From contig NZ_AWFF01000024.1 of the NCBI RefSeq assembly GCF_000682755.1, positions 1 through 64,000 on the forward strand: a stretch of 64,000 nt of DNA. Reading direction: 5' to 3'. Below are positions 1 to 64,000 of this stretch, in pieces (position 1 is the stretch's first letter; each line of letters begins with the position of its first letter). The notes under the pieces are model-generated. The model made no database searches. It had not been told where the DNA came from and saw only the letters and a list, made by a program, of their open reading frames with translations. The DNA comes from Hyphomonas beringensis (GTDB taxonomy: Bacteria > Pseudomonadota > Alphaproteobacteria > Caulobacterales > Hyphomonadaceae). The translations under genes were made by a program, and so were the position numbers.

Positions 1-2
1 AT

Positions 3-236
3 GCCCAGACCAACAAGGAAGTCTCTGCGCAGGCCGTTTCCTATACGACGGGCGTACCACCGGTCTCCGGTGCGGCGATGTTCTTCCGCGGTGAATGGTC
101 CGGACACGGCGTGTTCAATGTCGAACAATTCCCGGCCAAGCCCTTCCTGGAAGATATCGCAAAGCGCGGCCTGCCCTGGCACATCATCGATGTGGATGGC
201 GGCGACCAGGAAGACCTGTTTGCGGTGGAGACGTAG
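3..236 (+). CDS. Carboxynorspermidine synthase, C-terminal end (cut by window start)
   Basis: Only the last 77 codons are present. They match the C-terminus of saccharopine-dehydrogenase-like carboxynorspermidine synthases: a Tyr-Thr-Thr-Gly-Val-Pro segment (residues about 15-20 of the fragment), then the Gly-Val-Phe-Asn-Val-Glu-Gln-Phe stretch, then a Gly-Leu-Pro-Trp strand near the end. The family reductively condenses aspartate semialdehyde with a diamine to give carboxy(nor)spermidine. The decarboxylase for the next step, nspC, lies 0.8 kb downstream on the same strand, which supports this over a lysine-pathway saccharopine dehydrogenase. The stop codon shares a base with the next start. 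A piece of this gene recurs at 560-594. Confidence 0.8.
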   Translation, partial: AQTNKEVSAQAVSYTTGVPPVSGAAMFFRGEWSGHGVFNVEQFPAKPFLEDIAKRGLPWHIIDVDGGDQEDLFAVET

Positions 237-388
237 TGGACCCAACACTCAGCCCCAGCGAGAGAAAGAAGGCGGTTCGCAATGCGGGAATTGCGCTGTT
301 TGCAATAATTCTCCCGTGGATTCTTCTTGGGCTCACCTTCATGGTACTGTTCGTTCTTTCCTCGGCGCATCACATATTCGGGCTTTGA
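236..388 (+). CDS. Small single-pass membrane protein
   Basis: A 50-codon reading frame starts at a GTG overlapping the upstream TAG stop by one base (TAGTG), a layout that suggests translational coupling. The product has a short charged N-terminus (Ser-Glu-Arg-Lys-Lys) and then one hydrophobic helix of about 24 residues (roughly 19-42) made of Ile, Leu, Phe and Val with a central Pro-Trp. I recognise no family. The stop-start overlap and the clean membrane helix are the reasons for calling it; there is no strong ribosome binding site of its own. Its place between two polyamine genes may be chance. Confidence 0.5.
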   Translation: MDPTLSPSERKKAVRNAGIALFAIILPWILLGLTFMVLFVLSSAHHIFGL

Positions 389-395
389 CAGACGC

Positions 396-597
396 ATGAC
401 CAATCCGATACTCACCCCTCTGCTGCGTCCTCGACGTTGCACGTCCCCGGAGAAATCTGGAGACGGCTCAGCGCGTGCGGGAGGAAGCCGATTGCAAAAT
501 CCTGCTGGCCACCAAGGATGGAGAGCCGGTGGCGAAGATGCTGTACAATGTCTGCGACCATGCCCAGACCAACAAGGAAGTCTCTGCGCAAGCCCCG
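396..597 (+). pseudogene. Chimeric relic: nspC 5' fragment fused to carboxynorspermidine synthase fragment
   Basis: It begins with an ATG and codons resembling the start of nspC, with an extra base near 419-420 that breaks the frame. From 454 to 517 it matches nspC 1126-1189 at 61 of 64 bases. At about 518 it switches in frame to sequence resembling the synthase gene (Tyr-Asn-Val-Cys-Asp-His), and 560-594 matches window positions 1-35 at 34 of 35 bases. The four differences over those 99 bases are all synonymous. The piece stops just before the yciA ribosome binding site. It encodes no complete enzyme and looks like a recombination scar between two genes of one pathway. Confidence 0.8.
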
Positions 598-619
598 TGC
601 TGTTGGAAACAGGATCATC

Positions 620-1033
620 ATGACAGAAACAAATACGCCGCCCGGAATGGAACTGACCCTGCGGACGCTGGCCATGCCGGCCGATGCGAATGCGGCCGGA
701 GACATTTTCGGTGGCTGGGTGATGTCGCAGATGGACCTTGCCGCCGCCGTGCGCGCCAATGAACGCTGCAATGGCCGCACCGTAACGGTCGCAGCCAACG
801 AGATCATCTTCAAGCAACCGGTCCATATCGGCGACACGCTGTGCGTATACACCGAAGTTGAAAAAGTGGGCCGCAGCTCTATCATCATTCGTATAGAAAC
901 ATGGGCGCGGCGTGCCTTGTCATCCCAGCGGGACAAAGTGACCGAAGCCCGCTTCACCATGGTGGCCGTTGACGATAATGGCCGCCCACGTCCGGTGGAC
1001 GCCCCGCCGCCTGATCGGCCTATCAAGGCCTGA
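620..1033 (+). CDS. yciA: Acyl-CoA thioesterase, YciA-type hotdog protein
   Basis: A 137-residue hotdog-fold protein with the YciA signature Leu-Arg-Thr-Leu-Ala-Met-Pro at residues about 14-20, followed by Gly-Asp-Ile-Phe-Gly-Gly-Trp near 27-33, where the Asp is the expected catalytic residue. The family hydrolyses acyl-CoA esters in the cytoplasm. The start is the ATG at 620, preceded at six bases by AGGA; longer in-frame versions would run into the chimeric relic. Its position between the synthase remnant and nspC looks like an insertion into a polyamine operon rather than a functional link. Length fits the family. Confidence 0.85.
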   Translation: MTETNTPPGMELTLRTLAMPADANAAGDIFGGWVMSQMDLAAAVRANERCNGRTVTVAANEIIFKQPVHIGDTLCVYTEVEKVGRSSIIIRIETWARRALSSQRDKVTEARFTMVAVDDNGRPRPVDAPPPDRPIKA

Positions 1034-1053
1034 CACTTAAAGGACTGATCCTT

Positions 1054-2199
1054 ATGACCCCGCCGCCCCTGCCTGACCATATCCCCACGCCCTGCTTTGT
1101 GCTGGATGTGTCCCGCCTGCGGAAGAATCTGGAGACGGCTCAGCGTGTGCGGGAGGAAGCCGATTGCAAGATCCTGCTGGCGACCAAGGCCTTCTCGCTG
1201 CCAGCGACGTTTCCGATGATGACGGACTATCTGGACGGCACCACGGCCAGCGGCGAGCATGAAGCAATCATGGGCGCGGAAAGCTTTGGCAAGGAAGTGC
1301 ACGTCTATTCGCCCGCCTATACCGAAGACGAAGTGCGTCGTCTGACGGATGTCGCGCAGCACATCTATTTCAACTCCAATGAACAGCTGAAGCGCTTTGG
1401 CGATATTGCCCGCGATGCGGGTGCGAAAGTGGGCCTGCGCGTCAATCCCGGCTATTCCAATGCCACGCTTGGCGGAGACCTTTATAATCCCTGCGCGCCG
1501 GGCAGCCGGTTTGGCGAAGTGGCCTCAAAACTGGATGAGGTCGACTGGTCCGGCGTCGACATTTTCCACGTGCATGCCCTGTGCGAGAGCCTGCATGAAG
1601 GCTCTGTCGGCCTGATCCAGCATGTGGCGGAGACGTTCGGCCAATATATCGAGCAGGTGAATGCCGTGAATTTTGGCGGCGGGCACTTCCTGAACAAGGA
1701 AGGTTATGATGTCAGCCAGCTGATCAATGCGACCAAGGCCTTCAAGACGCGCTTTGGTGTGGAAGTTATTCTGGAGCCCGGCGCGGGCCTGGTCGTGAAT
1801 ACGGGCGAACTCTATGCCAGCGTTCTGGCTCTGCACTGGAACGAGATGGATTTGGCCATTCTGGACGCGTCCGCCTCCACCCACATGCCCGATGTTCTGG
1901 AAGTGCCCTACCGTCCGGACATCATCGACGCAGGCCAGCCGGGGCAGAAGGCGCATACGTATCGCCTTGGCGGCAAAACCTGCATGACCGGTGATGTGAT
2001 CGGCGACTATTCCTTTGAAGCCCCGCTGAAGCCCGGCGACACACTGATCTTTACCGACCAGATGCACTATTCCTTTGTGAAGACAAACACGTTCAACGGC
2101 ACGCCACTGGCCAATCTCGCCGTGCGCTGGGAAGACGGCATTGTCGAAACGCTGTCAGACTTTGGCTATGAAGAATTCCGCCATCGCCTGGGGCGCTAA
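1054..2199 (+). CDS. nspC: Carboxynorspermidine decarboxylase
   Basis: A 381-residue fold-type III PLP decarboxylase that removes the carboxyl group from carboxynorspermidine or carboxyspermidine to yield the triamine. The PLP lysine is Lys45 in Leu-Ala-Thr-Lys-Ala-Phe, the His-Val-His-Ala-Leu-Cys-Glu segment lies near the middle, and an Ile-Leu-Glu-Pro-Gly phosphate-binding stretch follows. The start has AAGGA at a suitable distance. Together with the synthase upstream it makes the alternative spermidine route that starts from aspartate semialdehyde rather than S-adenosylmethionine. Codons about 25-45 are repeated in the relic at 454-517. Confidence 0.92.
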   Translation: MTPPPLPDHIPTPCFVLDVSRLRKNLETAQRVREEADCKILLATKAFSLPATFPMMTDYLDGTTASGEHEAIMGAESFGKEVHVYSPAYTEDEVRRLTDVAQHIYFNSNEQLKRFGDIARDAGAKVGLRVNPGYSNATLGGDLYNPCAPGSRFGEVASKLDEVDWSGVDIFHVHALCESLHEGSVGLIQHVAETFGQYIEQVNAVNFGGGHFLNKEGYDVSQLINATKAFKTRFGVEVILEPGAGLVVNTGELYASVLALHWNEMDLAILDASASTHMPDVLEVPYRPDIIDAGQPGQKAHTYRLGGKTCMTGDVIGDYSFEAPLKPGDTLIFTDQMHYSFVKTNTFNGTPLANLAVRWEDGIVETLSDFGYEEFRHRLGR

Positions 2200-2280
2200 T
2201 CAGAACAGGGAAATTCAAGAGCCATTCTTAACGGCTCTTTGCGCGGGCCAGGCTATTCTCCGCCTTCGGAGGAAAGACCG

Positions 2281-2613
2281 ATGCGCAGATCACACACGGC
2301 AATCCTGTTGGCGCTATTGCTGAATGCGGGACCAGCCCTGGCCCATGGCGGCGGCTTGAATGCGCAAGGCTGTCACACGAACCGCAAGACCGGCGATTAT
2401 CATTGTCACCGCAAGTCGCCATCTGCCTCCCCCACGCCGCAACGCACACGTCCGGCAGATCGCGTGCAGCCTTTGGCCTCTCCCGCCTCACCTGGCCGCG
2501 CCTTCCGAAACTGCACAGAAGCGCGCGCGGCAGGCGCCGCCCCGGTCCGACGGGGCGAACCGGGCTATGGCCCTCACCTTGATCGCGACAATGACGGCAT
2601 AGGCTGCGAGTAA
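2281..2613 (+). CDS. Secreted YHYH plus excalibur domain protein
   Basis: A 110-residue exported protein. A signal peptide (Met-Arg-Arg, then a Leu/Ala core, then Ala-Leu-Ala) occupies residues 1-21. A YHYH motif follows (Gly-Cys-His, then Asp-Tyr-His-Cys-His-Arg), then a Pro/Ser/Arg-rich linker, then a C-terminal excalibur calcium-binding domain ending in Asp-Arg-Asp-Asn-Asp-Gly-Ile-Gly-Cys-Glu. The strong GGAGGAAAG just before the ATG fixes the start. Excalibur domains occur in extracellular nucleases and cell-surface proteins, but no catalytic domain is present here, so the role is unknown. Confidence 0.75.
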   Translation: MRRSHTAILLALLLNAGPALAHGGGLNAQGCHTNRKTGDYHCHRKSPSASPTPQRTRPADRVQPLASPASPGRAFRNCTEARAAGAAPVRRGEPGYGPHLDRDNDGIGCE

Positions 2614-2649
2614 TTCTATCCGCACTCAATCCGGGTCAGCACAGAAGAC

Positions 2650-3474
2650 CTAAATCAAAATATCCCGATCATTGCCGAGCGATGGGATGCGGGCGCGGGC
2701 CTTGGCGATGGCGCCCAGATCGAGGTCTGCCAGCAGGATACCCGGCGTGTCATCGGCTTTCTCGGCCAGCACCTCTCCCCAGGGTGAGACGATCAGTGAG
2801 TGGCCGAAGGTTTCGCGGCCATCTTCATGTTTGCCGCCTTGAGCGGGCGCGATCACAAAGCTGCCGGTTTCTATGGCGCGCGCCTGGATGAGGACATGCC
2901 AGTGCGCCTGCCCCGTCACACGCGTGAACGCAGCGGGGATGGTGAGGATACCGGCGCCCGCCTGAGCGAGCTTTCGATAAAGATGCGGGAAGCGGACATC
3001 GTAGCAGATGGTGAGGCCCAGCGTGGCAAAGTCTGTCTCGGCCAGAACAGCGCGCTCTCCCGGCCGATAGGCGCGGCTCTCGCGATAGCTCTGCCCGTCG
3101 CCGACTTCGACGTCGAACATGTGGATCTTGTCATACCGTGCACGGATGCTGCCATCCGGCGCGATCAGGATGGAGCGATTGGCGAAGCGGTCCTCTCCCT
3201 CCACCGTGACGGCGAGCGAGCCGATCAGCAGCCAGACGTCCAGCTCCTCTGCCAGCGCGCGCAGCGCGGCCAGCGTCGGGTCATCTGCCTCTGCCATCAG
3301 TTTCGGGCGCGCCATGCCGGGGCGGATATCCAGCAAGTTCGTCATTTCCGGCGTCGCGATGAACCTGGCCCCCTGCCCGGCTGCCTCACGGATCAGCTGG
3401 CTGGCATGGGCAATGTTCGGCGCGAGTTCCACACCGGAACGCATCTGAATACAGGCGGCACGTAATTGGGTCAT
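2650..3474 (-). CDS. Nitrilase-superfamily amidase (Nit1/Nit2 type)
   Basis: A carbon-nitrogen hydrolase of about 274 residues with the full Glu-Lys-Cys triad: Glu in Thr-Pro-Glu-Met-Thr-Asn, Lys in Tyr-Asp-Lys-Ile-His-Met-Phe-Asp, and Cys in Thr-Ile-Cys-Tyr-Asp-Val-Arg-Phe-Pro. The Lys and Cys motifs are those of the Nit branch that hydrolyses deaminated glutathione or omega-amides, so metabolite repair is the best guess. A GTG three codons upstream could also start the protein. The first residues after the ATG (Thr-Gln-Leu-Arg-Ala-Ala-Cys-Ile-Gln) already begin the conserved fold. Confidence 0.82.
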   Translation of the reverse strand: MTQLRAACIQMRSGVELAPNIAHASQLIREAAGQGARFIATPEMTNLLDIRPGMARPKLMAEADDPTLAALRALAEELDVWLLIGSLAVTVEGEDRFANRSILIAPDGSIRARYDKIHMFDVEVGDGQSYRESRAYRPGERAVLAETDFATLGLTICYDVRFPHLYRKLAQAGAGILTIPAAFTRVTGQAHWHVLIQARAIETGSFVIAPAQGGKHEDGRETFGHSLIVSPWGEVLAEKADDTPGILLADLDLGAIAKARARIPSLGNDRDILI

Positions 3475-3587
3475 GGCGGGCACCCTATCGAATCTGCCGC
3501 AACGCGAAAGCCCCGCTCAACTTGACGCCGCCCTGTCTGCACGCGGGATGGGCAATAGAGTGAGACACGATCCAAACTGTCTGATTA

Positions 3588-4094
3588 TCAGGCGCCTGTT
3601 CCGGGCAGCAGGTCTTCCAGGAAATAGGCGGACAGGGCATTGCGTCCGGCCAGCTGGCTTTTGCGGTAAACGGCGCGGGCCTGTTCGCGCACCGTGCGTT
3701 CGCTGGTCTCTCTCAGATCGGCGATTTCCTGCAGAGAGAGCCCCTTCAGCAGCAAAAGGCCGACATCTGATTCCGCATCGCTCAGCCCCCAGGCAGAAAA
3801 CTGCCGCGCAATGGCAAGGCCCAACCCCTGAACCAGCGCACGGTTCTCTTCCTGCCAGCGGCCGACATCCTGACGCGCATCGGCCAGCGCCCGGCGCAAC
3901 CGGCCGAGACGCCACAGCATCGCGCCGAGGCCAAAGGAGGCCGCGACCAGCACGATCATCTCGGCCGCAAGATGCACTGCACCAACCCCCTCCCCGCGAT
4001 CAGTGAGAAGGTCCACGCCAATGAACAGCGCGATCGCGCCAAACAGCGCGGCTATGCCGAGAAGGCCCCTGCGGCCGGATACGTCATCTGACAT
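3588..4094 (-). CDS. Membrane-anchored LuxR-type HTH regulator
   Basis: About 168 residues. Two hydrophobic segments lie at the N-terminus (about 11-28 and 45-65), then a charged helical linker, then a C-terminal LuxR/GerE-like helix-turn-helix (Leu-Ser-Leu-Gln-Glu-Ile-Ala, then Ser-Glu-Arg-Thr-Val-Arg) and a Tyr-Arg-Lys-Ser linker. There is no receiver or ligand domain, so the membrane part may sense or only anchor. The ATG at 4136 is an alternative start adding 14 residues; neither has a convincing ribosome site. It is divergent from the cytochrome b561 gene, with about 116 bases between, so it could regulate that gene. Confidence 0.65.
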   Translation of the reverse strand: MSDDVSGRRGLLGIAALFGAIALFIGVDLLTDRGEGVGAVHLAAEMIVLVAASFGLGAMLWRLGRLRRALADARQDVGRWQEENRALVQGLGLAIARQFSAWGLSDAESDVGLLLLKGLSLQEIADLRETSERTVREQARAVYRKSQLAGRNALSAYFLEDLLPGTGA

Positions 4095-4210
4095 AAAGCC
4101 ATCTTGCCCAAAGCTGTAGGAATGGGAATGCGTCATGTGGCGGGTAGCCTGGCCCAAGCGGGCTGCGCACCTTCATCCATATGCCAATCCTGCAATATGG
4201 AGCCCACCCT

Positions 4211-4861
4211 ATGAGCCAAACATCTTCGCGCCAAACCGTCTGGGACCCGCTTGTGCGAATCGGCCACTGGACCCTCGTCATTGCCTTTTTTACCGCCTAT
4301 TTCGCGGGCGATGACCTGTTCAGCATTCACAAATGGGCCGGCTATGTGGTTGCAGCGTATGTGCTGGTCCGCGCTGTCTGGGGCCTTGTCGGCACGCGAC
4401 ATGCGCGGTTTACGGATTTTGTACGCGGGCCGGGCGCCGTGTTCGGCTATCTGCGCGGCCTGGTAAGCGGAAAGGTGCCTGACTATGCCGGACACAATCC
4501 GGCAGGCGGCGCCATGGTGGTCGCCCTTCTGTTCAGCCTGCTCGTTACCACGTCCAGCGGTCTCGCACTCTATGCGGTTGAGGACAATGCGGGCCCACTT
4601 GCAGGCATCGTGACAGAACAAACCTTCGCCCCCCTCGCATCAGCCTTTAGCGAGGAAGAGGAGCATGGGGGGCGCGAAGAGTCCGGCAGCGAGGACCTGC
4701 TCGAAGGCGTGCACAAGACCTTCATCTACATCACGCTAGCTCTTGTGGGCCTGCACTTGGCCGGTGTGGTTGCCTCCAGCCTTGCCCACAGGGAAAATCT
4801 CGCCCGCGCCATGGTGACCGGCCGCAAGACCATACGTGACGCGGATCATGGCGACGCCTGA
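4211..4861 (+). CDS. Cytochrome b561-type membrane protein
   Basis: A 216-residue integral membrane protein of the prokaryotic b561 / hydrogenase b-type family. Four hydrophobic helices carry candidate haem-ligand histidines in Ile-Gly-His-Trp (near residue 20), His-Lys-Trp-Ala-Gly-Tyr, Gly-Val-His-Lys-Thr-Phe and Gly-Leu-His-Leu-Ala. An acidic Glu-Glu-Glu-Glu-His loop lies between helices 3 and 4. Such proteins pass electrons between quinones and periplasmic partners. No partner cytochrome or hydrogenase is adjacent, so the physiological donor is unknown. Confidence 0.8.
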   Translation: MSQTSSRQTVWDPLVRIGHWTLVIAFFTAYFAGDDLFSIHKWAGYVVAAYVLVRAVWGLVGTRHARFTDFVRGPGAVFGYLRGLVSGKVPDYAGHNPAGGAMVVALLFSLLVTTSSGLALYAVEDNAGPLAGIVTEQTFAPLASAFSEEEEHGGREESGSEDLLEGVHKTFIYITLALVGLHLAGVVASSLAHRENLARAMVTGRKTIRDADHGDA

Positions 4862-4892
4862 CCCGGGCGGCGCCAATGGCTCCGGGCTCAAA

Positions 4893-6134
4893 CTACATGC
4901 TGAACTCGCCCAGCCAGGCCAGCGCGGCCTGAAGGGCAAGGTCTGGTCCGTCGCCATTGTCTGCCGTCACCTGATGCGGCGGCGTCCATTCATGGCGCGG
5001 TGTGCCATAGACATGGGCGAGACTGTAGGCAGGCAGACGAATGGGAAAGCCCGTATGGCTAAGTGTGTATTCTTCCACGCCGCCTGCAAGGCGGGCCATG
5101 TCACTTCCGAAGACGTCGCCCCGGCGGGCCCCGTCAAAGCCGATGGCCAGCCCCTCACCCATACTGCCCGTCCAACGGCCGACCAGAACGACAACCGTGC
5201 CTTCAGCCTTCCAGCCACCATGCGGCGAGGCCTGCTTCACCCAGGCGGGTTCATCCATAGGCAGGACACGTTGATAGCCCGTCGTCTCACCCAGGAAGTG
5301 GCCGAGGATCGGTTCGGCGACGTCGGTATTGCCGCCGCCGGGCGTGTCGCGCAAATCGAGAATCCAGGCCCGCGCGCCTTTCAGCTGGTCCATCGCGGCG
5401 TCAAAGGCCGCGACGGTCGCGTCCTCTCCTAGGGAATTGTTGAGGCGGATATAGCCGATCCGGCCTGGCAGCATGTCTGCTGTTACAAGTTCCTGCGGCT
5501 CGGCCACACTATAATTCTCAAGCGAGAGCGTGTCCGGCCCACCCATGCGAGCAACCGTGACAGACCGCGGTTCGTTCCGGTAACCGGCAGCGGCCGCGTT
5601 CAGCGCCCAGGCTTTCTGGGCCGCGTCATAGGCAACGCCTTTCGGCTGAAGCCGCGTTTCCATGGCCTCGTCCAGCGGGCGGCCATTGATGGCGATCACT
5701 CGGTCGCCAACTTTCAGCCCAGCTTGCGCGGCTGCGCTGCCTTGGCGGACGGCCACGACCTGATTACCTGTCAGCCAATAGTCTGCCCCCGAAGGAACAA
5801 GGCGCGGCGATATTCCGGAATTCGTTCCAAAGCTCGCATGCGGATCATGGAGCGCGTCTAGCAATGTCTCCAGAACCTGCAACTGCTCTGCCTGGTTCAT
5901 GACGGGCCCGACCTTTTCCGGAAGGTCTGCGCAGGCCGCCTCCCAGATGTTGCGGCGGGATTCATAGAAAGCGTAGTCGGTGCGTACGAGGGCGCACAAC
6001 TCCTCCGCATCGGCGAGCGTGTCGGGACGCATATCCGGCTGAGTAAGTGTGGCCGTGTGTGACAGGGGCGCCGTCTGGGCGCACCCTGCCAGGAAGAGAC
6101 CGGCCAGCAGCAGGCCGGGGCTTAGACGTCCCAT
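4893..6134 (-). CDS. S41 peptidase-like lipoprotein with PDZ domain
   Basis: A 413-residue protein with a lipoprotein signal ending Leu-Ala-Gly-Cys (Cys18). A helical N-terminal region is followed by a PDZ-like domain around 120-175 (Ala-Gly-Leu-Lys-Val-Gly-Asp-Arg-Val) and a C-terminal S41 fold. The likely nucleophile is the Ser in Trp-Thr-Gly-Ser-Met-Gly-Glu-Gly. A Leu-Asp-Leu-Arg-Asp-Thr-Pro-Gly-Gly-Gly strand, typical of the family, precedes it. It presumably acts on periplasmic proteins from the outer membrane. The ATG overlaps the end of argD by 13 bases, so the two genes are probably co-transcribed. Confidence 0.8.
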   Translation of the reverse strand: MGRLSPGLLLAGLFLAGCAQTAPLSHTATLTQPDMRPDTLADAEELCALVRTDYAFYESRRNIWEAACADLPEKVGPVMNQAEQLQVLETLLDALHDPHASFGTNSGISPRLVPSGADYWLTGNQVVAVRQGSAAAQAGLKVGDRVIAINGRPLDEAMETRLQPKGVAYDAAQKAWALNAAAAGYRNEPRSVTVARMGGPDTLSLENYSVAEPQELVTADMLPGRIGYIRLNNSLGEDATVAAFDAAMDQLKGARAWILDLRDTPGGGNTDVAEPILGHFLGETTGYQRVLPMDEPAWVKQASPHGGWKAEGTVVVLVGRWTGSMGEGLAIGFDGARRGDVFGSDMARLAGGVEEYTLSHTGFPIRLPAYSLAHVYGTPRHEWTPPHQVTADNGDGPDLALQAALAWLGEFSM

Positions 6135-7309
6135 TCGCTGAGCGCCGCATCGATGATGCCCGTCGCTTCGCGGACATTCTCGTCATTGATGACCAGCGGC
6201 GGCGCCAAGCGCAGCACATTGTTACCCGCCACACCGACCAGAAGGTTCTTGTCGCGGCAGATGCCCTGCAGGCTTTTCGGTTCGCCCTTCATCTTCAGGC
6301 CGGTCAAAAGACCCTTGCCGGTGACGCCTTCCACCTTGTCAGGATGGCTATCGGCAATGCTTTTCAGGCCCTGGGCCAGCGTGCCGGACACGCGGCGCAC
6401 TTCAGCCAGGAAATCCTCATCGGAGATGATGTCCCAGACCACATTGCCCACCGCCATAGCCAGCGGGTTGCCGCCATAGGTAGAGCCGTGGCTGCCGGGC
6501 TGCATATGCTCACCGCAGGCTTCAGTCGTCAGGCAGGCGCCAAACGGGAAACCGCCGCCGATACCTTTGGCGGAGCACAGAATATCCGGCGCGGCCCCTT
6601 CGACCCATTCATGGGCGAACAGTTTGCCGGTCCGGCCCATGCCGCACTGCACTTCATCATAGATCAGCAGCACGCCATGCTCGTCGCACAGCTCACGGAA
6701 GCGTTTCAGGTCTTCCTCAGGTAGGGCGCGCACGCCGCCTTCGCCTTGCACCGGCTCAATCAGGACAGCGGCAGCGGTTGGGCGGGCGATGGCGTCTTCA
6801 AGAGCGGCCATGTCTCCCCATTCGAGGTGCACGAAGCCAGGCAGGGCCGGGCCGAAGCCTTCAAGGTATTTCGGATTGCCGCCAGCATTGATCGCGCCCA
6901 GCGAGCGGCCGTGGAAGGCGCCCGTAAAGGTGATGATGTCGATCCGCTCTTCATGGCCATTGGCCCACTGATATTTGCGGGCAGACTTGATGGCGCATTC
7001 GATCGCTTCAGTGCCGGAGTTCGTGAAGAAGACGCGGTCAGCAAACGTGTCGCGGCAGATCTTGTCGGCCAGCTCTTCGGCTCCGCGCACGCGGAACATG
7101 TTGGATGTGTGCCACAGCTTGTCAGCCTGATCACGCAGGGCTTTGACCATGGCCGGGTGGGCATGGCCAAGGGCGTTTACGGCGATGCCGGCGATGAAGT
7201 CCAGATATCGCGTGCCATCCTCAGTGAAGAGGCAGACGCCCTCCCCTTTTTCAAAGACTTCTTCCGGTGGCCGGTAGACTGGCATGATGTGCTGGCGCGG
7301 ATCGCTCAT
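6122..7309 (-). CDS. argD: Acetylornithine aminotransferase
   Basis: A 395-residue class III PLP aminotransferase that converts N-acetylglutamate semialdehyde to N-acetylornithine in arginine synthesis. Visible motifs are Asn-Ser-Gly-Thr-Glu-Ala (phosphate cup), Phe-His-Gly-Arg-Ser, Glu-Pro-Val-Gln-Gly-Glu-Gly-Gly, Asp-Glu-Val-Gln-Cys-Gly-Met-Gly-Arg-Thr, and the PLP lysine in Ser-Ala-Lys-Gly-Ile-Gly-Gly-Gly-Phe-Pro. AGGGAG sits just before the ATG. argF, its usual partner in alphaproteobacteria, is not next to it; the downstream gene is the S41 lipoprotein. Confidence 0.92.
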   Translation of the reverse strand: MSDPRQHIMPVYRPPEEVFEKGEGVCLFTEDGTRYLDFIAGIAVNALGHAHPAMVKALRDQADKLWHTSNMFRVRGAEELADKICRDTFADRVFFTNSGTEAIECAIKSARKYQWANGHEERIDIITFTGAFHGRSLGAINAGGNPKYLEGFGPALPGFVHLEWGDMAALEDAIARPTAAAVLIEPVQGEGGVRALPEEDLKRFRELCDEHGVLLIYDEVQCGMGRTGKLFAHEWVEGAAPDILCSAKGIGGGFPFGACLTTEACGEHMQPGSHGSTYGGNPLAMAVGNVVWDIISDEDFLAEVRRVSGTLAQGLKSIADSHPDKVEGVTGKGLLTGLKMKGEPKSLQGICRDKNLLVGVAGNNVLRLAPPLVINDENVREATGIIDAALSEWDV

Positions 7310-7742
7310 GATGGCTCCCTAGGGTCTGCAAGAATTACATTTAATCAGACGCATGGCCGGGCCCTGACTCGGAGTCAACACATCGGCCTGCTCCGGCAGG
7401 GCATTTTACTGACCCGGGCGAGACATCAGGATATCTCATCGCCCTCATTAAAAAACATTAATCGAAAATCGATAATAATGATTGACGTTTATCGATAATC
7501 GTTTATTGATATTCGTGAAGCCAAGGCGGACCGGGGTGATGTTCAAAACGCCCCCTACCTCACCTGAGCCGTTGTCCCGGACTGCCTTGGCCTACCCAAT
7601 TTCCCTGAGTGCAACAAAAAAGGCGCGAAAGCCTCATTAGAGCTTTCGCGCCTTCCACCGTTTGCAGCGTTTCCTCCCAGAAACTTGCTGTGTCATATGG
7701 CCGCGCGTTTAGAGATATGTCAAGATTATGAATTCAAGTTTT
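7310..7742. other. Intergenic region with AT-rich palindromes
   Basis: No gene is seen in these 433 bases. Half the region (about 7440-7520) is much more AT-rich than its surroundings. It holds the perfect palindrome TTATCGATAA at 7489-7498, another ATCGAT at 7468-7473 and related half-sites (AATCGAAAATCG before, GATAATCG after), which look like clustered operators for argD on the minus strand. A TGACTC-G-GAGTCA palindrome, holding two GANTC sites, lies near 7365-7380. The his-operon terminator occupies 7620-7654. Confidence 0.4.
7614..7654 (-). terminator. Intrinsic terminator of hisS-hisZ-hisG
   Basis: A perfect 13-base-pair stem (7620-7632 with 7642-7654) encloses a nine-base loop and, read on the minus strand, is followed by a run of six T. 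It lies about 90 bases past the hisG stop codon and has the form of a Rho-independent terminator for the leftward his transcript. Confidence 0.9.
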
Positions 7743-8453
7743 TCAATAAATCTCGTCAAGAATCTTTGCTGCACTGCGCAATAAAGACAATGAGTTGCGC
7801 GCTTCGCCGGTCCAGTCAGCGCGCGTGGACACTGCAAGAACGGCCTCGCTTTTCAGAATAACCCCGTCCGACAACACTTTCAGGCCGTTGGCCCTAAGGG
7901 TTGCCCCTGTTGACGTGATATCGACGATTACATCCGCAGAGCCTGTGGCGGGCGCAGCTTCGGTCGCCCCGGCGCTTTCGACAAGACGATATTCCCCGAC
8001 TGATTTGGCCGCGAAGAAGCGGCGCGTGAGTCGCATGTATTTCGTTGCGACTCGCAGGCGGCGGTGATGCGCCTTGCGGAAAGCAGCGCCAGCGGCCTCC
8101 AGATCCGACATCGTGTCGACATCCAGCCAGGCCTGCGGAACAGCAACAATGACGTCCGCGCCGCCAAAGCCGAGGCGTTCGGCAATCCGGAACTCGGCAT
8201 CGCCCGTGGGAGACAGATCCTGCAGCAGGTCTTCGCCCGTCACGCCGGCATGGATCGTGCCGTCAATCAGGCCCTGCGCGATCTCTCGGGCCGAGAGGAG
8301 ACGCATGTCGACCTGCCCCAGCCCGTCAATCTCGGCCTGATAGCCGCGCTCCCCACCGATCTGGCGAATGGGAAAGCCCTGCTCGCGGAACCAGTCTTCC
8401 GTCTTTTCCTTCAGCCGCCCCTTGGACGGAATGGCGAGTGACAGGATGCTCAT
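7743..8453 (-). CDS. hisG: ATP phosphoribosyltransferase, short form
   Basis: A 236-residue catalytic subunit of the short HisG type, lacking the C-terminal regulatory domain of the long form. It joins ATP and PRPP in the first step of histidine synthesis. Recognisable parts are Ile-Pro-Ser-Lys-Gly-Arg-Leu at the N-terminus and the PRPP-binding stretch Asp-Ile-Thr-Ser-Thr-Gly-Ala-Thr-Leu-Arg-Ala-Asn. Short HisG needs HisZ, which is encoded immediately upstream with a four-base ATGA overlap. The rest of the his operon is not in this window. Confidence 0.92.
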   Translation of the reverse strand: MSILSLAIPSKGRLKEKTEDWFREQGFPIRQIGGERGYQAEIDGLGQVDMRLLSAREIAQGLIDGTIHAGVTGEDLLQDLSPTGDAEFRIAERLGFGGADVIVAVPQAWLDVDTMSDLEAAGAAFRKAHHRRLRVATKYMRLTRRFFAAKSVGEYRLVESAGATEAAPATGSADVIVDITSTGATLRANGLKVLSDGVILKSEAVLAVSTRADWTGEARNSLSLLRSAAKILDEIY

Positions 8454-9580
8454 GCCGTCTCTCCCTTTGCACGCAGGATACGATCCGGGCGGACCATGCC
8501 GCCTATGCCCGACGCAGAAGCGCGCGAGCGGGACAGGCCTTCGATCAAGCCATCATACCGCCCACCAGACGCAAGAGGCTGGCGAGAGGTGAGGTTCTGC
8601 CCGAAGGTCTCAAAAACGAAGCCGTCATAATAGGTGAAGCGACGCCCGAAGCCGGAGCGGAACCGGGCCTCGTCTGCAATGGAGGGCATGGCGGCCAGGA
8701 TCGCCTCCATGCGCCGCGCAATCCGCTCGATGACGGAAGACACGGAACTGAGGCCATGCTTGTCAGCAATCTGCTGCAGCACATCTGCAGCTTGCGCCGC
8801 CGGGCAATTTACTTCCGCTAGGTCTGACAGGGCTGCCCGCGCCGCGTCCGGCACACCGCCCGCATCATGCACAGCCGCCTTGCCGCGCAGACCGGCAATG
8901 ATCTCTGCCTCGCTGCGCGTGCCGATCATGGGAATGCCCCGTGCTTCAAGCACTTTGCGGAACTCGGTCTCTGCGGCCTTGGCGCCATTGGCGTCCAGCG
9001 TGGCCTGCAGGTCTGCGTCAACGGCCTGCGGCGCTGCCACGAGCAACTCGCCCACGCCGCCCTCCTGCCGAAAGGCGCGTTTCAGCAGATCCGTCGTGAT
9101 ACGGGCCAGGCCCAGAGCATCGACAAAAGCCGGGAATACGGAAAGGTCGCCCATCTCGGTCGCCGTGGGGGTGACGTCACAGGCGGCCACGGCTTCGCGC
9201 ACCAGCGTGAAGGCCTCGGCATCTGCCTCCGGTGTTCTGTCGCGGCCGAACCATTCGAAACCGACCTGAGTGAACTCCATCGGATCATTATCCGTGGCCG
9301 GAAGGCGGAAAGCGCGCGCGGCATAGGTATAGGCTTTTGCGCCATCGCCGCCAGCGGCGCGGCGCTCTGCCTCCTGCCCCGCCACAGGCAGGGTCAGGTC
9401 TGGCCGCATGACCATTTCCGTACCGCGATGATCGGAGAACACGCACAGGCGGGCGCGCACAGCCTCACCTGACAGCTCAAGCGGAATATCCGACGGAAGA
9501 ACATAGGCCGGATCAATGCGCTCTGCGCCCGTTGCCTCAAAGACACCGCGCGCTGCGGTTACCAGCGCATCCTGTGTCAT
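8450..9580 (-). CDS. hisZ: ATP phosphoribosyltransferase regulatory subunit
   Basis: A 376-residue catalytically inactive paralogue of class II histidyl-tRNA synthetase that forms a hetero-octamer with short HisG and gives histidine feedback inhibition. Motif-2-like Arg-Pro-Asp-Leu-Thr-Leu-Pro-Val and Phe-Thr-Gln-Val-Gly-Phe-Glu are visible, with the HisZ-type Gly-Gly-Arg-Tyr-Asp-Gly-Leu near residue 345. It overlaps hisS upstream and hisG downstream by four bases each, so the three are one translationally coupled unit. Confidence 0.88.
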   Translation of the reverse strand: MTQDALVTAARGVFEATGAERIDPAYVLPSDIPLELSGEAVRARLCVFSDHRGTEMVMRPDLTLPVAGQEAERRAAGGDGAKAYTYAARAFRLPATDNDPMEFTQVGFEWFGRDRTPEADAEAFTLVREAVAACDVTPTATEMGDLSVFPAFVDALGLARITTDLLKRAFRQEGGVGELLVAAPQAVDADLQATLDANGAKAAETEFRKVLEARGIPMIGTRSEAEIIAGLRGKAAVHDAGGVPDAARAALSDLAEVNCPAAQAADVLQQIADKHGLSSVSSVIERIARRMEAILAAMPSIADEARFRSGFGRRFTYYDGFVFETFGQNLTSRQPLASGGRYDGLIEGLSRSRASASGIGGMVRPDRILRAKGETA

Positions 9581-11061
9581 GCCTGGGCCTCGACAATCTT
9601 GCGCACAGCTTCGACCATTTCGCCGCGTGGCACCTCGATCTGGCCGGGGCGGGCCTCGCGGTATTCCTCATTGGACTTGATGGCCTTTGCCTTCAGCGCG
9701 CCCATTTCAAGATCCTTGATCGTGACCGTACCCTTGGCGATCTCGTCCTCGCCGACCATGACAACGGCTGGGGAGCCGCGGCGGTCGGCATATTTCATCT
9801 GCTTACCCATATTGTTCGCGCCGCCCATATAGGCCTCCGCGCGCAGACCTGCAGCACGCAGTTCCGCAGCCGTGGAAAGCGCAACGGACGGGTTGTCCCG
9901 GTCCAGGCTGAGCACGACGACCGGACCATCCAGCTTCGGTGTCTCGTCCATGATCGCCAGCGCCGCAGCAAGCCGCGAAATGCCGATGGAGAAGCCGGTG
10001 GCCGGAACGCTCTGGCCCGTAAAGCGGGCGACGAGATCATCATAGCGCCCGCCGCCGCCAATAGAACCGATGCGATAGGTCTTGCCATCATCGCCGGTCA
10101 CTTCGCGTAGCAGCTCTGCCTCATAGACCGGGCCGGTATAATATTCGAGGCCGCGCACAACCGACGGATCGATCACGACATCGCCCTCTGGAGCGCCGAG
10201 CGCTTCGAGGGCCTTGGCGATGGCTTCCAGCTCAACCAGCCCGGCCTTGCCTTCTTCTGTATCGCCGGTGGCCTTGGTGAGGTTGGCGAGGGTCTCGGCA
10301 CGGGTATCAGCGCCCGCCTGCGCGAAGGCCAGCACACGCTTGACCTCTTCCGCACCGAGGCCTGCACCTTTCGTATAGTCACCGCTCTCATCCATGCGGC
10401 CTTCGCCGAGCAAGTCTGCGACGCCTTCAATGCCGAGGCGGTCCAGCTTGTCCAGCGCGCGCAGGATGGCGAGGCGGGTGTCGGGATTGGAGGCCCCTAC
10501 CCCGTCCAGCACACCATTGAGCAGGCGGCGGGTGTTCACGCGGATCACGAACTCGCCCGTCTCCATGCCGACTGCGCGCAGCGCTTCGGCGCCCATCGCG
10601 ATCATCTCGGCATCGGCGTGATAGCCCGGCGCGCCAATCGTATCGGCATCGCACTGCCAGAATTCGCGGAACCGTCCGGGGCCCGGCTTCTCATTGCGCC
10701 AGACCGGACCGGCCGCATAGCGGCGGAACGGACGGCCGAGCGACTGACCCGCCTCTGCCACGAAACGGGCGAGCGGCGCGGTCAGATCATAGCGCAGCGC
10801 CATCCATTGCTCATCATCATCCTGGATCGAGAAGACACCGGCATTCGGGCGGTCGGCATCGGGCAGGAATTTGCCCAGCGCGTCGGCATATTCGAATGCG
10901 CCGGTCTCCAGCGCCTCGAAGCCCCATTTGCGGTAAACGCCGGTGATCGTCTCAACCAGTTTCGCCTGAGACTGGATCAGAGCCTCGCGCTTGTCGGGGA
11001 AGCCCCGCGGCTTGCGGGCAAGTTGCTTACCGGTGAGGGGCTTTGGTTCCTTGTCACTCAT
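9577..11061 (-). CDS. hisS: Histidyl-tRNA synthetase, eukaryote-like type
   Basis: A 494-residue class II synthetase. Motif 2 reads Gly-Arg-Phe-Arg-Glu-Phe-Trp-Gln-Cys-Asp-Ala-Asp, and the histidine loop reads Gly-Leu-Glu-Tyr-Tyr-Thr-Gly-Pro-Val-Tyr-Glu. Both are closer to eukaryotic HisRS (Arg-Glu-Phe-Tyr-Gln-Cys-Asp) than to the usual bacterial Arg-Glu-Phe-His-Gln. An unusual HisRS of this kind is known in a clade of alphaproteobacteria whose tRNA-His lacks the extra G-1 base. It is first in the hisS-hisZ-hisG unit, preceded by a 174-base leader after the six-His peptide, so its expression is probably tied to histidyl-tRNA charging. Confidence 0.9.
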   Translation of the reverse strand: MSDKEPKPLTGKQLARKPRGFPDKREALIQSQAKLVETITGVYRKWGFEALETGAFEYADALGKFLPDADRPNAGVFSIQDDDEQWMALRYDLTAPLARFVAEAGQSLGRPFRRYAAGPVWRNEKPGPGRFREFWQCDADTIGAPGYHADAEMIAMGAEALRAVGMETGEFVIRVNTRRLLNGVLDGVGASNPDTRLAILRALDKLDRLGIEGVADLLGEGRMDESGDYTKGAGLGAEEVKRVLAFAQAGADTRAETLANLTKATGDTEEGKAGLVELEAIAKALEALGAPEGDVVIDPSVVRGLEYYTGPVYEAELLREVTGDDGKTYRIGSIGGGGRYDDLVARFTGQSVPATGFSIGISRLAAALAIMDETPKLDGPVVVLSLDRDNPSVALSTAAELRAAGLRAEAYMGGANNMGKQMKYADRRGSPAVVMVGEDEIAKGTVTIKDLEMGALKAKAIKSNEEYREARPGQIEVPRGEMVEAVRKIVEAQA

Positions 11062-11197
11062 GTCTCTTCAGGTCCTGGTTGCCGACGCGCCCCGCATAGA
11101 CGGAGACGGCCGTATTGGGAAGACAACACACCGAAGAAGCCCGAAGCCGGAGCAGCTCGCCTCATCTTTTCTGGTTCTGGAGAATGAACACTGTGAA

Positions 11198-11235
11198 GAA
11201 GGCGCAGCCGGACCGGTTCGCGCCTCGTCGGCGCG
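11198..11235 (-). promoter_or_regulatory. his leader competing hairpins
   Basis: Read on the minus strand, the leader stop codon abuts a six-pair stem (11230-11235 with 11219-11224, five-base loop). The 3' arm of that stem can instead pair, over seven positions including one G-U, with 11199-11205. Mutually exclusive stems next to a run of histidine codons are the hallmark of attenuation. I see no U-tract after the second stem, so control might be Rho-dependent or translational rather than by an intrinsic terminator. Confidence 0.45.
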
Positions 11236-11274
11236 TCACGCGTGATGATGATGGTGGTGCAGCATCGTGTTCAT
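11236..11274 (-). CDS. his leader peptide (six consecutive His codons)
   Basis: Twelve codons, Met-Asn-Thr-Met-Leu-His-His-His-His-His-His-Ala and a TGA stop, 174 bases upstream of hisS on the same strand. The codons CAC CAC CAT CAT CAT CAC lie at 11242-11259. There is no Shine-Dalgarno sequence, but the predicted promoter puts the transcript start about two bases before the ATG, so it would be translated as a leaderless message. Histidine starvation or uncharged tRNA-His would stall the ribosome on the run and change the downstream folding. The role is inferred from arrangement and composition. Confidence 0.8.
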   Translation of the reverse strand: MNTMLHHHHHHA

Positions 11275-11282
11275 TGCGGTGG

Positions 11283-11311
11283 CGGATACTGAGCACGGCC
11301 GGGAAAGTCAA
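11283..11311 (-). promoter_or_regulatory. Promoter of his leader/hisS
   Basis: On the minus strand TTGACT (11306-11311) is followed after 17 bases by TATCCG (11283-11288). This fits the alphaproteobacterial housekeeping pattern of a good -35 and a loose -10. The expected transcription start is near 11276, immediately before the leader ATG at 11274. Confidence 0.5.
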
Positions 11312-11325
11312 CCGGCACGGCCGGG

Positions 11326-11802
11326 TCAGGCGCCCTTGTCAGGCCGGATGAAAGGCTTTTCCTGGCCTTCCCGGCGCTCGATCACCTTGAAGATGCCTGT
11401 GCCGCGCATCAGCAACTTTTCCCCGGTATAGATGCGGCCCTCGACCGTGAAGACATCCTCCTGACGACCGACAATGGTGCCGTGTCCCTCAACAAAGCTG
11501 CCAAGCGGCGCGCCGGATAGAAAGTCACACATCAGGCGGACCGTGACCCACCAGGTGTCCTCATCATTCTCGACGGCCGCGCCCCAGGCCATGTCCGCGA
11601 ACGTCATCAGCATGCCGCCATGGGCGTTCATCATGCCATTTGTGTGGTGTTCTTCCACGCGGAAGGCACGCCGCAGCAGGCCGTTCTCGTCACGCTTTTC
11701 AAACAGGGGGCCAATCTGGCGGCCAAAACCGCGATGCCATGGCAAGGTTGAATAGCCGGCAGGCAGATCATCCGTCTGGTTTTTGGTAAGATCGTCACTC
11801 AT
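11326..11802 (-). CDS. PaaI-type hotdog thioesterase
   Basis: A 158-residue hotdog protein with the PaaI/DUF4442-like core [18 protein letters not shown] at about 54-71. The Asn/His/Gly-Gly and Asp residues are the usual active-site set. It probably hydrolyses an acyl- or aryl-CoA in the cytoplasm; the substrate cannot be read from the sequence. The ATG at 11802 is chosen because sequence upstream loses the family pattern. It is 49 bases downstream of the ABC1 kinase gene on the same strand. Confidence 0.78.
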
Positions 11803-11851
11803 GCAAAGCGGATTAGCGCCGAGGCGATGCAAAGACCAGAGGCTGGCCCTT

Positions 11852-13228
11852 TTATTTATGCGCAGACTGGAGCCCGACCGCCTCCGTTGCCTCGGCCTGA
11901 CGGGCAGCAACTTTGTCGATATCAAAGCCTTCAAGGCTTTCATTGAACAGCTTGTAGAAGTTCAGCTCTGCCCCCAGCCGCAGATAGGCTGCGCCGAGGC
12001 CGATTGCGGCGCGGTCCATGAAGACGAATTCGCGCGGCACCTTGACCGGGCCCTTCTCCTTCAACAGGCGGCGAACCTCAAACGCTTCCCGGCGACCATA
12101 CTCGCCTGCCGTCACGCCATCGGCGACCGAGCGCACGCGGTCATCCAGCAGCGGGCCATAGATGAAGCGCGCCCAGATATTGAGAACTTCGACCAACTCC
12201 TTGGACAGGCCCTCAAAGCCCCATTTCTCATAGGCGGCAAATGTCGCGTCGAAATCATCGTTTGAGAGCGCACGGTAGAGATCCACCACGCCGCTGACGA
12301 ATTCCGGCGGGAAGACACGGATACAGCCAAAGTCCAGCAGGTTCAGGCCGGTCCCCTCCCCTGTCACCTGATAATTGCCGAGATGCGGGTCGCCATGGAT
12401 CACGGCGTGGGAGTTGAATGGCCCCCACCAGGTCCAGAACAGCATTTCGGCGATGCGGTTGCGGGTTTCCTGGGGCGCATCCTCAAACGCGGTGAGGCGC
12501 TGGCCGTCCATCCAGGTCATGGTGAGGAGGCGATCTGTAGAGAGGTCCAGCACGGGGTCTGGCACGGTGACAAAATCATGCTGCCTCAGCATAAGCTCAT
12601 AAAGAGCCATATGTTTGGCTTCCCGCGCATAATCGAGTTCTTCGCGCAGGCGGTCTGTAATCTCGTCGACCATGGCGGTCGGGTCGATAGAGCCATCCAT
12701 GCGCTTGAACAGGCCGAGCACGGTTTTCAGCTGGCCGACATCGGATTCCACAGCGCTGGCCATGTCGGGATATTGCAGCTTGCACGCCACACGGCGGCCA
12801 TCATGCATCGTCGCCATATGCACCTGGCCGAGCGAGGCGGCATGGGCAGCCTCCTTTTCAAAGTCGGCAAAGCTCTCCTGCCAACCGGCCCCCAGCTCTG
12901 CCCGCATGCGGCGTTTGACGAAGGGCCAGCCCATGGCCGGGGCCTCTGCCTGCAGCTGGCTCAGCTCGGCGGCATATTCCGGAGGCAGGAAATCCGGGAT
13001 GGTGGAGACCATCTGGGCGACCTTCATCAAGGGCCCCTTGGACTTGCCCAGCGCGGCGGCAAGCGCCCGCGCGATCCTTTCATCCCCCTTGTCCCCGCCG
13101 AACAGCGATTGCGCTGCGAACGTCAGGCCTGCGCCGGAGAGATTGGCCCCGACTTTCGCTGTGCGGGCGATACGGCCCGTCAGGCGATTGCGTTCGGGAT
13201 CCTGAGGGCTGGAAGCATCATCTGTCAT
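11852..13228 (-). CDS. ABC1/AarF (UbiB-like) atypical kinase
   Basis: A 458-residue ABC1-family protein kinase-like protein. Visible motifs are the family's [12 protein letters not shown] (KxGQ region, near 60), Ala-Ser-Leu-Gly-Gln-Val-His (Ala-rich loop), Val-Ala-Cys-Lys-Leu-Gln-Tyr-Pro (ATP lysine), His-Gly-Asp-Pro-His-Leu-Gly-Asn (catalytic loop) and Leu-Leu-Asp-Phe-Gly (metal site). Relatives act in ubiquinone synthesis or lipid homeostasis. It lacks the C-terminal transmembrane pair of classical UbiB and is nearer the soluble ABC1 group. Upstream GTG codons are possible but the ATG at 13228 is preferred. Confidence 0.82.
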
Positions 13229-13485
13229 GCACGGGATATAGGCAGTCCGAACGCAAAGAGCCAATACGTGAAAGTATGGACTTGCCAGTCAGGTGACTCG
13301 AACCAGATGACAGGTATGTCATCTTTGCGGTATATGGCCCGCCTTCGCGTCAGAGAGGCGCCTCAAATGCTAATGCCCACTACAGTTTCCCCCGGATTGG
13401 GCACCGGGCGTAGATTGAACCGGACTATACAGGCCGCGACACATTGAAGGTCAGCGCCACACCGTGATCAGCAGGAATTTCTTTT

Positions 13486-14268
13486 ATGGCTTACAAAACA
13501 CTCCTCACTGAGGTCGACGAAGATGCGGGCGTTGCCCTCATCACCCTCAACCGCCCAGAGAGCCTGAACGCCCTCTGCGAAGAGATGATGAATGAACTGA
13601 GCAATGCCCTCGACCGGTTTGAAGCCGACGAGGAAATCGGCTGCATCATCCTGACCGGCGGCAAAAAGGCTTTCTCCGGCGGGGCAGACATCAAGGAGAT
13701 CCAGGACAAGACTTTCCCGGAATCCTATTATGAAGACTTCATCAGCCGGAACTGGGAGCGTGCGGCCCGCATGCGCAAACCCGTTATAGCAGCTGTATCC
13801 GGCTATGCCATTGGCGGCGGATGCGAACTGGCCCTGATGTGCGACATCATCCTGGCAGCAGACACGGCCCGCTTCGGACAGCCGGAAGTGCGCCTGGGCG
13901 TGATCCCCGGCGCAGGCGGCACACAACGCCTGGCCCGCGTGATCGGCAAGTCAAAAACCATGGAATTGTGCCTGACCGGCCGCATGATGGAAGCCAAAGA
14001 GGCCGAGATGTGCGGCCTGGTCAGCCGCGTTGTGCCAGCAGATGACCTGCTGGAGGCGGCCCGCGAACTGGCACGCACCATCGCCTCCATGCCACTGGCC
14101 TCAGCGCTGATGATCAAGGAAGCGGTCAATATCGCCTACGAAACCCCGCTCAGCCAGGGTATCCAGTTCGAACGCCGCCTGTTCCAGTCCCTGTTCTCTA
14201 CAGATGACCAGAAAGAAGGCATGGCCGCCTATATTGAAAAGCGCTCGGCGCACTTTAAGGACAAGTAG
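13486..14268 (+). CDS. Enoyl-CoA hydratase
   Basis: A 260-residue crotonase-fold enzyme that hydrates trans-2-enoyl-CoA in fatty acid beta-oxidation. The oxyanion-hole segment is Phe-Ser-Gly-Gly-Ala-Asp-Ile-Lys (63-70). Both catalytic glutamates are present, Glu114 in Gly-Gly-Gly-Cys-Glu-Leu-Ala and Glu134 in Gly-Gln-Pro-Glu-Val-Arg-Leu-Gly, followed by Pro-Gly-Ala-Gly-Gly-Thr-Gln-Arg. AGGAA precedes the ATG. The order enoyl-CoA hydratase - rpsT - dnaA matches what I recall of the Caulobacter chromosome. Confidence 0.9.
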   Translation: MAYKTLLTEVDEDAGVALITLNRPESLNALCEEMMNELSNALDRFEADEEIGCIILTGGKKAFSGGADIKEIQDKTFPESYYEDFISRNWERAARMRKPVIAAVSGYAIGGGCELALMCDIILAADTARFGQPEVRLGVIPGAGGTQRLARVIGKSKTMELCLTGRMMEAKEAEMCGLVSRVVPADDLLEAARELARTIASMPLASALMIKEAVNIAYETPLSQGIQFERRLFQSLFSTDDQKEGMAAYIEKRSAHFKDK

Positions 14269-14410
14269 GGGCGCTTAAAGGCGAAAAGAGTGCAGTCAGG
14301 CCTGCATTTTCCTGCCTTTGCCCCCATATGCGCTGTTGACGCCAACCCGCCCTTTATGTATTTCCGCGCCTTCAGTCTGAAGGGAAGCCTTCGGACCACA
14401 GGAGTTTAAT

Positions 14411-14674
14411 ATGGCTAATACCCGTTCTGCCAAGAAAATGGTCCGCAAGATTGCGCGCCGCACCGAAGTGAACAAAGCCCGCCGCTCGCGCGTGCGTACT
14501 TTCGTTCGCAACGTTGAGGAAGCGATCGCATCTGGCGACAAGTCTGCTGCACAGGATGCCCTGCGCAACGCACAACCCGAACTGATGCGTGCTGTCACCA
14601 AAGGCGTCATGCACAAGAACACATCGGCTCGTAAGGTGTCTCGCCTGTCTGCCCGCGTAAAGGCAATGAGCTGA
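14411..14674 (+). CDS. rpsT: 30S ribosomal protein S20
   Basis: An 87-residue, strongly basic helical protein starting Met-Ala-Asn-Thr-Arg-Ser-Ala-Lys-Lys, typical of S20, which binds 16S rRNA early in 30S assembly. AGGAG lies before the ATG. It is the last gene before the dnaA control region and is followed by a strong terminator. Confidence 0.95.
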
Positions 14675-14701
14675 TCACCGGATAAACCGGACCCGATCTT
14701 G

Positions 14702-14733
14702 AAAAACCCGCCGGTCGCCCGGCGGGTTTTTTC
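14702..14733 (+). terminator. rpsT intrinsic terminator
   Basis: A ten-pair GC-rich stem (14705-14714 with 14719-14728, four-base loop), extended by A-T pairs, ends in a run of six or more T. It lies 30 bases after the rpsT stop. Confidence 0.93.
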
Positions 14734-15206
14734 TTGCGTGAAATCCCCTACAAATTTCTGTATCCTGCCTATTCAGGACCTACAGACTCACGGATTATCA
14801 AAGGTGGAAATGCGAAATTGAAGCGTCTCGACATCCCAGCCCTGCAGGAATGTACTGACTTAATTTTAGGCGCCCAGACAGTAACGATTTCGAGGCGAAT
14901 TTCACAGCCTATTGCGGCTTTCCCCTGTTGACAGAACAGTTGCGAACAAAAGTGTCGAACGACTCACTCACAAAAAAATTCCACTGCCCAAGCGACTGAT
15001 TTGATTGCGATTTGACGCGGGGTAATAAGAGTCAAGCAGCCAAAACCCGCTGTCAAAAAAAAGTTGCACTTGTCAGAAAAATCCCTGTTCGGTACTTTGA
15101 ATACACCAACGAAAAGCTCTCTCTACACGGAGTATCGCGGGGCCAGATTCTCATCTGGTTAGAGAGGCTGTGTGCCAGTTGGACAGAGTGTAACGATAAC
15201 TAGAAA
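14734..15206 (+). promoter_or_regulatory. dnaA upstream control region with GANTC cluster
   Basis: This 473-base gap holds no convincing gene and is more AT-rich than its surroundings. GANTC sites lie at 14785, 14961, 15029 and 15146, with two more at 15232 and 15240 just inside dnaA: six in about 460 bases, where roughly two would be expected by chance. A TTGACA at 14928-14933 is a candidate -35 without a good -10 at 17 bases. I found no perfect TTATCCACA DnaA box, so nothing here proves an origin. The pattern fits methylation-linked control of dnaA as in Caulobacter. Confidence 0.5.
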
Positions 15207-16685
15207 ATGGGGCTCGGCATGGACGGGAACAGACTCTTTGATTCAAAAACTGGCGTAGAGTTCAACACTTCTGACAAGGCGCGCAATAAGCCTGGCCAGG
15301 AAATCTGGCTGACCGTCAAGGCACACCTGGCGACCATTCTCAACGCAGCGGACTATGACCGCTGGATTGATGATCTGCGTCTTGTGGCGGAAGTGGATGG
15401 CGAGATGGTCATCGCGGCACGTGACCCTCTCTCCTTTGATCGCGTGAATGGCGCCCATCGCCACGCGATCCAGCGCATCTGGCGCGAGCATGATCATGCG
15501 CGCCGGGCGATCCGGCTCGTCTGCTGGCGCTCTGCGCCGCAGGACCTGCTGGAAATTGTGAAAGACCCATGGGAAGCAGCAGTTCCCGCGCAGGAGCCTA
15601 AGGAACAGGCGGCCCCTGCAGAACAGAAAGCCGCCCCTACAGGCGCGCCTCTGATGACGTTCGACACGCTTGTCACGGGCGAGGCAAACGAACTGGCCTT
15701 CGAGATGGCTCGCCGTATTGCGGCCGGCCTTCCTGTTGGCACACTGACAACCTTGTTCTATGGTCTGCAGGGCACCGGCAAGACACACCTGCTGCACGCC
15801 CTGAAGGCTGAGGCGGAGCGCAATGATGCCGACTGTCACATCGTCTATCTGACAGCGGAGGAATTCCTCTCCTCCTACACCGATGGCGTGAAGGTGAAGG
15901 ATACGAGCCAGCTGAAGAAACGCCTGCGTGCAGCCAGCATCCTGATGATCGATGACCTGCATCGTATCAGCGGCAAGCCGGGCACCGAGAATGAGCTGTT
16001 CCAGAACATTCGCGAAGTTACGGCGAATGGTGGCCACGTCATCCTCGCAGGCGACAAGGCCCCCGGTGATGTGACCGGGTTCAGCCCGCGCATGGTCAGT
16101 GAGTTGAAAGGCGCGACAACTGTTGAAGTTGGGGCACCTGACGCCAGCATGCGTCATGAAATCATGCGCCGTCTGGCCGACCACATTCAGGCCGGTCATC
16201 CGGACTTCATCGTAACCGACGAGATGATTTCCGAGTTCAATGCCGGCATTCGCGGCCAGGCCCGTGAGATGACGGGCGCCATCTGGAACCTCTACACCGA
16301 GGCATCCTTCGGGGCCCGCACACCGACCATGGACATGGTGCGCAAGATCATCCGCCGGACTGAAGGCGATGTGCGCCAGCCCTCCATTGAACTGGTCAAA
16401 AAAGCTGCGATGAAAGTATTCGACATTTCGAAAACGGACATCGAAAGCCCCAGCAAGGCCCGCAATGTGGTCTATCCGCGCCAGATCGCCATGTATCTCT
16501 GCCGCGAATTGACCGGGAAGTCCTTCCCCCAGATCGGCCGCAGCTTCGGCAAACGCGACCACACGACCATCCTGTACGCCCACCGCAAGGTGACCGATGC
16601 CCTGCAGGAAGATCGTGAACTCGCGGCACATGTGAAGCAGGTCAATGAGATGATCCTGGAGCTTCAGGCCGCTGGCATGAACTAG
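15207..16685 (+). CDS. dnaA: Chromosomal replication initiator DnaA
   Basis: A 492-residue protein. Domain I covers about 30-115, followed by an Ala/Pro/Glu-rich linker (about 120-150). The AAA+ domain has Walker A Gly-Leu-Gln-Gly-Thr-Gly-Lys-Thr (186-193) and Walker B Ile-Leu-Met-Ile-Asp-Asp-Leu-His. The C-terminal DNA-binding domain has Lys-Arg-Asp-His-Thr-Thr-Ile-Leu-Tyr-Ala-His. It binds DnaA boxes and opens the origin. A second ATG four codons in (15219) has a GGGG stretch before it and could be the real start. dnaN and recF follow in the classical order. Confidence 0.96.
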   Translation: MGLGMDGNRLFDSKTGVEFNTSDKARNKPGQEIWLTVKAHLATILNAADYDRWIDDLRLVAEVDGEMVIAARDPLSFDRVNGAHRHAIQRIWREHDHARRAIRLVCWRSAPQDLLEIVKDPWEAAVPAQEPKEQAAPAEQKAAPTGAPLMTFDTLVTGEANELAFEMARRIAAGLPVGTLTTLFYGLQGTGKTHLLHALKAEAERNDADCHIVYLTAEEFLSSYTDGVKVKDTSQLKKRLRAASILMIDDLHRISGKPGTENELFQNIREVTANGGHVILAGDKAPGDVTGFSPRMVSELKGATTVEVGAPDASMRHEIMRRLADHIQAGHPDFIVTDEMISEFNAGIRGQAREMTGAIWNLYTEASFGARTPTMDMVRKIIRRTEGDVRQPSIELVKKAAMKVFDISKTDIESPSKARNVVYPRQIAMYLCRELTGKSFPQIGRSFGKRDHTTILYAHRKVTDALQEDRELAAHVKQVNEMILELQAAGMN

Positions 16686-16757
16686 GCGATTTCGAGAAAG
16701 CCAGCCGAAATCACTATCAGCGCTTGGCTTTTTTGACTCTTTGAGTAAGTGTGCTCG

Positions 16758-16781
16758 GCCCGCTCTCCTAGGAGAGCGGGC
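16758..16781. repeat. Perfect 24-base palindrome between dnaA and dnaN
   Basis: An uninterrupted GC-rich inverted repeat centred on CCTAGG, 73 bases after the dnaA stop and 99 bases before dnaN. On transcription it would fold into a hairpin, but no T-run follows on either strand. It could be a processing or attenuation site between the genes, or a site for a symmetric DNA-binding protein. Confidence 0.7.
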
Positions 16782-16879
16782 TGATTCCACTCCGGGACCA
16801 CCTTTTCCGGGCGGGAGCAGCCGACTGATGAAGAATTCCGGGCACCTTTTCGGGTGTCCCCCGATGAACGGAACGGACG

Positions 16880-18001
16880 ATGAAACTGACGATTGAACGT
16901 GGCGACCTGCTGAACGCACTCTCTCATGTGCAGAATGTGGTGGAGCGCCGGAACACGATCCCGATCCTCTCCAACGTCTTGCTCGAAGCGGGCAATGGCG
17001 AACTGAAGCTGACTGCGACGGATCTCGACATTGAAGCGGTCGATAGCGCCGATGCCTCCGTGGAGCGCGAAGGCGCGGTGACGGCACCGGCCGGTACGCT
17101 GTTCGACGTGGTGCGCAAGCTGCCCGCGGGCTCTGAGGTCGTGCTTGAGGTTCAGCCTTCCAGCTCGCGTCTGCAGATCACGGCCGGACGCTCCAATTTC
17201 GAACTGCCAACGCTGCCCGCTGACGACTTCCAGACGATGAACTCTGATGATGGCGCGACGAAATTCTCTCTCGACGCCAAGGATTTTGCCCGGCTGATCG
17301 ACAAGACGCGCTTTGCGATCTCCACCGAAGAGACCCGTTACTATCTGAACGGTGTCTATCTGCACGGCGCCAAGACAGATGAAGGCGACGCTGTGCTGCG
17401 CACAGTTGCCACAGACGGTCACCGTCTGGCGCTGGCGGAAGTGCCAGCCCCGGCAGGATCCGAAGACCTGGAAGGCGTAATCGTTCCACGCAAGGCCGTC
17501 GCAGAAGCCCGCCGCCTGGTCGACACTGTCGACGGCGACGTGGAGATCGAAGTGTCTGACACCAAGATCGTCGTACGCGCTGGCCGCGCGGTGCTGACCT
17601 CGAAACTGATCGATGGCTCCTTCCCGGACTATGGCCGCGTGATCCCGAAAGGGAATGACAAGAAGCTGACGCTGGACAACAAATCCTTCGAAGCGGCTGT
17701 GGACCGCGTGTCCACGGTTTCGGCAGAGCGGTCGCGCTCTGTGAAGCTATCTCTGTCCGAGGGCAAGCTGGTACTGGCCGTAAACCACGCCGAAACCGGC
17801 GCCGGTAATGAAGAGCTTGAAGCAGAGTATGCAGCAGACCCGATGGAAATCGGCTTCAATGCAAAATACCTGCTGGATATTGCTGGACAGATCGAAGCGG
17901 TGGATGTGGAGTTCATGTTCAATGATCCCGCCTCCCCTGCCCTGGTGCTCGACCCGTCGGATGACAGCGCGCGCTATGTGCTGATGCCGCTGCGGGTATA
18001 A
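16880..18001 (+). CDS. dnaN: DNA polymerase III beta sliding clamp
   Basis: A 373-residue protein with the three-fold repeated clamp domains (about 1-120, 128-245, 247-373). It starts Met-Lys-Leu-Thr-Ile-Glu-Arg and ends Arg-Tyr-Val-Leu-Met-Pro-Leu-Arg-Val, close to the family's usual Met-Pro-(Met/Leu)-Arg-(Leu/Val) end. It encircles DNA and holds polymerase III on the template. It lies between dnaA and recF, 194 bases after dnaA, so it may have its own promoter in that gap. Confidence 0.96.
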   Translation: MKLTIERGDLLNALSHVQNVVERRNTIPILSNVLLEAGNGELKLTATDLDIEAVDSADASVEREGAVTAPAGTLFDVVRKLPAGSEVVLEVQPSSSRLQITAGRSNFELPTLPADDFQTMNSDDGATKFSLDAKDFARLIDKTRFAISTEETRYYLNGVYLHGAKTDEGDAVLRTVATDGHRLALAEVPAPAGSEDLEGVIVPRKAVAEARRLVDTVDGDVEIEVSDTKIVVRAGRAVLTSKLIDGSFPDYGRVIPKGNDKKLTLDNKSFEAAVDRVSTVSAERSRSVKLSLSEGKLVLAVNHAETGAGNEELEAEYAADPMEIGFNAKYLLDIAGQIEAVDVEFMFNDPASPALVLDPSDDSARYVLMPLRV

Positions 18002-18028
18002 TGACCTGCGGGACAGCCCGCTGAAAAG

Positions 18029-19141
18029 ATGACTGCGCTAACCCGGCTGACCCTGACGAATTTCCGCAATTATGCGTCGCTGGCCCTGCCGCTGGATGGG
18101 CGCCATGTCTGCATGTATGGCGCAAATGGCGCGGGCAAGACCAATCTTCTGGAAGCCGTCAGCCAGCTTGGCCCGGGCCGCGGCCTGCGCTCTGCCACCC
18201 TGCAGGAAATGACGCGCAAGGATGCGCCAGGCGGCTGGGCGGTATCCGCCACGATGCTCAGTGAGCAGAAAATTGGCGTGGGGCTCGACAGTGGCCCCAG
18301 CGCCAAACGCAATGTGCGGATTGATGGCGCGCCGGCCACAGCCTCTGATCTGGCGGAACTTATCCGCATCGTCTGGCTGACGCCGTCCATGGACGGTGTG
18401 TTTCGCGGTAGCGCTTCAGACCGGCGACGCTTCTTTGATCGTCAGGTGATGTCTCACATGCCGACACATGGCACCGCCGCCAGCCGCTACGAGAAGGCGA
18501 TGCGTGAGCGCAATGCCCTGCTGGAGCGCGGCCATGTAGACCCAGCCTGGGCCGATGCCATCGAGGCCCGCATGGCCGAAGCTGGCGCGGAGATGGCAAT
18601 CAACCGCGCCTATGTGCTGGAAGCCCTGCAGGCCGCGATCGAGACACGGCCCGAAGGCCATTTCCCCAAGGCCGACCTCTCATTGGAAGGTAGCGCGGAA
18701 ATCGCTGCAATACGCGGCGATGATTTCAAGAGCATCTTTGAAAGCCTGACTGAAACTTTCCGCACCACGCGGCGACGCGATATTGCCGCTGGCCGAACGA
18801 TTGATGGTCCGCACCGAACGGATTTGGCCGTCATCCACCGCCCGACCGGCGCGCCGGCAAAGGACGCCTCCACAGGGCAACAGAAAGCGCTGTTGATCGG
18901 CCTGATCCTGGCAAGCGCTTCAGCCCTGCGAGCCGGCGGGGAAGGCCCGTCTCCCCTTCTCTTGCTGGATGAGGCAGCGGCGCATCTTGATGCAAACCGC
19001 CGCGCCGCCCTGTTCGACGAGTTAACCGCGCTTGGCGGTCAGGCCTGGCTGACCGGCACGGAGGCCTTCCTGTTTGAAGCCTTTGGAGACCGCGCACAGA
19101 AAGTACGCGTTGAAGACGGTAAAGCCTCTGTCGATGACTAG
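18029..19141 (+). CDS. recF: DNA replication and repair protein RecF
   Basis: A 370-residue SMC-like ATPase that helps load RecA at single-stranded gaps with RecO and RecR. Walker A is Gly-Ala-Asn-Gly-Ala-Gly-Lys-Thr (31-38). The signature region has Ser-Thr-Gly-Gln-Gln-Lys-Ala-Leu-Leu and Walker B is Leu-Leu-Leu-Leu-Asp-Glu-Ala-Ala-Ala-His-Leu-Asp. It starts 27 bases after dnaN. Its stop codon shares a CTAG tetranucleotide with the stop of the convergent TadG-like gene. Confidence 0.94.
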   Translation: MTALTRLTLTNFRNYASLALPLDGRHVCMYGANGAGKTNLLEAVSQLGPGRGLRSATLQEMTRKDAPGGWAVSATMLSEQKIGVGLDSGPSAKRNVRIDGAPATASDLAELIRIVWLTPSMDGVFRGSASDRRRFFDRQVMSHMPTHGTAASRYEKAMRERNALLERGHVDPAWADAIEARMAEAGAEMAINRAYVLEALQAAIETRPEGHFPKADLSLEGSAEIAAIRGDDFKSIFESLTETFRTTRRRDIAAGRTIDGPHRTDLAVIHRPTGAPAKDASTGQQKALLIGLILASASALRAGGEGPSPLLLLDEAAAHLDANRRAALFDELTALGGQAWLTGTEAFLFEAFGDRAQKVRVEDGKASVDD

Positions 19142-20676
19142 TTCTTGATCCGCAAATCCGAGATCGACTGGGCGATCTTCTTGTAGACATCCTTCAGCTC
19201 ATCCCCATTCGACGCATCAAATGCGTAGGAGGCGCTGCTGGCGCAGTATTGCAGGATGGTACGCCCGTCGGAGGTTGTCTGTACATAACTCGGCACCTGA
19301 AAGCCGACTGTATAAATCTCGACATTGTAGGGCTCAGCCTTCATCGCATCGCACAAATCCATGGCCTGCCGGAAAGAGCTCTTGCCCGCGGTCGGGTGGT
19401 TTGCGTTGAAGTCACCATCCGTCATCAGAATAACCACTTTGGTGGCATTCACTTCGTCATACTTCCAGGGCTTGGAGTCGACGGGCCAGACGGAGGCCCA
19501 GTTGGGCGAAATGAGATACCAACCCCAGGCAACACCCAAATGTCCGGCTGTGCCACCGTTTGCTGTCATGCTTTGCACATGGGCTTTCAGGGCGTCCTTG
19601 TTCTCGGTGAGGGGCACCGGACCGGTATTGCGGCACTGGGCGTAATAGAAATCGAGCGCCCCGGTGGAGCCATTTGCACCTCCATTCTCGATTTCGTTCT
19701 CCCCGCGATACTTGTCACGATCGCTATCGTAGAAATTCCATCGCGGATTACCTGCGCCAATCCAGGCAGACACACCGGGCGGCACATCGCTGTCAGCATA
19801 GGTGCCGGTGCGTTCATAGACGCACGTGTCGGTAGCGGAGGAATTTTCCCAATACCAGCGAGCGACATCCCAGTCATAGTCGCCATTTTGATCGCAATTT
19901 GACGGATAGTATTCCAGACAGGTGCCGGTTTCGTAATACATGAAGCGCTTGCCGGTCGCTTGGTCGTACATTCGCGCGCCATTGTAATTATTGTAATTGC
20001 TGAACCCATTGCTGTTGGACGTATCCGCCGGGATGGTCACGCTGCGGGTGACGGCATTGAAATATGAGCCCGCATTCACGGCATTATTGTAGGTAACGAT
20101 GCCAAGGCGCACTGTGCCGTCGCGTACCTCGTCATCCGGCAGCAACTCATCAAACGCGACCTCGGCCGCGGATTTGAGGAGGCTCAGCCGGTTGTCGCTA
20201 TTCATTGATCCTGACACGTCGAAGACAAAGGCAACATCCACCTTGCCGACAGAAAAGGTGGAGGTGGATGAGACGCTGAACGACATATCGTCCTGTCCCA
20301 TGATCTGAGAAATGAAGGTGGGCTGCGTGCAGACTGTGCGACCGTGAATGTCTTCACTCACCTCATCAAAGGTAACGACGAGCGGCGTACAGCTGAGCCC
20401 GCCGCCTGCCGTTTCGATGAGGCTGGCGGCGTATTTCCGGACATCCGCGATAACGAGATCATCCGCCTCCCCCCGCTGACGGGAAAGCGCCCCGGCCAGC
20501 ACGGCAGAGTCCACTGAATGCTGGACGCGTTCTTTCTGTCGGATGGTGAACTCGAAATCGATGGCCAGGCCAACGACAGACATGATGGCGATCATTAGAA
20601 ATGCCCCGAGCAGGGCGAGATTTCCGTCCGCATTCCCGGCAAACCGCCTGACCAGATGTCCGGTTGATTTTGTCAC
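19138..20676 (-). CDS. TadG-like pilus-assembly protein with VWA domain
   Basis: About 512 residues. An N-terminal TadE/TadG-type segment (Gly-Asn-Leu-Ala-Leu-Leu-Gly and one membrane helix, about 16-40) precedes a von Willebrand A domain with the MIDAS motif Asp-Val-Ser-Gly-Ser-Met-Asn near 155. The VWA core is interrupted by a long Asn/Tyr/Gly-rich, Cys-containing insert before Thr-Asp-Gly-Asp-Phe-Asn. A GTG at 20676 with AGGGG upstream is the better start; a TTG at 20685 would add three residues. Relatives belong to tight-adherence pilus systems, but no other tad gene is near, so its partners must be elsewhere. Confidence 0.78.
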   Translation of the reverse strand: MTKSTGHLVRRFAGNADGNLALLGAFLMIAIMSVVGLAIDFEFTIRQKERVQHSVDSAVLAGALSRQRGEADDLVIADVRKYAASLIETAGGGLSCTPLVVTFDEVSEDIHGRTVCTQPTFISQIMGQDDMSFSVSSTSTFSVGKVDVAFVFDVSGSMNSDNRLSLLKSAAEVAFDELLPDDEVRDGTVRLGIVTYNNAVNAGSYFNAVTRSVTIPADTSNSNGFSNYNNYNGARMYDQATGKRFMYYETGTCLEYYPSNCDQNGDYDWDVARWYWENSSATDTCVYERTGTYADSDVPPGVSAWIGAGNPRWNFYDSDRDKYRGENEIENGGANGSTGALDFYYAQCRNTGPVPLTENKDALKAHVQSMTANGGTAGHLGVAWGWYLISPNWASVWPVDSKPWKYDEVNATKVVILMTDGDFNANHPTAGKSSFRQAMDLCDAMKAEPYNVEIYTVGFQVPSYVQTTSDGRTILQYCASSASYAFDASNGDELKDVYKKIAQSISDLRIKN

Positions 20677-20882
20677 GCTTTTCAAGCCCCTGCCGGTATA
20701 AGCCCCGGGCCTGATTGTCCGTCAGATGGCTTTCTGCAGACTTCATACGCACAGGCGAAATGGCTTGCCGGATGCAATGCCCTGTTTACCATGTTTGACC
20801 AGTTCCAGCTGTCTCACTTGCCCCATAAGCGGGCTTTCGTGATATTCTGGTGCATAGAATCAGTTCCCTGACCGAGGCCGAC

Positions 20883-21677
20883 ATGAAGCAATATCTGGAT
20901 CTCCTGAGAGACATCCTTGAGAACGGTCACGAACGGTCTGACAGGACCGGGACGGGAACCCGTGCCGTGTTCGGCCGCCAGATGCGGTTTGACCTGGCAG
21001 ACGGCTTCCCCATGGTGACGACCAAGAAGCTCCACCTGCGCTCGATCATCATCGAACTGCTCTGGTTCCTGAAGGGCGACACCAACATCAAATACCTGAA
21101 GGACAACAAGGTCTCGATCTGGGATGAATGGGCCGACGAGAATGGTGATCTTGGTCCCGTCTATGGCAAGCAATGGCGCAGCTGGGCCGCGCCAGATGGC
21201 CGTGTGATTGACCAGATCCAGTGGGTGCTTGACGAGATCCGCACCAATCCGAATTCCCGCCGTCTGGTCGTCTCTGCCTGGAACCCGGCAGATGTGAATG
21301 AGATGGCGCTGCCGCCGTGCCACTGCCTGTTCCAGTTCAATGTCATGGACGGCAAGCTGAACTGCCAGCTTTACCAGCGTTCAGCTGACATCTTCCTCGG
21401 CGTGCCGTTCAACATTGCCTCCTATGCCCTGCTGACCATGATGATGGCCCGCGCGACCGGGCTGGAGCCGGGCGAGTTCGTGCACACATTCGGCGATGCG
21501 CATCTCTATCTGAACCATGTCGAGCAGGCTGAGCTGCAGCTCAGCCGGGAGCCGCGCCCCCTGCCTCGCATGGTGATGAACCCGGAAAAGACAGACCTGT
21601 TCGGCTGGGAGTATGAAGACTTCACGGTCGAAGGCTATGAGCCCCATGCCCATATCAAGGCCCCCGTTGCGGTCTGA
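20883..21677 (+). CDS. thyA: Thymidylate synthase
   Basis: A 264-residue ThyA, the same length as the E. coli enzyme. It methylates dUMP to dTMP with methylenetetrahydrofolate. The nucleophile is Cys146 in Leu-Pro-Pro-Cys-His-Cys, and the folate/dUMP-binding [12 protein letters not shown] is intact. The ATG at 20883 gives the standard N-terminus; an in-frame upstream start would add 11 unlikely residues. folA, which regenerates tetrahydrofolate, lies 1.3 kb downstream with two leftward genes between. Confidence 0.96.
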
Positions 21678-21685
21678 CCGCGCGC

Positions 21686-22042
21686 CTAGCTGTCTTTCAG
21701 CGCCAACCAGGCCGACCAAGCATCCCCCGCATACATCAAGGACGGACCACCGCCCATATAAACCGTCATGGCGAGTGTTTCGGCAACTTCCTCATCGCTT
21801 GCGCCGAGGCGCTTCAAGGCCTTTGTATGGAAGCCGATGCAGCCATCGCACTGTTTTGCAACACCTATGGCAAGCGCGATGAGTTCCTTGGTCTTGCTGT
21901 CCAGTGCACCGTCCGCAAGGGCGGCCTTGGCCATGGTGTTGAACTGGTTCAGCGTCTCTTTCGCGCCAGTCCCCCGAAGCCCCGAAATGCCCTCACTTAT
22001 GGCACTCGTGATCGCGGTATAATCCTTTTTGCCGTCTGCCAT
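21686..22042 (-). CDS. Carboxymuconolactone decarboxylase / AhpD-family protein
   Basis: A 118-residue helical protein with the redox pair Cys65-Asp-Gly-Cys68 and His72 in the AhpD-like core motif (Cys-x-x-Cys-x-x-x-His). Such proteins act as peroxidatic or disulfide-reducing partners, so antioxidant function is more likely than lactone decarboxylation. A strong GGAGG precedes the ATG. No peroxiredoxin gene is adjacent. Confidence 0.82.
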   Translation of the reverse strand: MADGKKDYTAITSAISEGISGLRGTGAKETLNQFNTMAKAALADGALDSKTKELIALAIGVAKQCDGCIGFHTKALKRLGASDEEVAETLAMTVYMGGGPSLMYAGDAWSAWLALKDS

Positions 22043-22122
22043 ACTGATGCCTCCTCTGATGATTGATCAGATGATCACACAAATGGGAGTAAACAATAAG
22101 GATGTGACCGGATGGGCAGACG

Positions 22123-22791
22123 TTAGGCGTCTGCCGGATTCGTCAGCCCCAGATCCTCGCGCCGCCGGATAATGGCGGAGACGATCACCGCGCCGACCAT
22201 CTTGCCGATGACGAACACGATCCAGTTCCAGAAGTGCAACGAATTGCCCGGCGCGGCGCCAAGCTCAATCTGCTTGGCCAGATCAGCGCCATAGAGGAAG
22301 ACGGTCGTATCGACCGGCGCGGCAAGCGCGCTGGACAGAAGGATACGCGTGGACAGGCGGTATTTCGAGAAGGTAAAGAGCAGCCAGTCCACACCCTCGG
22401 AAATCGCAAAGGCGACGCCGCTGGCCAGCGCAATGACCGGCCACGCATAATAGAACGACCATGCTACGGCCATCGCCATGACCAGAAGGACGCGGTGGCC
22501 CATCTCTCGCTGGACGAAATCCCGCACGACAAAAACCATTCCTGTGACCATGGTCATGGGATGTAGTGAGACACCGCTGCCAAACATGCCGTGTCCTGTC
22601 GGCTCGACCACTTGAAATTCCGGAATGACTCCGAACGACCAGTTCAGGAACGGGATCAGTGCGACATAGACCAGCGCCCATCCGCGTCCCTGCAGCATCC
22701 AGATGGCCGTGAAGGTCAAAGCCAACGCAATAAAGGCGAGCGGGAACTGTCCGGGGTTCCCGTTGGTCAGAATGTTCACCAGTTGGCCCAT
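22123..22791 (-). CDS. VUT-family (YhhQ-like) precursor transporter
   Basis: A 222-residue membrane protein with about six hydrophobic helices and the VUT/DUF165 pattern: Val-Arg-Asp-Phe-Val-Gln-Arg near 85, Ser-Glu-Gly-Val-Asp-Trp near 125, and a late Trp-Ile-Val-Phe-Val-Ile-Gly-Lys helix. The family is thought to import queuosine precursors (preQ0/preQ1) or other pteridine-like compounds. The ATG at 22791 has GGGGA upstream. It sits between thyA and folA, so a folate-related substrate is conceivable, but nothing in the sequence decides. I saw no preQ1 riboswitch upstream. Confidence 0.72.
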   Translation of the reverse strand: MGQLVNILTNGNPGQFPLAFIALALTFTAIWMLQGRGWALVYVALIPFLNWSFGVIPEFQVVEPTGHGMFGSGVSLHPMTMVTGMVFVVRDFVQREMGHRVLLVMAMAVAWSFYYAWPVIALASGVAFAISEGVDWLLFTFSKYRLSTRILLSSALAAPVDTTVFLYGADLAKQIELGAAPGNSLHFWNWIVFVIGKMVGAVIVSAIIRRREDLGLTNPADA

Positions 22792-22944
22792 CACGTGTTC
22801 CCCTGACAAGACTGTCTTTTTTGACGGTAGAAATGTTGCACACCGGTTGCAATAAACCGCGAAACCCGGCTCAGCATGTCCGGAACAAAGTTGAAGGGAA
22901 TGCATACCCTTCTTCACTGACGACGCAAGAAGACTGGAAGTTAT

Positions 22945-23481
22945 ATGCCCCGTTCCGTGAAGCTTTGCCTGATTGCTGCGCGCGCGCAGAATGGTGTTAT
23001 CGGCTCACAAGGCCAACTGCCCTGGCGCCTCAAATCAGATCTCGCTTTTTTCAAGAAAGTCACGCTCGGCTGCCCGATCCTGATGGGCCGCAAGACATGG
23101 GAAAGCCTGCCCTTCAAGCCGCTGAAAGGCCGAGAGAACATCGTGATGACGCGTGACTGGGCGTATGCGGCTGATGGCGCGCGGGTATATTCCAGCTTTC
23201 CGGCAGCGGTGAATTCTGCCCGCGCGGTTGCGACCCGCGAGGGAGCCGACAAGGTTTTTCTGATTGGCGGCGAAGCCATTTACCGGCTGGGCTTGCCGCT
23301 GGCAGACAGGCTCTACCTGACCGATGTCGAGGCAGAGCCTGAAGGCGACGCCCATTTCCCGCCGCTCGATCCCGGTGAGTGGGAAGAAACATCCGCTGAG
23401 CGTTTCGAAGCCGGTGATGGCGACGACTTTGCCTTCACGATCCGCCAGATGGACCGCGTGCACGCCTACGCTTCACGTTAG
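22945..23481 (+). CDS. folA: Dihydrofolate reductase
   Basis: A 178-residue enzyme reducing dihydrofolate to tetrahydrofolate with NADPH. It carries Asn-Gly-Val-Ile-Gly (16-20), Leu-Pro-Trp-Arg-Leu-Lys-Ser-Asp with the catalytic acid Asp32, Met-Gly-Arg-Lys-Thr-Trp-Glu-Ser and Ile-Gly-Gly-Glu-Ala-Ile-Tyr. It regenerates the cofactor consumed by ThyA upstream. The divergent VUT gene begins 153 bases away, leaving room for two promoters. Confidence 0.95.
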   Translation: MPRSVKLCLIAARAQNGVIGSQGQLPWRLKSDLAFFKKVTLGCPILMGRKTWESLPFKPLKGRENIVMTRDWAYAADGARVYSSFPAAVNSARAVATREGADKVFLIGGEAIYRLGLPLADRLYLTDVEAEPEGDAHFPPLDPGEWEETSAERFEAGDGDDFAFTIRQMDRVHAYASR

Positions 23482-23548
23482 GACACGCATTGCCGCTTTC
23501 TGCCGTGAGGCCTAGCCTTCTGAAAAATATCAGGAGGAGCCCCCCATC

Positions 23549-24457
23549 ATGGAATATGACATTGTCGCGAGCGGTCTGCGCTTTCCCGAAGGTCCTGTCG
23601 TCATGGAAGACGGCAGCATCATCGTTGTCGAGATCGAGAAGAAATGCATCACCCGCTGCTGGGGCGACGACAAGAAGGAAGTGATTGCAACGCCAGGCGG
23701 CGGCCCGAACGGCCTGGCCATCGGCCCCGATGGGGCCCTCTGGATCTGCAACAATGGCGGCTTCATTTATCATGAGATGGACGGCCTGCTGATCCCCGGC
23801 AATTGTCCGGAGGATTATGATGGCGGCCGGATCGAACGGGTCGATCTTTCAACCGGCAAGGTGGAGCGCGTGCTCGACACCGTTGAGGGCCACCCACTGA
23901 AAGGCCCGAATGATCTGGTGTTCGACAAGGAGGGTAATCTCTACTTCACGGACCATGGAAAGACCTATGACCGTCACCGGGATATGGGGGGTCTGTTCTA
24001 CCTGGCCAAAGGCGCGTCAGAAGCCAAGGAGCTGGACTTTCACTATACCAGTCCAAATGGCGTCGGCCTCTCGCCTGATGAGCAGACAGTTTACATGGCA
24101 GACACCCTGACCGGGCGGATGTGGGCTTTTGATCTGGAAAGCCCTGGCGTCATCACCCCCGCCTCCCCCTTCAATGGCGGACGGGTCGTCGCGACCATGC
24201 CGGGCCTGCAATATTTTGACAGCCTTGCCATGACGGCAGCAGGCAATGTCTGCGTTGCCACCATCTTCAATGGCGGTATCACGACGATTACGCCGGAGGG
24301 CGAGCACAGCCACACCGCTTTCCCGGACCTGGTCGTGACCAATATCGCATTTGGCGGGGCGGATATGCGCGATGCCTATCTCACCCTTTCCAGCACCGGA
24401 CATCTCGTGAAATGCCGCTGGCCGGAGCCAGGCCTGAAGCTGAACTTCAACGCCTGA
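23549..24457 (+). CDS. SMP-30/gluconolactonase-family protein
   Basis: A 302-residue six-bladed beta-propeller. Metal-ligand positions are visible as Phe-Pro-Glu-Gly-Pro near residue 11, Gly-Pro-Asn-Asp-Leu near 118, and Ser-Pro-Asn-Gly-Val-Gly-Leu-Ser-Pro-Asp near 168. Relatives hydrolyse sugar lactones with a divalent metal; the true substrate is unknown. There is no signal peptide, so it is cytoplasmic. AGGAGGAG lies just upstream of the ATG. It is rightward after folA and may be independent. Confidence 0.82.
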   Translation: MEYDIVASGLRFPEGPVVMEDGSIIVVEIEKKCITRCWGDDKKEVIATPGGGPNGLAIGPDGALWICNNGGFIYHEMDGLLIPGNCPEDYDGGRIERVDLSTGKVERVLDTVEGHPLKGPNDLVFDKEGNLYFTDHGKTYDRHRDMGGLFYLAKGASEAKELDFHYTSPNGVGLSPDEQTVYMADTLTGRMWAFDLESPGVITPASPFNGGRVVATMPGLQYFDSLAMTAAGNVCVATIFNGGITTITPEGEHSHTAFPDLVVTNIAFGGADMRDAYLTLSSTGHLVKCRWPEPGLKLNFNA

Positions 24458-24471
24458 CCTGACTTAAACGG

Positions 24472-25665
24472 TCAGTCCTCGAACACGATTTCGGGGGCTG
24501 GCTTTGAAACCAGCGTGTCCAGCTCTACAGCAACACGGCGGGCGAGTTCGTGAAACAGCTTGCCTGCCGTGTCATCCACGAGCGACGCAGGCTTGCCCGC
24601 GTCCCCACCTTCGCGAATGGCTTGCAACATAGGCATCTGAGCCAGCAATGGCAGGCCCAGCGCGGACGCAGTTGCTGCGCCGCCGCCCTGCCCCATCAGA
24701 TAGTGGCGGTTGCCAGCGGGGTCTTCAAACCAGCTCATGGTCTCAACCAGGCCCAGAACCGGAACGGCCGTCTTTGTGAACATGGCGGCGCCGCGGCGGA
24801 CATCTGCTAGAGCGACTTCCTGCGGCGTAGTCACGATCAGAGCGGCGGTGACCGGCACTTTTTGCGCGATGGTCAGCTGCGCATCGCCTGTGCCTGGCGG
24901 GGTATCAATGATCAACACGTCAAGCGGGTCTTCCGGCGTACCCCAATCGGCATCATTCAGCATCTGCGTGATTGCCGACATCACAATCGGACCGCGCCAG
25001 ATCATTGGGGCATCGGGGTCTGACAGATAACCGATGGAGAGCGTCTTCAGCCCGTGCGCCTCGACCGGCTGGAGACGCCCCGTTTCGGGATTTGTTTCGG
25101 GCTCTGCGTCTTGGGTGCCCAGCATGGTCGGGATGGAGGGGCCATAAATGTCAGCATCCATCAGCCCCACTTTCATCCCCACCTTGGCCATCGCAGCCGC
25201 CAAATTGACCGAAACGGTGGACTTGCCCACCCCGCCCTTGGCACTGGCCACGACAAGAATGCGGGAAATACCGGGAATGGAGCTTTTTGCAGCATTAGCA
25301 GCAGGCGCGCCCTGCTGCATGGCCTCATCGGACAGCCGCGCACCCTTGCGCACACGTTTGGGCGCAGGGGTCAGGCCGATCTCCTTGTCACCTGCAGGCG
25401 GAGGCGTACTCGCGCGCTCAGCTGTCAGGACCGTGGTGACGGATTTCACCCCGGAGACCAGTTCCGCCTTGCCCTCTGCCTCGATACGCCGGGCCTCGGC
25501 CGCTTCAGGGGATGCCGGGTCTGCCAGAATAACCAGAATGGTCCGGCCCTCCGCGTCCACTGAAACCGATTCCAGCCAGGCCGGCTGACCCAGGCTTTCC
25601 GCGACCTTATCAGCCAGTTTCCGGCGGGCTTTTTCCTTAGATCCAAACACCTTCTGCGACCCCAT
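24472..25665 (-). CDS. mrp: Mrp/ApbC-type P-loop ATPase without cysteines
   Basis: About 397 residues. An N-terminal MIP18/DUF59-like domain (1-80) is followed by an Ala/Pro-rich linker and a MinD/Mrp ATPase domain with the deviant Walker A Ala-Lys-Gly-Gly-Val-Gly-Lys-Ser-Thr and Asp-Thr-Pro-Pro-Gly-Thr-Gly-Asp. The family carries Fe-S clusters to apoproteins through a CxxC dimer site. Here that segment reads Trp-Phe-Glu-Asp-Pro-Ala-Gly-Asn-Arg-His, and I find no cysteine anywhere from the ATG. Loss of CxxC is, as I recall, common in alphaproteobacterial Mrp. A GTG at 25695 would add ten residues including one Cys. Confidence 0.86.
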   Translation of the reverse strand: MGSQKVFGSKEKARRKLADKVAESLGQPAWLESVSVDAEGRTILVILADPASPEAAEARRIEAEGKAELVSGVKSVTTVLTAERASTPPPAGDKEIGLTPAPKRVRKGARLSDEAMQQGAPAANAAKSSIPGISRILVVASAKGGVGKSTVSVNLAAAMAKVGMKVGLMDADIYGPSIPTMLGTQDAEPETNPETGRLQPVEAHGLKTLSIGYLSDPDAPMIWRGPIVMSAITQMLNDADWGTPEDPLDVLIIDTPPGTGDAQLTIAQKVPVTAALIVTTPQEVALADVRRGAAMFTKTAVPVLGLVETMSWFEDPAGNRHYLMGQGGGAATASALGLPLLAQMPMLQAIREGGDAGKPASLVDDTAGKLFHELARRVAVELDTLVSKPAPEIVFED

Positions 25666-25748
25666 AGCTCTTGATGCCCATGAACAGGCATGCACTTATC
25701 ATCAAAGCACCTATATAGAACCCATCCAAAGTAACACAGGGAGGGCAC

Positions 25749-26879
25749 ATGCCCTGGGATGATAAAACTAAATCCAGCGGCCCATGGGGCGGCGGGGACG
25801 GAGAGAATGGCGGAGGCGGCAAGGATGGCGGCTCCCCCTGGAACCGTCCTGGTGGCTCTGGCAATGGGGGCGGCAAGGATCTGGAAGAACAGATGCGCCG
25901 CATGCAGGAGCGCTTCCGCAAGCGTGGCGGAGGCGGCGGTCGCCGACGTGGCGGCGGAGGCGGAGGCGGAGCCAATTTCGGCCCGCTCGGCTTCCTCGTC
26001 ATTGCCGGCATCGCACTGCTCGCCTGGCTTTCCACTAGCGTGGTGATGGTAGACCCGGGCCAGCAGGCCTCAGTCTTCCGCTTCGGCAAGTGGCAGACGA
26101 ATTTCGGGCCCGGCCTGCATTTCCACCTGCCTGCCCCGTTTGAGGAGCACCAATTGGTCAATACCGAACGCCGGGAAGAAACCCGCATTGGACAGACCAT
26201 GGAAGAAAGCCTGATGCTGACGCAGGACGAAAACATCGTCGACATTCAGTTCTCAGTCTTCTGGAAAGTGAAATCCGACGCGCCGCAGAACTACATTCTG
26301 AACGTCAAGGACCCGCGCGAGGCAGTCGAGATGGTCTCTGAATCCGTGATGCGCGAAGTGGTCGGCAAGTCGCTGCTGCAAAACGTGATCACGACTGAGC
26401 GTGACGTCGTGCAACAGGAAGTGAAAGAGCAGACCCAGAGCCTGCTGAACTTCTACAATGCCGGCATCGACATCCTGAACGTTCAGATCGACAAATCCGA
26501 CCCACCGCAACAGGTGATCGAGGCTTTCAACGATGTGAACGTGGCGGAACAGGACGCCGAAACGAACATCAACCAGGCGACCCAGTACGCCAATGAAGTG
26601 GTGCCTCAAGCTCGCGGTACGGCGCAGCGCCTGTTGCAGGAAGCTGAAGGCTATCGCGACCAGATCGTCGCCGATGCGCAAGGTGAAGCCTCTCGCTTTG
26701 AGCAGATCTATGAAGAGTATCGCAAGGCACCGCGCGTGACGCGGGAACGCATGTATCTCGAAACCATGGAACGTGTACTTGAGCGGTCAGACAAGCTGAT
26801 CCTGGACAGTGAGTCCGGTGCAGTTCCGTATCTTCCGCTCGACTCCGTTCAATCCAGCAATCGCGGAGGGCAGAACTGA
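25749..26879 (+). CDS. hflK: FtsH-modulating membrane protein HflK
   Basis: A 376-residue SPFH/band-7 protein. A cytoplasmic Gly/Arg-rich low-complexity N-terminus (1-75) precedes one membrane helix (about 80-98) and the band-7 domain and coiled coil facing the periplasm. With HflC it forms the cage around the FtsH protease and limits its activity. AGGGAGG lies shortly before the ATG. The stop codon overlaps the hflC start (TGATG). The poly-Gly region is unusually GC-rich at DNA level but is normal for HflK. Confidence 0.94.
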   Translation: MPWDDKTKSSGPWGGGDGENGGGGKDGGSPWNRPGGSGNGGGKDLEEQMRRMQERFRKRGGGGGRRRGGGGGGGANFGPLGFLVIAGIALLAWLSTSVVMVDPGQQASVFRFGKWQTNFGPGLHFHLPAPFEEHQLVNTERREETRIGQTMEESLMLTQDENIVDIQFSVFWKVKSDAPQNYILNVKDPREAVEMVSESVMREVVGKSLLQNVITTERDVVQQEVKEQTQSLLNFYNAGIDILNVQIDKSDPPQQVIEAFNDVNVAEQDAETNINQATQYANEVVPQARGTAQRLLQEAEGYRDQIVADAQGEASRFEQIYEEYRKAPRVTRERMYLETMERVLERSDKLILDSESGAVPYLPLDSVQSSNRGGQN

Positions 26880-27769
26880 TGCGTGCATTCGGATGGCTAA
26901 CGCTTGTAATTGCCGGGATCGTGATCCTGGTTGCCGTGAACTCCTTCTATGTTGTCCGCCAGGATCAGCAGGCTCTTGTCCTTCAGGTCGGCGAACCGAA
27001 AGAGGTCCGCAACGCACCCGGCACAGATGAAGCCGGTCTTTACCTCAAGATCCCGGTAATTCAGCAGGTCGAGATTCTCGACAAGAAGAACCTTGGTCTC
27101 GATATCGAAAACATTGAGGTTCTGGCCTCGGACCAACGCCGCCTGACGGTGGATGCCTTTGTCCGCTGGCGGATCAAGGACCCACTGAAATTCTATCAGC
27201 GCTTCCGGACAGAAAAAGCTGCCAGTGCCCAGCTGATGCGGATTACCACCTCCACGATCCGTGAAGAGCTTGGTGACGTTCGAGTGCCGGAGATCATCTC
27301 CGGTCAACGTGCCCAGCTGATGGATCGAATTCGCGAGAAGGTGAATGCCGGACTGGTCGATGACGGCATCGACATCATTGATGTTCGCATCCGTCAGGCA
27401 GACCTGCCGCATGAAGTGGCTGATGGCGTCTATAGCCGGATGCAGACGGCCCGTAAGCAGGAAGCGCAGCGCATCCGCGCCGAGGGCGAAGAGCGAGCCC
27501 GTCTGATCCGCGCCCAGGCGGAACGGGAAAAAACCGTTCTGGAAGCCCAGGCCCGTGAACAGGCAGAAAAGATCCGCGGTGAAGGCGATGCCAAATCCAC
27601 CGAAATCTATGCTCAGGCCTATAATCGCGATCCGGAGTTCTTCCGTTTCCAGAGGGCGCTGATTGCGTGTGAAAAATCCCTCCAGAAGGGCACCCGCATG
27701 GTCGTGGGTCCTGACGGGCTGGGCATCTGCGATGAGTTTATCAATAGCGCCCGCAAGAATGGCGGTTAA
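26879..27769 (+). CDS. hflC: FtsH-modulating membrane protein HflC
   Basis: A 296-residue SPFH protein with one N-terminal membrane helix (about 5-24), a band-7 domain, and a long charged coiled coil rich in Arg-Ala-Glu-Gly-Glu and Gln-Ala-Arg-Glu repeats (about 185-250). It is the obligate partner of HflK. It is translationally coupled to hflK by a one-base stop-start overlap and followed at 18 bases by the DUF2065 gene. Confidence 0.94.
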   Translation: MRAFGWLTLVIAGIVILVAVNSFYVVRQDQQALVLQVGEPKEVRNAPGTDEAGLYLKIPVIQQVEILDKKNLGLDIENIEVLASDQRRLTVDAFVRWRIKDPLKFYQRFRTEKAASAQLMRITTSTIREELGDVRVPEIISGQRAQLMDRIREKVNAGLVDDGIDIIDVRIRQADLPHEVADGVYSRMQTARKQEAQRIRAEGEERARLIRAQAEREKTVLEAQAREQAEKIRGEGDAKSTEIYAQAYNRDPEFFRFQRALIACEKSLQKGTRMVVGPDGLGICDEFINSARKNGG

Positions 27770-27787
27770 GTCCGGAGCGGACCGGCC

Positions 27788-27985
27788 ATGACGCTGAAAC
27801 TGATCCTGATCGGGATTGGCATGTGGTTCTTCATTGAGGGGGCGATCTACGCGGTCGCCCCTGAATTCATGCGCAGGATGGCGGCCTTCCTCACGCGCAT
27901 GCCAGGCCGGGAGATCGCTCTTGCGGGCATCGGCTCGGCCGCAATTGGCGCAATCCTTATCGTCATTGCAGTTCGGTGGCTGTGA
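27788..27985 (+). CDS. DUF2065-family small membrane protein
   Basis: A 65-residue protein with two hydrophobic helices (about 3-24 and 43-62) around a basic loop Phe-Met-Arg-Arg-Met. DUF2065 proteins of this size are typically encoded next to hflC, and the position here between hflC and degP agrees. They may be a small subunit of the HflKC-FtsH complex, which is inference from conserved neighbourhood. Confidence 0.82.
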   Translation: MTLKLILIGIGMWFFIEGAIYAVAPEFMRRMAAFLTRMPGREIALAGIGSAAIGAILIVIAVRWL

Positions 27986-28066
27986 AGCGGTTGCAACACG
28001 CCCGCAAAGCGCCATAGTTTGTTACGACAATTCGATTACGCGCTTCGAAAGGAGGCTCGGCAGCCC

Positions 28067-29524
28067 ATGCGAATACCGGCCCTTGCTGCCATTATCCTGA
28101 TCTCTTCGGCAACGATGGCGATGCCCGTTGTTGCGCAGGAGAGTCTTTCAGAGGCTGTGGACGGTATTGACCAGAAGGTTCAGCCGCAAAGTTTTCGCGA
28201 TCTGTCGCGCCGCCTGATGCCAGCTGTCGTCAATATTTCGACGTCGCAGACAATTGCCCCGGAAGGGATGCCGAGCTTTCCGGAAGGCTCCCCCATGGAG
28301 CGCTTCAATGAGTTCTTCGGCCGCGACGAAGACGGCTTTCGCCGCGAAGGCTCGCTTGGCTCCGGCTTTGTGATTTCGGCTGACGGCTACATCATTACCA
28401 ATAATCACGTCATCGAGAATGCTGACGAGATCGACATCAATTTTGCGGATGGCCGTGTCCTGAAAGCAGAACTTGTCGGCCGGGACCGGGATACCGATCT
28501 GGCCGTGCTGAAGGTTAAATCCTCCACACCCCTGCCCCATGTCGATCTGGCAGACAGTGACAAGGCGGAAGTTGGGGATTGGGTAATCGCCATCGGCAAC
28601 CCGTTCGGCTTTGGCGGCTCGGTGTCCGCTGGCATCATTTCTGCCCGCAACCGGGACCTGAATGCCGGGCGTTCGGATGATTTCATCCAGACCGACGCTG
28701 CCATCAACCGTGGCAACTCTGGCGGCCCGCTGTTCAATCTGGGCGGCGAAGTGGTCGGCGTGAACACGGCGATCATCTCCCCGACTGGCGGGTCTGTCGG
28801 CATCGGCTTTTCCGTGCCCTCCAATCTTGTGAAACGCATTTCAGACCAGTTGATCAAGGAAGGCCGCGTGCGCCGTGCCTGGCTGGGTGTCAATGTACAG
28901 GATGCGGATGAAAACCTGGTCAAAGCCTACAAAGCGACTGGCAAGGGCGGCGTTATCATCACCCGCATCACCGACGATGGGCCGGCCGAGAAATCCAATA
29001 TTGAAGTTGGCGACCTTGTGCTGCGCTTCGGCGGCAAACCGGTAACCAGCGTGCGTGAGCTGACCCGCCTGATCAATGAAACCGCCATCGGCAAGACGGT
29101 GCCGGTATCGCTGGTGCGCGATGGCAAGGCCCGCACGGTCAATGTCACGCTGGGGGAGCTGGAAGACGAAGAAACGCCCGCAGGGGCCAATGCAGCTCTG
29201 GACGCCCCTGCTAGCTCAAACGATCTTGGCGCGGAGCTTTCCAGCCTGGATGATGATGTCCGCCGCCGCTATGGCATTCCCAAGGATGTCGAAGGCGTCG
29301 TAGTTACCACAGTCTCCGCGCGTGGGCGCTCCTTTGGAAAGCTGCGCAGAGGCGACGTACTGGTCGAGGTCAATTTCGAACGTGTCGCGACCGTGACGGA
29401 CACGATTGAAAAAGTGGAACAGGCCATGACCACGCCGCGCCAGCCCCTGCTGCTGCGCGTGAAGCGCCGCGGCGATGCGGGCTGGTTCGATCAGTTCATC
29501 TCGATTGACCTCACCAATTCCTGA
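28067..29524 (+). CDS. degP: DegP/HtrA periplasmic serine protease
   Basis: A 485-residue Do-type protease. The signal peptide ends at Val-Val-Ala-Gln (about 24). The trypsin-like domain has His114 (Asn-Asn-His-Val-Ile-Glu-Asn), Asp144 (Asp-Thr-Asp-Leu-Ala-Val-Leu) and Ser218 (Gly-Asn-Ser-Gly-Gly-Pro-Leu), followed by two PDZ domains (about 285-375 and 400-480). It degrades and chaperones misfolded envelope proteins. AAAGGAGG lies 11 bases before the ATG. It closes an hflK-hflC-DUF2065-degP group, uniting inner-membrane and periplasmic protein quality control. Confidence 0.94.
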   Translation: MRIPALAAIILISSATMAMPVVAQESLSEAVDGIDQKVQPQSFRDLSRRLMPAVVNISTSQTIAPEGMPSFPEGSPMERFNEFFGRDEDGFRREGSLGSGFVISADGYIITNNHVIENADEIDINFADGRVLKAELVGRDRDTDLAVLKVKSSTPLPHVDLADSDKAEVGDWVIAIGNPFGFGGSVSAGIISARNRDLNAGRSDDFIQTDAAINRGNSGGPLFNLGGEVVGVNTAIISPTGGSVGIGFSVPSNLVKRISDQLIKEGRVRRAWLGVNVQDADENLVKAYKATGKGGVIITRITDDGPAEKSNIEVGDLVLRFGGKPVTSVRELTRLINETAIGKTVPVSLVRDGKARTVNVTLGELEDEETPAGANAALDAPASSNDLGAELSSLDDDVRRRYGIPKDVEGVVVTTVSARGRSFGKLRRGDVLVEVNFERVATVTDTIEKVEQAMTTPRQPLLLRVKRRGDAGWFDQFISIDLTNS

Positions 29525-29559
29525 TCTTGCAAGGCTCGCAAGAGCGGAATGTGGCCAGT

Positions 29560-30480
29560 CTATTCCTCGACGAACTCGTTTGCGGTGTAACCTTGGAAAA
29601 AGAGCGCAGCACGCAGGTCTGTGTGTGCAATCGCGGCATGGGCCTCTGACGCCACAATGGGCTTTGCCTTGTAGGCAATGCCGAGGCCGGCGGCCTTGAT
29701 CATGGCAAGATCATTCGCGCCATCGCCCAGCGCCAACGCATCTTGGCGCTCAAGCCCGGCATTGGACGCGAACTCATCCAGTGCCGATAGTTTCGCCTCC
29801 CGCCCAAGAATGGGATAGCCCACCTCCCCTGTCAGCGCGCTGCCATCATCTATCAGCGTGTTGCCCCGATGGGCAGAGAAACCGGAAGCCTCTGCTACCC
29901 GCTGCGTAAAGAAGGTGAAACCGCCTGACACGAGCACAGTCATCGCCCCATGCGTTTTCATCGTGTGCACCAGCGTCTTTGCGCCGGGGTTCAGCGTGAT
30001 CCGCGCTTCATAGGCCTGTTGCAGCGCCGTGAGCGCGAGCCCCTTCAGCATGCCGACGCGGGTTGTCAGCGCGCCTTCAAAATCCAGCTCACCTCGCATG
30101 GCCCGTTCCGTGATGGCAGAGACTTCCGCCTTCAGGCCTGCAAAGTCAGCGAGCTCATCGAGGCATTCCTGCCCAATAATGGTGGAATCCATATCCGAGA
30201 TCAGAAGCCGCTTGCGACGATTGTCTGCCGGCACGAGTGCTGCGTCCACGTTCTGCTTGGCCAGATTGGCCAGAATGTCGGCTTTTATTTCTGCGCTTAC
30301 AGGCTCAAACGGAATCTCCGCGCCGGCAATGCCCTCCCCCTCGCCAAGCGAGCGCATGATATTCGGGGGAACTGCAAGGCCAGATGCCCCTGCCGCTGCA
30401 GCCAGCATGACGCCAATCTCTTGCGGAGAGGCCTTGGCCGCGCCAACAAGTATCATCGAGGTTTCCAATTTCTCAGTCAT
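29560..30480 (-). CDS. serB: Phosphoserine phosphatase
   Basis: A 306-residue HAD phosphatase that makes serine from O-phosphoserine. An ACT-like N-terminal region (about 1-85) precedes the catalytic domain: motif I Ile-Ser-Asp-Met-Asp-Ser-Thr, motif II Val-Ser-Gly-Gly-Phe-Thr-Phe-Phe, motif III/IV Leu-Gly-Asp-Gly-Ala-Asn-Asp. The ATG at 30480 has GGCGGGA upstream; one at 30510 would add ten residues and nearly reach miaA. It is divergent from miaA. Confidence 0.93.
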   Translation of the reverse strand: MTEKLETSMILVGAAKASPQEIGVMLAAAAGASGLAVPPNIMRSLGEGEGIAGAEIPFEPVSAEIKADILANLAKQNVDAALVPADNRRKRLLISDMDSTIIGQECLDELADFAGLKAEVSAITERAMRGELDFEGALTTRVGMLKGLALTALQQAYEARITLNPGAKTLVHTMKTHGAMTVLVSGGFTFFTQRVAEASGFSAHRGNTLIDDGSALTGEVGYPILGREAKLSALDEFASNAGLERQDALALGDGANDLAMIKAAGLGIAYKAKPIVASEAHAAIAHTDLRAALFFQGYTANEFVEE

Positions 30481-30533
30481 TCCCGCCTCATCACGGGTTT
30501 CCTCTCCCATGACAAGCCCTTACGTCTAGTATC

Positions 30534-31484
30534 ATGAAACCAGCCATCCTCATTCACGGCCCGACAGCCAGCGGCAAGACGGCCCTCGCCATCGAAGTGG
30601 CCAAGCGTCTGGGCGGTGAAGTCATCAATGCCGACTCCATGCAGGTCTACCGGGACCTGCAGGTCATCTCTGCCCGTCCTACGGAGGAAGAGATGGACGG
30701 CGTTCAGCATCATTTGTTCGGTCATGTTGATGCAGCAGAGCGCTATTCCACCGGCGAATGGCTTGAAGAGGCACGCGCCACGATCCGCAAAATGGAACTC
30801 AGCGGCAAGCGGGCGATCCTTGTGGGGGGCACGGGGCTTTACCTGCTGGCCCTGACGCAAGGCCTGTCCAACATCCCCCCTGTTCCGGAAGACGTACGCG
30901 CTGACGTCCGCATGATTGCCGAGACAGAAGGCGCTGAGGGTCTGCGCGAAAGACTGGCCCCTGTGGATGCCGAGACCGCCGAACGCCTGGGAACAGGAGA
31001 CCGCCAGCGCCTGGCCCGGGCCTATGAAGTCTATCTCGCCACCGGCAGGCCCATCACGGATTTCCAGAAAGACCGCCAGCCCCCTGTCTTGCAGGATGGC
31101 GAATGGATTGGCTTTGCGCTGACCCCGCCCCGCGCAAAACTCTATCAGAAGATAGACCGCCGCTTTGAAGGCATGCTGATGCAAGGGGCTATGGAAGAGG
31201 CCCGGAAGTTGATTGAACGCAACCTCGACCCCGAACTTCCTGCAATGAAAGCACATGGAATGCCGTGGCTTGCAGCTTTCGCACGGGGAGAGATAACGGC
31301 AGAATTTGCCGCAGAAAACGCCAAACGCGACACAAGACGCTACGCAAAGCGCCAATTCACGTGGATTGGGCGTCAATTTCCCTTCTGGCCGCGCATACCT
31401 TCACCTGAGCTGGAGGAGCGCATGAGGGTTATTCTTGCCCTCTATAGAGAGATTGACAGGCCCGTTGAGGCAGATTATTCCTAA
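30534..31484 (+). CDS. miaA: tRNA dimethylallyltransferase
   Basis: A 316-residue enzyme that isopentenylates A37 of tRNAs reading UNN codons. It has the P-loop Gly-Pro-Thr-Ala-Ser-Gly-Lys-Thr (9-16), Asn-Ala-Asp-Ser-Met-Gln-Val-Tyr (DSxQ), Gly-Gly-Thr-Gly-Leu-Tyr and a C-terminal Arg-Tyr-Ala-Lys-Arg-Gln-Phe-Thr-Trp. The promoter of the downstream ilv leader lies inside its last codons. MiaA modification affects translation of some leader peptides in other bacteria, but here that is only a thought. Confidence 0.94.
   Translation: MKPAILIHGPTASGKTALAIEVAKRLGGEVINADSMQVYRDLQVISARPTEEEMDGVQHHLFGHVDAAERYSTGEWLEEARATIRKMELSGKRAILVGGTGLYLLALTQGLSNIPPVPEDVRADVRMIAETEGAEGLRERLAPVDAETAERLGTGDRQRLARAYEVYLATGRPITDFQKDRQPPVLQDGEWIGFALTPPRAKLYQKIDRRFEGMLMQGAMEEARKLIERNLDPELPAMKAHGMPWLAAFARGEITAEFAAENAKRDTRRYAKRQFTWIGRQFPFWPRIPSPELEERMRVILALYREIDRPVEADYS
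31453..31481 (+). promoter_or_regulatory. Promoter of ilv leader/ilvB
   Basis: TTGACA at 31453-31458 and TATTCC at 31476-31481 are separated by 17 bases, within the 3' end of miaA. A start near 31488 would leave about 20 bases, including GGAGG at 31496-31500, before the leader GTG. Confidence 0.65.
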
Positions 31485-31509
31485 CCCCCAACGTTGGAGG
31501 AAACGTTAC

Positions 31510-31548
31510 GTGCGCATCGCAGAGGTACTCGTTATTAGGCACCCGTGA
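31510..31548 (+). CDS. Branched-chain (ilv) leader peptide
   Basis: A 12-codon frame starting at GTG: Met-Arg-Ile-Ala-Glu-Val-Leu-Val-Ile-Arg-His-Pro, then TGA. Five of the 11 codons after the start are Ile, Val or Leu. GGAGG lies nine bases upstream. The stop is followed at once by an eight-pair hairpin and then a terminator before ilvB. This matches the leader peptide/attenuator arrangement reported for the Caulobacter ilvBN operon. Stalling at Ile, Val or Leu codons would favour read-through into ilvB. Confidence 0.85.
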   Translation: MRIAEVLVIRHP

Positions 31549-31617
31549 CTGGCTTGAGAAAGCCAGTTGCGGGTGCGCGCACATAAGGGTCTCCATCGGG
31601 GGCCCTTTTTCTTTTCC
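31548..31617 (+). terminator. ilv attenuator (pause hairpin and terminator)
   Basis: Stem A is 31548-31555 with 31560-31567 (loop GAGA). The terminator is 31585-31594 with 31598-31607, ten pairs including two G-U, followed by a T-rich run. The leader segment GGCACCCG (31538-31545) can also pair with CGGGTGC near 31570-31576, giving an alternative fold that depends on where the ribosome stands. Confidence 0.8.
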
Positions 31618-31656
31618 GCTACAGACCAGAAATCGCCCCCAACAGAGACCAGAGAC

Positions 31657-33435
31657 ATGACCACAGAGACACAGACCAAGCCCGAAGCTGACGCCCGCAC
31701 CATGACAGGTGCAGAGATCGTCATTGAAGCCCTTCGCGAGCAAGGTGTGGAAGTCATGTTCGGCTATCCCGGCGGGGCGGTTCTACCGATCTATGATGCC
31801 CTTTATTCGGCGAGCGATATCCGCCACGTTCTGGTGCGCCATGAACAAGGCGCCGGGCACGCTGCCGAAGGCTATGCCCGCACCACCGGAAAGCCAGGCG
31901 TGTGCCTGGTGACCTCCGGCCCTGGCGCGACCAATATGGTGACACCGATCGCCGACGCGATGCTGGATTCCATCCCCATGGTCGTGATCACCGGACAAGT
32001 GCCAACGCATCTGATTGGCACCGATGCCTTCCAGGAATGCGACACAACCGGCATCACCCGCGCCTGTTCAAAGCACAATTACCTGGTGACGGATGTCGAT
32101 GAGCTGGCCCGTACAATTCATGAGGCCTTCCTGATCGCACGGTCCGGCCGCCCAGGCCCCGTCGTGATCGACGTTCCGAAGGACGTTCAGTTCGCGACCG
32201 GCACCTATGTCGGCAAGAAAGGCATTCACAAGCCAACCTATCACCCACAGACATCCCCGCATCCGGATGCGATTGCCGCAACGGTGGATCTGATGCTGCA
32301 GGCGCGCCGACCTGTCTTCTACACCGGCGGCGGCGTGATCAATTCCGGTCCGGAAGCATCAAAACTGCTGCGAGAGCTGCAAGACCTGACTGGCATTCCC
32401 GTCACCTCAACCCTGATGGGGTTGGGCGCCTTCCCGGCGTCGCACCCCGACTGGCTGGGCATGGTGGGCATGCATGGTAGCTTCGAAGCCAATAATGCGA
32501 TGCATGATTGCGACCTGATGCTGTGTGTCGGCGCGCGCTTTGATGACCGCGTAACGGGCCGGGTGGACGCCTTCTCTCCAACCTCAAAGAAGGTGCACAT
32601 CGATATCGACCCCTCCTCCGTGAACAAGATCGTTCGCGTGGACATACCGATTATCTCTGACTGCGCCGAGGCGTTGGCCGCGATCATCAAAGAGCTGAAA
32701 GCCCGCAAGGCGAAGCTGCAGGACATGTCCGGCTGGAAGCAGGAAATCGACATCTGGCGCGCGCGCCAATGCTTTGCCTATACGGGCTCTGATGAGGTGA
32801 TCAAACCGCAATACGCGGTTGAGCGCCTGTACGAGCTGACCAAGGATCGCGAGACCTACATCACCACCGAAGTAGGCCAGCACCAGATGTGGGCCGCGCA
32901 ATTCTATCATTTTGAAGAGCCGCACCACTGGATGACCTCCGGTGGACTGGGCACGATGGGTTACGGCCTGCCGGCAGCTGTCGGCGTTCAGGCCGCGCAC
33001 CCGGATGGCCTTGTCATCGACATCGCCGGGGAAGCCTCTATCCAGATGGTGATGCAGGAGTTCTCAACCGCCATTCAGCATCGCCTGCCGGTGAAAGTGT
33101 TTATCCTGAACAATGAATGGATGGGCATGGTGCGCCAATGGCAGGAATTGCTGCACGGCGAGCGCTATTCGCATTCCTATTCAGAAAGCCTGCCGGATTT
33201 CGTAAAACTTGCCGAAGCGCTAGGCGGACATGGCATCCGTTGTGACAATCCGGCCGAACTTGACGACAAGATCCGCGAGATGATTGACCATCCAGGCCCT
33301 GTCCTGTTCGATTGCTGTGTGGAGAAAGGCGAAAATTGCCTGCCCATGATCCCGTCGGGTTCTGCACATAATGAGATGATCCTCGGCGAAATTGTGGGTA
33401 ACGAAATCGGAGAGGCTGGCAAGAAGCTGGTCTAA
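31657..33435 (+). CDS. ilvB: Acetolactate synthase large subunit
   Basis: A 592-residue ThDP enzyme catalysing the first common step of valine, leucine and isoleucine synthesis. The catalytic Glu is in Val-Arg-His-Glu-Gln-Gly-Ala. FAD-region motifs (Gly-Ala-Arg-Phe-Asp-Asp-Arg-Val-Thr-Gly) and the ThDP Gly-Glu-Ala-Ser-Ile-Gln...Asn-Asn-Glu-Trp site are present; the more usual Gly-Asp-Gly-Ser is Gly-Glu-Ala-Ser here. The ATG at 31657 lies 40 bases after the attenuator T-run. ilvN and ilvC follow on the same strand. Confidence 0.95.
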   Translation: MTTETQTKPEADARTMTGAEIVIEALREQGVEVMFGYPGGAVLPIYDALYSASDIRHVLVRHEQGAGHAAEGYARTTGKPGVCLVTSGPGATNMVTPIADAMLDSIPMVVITGQVPTHLIGTDAFQECDTTGITRACSKHNYLVTDVDELARTIHEAFLIARSGRPGPVVIDVPKDVQFATGTYVGKKGIHKPTYHPQTSPHPDAIAATVDLMLQARRPVFYTGGGVINSGPEASKLLRELQDLTGIPVTSTLMGLGAFPASHPDWLGMVGMHGSFEANNAMHDCDLMLCVGARFDDRVTGRVDAFSPTSKKVHIDIDPSSVNKIVRVDIPIISDCAEALAAIIKELKARKAKLQDMSGWKQEIDIWRARQCFAYTGSDEVIKPQYAVERLYELTKDRETYITTEVGQHQMWAAQFYHFEEPHHWMTSGGLGTMGYGLPAAVGVQAAHPDGLVIDIAGEASIQMVMQEFSTAIQHRLPVKVFILNNEWMGMVRQWQELLHGERYSHSYSESLPDFVKLAEALGGHGIRCDNPAELDDKIREMIDHPGPVLFDCCVEKGENCLPMIPSGSAHNEMILGEIVGNEIGEAGKKLV

Positions 33436-33697
33436 GGCACCGCAGAGTGCCGGTTGGGTATGGAAGTAAGGTAAGGACCAAGATGGGCCTGAACAGTATC
33501 TTCATGGGGCAGCCCGCATTTTGCGGACAGGTCTTCGCGCCCTCGCGTGCCCTGCTGGCGCATGCCTTGCCCCTGCCCGGCCAACACACAAACGCCATCC
33601 GCCGCACATGCAGGCAGACGGCAAGCCCCCTTTCCCGCCAGCCCGGCCCTTCTATAGAAGGATGCCAGGCACTACAGGCACAAACGGAGACACGCCA

Positions 33698-34270
33698 ATG
33701 AGCGACGGATCAGCAGGCAACGCGCCCCAAGGCAATCCGAAATCGGCCTATTTCCTCTCTCATGCAGATGAGGAAATCGAACGCCGTACCCTGGCCGTGA
33801 TGGTCGATAACGAACCGGGTGTCCTGGCTCGTGTCGTCGGCCTGTTCTCTGGCCGCGGCTATAACATTGACAGCCTGACAGTGGCCGAGGTGGACGCCAG
33901 CCAGCATCAGTCCCGCATCACCATCGTCACCCAGGGCACACCGCATATCCTGCAGCAGATCGAGGCCCAGCTGCTGCGCCTCGTGCCGGTGGGTGAAGTG
34001 ATCGATATCACAAAGTCCAAACGCGGCATCGAACGCGAACTGGCCTTGGTGAAAGTGGCCGGCAAAGGGGAAGCCCGTGTCGAAGCCCTACGCATCTCTC
34101 AGATTTTCCGCGCGAATGTGATAGACACGACAAATGAGAGCTTCATTTTCGAGCTGACGGGCGCGTCTGACAAGATTACGCAATTTGTAGACCTGATGCG
34201 TCCGCTTGGCCTTGTGGAAGTCAGCCGGACAGGTGTTCTGTCCATCAAGCGCGGGAAGGAGAAAGGATGA
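33698..34270 (+). CDS. ilvN: Acetolactate synthase small (regulatory) subunit
   Basis: A 190-residue protein. An N-terminal ACT domain (about 28-100; Asn-Glu-Pro-Gly-Val-Leu-Ala-Arg-Val-Val-Gly-Leu-Phe-Ser) binds valine for feedback control, and a C-terminal ALS_ss_C domain stimulates IlvB. GGAGA precedes the ATG. It is separated from ilvB by 262 bases, unusually far for this pair, and a short frame with a good ribosome site ends on its start codon. It overlaps the next gene by four bases. Confidence 0.93.
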   Translation: MSDGSAGNAPQGNPKSAYFLSHADEEIERRTLAVMVDNEPGVLARVVGLFSGRGYNIDSLTVAEVDASQHQSRITIVTQGTPHILQQIEAQLLRLVPVGEVIDITKSKRGIERELALVKVAGKGEARVEALRISQIFRANVIDTTNESFIFELTGASDKITQFVDLMRPLGLVEVSRTGVLSIKRGKEKG

Positions 34271-34893
34271 AACTCGCCTCCCTCTTCGCTATCAGTCTTG
34301 CGCTGACGGTCGGCGCTGCGCATGCTCTTGAGGAGCAGCCTGCAAGCTGTCGCATGAATGCCTCCAGTGATGACGCAAAGCTTCAGTGCGACATTGACCG
34401 GGCACAGATGGTCTCTGCGCGAGCGAAAGTTATTTTCGGCACGCCACCCTCCCCTATCATCACAATTGTTGACACCCAGTCCCCCAGCGGAACGGCCTAT
34501 GTCTATGACATTTCTGATGTTGGCGGCACGATGATGCTGGACGCACGCTCTGTTCCCGGCACGCATGAGACCGCGAGGCCTGTCCCGCCATGCCGTCTTC
34601 AGGCCCAATTGCCGGACAATGTTGCCAACAAGGCCGCGCTGTCCCTTCTGTTTGCGGCCGAACCGGATATCCCGGCCTATGGCAAACGGCAAAAAATGGT
34701 CGTCAACGCAGATGGATCGCGCAGCTATGAGCTGCTGCTCTCTTCGCATGACATCATCACCCATATCGAAACGGTCGAAGGCACACGTGACTTTTCGCGT
34801 CATGCCGATGCCACGGACAAAATTGCCGATCTCAATCGCAGCGTAATCGGCGTCGCCAATTTTTCAGATGGTTGGGTTTGCAACACCAACTGA
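34267..34893 (+). CDS. Secreted protein of unknown function
   Basis: A 208-residue protein with a clear signal peptide (residues 1-20, cut near Ala-His-Ala). The mature part has four cysteines (near 28, 41, 107 and 205), compatible with two disulfides, and no motif I recognise. It starts with an ATGA overlap on the ilvN stop and ends 53 bases before ilvC, so it is co-transcribed with branched-chain genes, but nothing suggests an enzymatic role in that pathway. Confidence 0.7.
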   Translation: MKLASLFAISLALTVGAAHALEEQPASCRMNASSDDAKLQCDIDRAQMVSARAKVIFGTPPSPIITIVDTQSPSGTAYVYDISDVGGTMMLDARSVPGTHETARPVPPCRLQAQLPDNVANKAALSLLFAAEPDIPAYGKRQKMVVNADGSRSYELLLSSHDIITHIETVEGTRDFSRHADATDKIADLNRSVIGVANFSDGWVCNTN

Positions 34894-34928
34894 CTTGGAA
34901 AACCTCCCCCCACAAACAATATCTCTAG

Positions 34929-35966
<1,038 letters not shown>

Positions 35967-35991
35967 TCACGCATTTATTGTGACACATGTG

Positions 35992-36021
35992 AAAGCCCTG
36001 GCCGCAAGGTCGGGGCTTTTT
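35992..36021 (+). terminator. ilvC intrinsic terminator
   Basis: A 12-pair stem with G-U pairs (35992-36003 with 36008-36019) closed by a GCAA tetraloop and ending in T residues, 25 bases after the ilvC stop. Confidence 0.85.
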
Positions 36022-36038
36022 CATAAGTATCAGTACAC

Positions 36039-36731
36039 TCACTTATTATCTGCGCGCACCCCCGGCACTCTGTTCATGTCAACCTTGCCCTCTATGCCAG
36101 GCACACGGGCAGACATTGTATATTGCCAGATATCAGCCTGGCGGTGATCGCGCGTTTCCGGAATCTCATCTCCCAGCGCCCGAAGCCAGAGCGGATAGGT
36201 GTCATACCGACCAGCCAGCCAGTCCGCATGGAATTCCTTGGTCGTGTACAGAACTGGGCGCACACCATATTCCGCCTCAAGGCTCAGGAGAAACTGGTCC
36301 AAATCCGCCAAGGTCTCCTCAGTCGAGCCATAGGGCTCACAATTGTGCGCGTATTCAAGATCAACGGCAGGCGGCAATGTGCCCTGTCTCACTTCCACGG
36401 TCTGGATAAAGTTCTGTGCCTGCTCTTCGCCAGGGCGGCACAAGCGATAGAAATGATAGCCTCCAACCAGCCAGCCGCGCGCCTTCGCTTCACGCCAATG
36501 CGCCAGAAAGCGCGGATCTTTCCAGTCGCCGCCCTCCGTCGCCTTCAAATAGATGAAATCAACCGGGGCCGCTTCCAACTGGTCCCAATCGATCCGTCCG
36601 TTGTGATGGGACAAATCCACCCCGACATAGCCTGGCGGCAAGACAGTAGATGACGCGCCCAAGACGCTGGGGGAGCGCTCGCACCCCATTAGGGGCAGCG
36701 ACAGACAGAGCAGAAGGCAAATCCATTTCAT
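36039..36731 (-). CDS. GH25 lysozyme-like lipoprotein
   Basis: A 230-residue protein. The lipoprotein signal ends Leu-Met-Gly-Cys (Cys17). The GH25 fold begins Gly-Val-Asp-Leu-Ser-His-His-Asn-Gly and contains Tyr-Leu-Lys-Ala-Thr-Glu-Gly, Gly-Tyr-His-Phe-Tyr and Ala-Val-Asp-Leu-Glu-Tyr, which supply the acidic catalytic residues. It would cleave the glycan of peptidoglycan from a membrane anchor. The ATG at 36731 has AAGG close by. It is divergent from the bactofilin gene, a family often paired with peptidoglycan enzymes. Confidence 0.85.
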   Translation of the reverse strand: MKWICLLLCLSLPLMGCERSPSVLGASSTVLPPGYVGVDLSHHNGRIDWDQLEAAPVDFIYLKATEGGDWKDPRFLAHWREAKARGWLVGGYHFYRLCRPGEEQAQNFIQTVEVRQGTLPPAVDLEYAHNCEPYGSTEETLADLDQFLLSLEAEYGVRPVLYTTKEFHADWLAGRYDTYPLWLRALGDEIPETRDHRQADIWQYTMSARVPGIEGKVDMNRVPGVRADNK

Positions 36732-36926
36732 GCCTTGTTTCAACACTGAATTATGGCATGGACGCGAGCAGAAATTGCCCGAAACTTGCATCATTTGCAT
36801 GGGATACGTGCCTGGCACTTATGCTTAAGGCTTAATAAAAACAATGAAATCAAGCGCCTGACCTGTCATCCCGTAGAGTGATGCGGTATGCTGTTGGTCC
36901 GGACTGAGACAAGAAAAGAACGTGTG

Positions 36927-37442
36927 ATGGCTAAAATCGAGAAAGACCGGGCTGAGAACAGCCGTCAGATGCGTTCCGGAGACGGCAGCTTTATTGCCGC
37001 AGAATGCCATCTGGAAGGAGACTTCAAATTCTCCGGTCCGCTAACAGTCGCTGGCAGCCTGAAAGGGCGTATCAAATCCGATGGCATGGTGATCATCGAA
37101 ACACAGGGCATGATTGAAGGTATCATCGATGCGGCCATCGTAATTGTGCACGGCAAGCTGAACGGGAGTGTGCTGGCGACAGACTCCATGGAAATCTGGA
37201 CGGGCTCAAACGTACGCGGCAGTGTCCATGCGCGCAGCATCCGCGTCGATGAAGGATCTCTGCTGACGGCAGACCTTACAATCTCAGAGGTTCTTCCAGA
37301 GCAAAGGCTGGATTTGTCTTCAGACACGGCCTCCCCAGATCAGGAAAGCCCTCAGCAAAGCCTAGCGCCACAACGTTCTTCCAGCCCGCTACCTGGATCA
37401 AATCTCGCCCGCAGGTTGGCTGCGATGAACGAAAATCAGTAG
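36927..37442 (+). CDS. Bactofilin
   Basis: A 171-residue polymer-forming cytoskeletal protein. The central beta-helix (about 20-120) shows the repeating Gly and hydrophobic pattern (Gly-Asp-Phe-Lys-Phe-Ser-Gly, Gly-Ser-Leu-Lys-Gly-Arg-Ile, Gly-Lys-Leu-Asn-Gly-Ser-Val). It is flanked by a charged N-terminus and a Ser/Pro/Gln-rich disordered tail. Bactofilins form nucleotide-free filaments that locate cell-wall enzymes and help stalk or bud growth in Caulobacterales. An in-frame start at 36888 is possible. It overlaps the convergent Sel1-repeat gene by seven bases. Confidence 0.87.
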   Translation: MAKIEKDRAENSRQMRSGDGSFIAAECHLEGDFKFSGPLTVAGSLKGRIKSDGMVIIETQGMIEGIIDAAIVIVHGKLNGSVLATDSMEIWTGSNVRGSVHARSIRVDEGSLLTADLTISEVLPEQRLDLSSDTASPDQESPQQSLAPQRSSSPLPGSNLARRLAAMNENQ

Positions 37443-38035
37443 CGAGACTTTGCGTCCTTCAGACGCTGCCAGGTATCGTCATCCGGCTGGTAGGCGCCGA
37501 GCCCGGTAAGCCGGTCGCAGGCCCATTCATAGTCCTGATCACAGGCATCTTGCAGCAGACGCTGGCCTTTCGCGACATTCTTGCTGCCGCCCTGCCCCGT
37601 GTACAACATATTGCCGTAAGCAGCGCACCCGCTCAGCTCACCATAGTCGCAGGCCTTTTCATACAGGACACGCGCCTTGGCCGGGTCTGCATCGACACCG
37701 CGCCCATGCGTGGTCAGATACGCCAACCCGGCACATCCTTCGCCATTCTTGCCATTGCAGGATTTGCGATAGACTTCTGCAGCCTTTTCATAGTCTTGCA
37801 GGCCACCCAGGCCGCGCCGATACATGTCTCCCAAGCGAAAGCAGGCATCATAATCGCGCGCGGCACATGCCGTAATGGCGTCACTACGCGCAACCCGGTT
37901 GCCTTCAAGGCTGGCCGTTGCCTCTTCCAGCGCAATTTCTGCCTGGGTCCTCTTTACGTCTCCGTACTGGGCCGCCGCCGGCAAAGCCGCACCAGCCAGA
38001 ACCAGAATGGACAATGCAGTTGCTGCGATACGCAT
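37436..38035 (-). CDS. Secreted Sel1-repeat protein with paired cysteines
   Basis: A 199-residue exported protein (signal 1-22, Ala-Ala-Ala-Gln) with three to four Sel1/Hcp-type repeats at about 60-180. Each repeat has a Cys pair (Cys-Ala-Ala-Arg-Asp-Tyr-Asp-Ala-Cys; Cys-Asn-Gly-Lys-Asn-Gly-Glu-Gly-Cys; Cys-Asp-Tyr-Gly-Glu-Leu-Ser-Gly-Cys; Cys-Asp-Gln-Asp-Tyr-Glu-Trp-Ala-Cys). Regular spacing suggests one disulfide per repeat, as in Helicobacter cysteine-rich proteins. AGGGAG precedes the ATG. It is probably a periplasmic binding scaffold. Confidence 0.82.
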   Translation of the reverse strand: MRIAATALSILVLAGAALPAAAQYGDVKRTQAEIALEEATASLEGNRVARSDAITACAARDYDACFRLGDMYRRGLGGLQDYEKAAEVYRKSCNGKNGEGCAGLAYLTTHGRGVDADPAKARVLYEKACDYGELSGCAAYGNMLYTGQGGSKNVAKGQRLLQDACDQDYEWACDRLTGLGAYQPDDDTWQRLKDAKSRY

Positions 38036-38101
38036 GGATTATCTCCCTTGATAAGCATCTGATATAAGTGGCGCGCCGGGCCCCGTCCATCGGACAACCG
38101 A

Positions 38102-38156
38102 CTTACCTTTCAGTAAGGTGGAACTTGCGGGCTTGCCGAGTGAAGGGCACACTCGG
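38102..38156. promoter_or_regulatory. Two inverted repeats before the SDR gene
   Basis: CTTAC-N6-GTAAG (38102-38106 and 38113-38117) and CCGAGTG-N7-CACTCGG (38136-38142 and 38150-38156) lie within 90 bases upstream of the SDR start. The first resembles the TAC/GTA palindromes of HxlR/DUF24 redox regulators; the second is unassigned. The gap also contains the divergent Sel1 gene promoter. Confidence 0.4.
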
Positions 38157-38191
38157 ATTATTGAATATAGTCAGCACTGAAGGGGATGGAG

Positions 38192-39163
38192 ATGGCACAG
38201 GAAGACCAGAAACCGATCGGATCAGGCTTTCATGCCAAATCCACGGCAAGTGAAGTCCTTGAGAATATTGATCTTTCAGGGAAGAATGCCATCGTGACCG
38301 GTGGCTATTCAGGCATTGGCCTGGAAACCGTAAGAGCCCTCGCAGCCGCGGGCGCGCGCGTCACAGTGCCTGCCAGGAGAATGGACGCTGCTCAAGAGGC
38401 CCTCGCAGACATTGCAGGCGACATTGAAATTGCCGCCATGGACCTTGAGGATATTTCAAGCGTCGACAAGTTCACAGCCGATTACGAAGAGACTGGCCGC
38501 GCGCTGGACATTCTCATCAACAATGCCGGCATCATGGCTTGCCCGGAGGCGCGGGTCGGCCCCGGCTGGGAGCGTCAGTTCGGCGTGAACCATCTGGCCC
38601 ACATGAAGATGAGCATGGCTCTGGCCCCTGCCCTTGAACGCGCTGAAGCAGGACGGCTGGTGGCCCTCTCCTCAACCGCGCATATTCGTTCTGATGTGAT
38701 CTGGGATGACCCGAATTATGAGTCCCATCCCTATGACAAATGGGAGGCTTACGGGCAGTCAAAGTCTGCGTGCGCCCTGTTTGCCCTCGGCGTGGACCGT
38801 CGCGGACGCGATATCGGCATTCGTGCATTCTCTGTCCATCCCGGCGGGATATTCACGCCGCTTCAGCGCCATCTCAGTGATGAGGAAATGGCGGCCTTGG
38901 GCTGGAAAAATCCGGATGGCACCATCCCTCCGCAAGTGCAGGCCATGTTCAAGACACCCGAACAGGGTGCCTCGACAAGCGTGTGGGCAGCCACATCCCC
39001 CAAGCTGGAAGGCAAAGGCGGCGTGTATTGCGAGGATTGCGACATCGCGCAACTCGCAACGGAAGACAGTCAGAGATGGGAGCATGCACGCCCCTGGATC
39101 TGTAATGATGAGAAAGCCGAGCGTCTCTGGGAGATGAGCGAGAAAATGCTGCAGAGCCTCTAA
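38192..39163 (+). CDS. Short-chain dehydrogenase (retinol-dehydrogenase-like)
   Basis: A 323-residue extended SDR with Thr-Gly-Gly-Tyr-Ser-Gly-Ile-Gly (nucleotide motif, about 36-43), Asn-Asn-Ala-Gly-Ile-Met near 110, and the catalytic Tyr-Gly-Gln-Ser-Lys near 190. Arg-Arg at the end of strand 2 favours NADP. It resembles WWOX/retinol-dehydrogenase-type SDRs; the substrate is unknown. AAGGGG six bases before the ATG at 38192 decides for this start over the ATG two codons upstream. The methyltransferase-like gene follows after 25 bases. Confidence 0.82.
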   Translation: MAQEDQKPIGSGFHAKSTASEVLENIDLSGKNAIVTGGYSGIGLETVRALAAAGARVTVPARRMDAAQEALADIAGDIEIAAMDLEDISSVDKFTADYEETGRALDILINNAGIMACPEARVGPGWERQFGVNHLAHMKMSMALAPALERAEAGRLVALSSTAHIRSDVIWDDPNYESHPYDKWEAYGQSKSACALFALGVDRRGRDIGIRAFSVHPGGIFTPLQRHLSDEEMAALGWKNPDGTIPPQVQAMFKTPEQGASTSVWAATSPKLEGKGGVYCEDCDIAQLATEDSQRWEHARPWICNDEKAERLWEMSEKMLQSL

Positions 39164-39188
39164 GGCCCTGAAAACGGGAGTTGAAACA

Positions 39189-39980
39189 ATGAAACAAGTC
39201 GCCTTCCTGGCCCTGTCCGCCGCATTGCTAGCTGGCTGTGCCCATGATGCAGCACCTGAAGATTCTACGACTCTGGAAGTGGTAGAGCCCAACTACGACT
39301 ACGCATCCGTCTTTGTAAAAGATGACCGTCCTGAAGGCGACTATGAGCAATACGAGATCCGAAAGTCTCGTGACGTTCTGGAATTCACAGGCGTTCAGCC
39401 CGGCATGACCGTGGTGGATTTGGAAGCTGGTGGCGGCGTGTATACAGAACTTTTCTCCCGCGTCGTCGGGGAAGAAGGCCGCGTCTTTCTACAAAACCCG
39501 CCCGCATTCGACGCCTTCCTGGGTGACTCAGTGGAAAAGCGCATGGATGGGCGGCTTCTGAATGTCACCCATATCAAGGTGCCGTTTGATGATCTGGAAC
39601 CTGTTGGTGATCAGCAAGCTGACCTTGTTACCTGGCTACTCGGGCCGCATGAGCTTTGGTATACGCCGGAAGGTTCCGAACCGGGCGACTTGGGAGATCC
39701 GGAAACAGCCTTTGCAGAAATAGCTCGCGTGCTGAAACACGGCGGACACTTTGTCGTGATTGATCACAACGCCCCGGAAGGCGCCCCGGCAACGACTGGC
39801 GGCGAAACGCACCGGCTTGCTGAGGCTATCCTCATACAGATGGCAGAAGATGCTGGACTCGAACTGGTTGAGGAAAGTGATCTGTTAGCCAATCCGGCGG
39901 ATGACCGGACCCTGAACGTGTTCGATCCTTCCATCCGCCGGCATACTGACCGTTATGTTCTAAAATTTGAAAAGCCCTGA
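39189..39980 (+). CDS. Exported methyltransferase-like lipoprotein
   Basis: A 263-residue protein with a lipoprotein signal ending Leu-Ala-Gly-Cys (Cys17), then a class I SAM-methyltransferase-like fold. Motif I reads Val-Val-Asp-Leu-Glu-Ala-Gly-Gly-Gly-Val-Tyr-Thr, followed by Val-Leu-Lys-His-Gly-Gly-His-Phe-Val-Val-Ile-Asp-His. It resembles a family of predicted exported methyltransferases seen in proteobacteria. As SAM is cytoplasmic, periplasmic methyl transfer is hard to explain; the fold may bind another ligand. It follows the SDR gene closely and probably shares its transcript. Confidence 0.75.
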   Translation: MKQVAFLALSAALLAGCAHDAAPEDSTTLEVVEPNYDYASVFVKDDRPEGDYEQYEIRKSRDVLEFTGVQPGMTVVDLEAGGGVYTELFSRVVGEEGRVFLQNPPAFDAFLGDSVEKRMDGRLLNVTHIKVPFDDLEPVGDQQADLVTWLLGPHELWYTPEGSEPGDLGDPETAFAEIARVLKHGGHFVVIDHNAPEGAPATTGGETHRLAEAILIQMAEDAGLELVEESDLLANPADDRTLNVFDPSIRRHTDRYVLKFEKP

Positions 39981-39986
39981 GACGGG

Positions 39987-40859
39987 CTAGTCGGAGGAGT
40001 TATCCTCCAGCTTGTCTTGTGTACTGGTTTCGAAATCACTCGCATCATGACGCTCGTGCAGCTGGGATGAGGGCTCACCAAATGTGCGGTTGACCATACG
40101 GCCACGCTTGACTGCCTCACGCTGGGCAAGCTGGTCTGTCCAGCGGATGACGTTCGTGTATTCCTGGACCTGCAGGAACTCGCCTGCATCATAAACAACG
40201 CCCTTCACCAGTGCGCCATACCAGGGCCAGATTGCCATGTCCGCAATCGTGTACTCATCCCCGGCCATGAATTCGCGGTCTGCCAGATTGCGATCCAGAA
40301 CGTCCAGCTGGCGCTTCACTTCCATGGCAAACCGGTTGATCGGGTATTCGAACTTTTCAGGCGCATAGGCGTAGAAGTGGCCAAATCCCCCGCCGAGATA
40401 AGGCGCCGAGCCCATCTGCCAGAACAGCCAGTTCAAAGCCTCTGTACGCTTATTGTGATCGGTTGGCAGAAAGGCGCCAAACTTCTCAGCCAAATAGAGC
40501 AGGATCGAGCCGCTCTCGAATACGCGCGTCTTGGTGGTCGTGTCGAACATGACCGGGATTTTGGAGTTCGGGTTCAGCTCTACATAGCCAGACCCAAACT
40601 GATCCCCTTCCCCGATATTGATCAGCCATGCATCATATTCTGCGCCCTCATGCCCGGCTGCCAACAGCTCCTCCAGCATGATCGTGGCCTTCACCCCGTT
40701 TGGCGTGCCCAGCGAATAGAGCTGAAGCGGATGCTTTCCGACGGGAAGTTCCTTCTCGTGGGTCGGTCCGGCAATGGGGCGGTTGATGTTGGCAAACCGA
40801 CCGCCGCTGCCCTTGTCCCAGGTCCAGACCTTGGGGGGCGTGTAAGTATCATCGGCCAT
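39987..40859 (-). CDS. yghU: YghU-type glutathione transferase
   Basis: A 290-residue GST of the Nu/YghU type. An N-terminal extension (Trp-Thr-Trp-Asp, then Ile-Asn-Arg-Pro-Ile-Ala-Gly) precedes the thioredoxin fold (about 48-135; Asn-Pro-Asn-Ser-Lys-Ile-Pro-Val, Glu-Ser-Gly-Ser-Ile-Leu-Leu-Tyr-Leu) and the helical domain. The family has disulfide-bond reductase activity toward glutathione conjugates. The ATG at 40859 gives the family's usual N-terminus. It is convergent with the methyltransferase-like gene. Confidence 0.88.
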   Translation of the reverse strand: MADDTYTPPKVWTWDKGSGGRFANINRPIAGPTHEKELPVGKHPLQLYSLGTPNGVKATIMLEELLAAGHEGAEYDAWLINIGEGDQFGSGYVELNPNSKIPVMFDTTTKTRVFESGSILLYLAEKFGAFLPTDHNKRTEALNWLFWQMGSAPYLGGGFGHFYAYAPEKFEYPINRFAMEVKRQLDVLDRNLADREFMAGDEYTIADMAIWPWYGALVKGVVYDAGEFLQVQEYTNVIRWTDQLAQREAVKRGRMVNRTFGEPSSQLHERHDASDFETSTQDKLEDNSSD

Positions 40860-40975
40860 GTGGAGCGTCCTTCCTTTTGCGTTTACTGCAAACATGTAGG
40901 AAGGGATGGCGGATTGTCAGCAAACTTCTTTGTGAGAATTCCTAAACAGCAGCCCGCAATCGACGTCCGCAATCA

Positions 40976-43426
40976 TCAGGCAGGCACGCCTTCAGTCAGC
41001 AAAAGCTCCTGATTGTGGACATTCCGGGCCGCCTGAACGGGCAACCAGCAGGTCACTTCAAGACCGCCGCCATCGACCGGTCGCATGCCCACAGTGCCGC
41101 CATGCAGGTCCACAAAATGCTTCACAAGCGCCAGCCCCAGTCCTGCGCCGCGCTGGTCCCCTGAGACGAAGCTATCAAAGCTGGTCGCGCGTTTATCGGC
41201 CTCAAGGCCCCGGCCATTATCACGCACAGACAAGGTAACCATATCGCCGACGCGCTGGGCAGAAACGGTGATCTCTCCACCAGACTCCGTAAAGCGCAGG
41301 GAATTGGAGATCAAATTGAACAATACCTGACGTATGCGTCGCTCATCAGCGCGGATTACGCCAAGAGATCCCTTTACGTCTGCGCGCACAGCAATCTCGG
41401 TATCTTCCGCCTTGGAAACGACCATATCGATGCTCTCATCAATCACGCGGTGGAGATCGACATCCTTGAGATCCAGATCCATACGGCCGGCCTCAATCAT
41501 CGCCAGATCAAGGATGTTCTCGATCAGCTTGGAGAGGTGATCGGAGGCAGACAGGATCGCGCTGACATAATCCGCCTGGCGCTCGGTCAGGTCACCATTG
41601 CGCTGTGTTTCCAGCAATTCCGCATAGCCGAAGATCACAGTCAGAGGGGAGCGCAGTTGGTAGGATACGTTGCGGACAAACTCCGTCTTCAGACGGTCAG
41701 CAGCCTCGAAAGCCTCCGCGCGGTCGCGGAGGGCAGATTCCACCCGGCGGGTCGCGGTGACATCGGCAAAGGCAATCAACGTATTACCATCCGGCAGTGG
41801 ATGCGTCAGGTAAGTCAGAATAGACCCATCTGACCGACGCATCTCACCTGTAGTAGACTGACGCGCGCGCGCTGAAGGGTCTGTAATGTGTCCCTTGATG
41901 CTGTCCCAGATTTCCAGATCGTGGAAAAGTGGCACGCATTCCTCGATCACATCCGCATAGTCTGGCTGATCCTTCAGTCGATCATGATCAAGAGTCCAGA
42001 GTTGTTCAAACGCCTTGTTGAACAGCTTGAGGCGTCCGTCACCGCCGAACACGGCAACCGCTTCATGCAGATTGTCCAGCGTAGACGCCTGCGTCTTCAC
42101 GATAGCGTTGAATTTGGTCTTGAGGTCCAGCTCGCCGGTAATGTCCTTGAACAGAAGAAGCAGGCCGCCCATCGGGTGGCGCTGGCGCGTGACGGACAGT
42201 GTGCGGTCATCCGGAAGAGACCAGGTGTCTTCCTTCACGCCATCAATATCGAGATAGTAGGACAGTTCTTCTGCGCGCCATTCGGCATAATTCGTCCGAG
42301 CCGGCAATTTGCGGCGCTCGCGCAGACGGTCCAGTAGTTGACCGTGGTTTGGGCGATCCAAAAGGAAGCTTTCATCCAGATCCCACATGTCGCGGAAGGC
42401 CTTGTTGTAGAAAGTCAGCTTCCGGTCTGCGCCAAAGATGGCGACAGCATCTGCCACATGGTTCAGCGTCTCATCATGTGCGCGAACATGGCGGTTCAGT
42501 TCCTCGCGAGCATTCTCCTGCTCGGTGACATCAAAGGCCATGGCCCCTGCCCCACCGGACAGCGGGAATGTCAGCACACGCATCGCGCGGCGCTCGCCAT
42601 CAATAATCATGTGGCGCGTTTCATCTATATCTGCGCCTTCGGAAATCGTCTTGCGGGCCTGATCTGAAGAGGCCTGGTCCAGCATCAACTGACGGTCCAG
42701 GACGCGATCAAGATTCACGCCGTCCACGGCTTCGATATAGGCCGGGTTGACCCATTGCAGCTTGCCCATGCCAGAGACACGCCATGCAGGGAATGGTGCC
42801 TTGCCCAGCATGTCGAGGAAGGCTGTAGGGTCCCGCGCGATGACCTGGCGCGCCTCTTCCAGCTTGCCGCGGGCGGAACTTTCTTCCAGCCCCTTAATTG
42901 TCGTGTCGGTAACCCAAACCACGGCGCGGGCACCAGCCGTACGTCCGTCAGCCTCAAGAAAGCGACCAGACGGGCCAATAATGGTCAGGGAAAAAGCCTG
43001 TCCTGTATCGCGCAGCTCACGCAGGCGAATTCGCAACGTTGTATCCTGTCCGGAGCTATCGCGCGCTTCGAGGTCAGCCAGCCCCTCAATGATACGCACA
43101 GCCGGGTCGGGCGAGATCGCGTCATCGGTAAAGCTCAGCAGGCCTGCAAGCGCGACGGGCGATCCGTAAAGTTCCGGCGGCGTGATCTCGACATCATCAG
43201 CTTCCAGCGCATCGCCCTGCCAGACCAGAATAACGCCCGGATGCGCGCCCAGAATGGAGCGATGCTCGGCAAGGGTCGTTTCAAGATCGGAAGACCGGTC
43301 CTTGTACTTTCGCGCTGCACCGCGCGCGCCATCTGACACCCGCATGGCCCACAAAAGCGCCGCCAGGCCCAGCGCCGTCGCGCCGGCTGACATGATGATA
43401 GGTACCTGGTCCGCCGTAATCGCCAT
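40976..43426 (-). CDS. divL: DivL, tyrosine-variant PAS kinase of cell-cycle control
   Basis: An 816-residue protein with an N-terminal membrane helix (about 8-28), several PAS domains (about 60-560), and a HisKA/HATPase pair (about 575-800). The H-box reads Phe-Val-Arg-Asn-Val-Ser-Tyr-Gln-Leu-Arg-Ser-Pro-Leu-Thr. Tyr589 (codon 41660-41662) replaces the phospho-histidine, the defining feature of Caulobacter DivL. There DivL is a pseudokinase that activates CckA and so CtrA when DivK is unphosphorylated. The ATPase keeps Asn-Leu-Ile-Ser-Asn and Asp-Asn-Gly-Arg-Gly-Leu. A CtrA box lies 78 bases upstream. Confidence 0.92.
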   Translation of the reverse strand: MAITADQVPIIMSAGATALGLAALLWAMRVSDGARGAARKYKDRSSDLETTLAEHRSILGAHPGVILVWQGDALEADDVEITPPELYGSPVALAGLLSFTDDAISPDPAVRIIEGLADLEARDSSGQDTTLRIRLRELRDTGQAFSLTIIGPSGRFLEADGRTAGARAVVWVTDTTIKGLEESSARGKLEEARQVIARDPTAFLDMLGKAPFPAWRVSGMGKLQWVNPAYIEAVDGVNLDRVLDRQLMLDQASSDQARKTISEGADIDETRHMIIDGERRAMRVLTFPLSGGAGAMAFDVTEQENAREELNRHVRAHDETLNHVADAVAIFGADRKLTFYNKAFRDMWDLDESFLLDRPNHGQLLDRLRERRKLPARTNYAEWRAEELSYYLDIDGVKEDTWSLPDDRTLSVTRQRHPMGGLLLLFKDITGELDLKTKFNAIVKTQASTLDNLHEAVAVFGGDGRLKLFNKAFEQLWTLDHDRLKDQPDYADVIEECVPLFHDLEIWDSIKGHITDPSARARQSTTGEMRRSDGSILTYLTHPLPDGNTLIAFADVTATRRVESALRDRAEAFEAADRLKTEFVRNVSYQLRSPLTVIFGYAELLETQRNGDLTERQADYVSAILSASDHLSKLIENILDLAMIEAGRMDLDLKDVDLHRVIDESIDMVVSKAEDTEIAVRADVKGSLGVIRADERRIRQVLFNLISNSLRFTESGGEITVSAQRVGDMVTLSVRDNGRGLEADKRATSFDSFVSGDQRGAGLGLALVKHFVDLHGGTVGMRPVDGGGLEVTCWLPVQAARNVHNQELLLTEGVPA

Positions 43427-43503
43427 AGCGTTTTCAATCCAACTCGTGCGAATCAGCCACCTGTTCAGCGGCCGCAACTGGTTAACGGATTGCTCCCTTT
43501 GCG

Positions 43504-43518
43504 TTAAGGCGGCGTTAA
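43504..43518. promoter_or_regulatory. CtrA box, TTAA-N7-TTAA
   Basis: TTAAGGCGGCGTTAA is an exact match to the CtrA consensus. It lies between divL (start at 43426, minus) and the EF-hand gene (start at 43626, plus). Extra TTAA half-sites occur nearby (for example 43482). It would make divL or the EF-hand gene a CtrA target. Confidence 0.7.
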
Positions 43519-43625
43519 CAAGAGGCTAATGCCACAGGGCTGTCCACACAAGATAACTGAAACGTCATGTTGCCAAAACGACACACAGGCCTAGTCTGAG
43601 TTCAAGAATGACGATGGAGTCAGCT

Positions 43626-44180
43626 ATGCGAACTCGGGTGTTAGCCTTTGCCGTGTCGGCCTTTCTGTGCCTGCCAGCCCCGATCTATGCTCAGGCCAGC
43701 GAAGACCCGGATGAAATCGTGCGCCTGCCCGGCCAAGGCGTGATGCGGACCAGCGGCGAGAGCCCGGGTAAGGACAAACACAAGAAAGCCAAACGGCTGG
43801 TGCCCGGCGGCAGCCTCTTTGTCAGCTTTGACGCGAATGAGGATGGGGTTATCACCCCCGAAGAAGTAACCTCTGGCGCGGAAGCTGCATTCCTGGCTGC
43901 AGACACCAATGGCGATGGGTCTCTCAGCGCTCTTGAGCAGATTTCCTGGGCCGAAACCCTTCCCATTCGCGACGATACGCTAAGCAATCCGGCCTATTTT
44001 GACCCGAACCTTGACCGTATGGTCAGCCATGAAGAGTTCATGCGCGTCATCAGCGAACTGGCCGCAGATTATGCCGAAGAGTCCGGCGAAATCCTTGTCA
44101 CATCGCTGCATGCCCCGAAGCGGGACCGGGAAAGGCGGGAAATGTCTCGCCTTATGCCAGACGAGACGCTCGGCAACTGA
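43626..44180 (+). CDS. Secreted EF-hand protein
   Basis: A 184-residue protein with a signal peptide (1-23, Ile-Tyr-Ala-Gln) and EF-hand loops Asp-Ala-Asn-Glu-Asp-Gly-Val-Ile, Asp-Thr-Asn-Gly-Asp-Gly-Ser-Leu and a degenerate Asp-Pro-Asn-Leu-Asp-Arg-Met-Val. The first two keep all calcium ligands; the third has Arg where Gly is expected. It should bind calcium in the periplasm or outside the cell. It is divergent from divL across the CtrA box, so it may be cell-cycle regulated. Confidence 0.78.
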   Translation: MRTRVLAFAVSAFLCLPAPIYAQASEDPDEIVRLPGQGVMRTSGESPGKDKHKKAKRLVPGGSLFVSFDANEDGVITPEEVTSGAEAAFLAADTNGDGSLSALEQISWAETLPIRDDTLSNPAYFDPNLDRMVSHEEFMRVISELAADYAEESGEILVTSLHAPKRDRERREMSRLMPDETLGN

Positions 44181-45020
44181 TCAGACGAGGCCGTCGTAAA
44201 GGTCTGTCCGGCGGTCGCGGAAGAACCCCCATGCAGCGCGCTCGCGCTCAATCTCATCCAGATCAAACTCTGCCAGCAGAACGCCCTGCTCTGCACGGTC
44301 AAAATCCGTCACAATCTCGCCCGTCTGGTCCGCAATGAAGCTGGTGCCATAGAAGATCTGCCCCTCTTCATTCCCGACACGATTGGCGGCCACCACCGGA
44401 ATGGTATTGGAGACGGCATGCCCCTGCATGGCGCGGCGCCAGCGGGCGGCGGTATCCAGGCTTGTGTCCTGTGGCTCTGAGCCGATCGCCGTGGGGTACA
44501 GAAGAGCATCCGCCCCCATCAGGGCCATGGAGCGGGCTGCCTCAGGGAACCATTGGTCCCAGCAAATCCCCACGCCGATCCGTCCCTTCATCGTGTCCCA
44601 TACGCGAAAGCCCGTATCGCCCGGCCGGAAGTAATACTTCTCCTGATAGCCTGGCCCATCCGGGATATGGCTCTTGCGGTAGACGCCAAGGGCTGTGCCG
44701 TCGGCATCCAGCATGACCAGAGAATTGTAATAGAGAGGACCATCCTTCTCATAGATCGACACCGGAATGACGACGCCCAGCTCAGCGGCCAACTCTGCCA
44801 ATTGAATAACAGCAGGGTGTTCATTCCAAGGATAGGCCCGGGCGAAATGTTCTTCTTCCTGCGTCTTGCAGAAATAATAGCCGCAAAACAATTCAGGCGG
44901 CAGCACAACGTCCGCGCCCTTACCGGCTGCGTCCCGCACATAGTCGGCAACGCGGTCTATATTCTCCTGGACGTCATCTGATGGCGTGAACTGGATGGCT
45001 GCGAGGGTGAGTTTACGCAT
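44181..45020 (-). CDS. aguB: N-carbamoylputrescine amidase
   Basis: A 279-residue nitrilase-family enzyme that releases putrescine from N-carbamoylputrescine. The triad is Glu43 (Pro-Pro-Glu-Leu-Phe-Cys-Gly), Lys in Tyr-Arg-Lys-Ser-His-Ile-Pro and Cys in Gly-Ile-Cys-Trp-Asp-Gln-Trp-Phe-Pro-Glu, all AguB-type motifs. GGAGA precedes the ATG. It lies 21 bases downstream of aguA and completes the agmatine route. Confidence 0.94.
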   Translation of the reverse strand: MRKLTLAAIQFTPSDDVQENIDRVADYVRDAAGKGADVVLPPELFCGYYFCKTQEEEHFARAYPWNEHPAVIQLAELAAELGVVIPVSIYEKDGPLYYNSLVMLDADGTALGVYRKSHIPDGPGYQEKYYFRPGDTGFRVWDTMKGRIGVGICWDQWFPEAARSMALMGADALLYPTAIGSEPQDTSLDTAARWRRAMQGHAVSNTIPVVAANRVGNEEGQIFYGTSFIADQTGEIVTDFDRAEQGVLLAEFDLDEIERERAAWGFFRDRRTDLYDGLV

Positions 45021-45041
45021 GTCAGTCTCCTGCTGCAGGGA

Positions 45042-46025
45042 TCAGGCGGGAATTTCTCTTGTCATACAATGGAAGCTTCCACCCCCATTCAGAATGTGAC
45101 GCGCGGGCAGCCCGATCACTTTCCGCCCATCAAACAAAGCTTGAAGCTCGGCCAGGGCCACAAGACTGTAATGATCCTCATAGACCGGAACCAATACGGC
45201 CCCGTTCGTGATCGTGAAGTTCATATGGCTCGCCGGGACGGGATTTCCATCCTCGTCCCTGATCAAACCCGGAGAAGGGATCGTCGAGACTTCCAGTCCG
45301 GCACGGCGCAGACTGGTTTCGATTTCCGCCAGGGTTTCTGCATTGGGATCGCCATCCCCCGATGGGCGCTGGCAAAGGGCATGTCCCGGCGCAATGAAGC
45401 GAGCGATATTGTCGACATGACCATCGGTATGGTCGTTCACCAGGCCATCTCCCAGCCAGATGAAGTCTGACACGCCGAGCGCGGAGCAGATTGCCGCTTC
45501 GATTTTGTCCTGATCCAGTTCAGGATTGCGATTGGGGTTAAGAAGGCATTGGCGCGTGGTTAGCAAACGGCCGGTCCCGTCGGCATCAATGCCGCCTCCT
45601 TCCAGGATCAGATCATGCTGGATCACGGGCAGGCCTTCATGTGCGGCCACAGCTCCTGCCGTTTCTGTATCGCCAGGCATCAGATATTTCCCGCCCCAGC
45701 CATTGAAGTGGAAGGCCTGCGCCTGTCTTTGCGCCCCCTTCCCTGTCACAATAGGGCCCGTGTCCCGCAGCCAGATGTCGCCCGTCGGAATACGAACGAT
45801 CTCGCCTGCACCCTCAAGGGCAGCAGACGCGGAGTTCGCCGCCTCATCGGATCCTGCCGCGACACGCACTGGCACGTACTCAGCGGCCGCCTTGATAAAG
45901 GCCGCAATTTCAGCGCGCGGACCTGCCAGATCTCCGCTCCACTCCTCAGCAAGGCGAGGCCAGCCAACCCATAGGGCACTCTGCGGAGCCCACTCGGGCA
46001 GAAGATGTATTGTCTCATCAGTCAT
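45042..46025 (-). CDS. aguA: Agmatine deiminase
   Basis: A 327-residue pentein-fold enzyme converting agmatine to N-carbamoylputrescine. Visible are Trp-Leu-Arg-Asp-Thr-Gly-Pro near 105, Glu-Gly-Gly-Gly-Ile-Asp near 142, His-Thr-Asp-Gly-His-Val-Asp near 195, and the catalytic Cys320 in Gly-Gly-Gly-Ser-Phe-His-Cys. With AguB it supplies putrescine, which the carboxynorspermidine enzymes at the window start could extend to spermidine. No arginine decarboxylase is seen nearby. Confidence 0.94.
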   Translation of the reverse strand: MTDETIHLLPEWAPQSALWVGWPRLAEEWSGDLAGPRAEIAAFIKAAAEYVPVRVAAGSDEAANSASAALEGAGEIVRIPTGDIWLRDTGPIVTGKGAQRQAQAFHFNGWGGKYLMPGDTETAGAVAAHEGLPVIQHDLILEGGGIDADGTGRLLTTRQCLLNPNRNPELDQDKIEAAICSALGVSDFIWLGDGLVNDHTDGHVDNIARFIAPGHALCQRPSGDGDPNAETLAEIETSLRRAGLEVSTIPSPGLIRDEDGNPVPASHMNFTITNGAVLVPVYEDHYSLVALAELQALFDGRKVIGLPARHILNGGGSFHCMTREIPA

Positions 46026-46058
46026 TTGCGCGCCATGCCATAGCTTTCAATAAAGGAA

Positions 46059-46086
46059 AAGGGCGGCCTTTTCCAAGGCCGCCCTT
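46059..46086 (-). terminator. Terminator of the TonB receptor gene
   Basis: A perfect 12-pair stem (46059-46070 with 46075-46086, four-base loop) lies 27 bases past the stop codon of the leftward receptor gene. On the minus strand it is followed by the T-rich TTCCTTTATT. Confidence 0.75.
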
Positions 46087-46112
46087 CCCGAATGTGCATT
46101 CTGTCTGAAAAA

Positions 46113-49100
46113 CTAGAACTTGTACTTCACACCGAAGTGGACCTGCCAGAGCGACGGGTTTGCCACGACGGAGTCACGATCAGCGCTGCTATTGAAACCG
46201 CTGATGACATACTGACCATTATCGATGCCGCTGATGTCATAGAGTTGGGCGTTGGCCGGGAAGCCATGCTCGCGCAGGATGCCCCACTCATCGTTCAGCA
46301 GGTTGCCGACGTTTTCGATGATCATGAACGCTTCAGCGCGGTCATCAGGACGGAAGCCTGGCAGTTCCTGAGCCAGACGCAGGTCGAACTTCGTCCACCA
46401 GTCATCCGCTGCAGAGTTCCGCGGAGCAATGCTGCCCCGATAGCCTCTCAGGCGCTCATTGCTCTCGATGTAAGCGTTCAGGTCTGCAACAGCCTGAGCG
46501 TCAGACAGCGGCGAGATCCGCGGATCGTTCACACCATACGGGATGTACGCCAGTTCACGTCTGCTGCGTGTGTATGGCGAGAACAGGGAGTTCGAACCGA
46601 AGGTGTAGCTGTAAGGCGCACCTTCGTTGGCCGTGCCGAACACAGACAGTTTTGTCGGCAGGTCTTTGAGGAACTCTTTTTCCCAGTTGAAGGTCAGGTT
46701 GATACGGTGAGCAATCTCGTAATCGCTGGTACCCAGAGCCGGGTTGACAGCATCATATGTGGTGAAGTTCGAGAAGTTCGAGAACGCCACAGAAGATGTC
46801 ATCGGGTTCACATCGTCAGCATCCGTATAGGCATAGCCCAAGGACCAGTCGATACCGTTATCGTAGGACTTTGAAACACCAACGGATAGAACCAGCGAGT
46901 CGCCCTTCTCTTCGGTATTGGTCAGCACGAAGTCATTCGTGTTGCCCGTACCGTAGATCGGACGGCCATCAGGTGCCAGGCCAGTCTGTACCCAGCTGAT
47001 CGGCACGACAATCGCCGCTTCGTTCACCTTGGAGTACAGGATGTCTGCCATCAGGTGCCAGTCATCGCCGAGATAAGGGTTGTTCGTGTCGAAGTTGACC
47101 GTGGTGCCCACAGCGAACTTCCACTCGGAAGGAATTTCGAAGTCTGGGTCAAGAGCGTTGACCGGGCCGCTACCAATGCCAGCTGCAACAGCAGCAATGC
47201 TCTCATCCGGGACGTCGATGAATGGCGAACCAGAGCCACCACCATAGGTGAAGTCATTGATGTTGCCACCGCGAACACGGGACTCGAACAGCGTTACACC
47301 ATTGTTGGAGTAGTTGTTGGAGATCCAGACGTTCGGGTTACCACCGGAGTACAGGCCTGCACCACCGTGGAAGCTGATGTCATCATTGAATTCATAGGTG
47401 AAGCCAAGGCGCGGCTGCAGAAGGTCGCGACCGTCCATGGTTTCGTCGTTCCGGAAGCCATAATTGCTTTGGAAGTCAGGATTGTAGCTCGGCTTGTCGT
47501 CGGATGTGTAGTAGTCGTAGCGAAGGCCCGCGACAATATCGAGCTTGTCCGTGATCTGCCAGTCATCCTGAATGTATGCGGTGGTGACTTCGTAACCGAA
47601 GTTTGCAGCACCATCATTCTGGTCATTGGAACCAGCAGCGTTCTCATAACGGAAGTCTGAGAAGTCACCTGCAGCGAAGTCCTCAATGGAGTCAAAGGCC
47701 CACTCACCGAGAACTTCCTGGATGAACAGGTTGAAAACTTCAAACTCTTCACGCTCTGCACCGAACGTGATGGTGTGATCGCCAATCGTCCAGTCGGCTT
47801 TACCCTTGTAGTTCAGCGTCGTGTAGTTCAGCTGGTTGGCATGACGGCTGTCGTCTGCACCGAGGTATACAGTGGAGCCGCCGACGTCGACCTGGACTTC
47901 ACCGAAGTTGTCAAAGCCGAGAACCGGGTTCTGACGGTTGTCGAGGTCAACATAGGTGACGCGGAACTCTGTGGAGAAATTCTCAGTCCAGTCAGAATAC
48001 AGAGCACCAGCATAGTTCTGCAGCTTTGCACCGCGCTCATAGTAGTGGTTGCCATCAGCAAGACGGTTGGAGCCGCTGTCAGACGGGCTCAAATTGAAAC
48101 CGTCATTGTAGTTGTACGAGAAGGCAGCACGGTGATTGTTGTTGATGTTCCAGTCGAGCTTGACGAAGATTTTCTCGTCTTCAACCGGAATGGAACTCGG
48201 AAGACCGCCTGAAATATAGCCATAGCCTTCTGCGATGGAAATGATCTCATCGTATTCAGCTTGCGTGATGCCAGCGCTTTCCGGCGTATAGCCGAAGATG
48301 TTTGCACCTTCAAACTTCTCGTAGGAACCGAAGAGGAACAGCTTGTCCTTGATGATCGGCATGCCAATGTTGAAGCCGTAGCGCTTCTCGTCGAAATCGC
48401 CGAGTTCAACATCATCACCATCAATGCTGTCGCCCGTCAGGGAGTCGCTGGTGTAGTCAAAGAATACACCGCCGTGGATTTCGTTACCGCCCGACTTCGT
48501 CACAGCGTTGACGTTACATGCAGTGAACTGACCGTACTCAACATCGAAAGGCGCAAGCTCGACAGAGACCTGCTCGATGGAGTCATAAGAGAACGGAATA
48601 CGCTCGGTCGGATATCCGTTAGAGTTCAGACCGAAATTGTCTGAGAGGCGTGCGCCATCAACCGTCAGAGAGTTGTAACGCGGGTTTGCACCGGCACAGT
48701 TGATGGAGTCGTTGAATGCTTCGTCAACATAGACGCGCGGATCGAGACGCACGACATCTTTGATGTCGCGGTTCATGGCTGGCGTGTTTTCCAGTGTCGA
48801 CAGATTGTAAACCGAAGACGGTCCAGCGGCGACTTGCGCAACCTGCATTGCAGAACCGGTGATGACCACCGTTTCCATACGGGCCGTGTCATCAGAGCGG
48901 CTGATCACGAGGTTCACGTCGGTATCGTTACCGAGGTTTGCGTAAACGTCTTCAGCGCGTGCCGGGACGAAGCCCGTGCCCGTGATGGTAAGGCTGTAAG
49001 GTCCGCCAACGCGCAGGTTCTGGCCGGTGAACTGGCCAGATGCATTGGTGGTTGCCATTGTTACCGTGCCGCTCGGCTCGTGCAGGATGGTGACGGTAGC

Positions 49101-49241
49101 GCCAGGAACGGCTGCACCGCTCTCATCCGTAACGGTTCCGCGGATAACGGAAGTTGTAACCTGCGCCATTGCGACGCCGGCCATGCTCAGCGCGATGGCA
49201 GAAACTGCCGTTCCACGCGCAAAATTGGTCCAATTGATCAT
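46113..49241 (-). CDS. Oar-like TonB-dependent outer-membrane receptor
   Basis: A 1042-residue outer-membrane protein. The signal peptide (1-26, Ala-Met-Ala-Gln) is followed by a carboxypeptidase-regulatory-like beta-sandwich (about 30-110; Gly-Thr-Val-Thr-Asp-Glu-Ser-Gly-Ala), a plug domain with Glu-Thr-Val-Val-Ile-Thr-Gly-Ser (about 120-250), and a large beta-barrel rich in Asn, Asp and aromatics ending Val-Lys-Tyr-Lys-Phe. Such Oar-type proteins are thought to take up large substrates or take part in adhesion and OMV formation. No TonB/ExbBD or substrate gene adjoins it. Confidence 0.88.
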   Translation of the reverse strand: MINWTNFARGTAVSAIALSMAGVAMAQVTTSVIRGTVTDESGAAVPGATVTILHEPSGTVTMATTNASGQFTGQNLRVGGPYSLTITGTGFVPARAEDVYANLGNDTDVNLVISRSDDTARMETVVITGSAMQVAQVAAGPSSVYNLSTLENTPAMNRDIKDVVRLDPRVYVDEAFNDSINCAGANPRYNSLTVDGARLSDNFGLNSNGYPTERIPFSYDSIEQVSVELAPFDVEYGQFTACNVNAVTKSGGNEIHGGVFFDYTSDSLTGDSIDGDDVELGDFDEKRYGFNIGMPIIKDKLFLFGSYEKFEGANIFGYTPESAGITQAEYDEIISIAEGYGYISGGLPSSIPVEDEKIFVKLDWNINNNHRAAFSYNYNDGFNLSPSDSGSNRLADGNHYYERGAKLQNYAGALYSDWTENFSTEFRVTYVDLDNRQNPVLGFDNFGEVQVDVGGSTVYLGADDSRHANQLNYTTLNYKGKADWTIGDHTITFGAEREEFEVFNLFIQEVLGEWAFDSIEDFAAGDFSDFRYENAAGSNDQNDGAANFGYEVTTAYIQDDWQITDKLDIVAGLRYDYYTSDDKPSYNPDFQSNYGFRNDETMDGRDLLQPRLGFTYEFNDDISFHGGAGLYSGGNPNVWISNNYSNNGVTLFESRVRGGNINDFTYGGGSGSPFIDVPDESIAAVAAGIGSGPVNALDPDFEIPSEWKFAVGTTVNFDTNNPYLGDDWHLMADILYSKVNEAAIVVPISWVQTGLAPDGRPIYGTGNTNDFVLTNTEEKGDSLVLSVGVSKSYDNGIDWSLGYAYTDADDVNPMTSSVAFSNFSNFTTYDAVNPALGTSDYEIAHRINLTFNWEKEFLKDLPTKLSVFGTANEGAPYSYTFGSNSLFSPYTRSRRELAYIPYGVNDPRISPLSDAQAVADLNAYIESNERLRGYRGSIAPRNSAADDWWTKFDLRLAQELPGFRPDDRAEAFMIIENVGNLLNDEWGILREHGFPANAQLYDISGIDNGQYVISGFNSSADRDSVVANPSLWQVHFGVKYKF

Positions 49242-49501
49242 GATATTCCCCTGGTCGAGAAGCCCCAGCCACGCCCTTGCATGCGACTGGTTTCCGGGTC
49301 GCATAGCGACTCCGGATGACAGATTAGTGACAAGAACTTGAAGGTTCAGCAGTTAATTCCGTGTTTGATGGCGATCATATTGTTGCGATGCAAAAAAGAC
49401 ACGGTTCTGGGCATGACGATTACCAGGAATTGTGCAGTCAGGGGTATATTCTACCTAGGCTGAGCGGCATAAGTCTCAGGATAATAGGGAATCGCCTGCC
49501 A

Positions 49502-51220
49502 ATGACTGCTCGACCTGCTGATTCGCCCGATAAATGGCGGACCTTCACCTTCATCACACTGATCGTACTGCTGGTTGTGCGGGTTGTGTTCAATGCTGTT
49601 TCCCCGCTGGATCTCTACGCGGATGAAGCTCAGTATTGGCGCTGGGGCGATACGCTGGACTGGGGATATTATTCCAAACCCCCGATGATTGCGTGGGTCA
49701 TCCATACAGTCACAGCTGTATTCGGGAATGCAGAATGGGCCGTTCGCCTGCCTGCCGCTTTCCTGCACACGGCCGGGGCCTTCATCATCTTCTTCCTGGC
49801 AAGGGACATGTACGGCTCCCGCGCCGCTATGTTTGCCAGCCTTGGCTATGCTCTGATGCCGGCGGTGATCCTGTCATCCGCAGTCATCTCTACAGATGGC
49901 GTCTTGATGCCCTTCTGGTGCGCCGCGCTGTGGGCGCTATGGCGTCTGCGCAGCGGCACCGGCAGCTGGGCGAGTGCCATTGGCCTCGGCGCGGCAGTGG
50001 GGCTCGGCTTCCTGTCCAAATATGCGATGGTCTATTTCCTGATCGGCACGGCCCTGGTTCTGGTCATTGATGCGGACAGCCGCCGTGCTCTGCTGACCTG
50101 GAAAGGCCTTGCCGCCCTGCTGACCGTGCTGGCCATCTTCGCACCGCACCTTGCCTGGAATGCGGCTAATGACTTCAAAACAGTCAGCCACACAGTCGAT
50201 AACGCCAATCTGGGCGGCGACCTGCTGAACCCCGAACATGCCCTTACCTTCCTGGTGGACCAGTTGGGCGTCTTCGGGCCGATCAGCTTCCTGGCACTGA
50301 TTTTCGGCGTATTCGTAATGCGTACGCAGGACCAGGGCATCATGGGCCGGGATCGCTGGCTGCTATGCTTTATTCTGCCAGTCCTTCTGATCATTCTCGT
50401 CCAGGCTGTTCTCTCACGCGCAAACGCCAATTGGGCTGCAACGGCCTATCCTGCGGCCAGCGTGCTGGTTGCCGCCTGGCTGACCCGCGCCCGGCCAAAT
50501 CGCAGCCTCTGGTACTGGATTGCCGGGATTTGCTTCACCGCCTTCCTGTTCGCACCGGACATGTCACTGGTCGCACGCCTGGCAATCGGCACCTTTATCG
50601 CCCTCTCCATTCTGGGCTTTGGACATATTGTGAAGCACGCCCCTTCCGGCCTGCTCTGGACCAGTCTGGCACTTCACACTGTGTTGGCCCTATCTTTCAT
50701 GACCATCGCCCTTTTGCCTGCCTCCACCTCTACAGCGCTTGGCTTTGACAATGCGCTGAAACGGACGCGCGGCTGGGAGCAAGTCGCTGAAGACGTCTTC
50801 TCGCGCGCGCAGGAGGCCGGAGCGACCGCAGTGCTGGTAGATGAACGCGAGGTCTGGCACGGACTGGATTATTATGCGCGCGAGCGCGCCATCCCGCTGA
50901 TTTCCTGGCGGCGCTATGCCGGGCCGAAAAGCTTTTCCGAAAGTGTGCCACTGGAAGACCCGATGGCAGAGCGCGTTCTGGTCGTCTCCAAACACGCCGC
51001 CATGCGTCCCCGCCTACGTGGGGATTTCCAAGCCTTCGAGTCATTGGGAGACATCACCATTCCACTCGGCACGCGCAGCAATGGCTGCCCGATTGTCAGA
51101 CGCTTCCAGCTGTATCTAGGCACAGGCTATCAGCCTCAGGCGCGGACGCAGGAATGGGAAGATCGCTATGCCGGGCAGTCGGAGTTTGAAACCCCGCCGT
51201 GCCCGGCAAAAGACGATTAG
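49502..51220 (+). CDS. GT39-type membrane glycosyltransferase
   Basis: A 572-residue multi-pass protein of the ArnT/PMT (dolichyl-phosphate-mannose mannosyltransferase-like) superfamily. The first periplasmic loop carries Leu-Tyr-Ala-Asp-Glu-Ala-Gln-Tyr-Trp (about 35-43), where the acidic pair is the expected catalytic site, and about 11 hydrophobic helices fill residues 15-440. The C-terminal soluble domain (about 440-572) is typical. It would transfer a sugar from a polyprenyl-phosphate carrier to lipid or protein in the periplasm; the acceptor is unknown. It overlaps msrA by four bases at the stops. Confidence 0.82.
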   Translation: MTARPADSPDKWRTFTFITLIVLLVVRVVFNAVSPLDLYADEAQYWRWGDTLDWGYYSKPPMIAWVIHTVTAVFGNAEWAVRLPAAFLHTAGAFIIFFLARDMYGSRAAMFASLGYALMPAVILSSAVISTDGVLMPFWCAALWALWRLRSGTGSWASAIGLGAAVGLGFLSKYAMVYFLIGTALVLVIDADSRRALLTWKGLAALLTVLAIFAPHLAWNAANDFKTVSHTVDNANLGGDLLNPEHALTFLVDQLGVFGPISFLALIFGVFVMRTQDQGIMGRDRWLLCFILPVLLIILVQAVLSRANANWAATAYPAASVLVAAWLTRARPNRSLWYWIAGICFTAFLFAPDMSLVARLAIGTFIALSILGFGHIVKHAPSGLLWTSLALHTVLALSFMTIALLPASTSTALGFDNALKRTRGWEQVAEDVFSRAQEAGATAVLVDEREVWHGLDYYARERAIPLISWRRYAGPKSFSESVPLEDPMAERVLVVSKHAAMRPRLRGDFQAFESLGDITIPLGTRSNGCPIVRRFQLYLGTGYQPQARTQEWEDRYAGQSEFETPPCPAKDD

Positions 51221-51870
51221 TGGCTGTCGGCTTTCGCCCAGACATCCCGAACTGTATCGTCCCGGCCGCATGTCGTGCGGTAAAAGCGATATTTGAGCGG
51301 GTTCTTCTTGTAATAATCCTGGTGATATTCCTCGGCAGGCCAGAAGGTTTCCGCTTTCAGTACCTTGGTCACGACAGGTGCCTTTAGCATGCCTGACTCG
51401 TCAATCTCGTGGATTTCCTCTTCGGCGGTTTCGCGCTCTGCATCCGTGTTGACGAAGATGGCCGTGCGATAGCTGTCACCCTTGTCGCAGAACTGACCGT
51501 TCGGATCCGTCGGATCGACATGATGGAAGAAATAGCTGACGAGCGTATCATAGCTCACGACATCCGGATCATAGGTCACGCGGACAGCCTCATAATGGCC
51601 GGTGCCCTTATGAGAAACCTGCTCATAGGTCGGGTTTGACACATGGCCACCAGTGTAGCCGGAAACTGTATCAACGACGCCGTTCAGCTTGTCGAAATCT
51701 GCCTCGACACACCAGAAACAGCCACCCGCGAACACGGCCTGGGACAGGCGCTTGCTTGCTGCATCCGGATGCGGGGAATCCTGTTGGGCGCCTGCGCTCG
51801 AAAGGAAGGCAAGAGCCATGGCTGAGATGCCGGCTATGGCAGCGATCGTGGGGGCAGAGGGTGTACGCAT
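51217..51870 (-). CDS. msrA: Exported peptide methionine sulfoxide reductase A
   Basis: A 217-residue MsrA with a signal peptide (1-28, Ala-Gly-Ala-Gln), so it repairs oxidised methionine in periplasmic proteins. The catalytic Cys51 is in Gly-Gly-Cys-Phe-Trp-Cys, with Gly-Tyr-Thr-Gly-Gly and Thr-Gly-His-Tyr-Glu-Ala following. Cysteines near 127 and 203 may be resolving residues. No msrB is adjacent. Confidence 0.92.
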   Translation of the reverse strand: MRTPSAPTIAAIAGISAMALAFLSSAGAQQDSPHPDAASKRLSQAVFAGGCFWCVEADFDKLNGVVDTVSGYTGGHVSNPTYEQVSHKGTGHYEAVRVTYDPDVVSYDTLVSYFFHHVDPTDPNGQFCDKGDSYRTAIFVNTDAERETAEEEIHEIDESGMLKAPVVTKVLKAETFWPAEEYHQDYYKKNPLKYRFYRTTCGRDDTVRDVWAKADSH

Positions 51871-52030
51871 GACAACTCGATACTCAGATTACACAGGCAA
51901 AAAAACAACACGCCTGTGCTCTCCATATGGCGTACCGGCCCGGCAGGAGAAGCCACAAAGCGCAGGCCTAACGTAAATGTGTACAGCGCGTGTTGCCGAA
52001 ATGCGTCATTCGGCAAGAGTTACTGAAATT

Positions 52031-54088
52031 TCATGCAGGACCAGTCAGCACACGAACCTTGACCGTGCTGGACCGGCCAGCATCATCAACGGCCGTCACC
52101 GAATAAAAACCCGGCCTTTGCGGCGTCCAGACCGGTGAGCCCGCATCATCGACATCGCAGGCCTGGCCATCCACATACCAGCTAAGCGCGCCCTCTCCCC
52201 TGCCCGCCAGGACAAAGCCTCGCGTAGGCTTGCCATTGACTTCACCGGCCCATAGCTCGGCATTCATGGGTGGGAAAAGGATTTCCGGCGGGGTTTCAGG
52301 TGTGAAGGTTCGCAGGGCGCCCTTTGTATTTAGCCGGCGGCTGGTGGTGAGCCGTGTGCGAGCCTCTCCCTCATCCTGCAGATGATGAGCGGTTCGATCA
52401 GCAATCTCGAACAGGATGGGCAGCGCCACTTCGCGGCCTGTCTTGCCGGGGCGCGGCGCGCCATCTGCGCGGCCAACCCAGACGACAATTGCATGCTCGC
52501 CTGACACAGCAGCCGCCCAGCTGTCGCGGAAGCCATAGGACGTTCCCGTCTTGAAGGCGACCTGCGGCGCACTCGCTGTCAGGCGGCCAGGCATGCGCCC
52601 TTCCGGCATCGGGGCATTCTGCAGGATACGGATTATTTCACCTGAGCTTTGCGCGCTGATAAGGCGGTGACCCATGCGCTCATAACTGGCCGCTTCCTCC
52701 TCTGCGCGCCAGACAAGTGGCTTGGCCACACCGCCATCACCCAATGCGGCATACAAGACAGCCAGCTCCCGAGCGGTCAGGCCTGCGCCACCGAGTGCGA
52801 GGGCGAGGCCCGCCTGATGACTGGCGCCGCCATGGATACGCGGACGCGCACCAGCGAGCGCCAGTTGAGCCGCAAACCGTTCCGGGCCAACCCGGTCCAG
52901 CATCAAGACGGCTGGCACATTCAGAGAATGTTGAAGCGCATCGGAGACCCGAACATCCCCGCGGAACATCCGGTCAAAATTCTGAGGCTGATATGTGGCG
53001 AACCTTTTCGGTAGATCTGCAATCCGTGTATCAGGTGTGGCCTGTCCATCATCAAACGCCATGGCATAGATAAAGGGTTTCAGCGTAGACCCCGGCGAAC
53101 GAGCCTGGGCCGTCAGATCCAGCCAGCCGCCCGCACGGTCACGCGAGGCGGAGCCGACAAGACCTCGCACAGCCCGCGTAGGAATATGCACAACAAGGGC
53201 GGAGACCTGCACATCATCCCCCTCTTCTTCTGCGCTGCGCAAGGCGATCGCTTCCAGTTCGGCCTGGAGGCTGGCATCCAGTGTGGAGCGCACATCCATA
53301 TAAGGCCCGCTGGCCAACGCCTTTTCCGTGCCATGCCAGGCACGCATCGGAAAATCACGCCTCCGTCCGGGAACGGATGATGCCGCCACGTCCGCAACAT
53401 CCTCTTCGCTGAACACGCCATACCAGTTCAGCTTGGTTGCCACCCAGTTGCGTGCCCGTTCGGCCTGTTCAGAATGACGGTCCGGGCGGCGTACTTCCGG
53501 CGATTGCGGCAGCGCAATCAAAAGTGCAATTTCATCATCGGACAGGCGGTCTGCCTCATGCCCGAAATAGCTCCAGCTGGCCGCGCGGACGCCTTCCAGG
53601 TTTCCGCCATAGGGGGTCAATGTCAGATACAGCTCAAGGATCTCATCCTTGGAAAGACGGCGCTCGATCTGCCAGGCGCGCGCAATCTCGATCAGCTTGG
53701 ACCTAATGTTCCGATCACGCGGCTCCAGCATGCGGGCGGTCTGCATCGTGATGGTTGAGCCACCCGAGACGACACGCCCGGCCTTTGCCGAGTCGAGAGC
53801 CGCACGCACCAGCCCGCCCCAATCCGTTCCCCGGTGGGAATAGAAATTCTTGTCTTCGACCCTGACGAGCGCCTCGATGAATTCCGGATCAATCTTGGCC
53901 AGATCACCGTGGAAGCGCCAGCGTCCGTCACGGGTCGGGAAAGCCCTGAGCGGCTTGCCTTCCCGGTCGGTCACGAGGGCAGAGATTTCCCCTGCCCGTT
54001 CGATCGGCGGCGGTAGCAACCAGTCGGCAAGGATCACCGTACAGAACAGTACGGCCACCCCCGCCAAAAGGCGCCTGGGCGTAAGCAT
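52031..54088 (-). CDS. pbpC: Penicillin-binding protein 1C
   Basis: A 685-residue bifunctional peptidoglycan synthase. An N-terminal membrane helix precedes the GT51 glycosyltransferase (about 50-225; catalytic Glu in Arg-Val-Glu-Asp-Lys-Asn-Phe), the transpeptidase (Ser in Pro-Gly-Ser-Thr-Leu-Lys-Pro near 333; Ser-Leu-Asn; Phe-Lys-Thr-Gly-Thr-Ser) and a C-terminal BiPBP-type beta domain (about 600-685). It begins three bases after the alpha-2-macroglobulin gene, the usual bacterial pairing, and the two were probably transferred together long ago. Confidence 0.93.
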   Translation of the reverse strand: MLTPRRLLAGVAVLFCTVILADWLLPPPIERAGEISALVTDREGKPLRAFPTRDGRWRFHGDLAKIDPEFIEALVRVEDKNFYSHRGTDWGGLVRAALDSAKAGRVVSGGSTITMQTARMLEPRDRNIRSKLIEIARAWQIERRLSKDEILELYLTLTPYGGNLEGVRAASWSYFGHEADRLSDDEIALLIALPQSPEVRRPDRHSEQAERARNWVATKLNWYGVFSEEDVADVAASSVPGRRRDFPMRAWHGTEKALASGPYMDVRSTLDASLQAELEAIALRSAEEEGDDVQVSALVVHIPTRAVRGLVGSASRDRAGGWLDLTAQARSPGSTLKPFIYAMAFDDGQATPDTRIADLPKRFATYQPQNFDRMFRGDVRVSDALQHSLNVPAVLMLDRVGPERFAAQLALAGARPRIHGGASHQAGLALALGGAGLTARELAVLYAALGDGGVAKPLVWRAEEEAASYERMGHRLISAQSSGEIIRILQNAPMPEGRMPGRLTASAPQVAFKTGTSYGFRDSWAAAVSGEHAIVVWVGRADGAPRPGKTGREVALPILFEIADRTAHHLQDEGEARTRLTTSRRLNTKGALRTFTPETPPEILFPPMNAELWAGEVNGKPTRGFVLAGRGEGALSWYVDGQACDVDDAGSPVWTPQRPGFYSVTAVDDAGRSSTVKVRVLTGPA

Positions 54089-54091
54089 GGC

Positions 54092-57000
54092 TTACTGCCC
54101 TCCCCCCACAGAGCCTGGCGCAGCGCTGATCGTGACGCGGCCCGCCTTGGATCGTGCAAACACTTCCGGGCGGTACATGTCCTCAGCCACAACACCGGGC
54201 ATTGCAAAGTCACCCGGCGTTACAGCCCGCACGACATAAGCCAGCGTCACCGCGTCAGCATAGACATTCACTGCCGCGACATAGCGGTCATCCTGGGCCT
54301 GTGCGGTCTGCGCATGAGCCAACCTGCCCAGATACGCGAAAGCCCCGGAGTTTCCATACTCCTGCTCGCCATCCGCCGGCCGCAACACGGTCTCGATCTC
54401 GAAACCGGCCGGTAGCAGGTCTGCCACGATCACAGGGTTCAGGCGGCGCTCCTGCGGGGTTACCCGCATACGAACTACCAATTGGTCACCCTGCTGGACC
54501 CGTGACAAGTTCACCTTTCCGCCCGTCAGCGTGTAATAGGTCTTGTCTACACGCAGATCAGATGATGCGGGAGGCGGAGCAGACTCCGGCGCGCCGGTCA
54601 CCAGCACGGTGCGGAACATCGGCGCCTTGCCTTCCAGTGTGAAGGTAACGTCTTCGCTCGCCTGGGCTTCCGTCAGAGCGTATTGGCGCTCATTATTATT
54701 GCCGCGGCCAAGGCCTTTCACGTCCAGCTTGAAGCCTTCGGCACCCTTGTTCAGAGCATTGACGGCCAGCAGGGCAAATGCCTTCTCCTGGGTCGTCATC
54801 TGGCTCGGGTCCGGAGCATCCTCACCCAGCTTCTTGGCCAGGCTCTCGACGTCATCCAGCATTCCGGCTTCAGATGCGAGCGCCAGAATGGCGGCCTCAT
54901 CCCGCAGTGGCGTCTGGTAATAGTCGCCTGTATTGTCATAGCCGATGCCATCCATGGCAGCCTTGAAGGCGGACGAAGCGCGGGCGCGGTCCCCCAGCAT
55001 GGCCAGTGCCGCGCCTATATGGGCACGTGCGAGCGGGCTGTCGATATTGCGCAGCTCACGATCGTGCAGATAACGCAGACGGGAAACGTCCGCCTTGCCT
55101 GCCTTGGCCAGCACATAGAGCGCGTAGGCCGAGGAGCGCTGCATCAGCTTTTCTGTCGTATCGTTGGAATAACGGCTCTCATAGACATCCGTGTCATAGC
55201 CATAGACGCGCCACGCATCGCCCGTGGAGACCGCCCGAAGGGCGCCATAGGCACGGTCGAGCGCTTCATTCGGCACTGCATAGCCAGCCTGCTGCGCCCG
55301 ATAGACGAAGTCAGTGACATAAGCACCGAGCCATGGAGAGGCATACCCATCCCCTTCTCGCCACAGGCCAAAGGCGCCATCCGAGCTTTGGCGGTTCAGC
55401 ACCGTATTCACGGCTTCCTGGATACGTGTCGTCGCATCATCCTTTGAGCCCTTGGCGCCCATGGCCACCAATTGCTCTGAATAGAGCAGCGGCAAGGCGC
55501 GGCTGGTGGTCTGCTCTGTGCAGCCATAGGGATACCGGTCCAAAGACGCATAGAGCGTGGCCGGGTCCATCGGCAGCGTTGAGAACCCAACACTGATGCT
55601 GGAAGAACCGGGCACATAGCCCTGCAGCAGGTCCGCACTCACCGTGTACGTATCACCGGGCTGCATCAGCTGTTTGGTGACCCGCGTTTCCGGCAGATAG
55701 GGAGACCGCGTCTGGATCTGATAACTGCGTTCCGTCGAGTATTTGTCAGGCCCGCTTACAGCAAGCATCAGCGTAGAAATGCCCTCACTCTCTGCTTCGA
55801 TGCGAACTGGCACGTCAGCGCGCTTGCCTGTTTCAATGCTACGCGTGAGGCGTCCATCGGCGATTTTGACAGTACCTTCCTCTGTAATCGTCGCAGAGAA
55901 TTCACCGCTATCGAGTTCTACATTGTCGATGCTGGCCGTCATCATCGCCTCGTCACCTGGTGCCAGGAAGCGCGGCATGATCAGGTCCGATGGCGCCTTA
56001 TCGCGCACGATCATGCTGGACTCGGCAGAGCCAAGGCCGTTTTTCGACCAGGCAACCGCCATCAGGCGCAACTCGCCATTGAATTCCGGCAGGTCAAACC
56101 GAACGCGTGCCTTGCCGGAGCGGCCGATATCCACGAGGCCGGAGAACAGGGCGACAGATTTCACCGGTACAACGGAGAGGCCTTCACCGCCTAACTGGTC
56201 ACCGCCCGAGCGGACTTCGGCAGGCAGTCCCATGTTCGGGTCCAGCAGACGTCCATAGTCGTCATACATCTCAACGCCCAGCGCCTTCTTGCCATAATAA
56301 TAGCTGACAGGGTCAGGACTCTTGAACTTGGTGAGGCGCAGAATGCCCTCATCGACTGCAGCCAGGGTGAGATAGACAGGCTCACGCGGCCCACCTTCAA
56401 ATTCCACCTCGACCACTTGCTCGCCTACTGGACGTACGACATCCGGCGCCTTGATGGTCATGCCGAATGTGCGCGACTCCATATTCACGGGAATGTGGGT
56501 GACACCAATCGCGCGGCGTGGCTTGGCCTGAAGGATGGGATCACGCTCTGTATAGACTGACACCATCACATAGGCACCTTCTCCCCACTCCTCCGTCACA
56601 GGCAGGGTTACATTTGCGCCCTGCTCACCCACTGCCAGGTTCTGCACAGACAATACGCGATCCGTAGCGACAACAATTTGGGCCTGTCCCGCATAGGGCG
56701 GAATGATCGTGATGTCGGCACTCTTGCCCGGGCCCGGCGCCTTGTCAGGGCCAAGCACACGGACACGGTCCGGGGCCTCAATGCCATCTTCCGACACGCG
56801 GCCACCCCAGCCGACATAGAAATCATCGCTGGCAGAAACGTTGGAATGCGCCTCCGTACCTTCCACGACCAGTTCATGGCTGCCCCAGTCGAGCCCGCTG
56901 ACGCGGATCTCAGCAGAGCCACCTTCCGGCGTCGTCACGATGCCTTCATTGACCTTCGTGACAGTACGCGACCGGCGCCAGCGCCAGCGATCTCCATCAC

Positions 57001-59068
57001 GATACCAGTCATAGTGATAATCAACCGCCAGAAGTTTCCATGTTAGCCGCTGGGCAATCGCCTTTCCGGCATCGTTCATTGCAACAACTTCGTAAGAGGC
57101 ATCCTTGCCCTCTTCGACGGACCGGTCAAAGCCGGGTTTCAGGCCGACATAGAGCCGTTCGGGACGATAAGGAATCCGCACACTTTCCGTAACGGCGCGA
57201 CCACCGGGCTCCAACACGCTGATAACTGCGTTGATGCGCAGCGGACGTCCGGCATTGCTGCCAGCATTGCCTGGCGCGATCTGAACTGTTGCGACGCCCG
57301 CCCCGTCCGTTGTCGTATCATCCATTTCGAGAATACGCTCATGGAAGCTCTGATCATGGCGGCCAAAGCTGAAATCCTTGAAATCGGGGAACGGATTTGG
57401 CGCCGCTTCGACACGCGCTTCAGACTTGACCGTCAGGCCTGCGCCCGGCGCGCCATAGAGGAAGCGCGAAGACACTTCCACAGCACGTGTCTGGCCAAGC
57501 TTCAGCGGCGTATCCGTGTCCGTCTCAAGATCGACAGCAATACGCTGCGGGACGAAATCCTCAACCGAGAAATTGACGGAGCCGGATGCGCCCGAAACAC
57601 CGTCGACTTCCACCGTCGCACGCCACTGGCCGCGGGATGCCCCCTTGTCCAGTTCATAGCTATGCAGCACGGCGGAGGCTTCCGGGTCATCGAACCGGAA
57701 TTTGTCGGCAACCAGGCCATTCGGACGATAGATTACCAGATAGCCTGAGCGGTCCTCAATCGCCTTGCCCGTGTGGTCACGCAGCAGGCCTGTCAGTTGA
57801 ACCGTCTCACCCGGGCGGTAGATGCCTCGCTCGGTGTAGAGATAGGCGTCAATCAGACCCGGTGCCCGGCGCCCGCCAACGGCATATTCCGAAAGATCCA
57901 CAGGCGCGCGGGTAAGATCCAGCACAGCCAGTTCACCCTTGGCGCTATAGGCCATGACGAGTTTGGGGGCCATATTGCCCTGCCCGTTCGTGATCGGAGC
58001 ATCAAAGGTGACGTGGCCCATCTCATCACTGCGAGCCTCTGCCAGAACATCATTGTTCATGGCGACCAGTTGCACCGTCGTGTCTGGCACAGGGCGGCCA
58101 TCCTTCAAGGAGCGCAGCGTCAGGTCCAGGCCATTGCTACCCTGATAGGCCGTTATGGCCAGGTCAGTCATCATGATCCAGCGGCTGGAAGAGGCTGGCG
58201 GCCCTTCCGCGCTACTCAGGTCGGCGGCATCCTCGACATGTACATAATAGACGCCGGGCTCGAGCGTGCCGATCACATCCTGCAGAGGAAAGACTGTTAC
58301 AACCGGGGCATTCTGCTCATTCGCGATCTGCATAGTGCCATTGAACAATTCTTCTGCGACATCACTGGGATCGTCTTCGCCCCAATTATAAGCATAACGG
58401 CCTTGCGCCGTTGTCTGCCCTTCAGAGATATTCTTGAAGGCCAGTGCGCGGTCATTGATGCGGGATACGGTGACCTTCACCTCATCCACATTCACCGTTT
58501 CAATAGGCAGGCCATCCGCGTCTTCGCGCGGCAGGATGATCCCTGCGCCCTTGAAGCCGACATAAGGCGGACGATCCGCAAAATCGATTGGAACGGTTTC
58601 GTCCCGCTTCAGCGTCCGTCCGTCTGCTGCCGGCAGGCCGGAGAGCAGCTTGGCCGTACGCTCGCTGCCAAAGGTCAGGCCACCCACGCAAAGCTCACGT
58701 CCTTCGACGCTGAGCGCCGGGCGAAATGCCGGACGGAACTCGACATAAGGAGAATAGTCCGCCTCCGGATCAAGCGGCGCAGAGAAGACAAAGCAAGCCA
58801 GCGGCTGCTCTGTCGAAGTATCGATCCGGTACCTGAAATAGGTGAAGTCCTGCTCTGTGGCTTCCCGGGCTTTCTGACGCCGCGCCTCACGCTGGCGCGC
58901 GGCGACATTGTCTGCCGAAGAGCGCGTTACGATGCTGCCTTGATCAGATTGTGCAGGATCAGGAGCCGATTTGTCCTTGCCGCCTCCACACGCAGCAAGA
59001 ATGGCGATCATGAAAGCGGCTAACACCGCCCGGCCCGAACCCCACTTGCCCGATTGTTTATGCGACAT
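54092..59068 (-). CDS. yfhM: Thioester alpha-2-macroglobulin-like lipoprotein
   Basis: A 1658-residue lipoprotein (Leu-Ala-Ala-Cys, Cys23) of the bacterial alpha-2-macroglobulin family. Repeated MG beta-domains fill about 90-1100. The thioester motif Cys-Thr-Glu-Gln is intact at Cys1183 (codon 55520-55522) within a helical thioester domain, and a C-terminal receptor-like beta domain follows. It is thought to trap proteases that breach the outer membrane by covalent bonding, protecting the wall that PBP1C repairs. The start is the ATG at 59068, which begins the lipoprotein signal. Confidence 0.9.
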   Translation of the reverse strand: MSHKQSGKWGSGRAVLAAFMIAILAACGGGKDKSAPDPAQSDQGSIVTRSSADNVAARQREARRQKAREATEQDFTYFRYRIDTSTEQPLACFVFSAPLDPEADYSPYVEFRPAFRPALSVEGRELCVGGLTFGSERTAKLLSGLPAADGRTLKRDETVPIDFADRPPYVGFKGAGIILPREDADGLPIETVNVDEVKVTVSRINDRALAFKNISEGQTTAQGRYAYNWGEDDPSDVAEELFNGTMQIANEQNAPVVTVFPLQDVIGTLEPGVYYVHVEDAADLSSAEGPPASSSRWIMMTDLAITAYQGSNGLDLTLRSLKDGRPVPDTTVQLVAMNNDVLAEARSDEMGHVTFDAPITNGQGNMAPKLVMAYSAKGELAVLDLTRAPVDLSEYAVGGRRAPGLIDAYLYTERGIYRPGETVQLTGLLRDHTGKAIEDRSGYLVIYRPNGLVADKFRFDDPEASAVLHSYELDKGASRGQWRATVEVDGVSGASGSVNFSVEDFVPQRIAVDLETDTDTPLKLGQTRAVEVSSRFLYGAPGAGLTVKSEARVEAAPNPFPDFKDFSFGRHDQSFHERILEMDDTTTDGAGVATVQIAPGNAGSNAGRPLRINAVISVLEPGGRAVTESVRIPYRPERLYVGLKPGFDRSVEEGKDASYEVVAMNDAGKAIAQRLTWKLLAVDYHYDWYRDGDRWRWRRSRTVTKVNEGIVTTPEGGSAEIRVSGLDWGSHELVVEGTEAHSNVSASDDFYVGWGGRVSEDGIEAPDRVRVLGPDKAPGPGKSADITIIPPYAGQAQIVVATDRVLSVQNLAVGEQGANVTLPVTEEWGEGAYVMVSVYTERDPILQAKPRRAIGVTHIPVNMESRTFGMTIKAPDVVRPVGEQVVEVEFEGGPREPVYLTLAAVDEGILRLTKFKSPDPVSYYYGKKALGVEMYDDYGRLLDPNMGLPAEVRSGGDQLGGEGLSVVPVKSVALFSGLVDIGRSGKARVRFDLPEFNGELRLMAVAWSKNGLGSAESSMIVRDKAPSDLIMPRFLAPGDEAMMTASIDNVELDSGEFSATITEEGTVKIADGRLTRSIETGKRADVPVRIEAESEGISTLMLAVSGPDKYSTERSYQIQTRSPYLPETRVTKQLMQPGDTYTVSADLLQGYVPGSSSISVGFSTLPMDPATLYASLDRYPYGCTEQTTSRALPLLYSEQLVAMGAKGSKDDATTRIQEAVNTVLNRQSSDGAFGLWREGDGYASPWLGAYVTDFVYRAQQAGYAVPNEALDRAYGALRAVSTGDAWRVYGYDTDVYESRYSNDTTEKLMQRSSAYALYVLAKAGKADVSRLRYLHDRELRNIDSPLARAHIGAALAMLGDRARASSAFKAAMDGIGYDNTGDYYQTPLRDEAAILALASEAGMLDDVESLAKKLGEDAPDPSQMTTQEKAFALLAVNALNKGAEGFKLDVKGLGRGNNNERQYALTEAQASEDVTFTLEGKAPMFRTVLVTGAPESAPPPASSDLRVDKTYYTLTGGKVNLSRVQQGDQLVVRMRVTPQERRLNPVIVADLLPAGFEIETVLRPADGEQEYGNSGAFAYLGRLAHAQTAQAQDDRYVAAVNVYADAVTLAYVVRAVTPGDFAMPGVVAEDMYRPEVFARSKAGRVTISAAPGSVGGGQ

Positions 59069-59236
59069 GAAACCCTCTCCTTTGAGCTTTCTTACCGTTC
59101 TTACACATCTTCCGGGCGGCGCGAACAGGGCGCGATTGAGACAAATCAAAGAAAAACGCCTAAATTCCAGCCTCAATTGCCTTACAGGCCTATTCCGGTA
59201 CTTGCCAGCGATTGCGGGACAGGGAATGGATCATCC

Positions 59237-59599
59237 ATGTGGCTTTGGCGAATAGTCGGGATAATTGCTTTCGCACTGGGGGCGATTGGGCTGGTTTTGC
59301 CAGTCTGGCCAACCACAGTCTTCTGGATCGTTGCCGCGCTGGCCTTCGCGAAATCAAACCCGAGCTGGGCTGAATGGATCTATACCCGCCCCGGTATCGG
59401 CCCGCCCATAAAGACATTTCTGGAAACAGGCGCCTTGGCCCGTGAGGCCAAGATTGCGGCGCTGATCGGCATGGCATTTGCGGCGGCGCTTATCCTCGTG
59501 CTGGGGCATCACCACGCATGGCTTATGGCAGGCGGGCTCAGCCTGATCGGCATTGGCGCACTTTACGTCATCACGCGCAAACCGGTCCGCCCGGAATAA
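59237..59599 (+). CDS. DUF454 (YbaN-type) inner-membrane protein
   Basis: A 120-residue protein with a hydrophobic N-terminal hairpin (about 3-36, Leu-Pro-Val-Trp-Pro-Thr-Thr, the family's Leu-Pro-x-x-Pro-Thr-Thr-Pro-like motif), a short cytoplasmic loop with Ile-Lys-Thr-Phe, and two more helices (about 76-115). DUF454 proteins have no settled function. AGGGAATGGA precedes the ATG. It is divergent from the alpha-2-macroglobulin gene, 168 bases apart. Confidence 0.78.
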   Translation: MWLWRIVGIIAFALGAIGLVLPVWPTTVFWIVAALAFAKSNPSWAEWIYTRPGIGPPIKTFLETGALAREAKIAALIGMAFAAALILVLGHHHAWLMAGGLSLIGIGALYVITRKPVRPE

Positions 59600-59687
59600 C
59601 CCCTCCCCTCTTTCAGGTATGGACAGGCTTACTTTCAGCGAACTCATGCCTGGGGAAAGTCCTTTAACGGGCAGCAAACAAAAAATT

Positions 59688-59744
59688 AGTGACTGAACAT
59701 TCACTTGCCAAATTGTCGCCTTATTCAGTGAGCAAGCATTCGCT
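59688..59744 (+). promoter_or_regulatory. Paired TetR-type operators
   Basis: Two 18-base imperfect palindromes, AGTGACTGAACATTCACT (59688-59705) and AGTGAGCAAGCATTCGCT (59727-59744), share the pattern AGTGA-N4-(A/G)CATTC(A/G)CT. They lie 39 bases apart centre to centre and 53-92 bases before the desaturase start. Sites of this form are typical of TetR-family repressors of lipid genes. No TetR gene is adjacent. Confidence 0.6.
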
Positions 59745-59796
59745 CAATAAAAAGGCGAAAAGCCAATCAAGACGACATGCAAGAAGGAGACGGCTC

Positions 59797-60387
59797 ATGC
59801 CGGTCACGATTATACTCACTACCGCCAAATCCATGGCGTCCATCTTGGGCGGTCTGTTTTTCGCAGATCTGGTCTCAGGCCTTATCCACTGGTTTGAGGA
59901 TCGTTATGGCAACCCGAAATGGCCCATTCTGGGCCACACGATCCGGGCCAATCAGGAGCATCACTTCAAGCCACGCGACTTTCTCAGAGGCACCTTCTTC
60001 ACGCGCAATCGAGAAGTGGTTCTCCTTGGCATCATCTTCCTGGCCCTGTTCTGGGGGACCGGCACATTGAACTTGTTCACGGGCTCGGCTGTCTTTTTCG
60101 GTGTATTCGCCAACGAATTTCACCGCGCCGCGCATCGCAGCCCGAAAGAGAATGGCCGTCTCATCACGCTGGTGCAGAAGACAGGCCTCGCACAGTCCTT
60201 CAAACATCACGCGGCGCACCACCGCCAAGGCAAGGATACGCATTATTGCGTCATCACGAATTACGTGAACCCTGTGCTGGAACGTATCGGCCTGTTCCCG
60301 GCGCTTGAACGCGCAATCAAGGCGATCACAGGAAAAGTGCCCCGCCTCGATGAAAGCGTGAACCCGCGCTATCGCAAAGCTACTTGA
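59797..60387 (+). CDS. CarF/plasmanylethanolamine-desaturase-like membrane enzyme
   Basis: A 196-residue membrane protein of the Kua/TMEM189/CarF family. It carries the histidine-rich metal-binding set Gly-Leu-Ile-His-Trp, Gln-Glu-His-His-Phe, Asn-Glu-Phe-His-Arg-Ala-Ala-His and Phe-Lys-His-His-Ala-Ala-His-His, with hydrophobic helices at about 8-25 and 70-110. Characterised members form the vinyl-ether bond of plasmalogens. AAGGAG before the ATG at 59797 decides the start. The upstream paired operators suggest regulated expression. Whether this protein makes plasmalogen or desaturates another lipid is not known. Confidence 0.75.
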   Translation: MPVTIILTTAKSMASILGGLFFADLVSGLIHWFEDRYGNPKWPILGHTIRANQEHHFKPRDFLRGTFFTRNREVVLLGIIFLALFWGTGTLNLFTGSAVFFGVFANEFHRAAHRSPKENGRLITLVQKTGLAQSFKHHAAHHRQGKDTHYCVITNYVNPVLERIGLFPALERAIKAITGKVPRLDESVNPRYRKAT

Positions 60388-60478
60388 CCTCCCGCCCCGT
60401 CCTTCCCTGAGGGCGGGGATGTTCTTCGCGCGCAAAGGCCTTAGGGTCAGCGCGACATAAGAAAGAGGAAACGCACAA

Positions 60479-61252
60479 ATGGATCTGGGACTGACCGGAA
60501 AAGTTATCTTCGTCGCTGGCGCCAGCCGAGGCATCGGACTGGGGATTGTTGAGGCATGCCTGGCTGAAGGCGCGCGCGTCGCCATGGCGGCCCGTGGCCA
60601 GGAGAAGCTGGAACAGGAAGCTGCCCGTCTGGCGGAAACCTATGGCAAGGATGCGGTCTGGACCCGCGCTGGCGATCTAAGGGATCCTGATGTCGTTGAG
60701 AGCATGATTGCCGCCATTGAAGAAGACATGGGCCCTCTGTGGGGCGCGGTCGCCAATGTCGGCTTGCACCCCTGCCCGCCCGGTTTTGAAGTAGATGACA
60801 AAACCTGGGACGCGGGCCTGTCGCAAAACCTCAATTCCGCCTTCTATCTGGCCCGCTCTGCGCTGCGCCGGATGGACCCGCGCGGCGAAGGCTCTGTGCT
60901 CATGATTTCATCCATTGCCGGCCTAACCGGCCTCGGCACACCCCTCACCTATGGCACCTCGAAGGCCGCCATGAACCATTTGACCAAGGAACTCGCCCGC
61001 ATCTCCGGGCCGAAAGGCGTACGCATCAATGCCATCGCACCAGGCAATATCATCTTCCCGGACGGCGAGTGGGAAGAACGCGTCAATGGCGAGCGCGGCG
61101 ATGCGTGGAAACGCTGGATCAAGCGTGAAGTGCCGCTGCGACGGTTCGGCAAGCCTGAAGAGATCGGCAGCGCTGCCGCCTTCCTCCTCAGCCCTGCCGC
61201 AAGCTTCATCACTGGCACCATTATGCCGGTCGATGGCGGTCAGACCCGCTGA
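60479..61252 (+). CDS. SDR-family oxidoreductase
   Basis: A 257-residue classical SDR: Gly-Ala-Ser-Arg-Gly-Ile-Gly-Leu-Gly (14-22), Ala-Asn-Val-Gly (variant of Asn-Asn-Ala-Gly), catalytic Ser-Ser near 142 and Tyr-Gly-Thr-Ser-Lys near 157, and the C-terminal Gly-Thr-Ile-Met-Pro-Val-Asp-Gly-Gly. It resembles 3-oxoacyl-ACP reductases, but the substrate cannot be fixed. AGAGGAA precedes the ATG. It is 91 bases after the desaturase, with a weak GC hairpin (60391-60417) between them. Confidence 0.82.
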   Translation: MDLGLTGKVIFVAGASRGIGLGIVEACLAEGARVAMAARGQEKLEQEAARLAETYGKDAVWTRAGDLRDPDVVESMIAAIEEDMGPLWGAVANVGLHPCPPGFEVDDKTWDAGLSQNLNSAFYLARSALRRMDPRGEGSVLMISSIAGLTGLGTPLTYGTSKAAMNHLTKELARISGPKGVRINAIAPGNIIFPDGEWEERVNGERGDAWKRWIKREVPLRRFGKPEEIGSAAAFLLSPAASFITGTIMPVDGGQTR

Positions 61253-62254
61253 TCAGGACTCGAGCAGCGTAACGCGCCGGGCCGGGGCTTCCATTTCGCT
61301 CCGGCCAGCCGCTTCCATGCCCATCTGCCCCATCAGGGCGTCATCCTCGTCAAGCTCCGGATTGTCCGTCGTCAGCAGGCGGTCTCCAACGAAGATGGAG
61401 TTTGCCCCGGCGAGCAAGCACAGCGCTTGGCCCTCTTCGGTCATGCCTTCGCGGCCGGCCGACAGGCGCACCCAGCTTTTCGGGAACACGATGCGACAGA
61501 CCGCAATCGCCCGTGCCATTTCAATAACAGAGATCGCCGGACTCTGGCCGAGAGGCGTGCCTTCAATCGGCACCAGCATGTTAACCGGAACACTCTCCGG
61601 ATGCGGCGTCAGTTTGGACAGTTCATGGATCAGGCCGATGCGGTCTTCCCGGCTTTCGCCCATCCCCAGAATACCGCCGCAACAAAGTTTCAAGCCAGCT
61701 GTTCGCGCCTTTCCCAATGTCTCAAGGCGGTCATCATAGGTCCGCGTCGTGACGACTGAGCCATAATATTCCGGAGACGTGTCGAGGTTGTGATTGTAGT
61801 AATCGAGCCCGGCTGATTTCAGGGCCTCTGCCTGCCCCTCCTCCAGCATGCCCAGCGTCACGCAGGTTTCGAGACCTTCGGCTTTGACTGCCTCGATCAT
61901 CGCAGCCACTTTCGGAACGTCCCGCTGTTTCAGACTGCGCCAGGCTGCCCCCATGCAGAAACGGTCCGCGCCGTTTTCCTTTGCGCGGCGGGCTGCACTT
62001 ACCACGTCCTCCAACGGCGTCAGCTTTGAGGCCTCCAGGCCCGTGTCGAAATGTGCTGACTGGCTGCAATAGCCGCAATTTTCTGCACACCCACCTGTCT
62101 TGATCGACAGCAATTGCGATTTCTGAACTTTCCCATCCGGCCAGTTCGCCTGCTTAACACCCAGCGCCTTGGCCATCAGGCTATCCAGCGGCAGAGTGTA
62201 GAGATCGGCGATCTCTTCACGAGTCCAATTGTAGCGGGGCGATAGCTCAGTCAT
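61253..62254 (-). CDS. bioB: Biotin synthase
   Basis: A 333-residue radical-SAM enzyme that inserts sulfur into dethiobiotin. The cluster cysteines are Cys56, Cys60 and Cys63 (Cys-Ala-Glu-Asn-Cys-Gly-Tyr-Cys). Tyr-Tyr-Asn-His-Asn-Leu-Asp-Thr-Ser and Arg-Leu-Ser-Ala-Gly-Arg are also typical of BioB. The ATG at 62254 gives the usual length. No other biotin gene adjoins it. It is convergent with the SDR gene and divergent from the TVP38 gene. Confidence 0.95.
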   Translation of the reverse strand: MTELSPRYNWTREEIADLYTLPLDSLMAKALGVKQANWPDGKVQKSQLLSIKTGGCAENCGYCSQSAHFDTGLEASKLTPLEDVVSAARRAKENGADRFCMGAAWRSLKQRDVPKVAAMIEAVKAEGLETCVTLGMLEEGQAEALKSAGLDYYNHNLDTSPEYYGSVVTTRTYDDRLETLGKARTAGLKLCCGGILGMGESREDRIGLIHELSKLTPHPESVPVNMLVPIEGTPLGQSPAISVIEMARAIAVCRIVFPKSWVRLSAGREGMTEEGQALCLLAGANSIFVGDRLLTTDNPELDEDDALMGQMGMEAAGRSEMEAPARRVTLLES

Positions 62255-62385
62255 CAGGTCGTCCTCATTCAGATACGATACAGCTCCGGCTTGGTATCGA
62301 CGCCCGACTGCGCGATCAACTACTGTAGAAATTAACTTTGCGGCATATGCCCGGATGACGTAAATCAGCCGCAGATCCCCAGAGC

Positions 62386-63162
62386 ATGCCGATGGACACA
62401 CAACCAGCCCCCCGCAAAGTCATTGATGCGAACGCGAAGCGTGGCGCAATCATCGGCCTGATCGCCCTTCTGGTGATCGTAGGGCTGTTTGCGGTCGGCA
62501 AGATGGCAAATATTGTCGACGCGACCGCTTTGCAGACTTTCATGGACAATGTGGCCAGCAGCCCATGGGCCCTTCCTGCCATAGTCCTACTTTTTGTCGT
62601 CGGGGCTTTTCTTGGCGTGCCGCAATTTGCGCTCGTTGCCATTGCGGTGGCGGCGTTCGGACCATGGCTGGGCGCGTTCATGGCATGGATTGCCAACATG
62701 GTCTCTGGGGCGGTGACCTTCTATGCAGGCCGACTGGCAGGCGAGAAAGCCTTTCGGCGCTATGCAGGCGAGACAGCGAACCGGCTGTCCGGATTCGTGG
62801 GCCGCAATGCGATGATGACCAGCGCCATTGTCCGGAACGTACCGGCGGGCCCTGCCCTCATCGTGAACATGGCGTTCGGCGTCAGCCATGCGAAATTCCT
62901 GCATTACTGGGCCGGTCTGGCTGTGGGCATCATCCCGAAGATCGCCCTCATCGCCTTTGCCGGGCAAAGCCTTTTTGCGGCCTTCAAGGGCAACCCGCTT
63001 ACCGCAATTGCAGCGGCCGTCGCAGCTATCGGCGTTTATATCGCCATTGCCACATATGCCCGCGCCCGTATGCGTAAAAGCAGGCAATCTGTTGCATTGA
63101 TAGGGCAGAACGAGGTTGACACCAGCGCTCAGGCAGACGATGTAACGCCTTATGTGGAATAA
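62386..63162 (+). CDS. TVP38/TMEM64 (DedA-like) membrane protein
   Basis: A 258-residue protein with about five hydrophobic segments (21-42, 60-82, 88-112, 165-190, 205-228). It has the VTT-domain hallmark Gly-Ala-Phe-Leu-Gly-Val-Pro-Gln and a central Ile-Val-Arg-Asn-Val-Pro-Ala-Gly-Pro. Relatives are lipid scramblases or flippases. ATG codons at 62386 and 62392 are both possible. Its last codons contain the leuA leader promoter and the leader's start codon. Confidence 0.8.
   Translation: MPMDTQPAPRKVIDANAKRGAIIGLIALLVIVGLFAVGKMANIVDATALQTFMDNVASSPWALPAIVLLFVVGAFLGVPQFALVAIAVAAFGPWLGAFMAWIANMVSGAVTFYAGRLAGEKAFRRYAGETANRLSGFVGRNAMMTSAIVRNVPAGPALIVNMAFGVSHAKFLHYWAGLAVGIIPKIALIAFAGQSLFAAFKGNPLTAIAAAVAAIGVYIAIATYARARMRKSRQSVALIGQNEVDTSAQADDVTPYVE
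63116..63144 (+). promoter_or_regulatory. Promoter of leu leader/leuA
   Basis: TTGACA (63116-63121) and GATGTA (63139-63144) are 17 bases apart inside the TVP38 gene's last codons. The predicted transcript start, near 63151, is the base before the leader ATG at 63152. Confidence 0.45.
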
Positions 63163-63214
63163 TTTGCCCCTTCAACTACTGCTTACCGGCCCCTGGCCGG
63201 AGACGACTGCCTAA
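63152..63214 (+). CDS. Leucine-rich leu leader peptide
   Basis: A 20-codon frame that begins Met-Trp-Asn-Asn-Leu-Pro-Leu-Gln-Leu-Leu-Leu and ends with a TAA at 63212. Leu codons are TTG, CTT, CTA, CTG and CTT, mostly ones that are uncommon in this CTG-rich DNA, which is characteristic of leu leader peptides. It starts out of frame inside the TVP38 stop region and lies 75 bases before leuA. There is no Shine-Dalgarno; the predicted promoter would make it leaderless. A terminator-like stem follows. Confidence 0.68.
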   Translation: MWNNLPLQLLLTGPWPETTA

Positions 63215-63264
63215 GGTCAGCCGGGGCAGTCGCGCGGTCAGGGGTTCAAATTAGCCTGATTTTT
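63204..63264 (+). terminator. leu attenuator hairpins
   Basis: An eight-pair stem (63204-63211 with 63225-63232) overlaps the leader stop codon. It is followed by a shorter stem (63236-63242 with 63255-63261, five Watson-Crick and two G-U pairs) running into TTTTT at 63260-63264, 25 bases before the leuA ATG. This is the expected order of pause hairpin and terminator in an attenuator. Confidence 0.6.
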
Positions 63265-63289
63265 CACTCCCAGACCGGTCCCACAGAAA

Positions 63290-64000
63290 ATGTCCACGAC
63301 TTCAAACCCTCATATTCGTATTTTTGACACCACTTTGCGCGACGGCGAACAATCGCCCGGCGCGTCCATGACCCACAATGAAAAGCTCGAACTGGCTGAG
63401 TTGATGGAAACCATGGGGGTGGATGTTATCGAAGCTGGTTTCCCAGCTGCATCGGAAGGTGATTTCGCCGCCGTCAGCGCGATTGCCGAGCAATCAAAAT
63501 CCGCCATTATCTGCGGCCTCGCCCGCTCAACGCCGAACGATATCGAGCGCTGCGCCGAAGCCGTCCGCAAGGCCGCGCGCCCGCGTATCCACACCTTCAT
63601 CTCCACCAGCCCCGTGCATATGAAGCACAAGCTGAAAATGGGCCCCAACGCGGTTCTGGAGGCTGTCGGACGCTCCGTGGCACAGGCACGCAATCACACC
63701 GATGATGTGGAATGGAGCGCGGAAGACGCAACTCGCACCGAATTCGACTTTCTGTGCAAATGTATCGATGTGGCCATCGCCAGCGGCGCGACCACGATTA
63801 ACATTCCCGATACTGTCGGCTACTCCCACCCGGATGAATATGGCGAGCTGTTCCGCCGCCTGATCGAGAATGTCCCGAACTCCGACAAGGTGATCTGGTC
63901 GGCGCACTGCCACAATGACCTTGGCCTGGCTGTGGCAAACTCCATCAATGCCGTCGCCAACGGCGCACGCCAGGTGGAATGTGCCATCAATGGCCTGGGC
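63290..64000 (+). CDS. leuA: 2-isopropylmalate synthase (cut by window end)
   Basis: The first 237 codons of LeuA. It has [13 protein letters not shown] near the N-terminus (metal and 2-oxoacid site), Glu-Ala-Gly-Phe-Pro-Ala-Ala-Ser, Asn-Ile-Pro-Asp-Thr-Val-Gly-Tyr and the metal-ligand pair His-Cys-His-Asn-Asp-Leu-Gly near 205-211. It condenses 2-oxoisovalerate with acetyl-CoA in the first step of leucine synthesis. The leucine-sensing C-terminal domain lies beyond the window. Confidence 0.95.

Follow-up and report, generated by a model that had tools for sequence, protein, structure and literature searches.

The window analysed here, a stretch of 64,000 nucleotides from Hyphomonas beringensis, carries a short open reading frame with six consecutive histidine codons, followed by the genes hisS, hisZ and hisG, the whole arrangement lying on the minus strand (Table 1). 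The ATG of the short frame stands 213 nt upstream of hisS and its stop codon 174 nt upstream of the hisS start, and the genes overlap by 4 nt at both the hisS/hisZ and the hisZ/hisG junction. A preliminary description of this DNA had taken hisS to be the first controlled gene, with hisZ and hisG behind it, and the genes do lie in this order. The best NCBIfam models for hisZ are all ATP phosphoribosyltransferase regulatory subunits, and all score under their curated cut-offs. The upstream neighbour, an ORF that encodes a thioesterase domain, has its end at 11326, leaving 14 nt to the leader promoter.

Table 1. Positions of the leader, the genes behind it and associated sequence elements in the window.
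Feature	Position	Strand	Basis
-35 hexamer TTGACT	11306..11311	(-)	TTGAC invariant in 55 aligned sequences
-10 hexamer TATCCG	11283..11288	(-)	TA invariant in 55 aligned sequences
Predicted transcription start	about 11276-11274	(-)	Expected from promoter spacing
Putative leader ORF MNTMLHHHHHHA and stop, 12 codons, six consecutive His	11236..11274	(-)	Direct reading; conservation with synonymous changes
Segment 1, CGCGCC, directly 3' of leader stop	11230..11235	(-)	Stop-abutting in 61/62
Segment 2, GAGGCGCG, common to hairpins 1:2 and 2:3	11219..11226	(-)	Pairing in alignment
Segment 3, GCGCCUU, 3' arm of terminator-like hairpin 2:3	11199..11205	(-)	96.6% of cells paired
Weak U-rich tail UUCUUC after hairpin 2:3	11195..11200	(-)	Read directly
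Segment 4, GAGGCGAGC, complementary to segment 3	11155..11163	(-)	Part of long imperfect inverted repeat
hisS, histidyl-tRNA synthetase	9577..11061	(-)	Pfam PF13393 and PF03129
hisZ, ATP phosphoribosyltransferase regulatory subunit (His-tRNA-synthetase-like)	8450..9580	(-)	Pfam PF13393; place between hisS and hisG
hisG, ATP phosphoribosyltransferase	7743..8453	(-)	Pfam PF01634

In the window 17 nt separate TTGACT from TATCCG, and a further 8 nt separate TATCCG from the leader ATG. With a start 6-8 nt past the -10 hexamer, the 5' UTR would measure only about 0-2 nt, and no Shine-Dalgarno motif precedes the ATG. The twelve-codon frame with its six histidine codons, the hexamers with their 17-nt spacing and the missing ribosome site are thus all as the preliminary description had them, and a start about two bases before the ATG is what the spacing predicts. 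The pattern ATG-N3..12-(CAY)5 occurs at two sites in the 3.8 Mb genome, the leader and one other. Between 10900 and 11500, upstream of the synthetase gene, neither the Rfam His_leader model nor the T-box model gives a match up to an E value of 5; the one Rfam match on the leader region, to a frameshift site, is there by chance.

Closer to hisS, at about 11130-11090 on the minus strand, lie two blocks, GYCTTYCCA and CTATGCGG, that are conserved just upstream of hisS in Hyphomonas. These may form a second, unattenuated hisS promoter. At two hisS loci that have no leader (L028 and L032) promoter-like hexamers can be seen by eye near the same position.

Distribution and conservation of the leader

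Of 105 genomes in the family, 100 yielded a HisS, and for 90 of these 100 the upstream region was read. Counting as a leader any short ORF with at least three histidine codons, we find 42 in the first 70 loci and 19 in the last 20 which, with one locus added by eye (L045, with two histidines), gives 62 of 90. The leader precedes hisS at 32 of 35 Hyphomonas loci (genus g1) and 28 of 28 Henriciella loci (g3), and at two of 27 in other genera, both of them belonging to g9 (UBA5336 type). It is missing at three of the 35 Hyphomonas loci and is therefore dispensable. On a tree of 44 HisS proteins the leader is present in Hyphomonas, Henriciella and the UBA5336 type, and absent in one g6 genome (L034) that branches beside Hyphomonas. 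One draft Henriciella genome (G026:C147:5441-6898; L089/L202) has a hisS frame with one internal TAG.

A covariance model (R1) was built on 55 of the 62 leaders, identical cores being left out. Among 398 genomes of the order it finds 62 strong places (E at most 1.1e-14), not an identical set to the 62 leaders at hisS loci, and all in three genera of the family; the next match has an E value of only 5.2e-5. Among 385 genomes of the class it is strong only in two, both of the window's own genus. In these order and class scans, as in any search over more than 40 genomes, the filters are stricter and weak matches are lost. A narrower sequence pattern gave 43 loci, with a HisS start downstream in 40 by an automatic check; six of the 43 were inspected singly. 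L236 and L237 are chance matches within genes, and L254 is the third of the 43 without a detected HisS start.

At least four histidines are kept in 57 of the 62 leaders, TGA is the stop codon in 57, and the distance from the stop to the HisS match ranges from 158 to 247 nt across the 62 loci. In the 55 leaders of twelve codons, every one of the six histidine positions is CAC in some sequences and CAT in others, and the commonest replacements are glutamine (10) and proline (7) codons. Such codon conservation suggests that the leader is translated. The promoter is constant in the same way: 17 nt is the best-scoring spacer in 62 of 62 leaders, under a script that allowed 16-20 nt, and the gap from the -10 hexamer to the ATG is 6-10 nt in all 62 and exactly 8 nt in 37. 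None of the 62 has GGAG, GAGG or AGGA at -16 to -5 of the leader ATG. Promoter spacing and the lack of a Shine-Dalgarno sequence fit a leaderless message in 62 of 62, and we regard it as probable that the leader is leaderless.

The preliminary description had made its proposal depend on the histidine run being conserved in relatives, and the run is indeed kept upstream of hisS at 62 of 90 family loci. A chance run within an ordinary hisS 5' UTR would account for the small size of the frame and for its absence at 28 of 90 loci, and for nothing else; it is refuted by conservation with synonymous codon changes, and we give it practically no weight, because peptide, promoter geometry and hairpins are kept while the histidine codons change synonymously.

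Alternative hairpins and a putative attenuator

Directly 3' of the leader stop codon lie, in order, segment 1, a short loop, segment 2, an inner stretch and segment 3. Segment 1 can pair with segment 2, and segment 2 with segment 3; since both hairpins use segment 2 they are mutually exclusive. Competing hairpins at the stop codon were already part of the preliminary description, and the alignment agrees, in that the pairing is mostly kept despite sequence change. Hairpin 1:2 pairs in 99.7% of alignment cells, with one double change from GC to AU, and hairpin 2:3 in 96.6%; the outermost 2:3 pair is GC in 41 sequences, GU in eight, AU in two, CG in one and other in three. The observed score for 1:2 is equalled by 27 of 500 shuffles, and the observed values for 2:3 by 2 to 262 of 500, depending on the measure. 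These covariation figures are modest, and pair changes few, because the leader core hardly varies. Segment 1 begins 0 nt past the stop codon in 61 of the 62 leaders, so the distance between the two looks to be under selection.

What the RNA prefers to form depends on how much of it is available. In the free short RNA, reaching to just past segment 3, the minimum-energy fold is 2:3 in 51 sequences, 1:2 in ten and neither in one; when the first 10 nt, segment 1 included, are masked, 2:3 forms in 61 of 62. For the window's own sequence the short RNA gives 1:2 when free and 2:3 when segment 1 is masked. When the RNA is extended to as much as 125 nt, a distant downstream partner takes segment 2 in 45 of 62 sequences, among them the window's, while 1:2 forms in 13 and 2:3 in one; the mean z is -2.3, with z below -2 in 32 of 62. 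The long imperfect inverted repeat to which segment 4 belongs would thus make a third folding state possible. For the duplex of segments 3 and 4, 25 of 62 sequences have no more than five equals among 100 shuffles, and the window itself has 25 among 100. We also considered a pairing between a loop and the Shine-Dalgarno sequence (GGUCC with GGACC), and dropped it since the partner is, by eye, absent in Henriciella.

Two features of an attenuator are present at the locus: a frame of histidine codons upstream on the same strand, and mutually exclusive hairpins placed so that the position of a ribosome could choose between them. We therefore propose that it is probably a ribosome-mediated attenuator of transcription with a leaderless leader peptide, which would be induced when charged tRNA-His is scarce; the proposal is built from comparative sequence analysis. 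As the spacing suggests, the RNA would start no more than about two bases from the leader ATG, and a ribosome would initiate on the bare AUG. When His-tRNA is charged, the ribosome would clear the six histidine codons and arrive at the stop, where its footprint would hide segment 1, leaving 2:3 to pair and termination to be favoured. When charged His-tRNA is scarce, the ribosome would stall in the histidine run with segment 1 free, and 1:2 would form first; segment 3 would then be left for downstream pairing, and the polymerase would read through into hisS-hisZ-hisG. The preference of the free short RNA for 2:3 in 51 of 62 sequences, and for 1:2 in just ten, means that starvation must trap 1:2 kinetically. 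For such a sensor to work, initiation on a bare AUG would have to be fast enough for the ribosome to keep pace with the polymerase. Leader-peptide control of hisS-hisZ-hisG, the central claim of the preliminary description, thus draws support from conservation, promoter geometry and hairpins, with attenuation as its probable form. Against an attenuator stand the lack of a strong U-tract, the preference for a long-range fold in 45 of 62 sequences, and the small number of pair changes.

The U-tract bears on how the putative switch would act. The preliminary description had seen none, and for this reason had doubted an intrinsic terminator. This needs correcting for the window, which has a weak UUCUUC at the edge of the interval then described, as its nearest relative (L005) has UUUUUC after segment 3; the doubt is thus less fair for the window itself, and fair for the genus as a whole, where the U-rich tail is weak in most other relatives and is not conserved. 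The eight bases past segment 3 contain two T in 21 sequences, three in 21, four in 13 and five in seven, so that 42 of 62 have just two or three. A terminator scan found no intrinsic terminator at segment 3, and none between segment 3 and hisS. A weak intrinsic terminator could be usable in the window's subclade, while Rho or some other route is as likely for the genus.

The same sensor could instead act through Rho-dependent termination or RNA decay, with the ribosome and the hairpins gating the loading of Rho. This alternative, which we consider possible although it is not the reading we favour, would suit a U-tract that is weak and not conserved, and the partial conservation of the sequence from segment 3 to hisS, where the scan sees no terminator. 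It does not explain as readily why the complementarity of segments 2 and 3 is preserved across three genera, as it would be in a terminator and antiterminator pair, or why UUCUUC or UUUUUC is present in the window and its nearest relatives.

tRNA genes behind leaders

At seven of the hisS loci ARAGORN identifies a tRNA-Gln gene (TTG) between the leader and hisS. The leaders concerned read MKTITHHHHQHM, MKTKLHHHHQQT, MNTQQHHHHQHS and MNTQQHHHHHS at L037, L041, L043 and L046 respectively, and MKTRLHHHHQQT three times, at L079, L084 and L086. Glutamine codons are thus present in the leader at seven of seven loci with the tRNA gene, and at one of 55 without it. The exception (L073) keeps QQ without a tRNA-Gln, and a decayed tRNA-like stretch can be seen there by eye; in Henriciella relatives without tRNA-Gln the leaders contain HHHHHHM, HHHHHHR or HHLHPKT. 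Fisher's test gives p 1.6e-8 with kinship ignored. On the tree each character changes three times, and of three independent pairs two agree and one shows no difference, so that a sign test (p 0.5) has too few events for significance. Leader codon content goes with the presence of tRNA-Gln, over few independent events. Strong matches to the leader tRNA-Gln occur in seven of 105 family genomes, one in each, at the hisS leader place. In G012 another tRNA-Gln (TTG) is among the 30 of 39 tRNA matches considered, which makes the leader copy an extra one; the two agree in 52 of 79 aligned columns.

These genes bear on a further alternative, in which control is translational and the leader switches between folds that hide and expose the hisS ribosome site. 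The long imperfect inverted repeat, which connects the leader hairpins with the sequence that separates the leader from hisS, would lend itself to this. The hisS start, however, lies 174 nt past the leader stop, the alignment shows by eye no conserved pairing to the hisS ribosome site, and in the seven relatives with glutamine codons in the leader it is a tRNA gene that intervenes between leader and hisS. Control of translation cannot regulate a tRNA, and a tRNA gene that comes next in the unit has no start codon to hide; the seven units therefore count against translational attenuation, which we think unlikely, and argue for a transcriptional output, and termination would be the output step that we favour.

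Leaders of similar design were found elsewhere by reading 20 weak R1 matches (L142-L161). In three Henriciella genomes a weak second match is a leader reading MRNRTLHHYYCT, MINMTLYYCCCS or MTKPLHTCCCL (L155, L157 and L158); these leaders are followed by tRNA-like sequences that ARAGORN misses and whose anticodon is GTA or GCA. In an alignment of ten such sequences the acceptor has 8 bp and the T stem 4 bp, no D stem is seen, and the D position forms a helix with the variable region. Pairing holds in 97.8% of cells, double changes occur in eight of 23 pairs, and the covariation score is higher than that of any shuffle. Of the Rfam families tRNA-Sec comes closest, with a score below its cut-off. 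Of 299 genomes of the order, 12 have strong matches to a model of these sequences (R2), ten being Henriciella and two of family f5; eight others have weaker matches (5e-5 to 1e-3), as does G251 at a second site. Two of the weak matches were read: that in G159 is a tRNA-Tyr recognised by ARAGORN and has a leader, and that in G277 is an ordinary-looking tRNA without one. At five loci (L155, L157, L269, L270 and L271) a recurring small protein, starting like MKYVRFQ and continuing with GIFQ, follows the tyrosine tRNA-like gene.

The remaining matches among these 20 were not taken as leaders. L142, L148-L153 and L161 are by their look the starts or insides of ordinary genes, and nothing leader-like was found on reading L147. 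In family f5, L143-L146 are ORFs starting MPEHHHHHHHHHW or MRENHHHHHHHHW, with a long histidine run at the start of a protein, which is not the attenuator design; in three Hyphomonas genomes (L154, L156 and L159) the match is to a protein with the C-terminal tail NTEPHHHHH. L160 (G086; family f1, genus g8) has TTGACC-17-TATCCC placed 9 nt before a leaderless-looking ORF reading MSTRFATARYRHASLT, upstream of tyrS (NCBIfam); that this is a tyrS leader is doubtful because it has a single tyrosine codon.

In all, ten leader units with tyrosine and/or cysteine codons precede 12 tRNA or tRNA-like genes, in Henriciella (L155, L157, L158, L166, L167, L170 and L270) and family f5 (L269, L271 and L273), most of them following a promoter of the TTGAC-17-TA type. 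By a hand-made list the leader contains the matching codon for 12 of the 12 genes, under a search that accepted at least two cysteines or tyrosines, or at least three histidines or glutamines, and so favours a match. L273 (G159, 1501-1588 minus) is a divergent tRNA-Tyr, recognised by ARAGORN, behind a leader with tyrosine codons, MITRFTYPLRYYSL, whose promoter is less clean, with a 14-nt spacer if TATCAT is the -10 hexamer. The correspondence has its exceptions: for a further three tRNA-like genes (G011, G004 and G029) the leader is decayed or missing, in G010 the leader has YYCCC and a cysteine gene alone was found, with a tyrosine remnant by eye, and in G022, G012 and G007 the leader has both codons and a tyrosine gene alone was seen. 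In the two genomes checked, ordinary copies exist beside those behind leaders, in that G012 also has an ordinary tRNA-Tyr and tRNA-Cys and G159 a second tRNA-Tyr. As controls, 30 tRNA-Tyr loci were fetched, two of them without a readable arm; among the 28 scored, an ORF with at least two tyrosines lies within 300 nt at the divergent G159 locus alone, and at none of the 27 others. The same loose test, applied to 18 ordinary tRNA genes of G012, gave four matches, for His (reading MHHGSSRRIIRETFS), Gly, Leu and Ser, but not one for Tyr, Cys or Gln.

Poly-histidine binds metals, and the run might thus belong to a small functional peptide rather than to a codon sensor. There is precedent for a leader peptide working in trans in peTrpL (PMC7298713). 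We think this most improbable, given that eight leaders contain glutamine, seven of them with tRNA-Gln in the unit, that similarly designed leaders use tyrosine or cysteine beside tRNA-Tyr or tRNA-Cys genes, and that in 61 of 62 leaders no base separates segment 1 from the stop codon.

Returning to a codon sensor, these units suggest a wider reading, for and against which we find the case evenly balanced: that the order has a class of leaderless 'codon probe' leaders, in which the codons match the content downstream and a stall switches on a backup tRNA for the codon concerned. A missing or uncharged tRNA would stall the ribosome, and the attenuator would then induce a divergent backup, tRNA-Gln (together with hisS) in Henriciella and the UBA5336 type, and tRNA-Tyr and tRNA-Cys without a D arm elsewhere. 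If so, attenuation would regulate tRNA genes and control the supply of tRNA itself, possibly so that a reserve exists when tRNAs are damaged.

Comparison with known systems

The enterobacterial hisL leader, which we take to be Rfam His_leader (RF00514), combines a run of histidine codons and the logic of a stalled ribosome with a ribosome site and a strong U-tract, and it controls the biosynthesis operon at hisG, whereas here the synthetase gene comes first. A synthetase operon attenuated by its own amino acid, phenylalanine, is known in E. coli pheM-pheST; the likeness lies in a leader that controls an aminoacyl-tRNA synthetase operon, but that leader is conventional, with a ribosome site and a terminator. 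Caulobacter, a related alphaproteobacterium, is nearer to hand, although the gene concerned is trpS and not hisS. Leaderless mRNAs number 375 there, and trpS is preceded by a small leader CDS, so that both common leaderless translation and a leader before a synthetase gene are found together; the term hisS has no occurrence in the main text of that report (PMC4117421).

The run of histidine codons and the stalled-ribosome logic shared with hisL are also described in PMC9413887, together with further his attenuators in Gram-positive bacteria. In Bacillus, histidine leader peptides stand before hisZ and before hisS*, a paralogue of hisS, which sets a precedent for such a leader ahead of a gene of the synthetase family; these are, however, Firmicutes systems, found through Rho-independent terminators, with hisS itself under a T-box, and the authors describe the leaders of Firmicutes and proteobacteria as without similarity (PMC2965389). 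A further likeness is trpL of Sinorhizobium meliloti, alphaproteobacterial again, where the RNA begins at the leader ATG of a short ORF with consecutive regulatory codons and alternative structures, and for which a terminator and a trans-acting sRNA are described; its codons are for tryptophan and precede trpE(G), while those described here are for histidine and precede hisS (PMC7298713).

For the tRNA-like genes, the non-canonical 8/4 tRNAs, such as the tRNA-Cys selC*, offer a parallel in the 8-bp acceptor and 4-bp T stem, and differ from the genes described here in that the latter have no D stem, pair the D position with the variable region and mostly lie behind matching leaders (PMC7609411). 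Judged by titles and the beginnings of abstracts in the full-text literature, which leaves subscription papers mostly outside, nothing beyond the four reports cited above (PMC2965389, PMC7298713, PMC4117421 and PMC9413887) is on point for hisS with alphaproteobacterial attenuation, for leaderless leaders or for a Hyphomonas leader peptide, and we found there no case of leader-controlled tRNA genes. Control of accessory tRNA genes by leaders may be a new arrangement.

Placed beside these systems, the hisS leader would be attenuation of a known kind in a new form. A synthetase operon under the sensor of its own tRNA charging is the simplest possible loop, and a leaderless leader without a ribosome site would be a minimal attenuator; the part most likely to surprise a specialist is the match between leader codons and tRNA genes.
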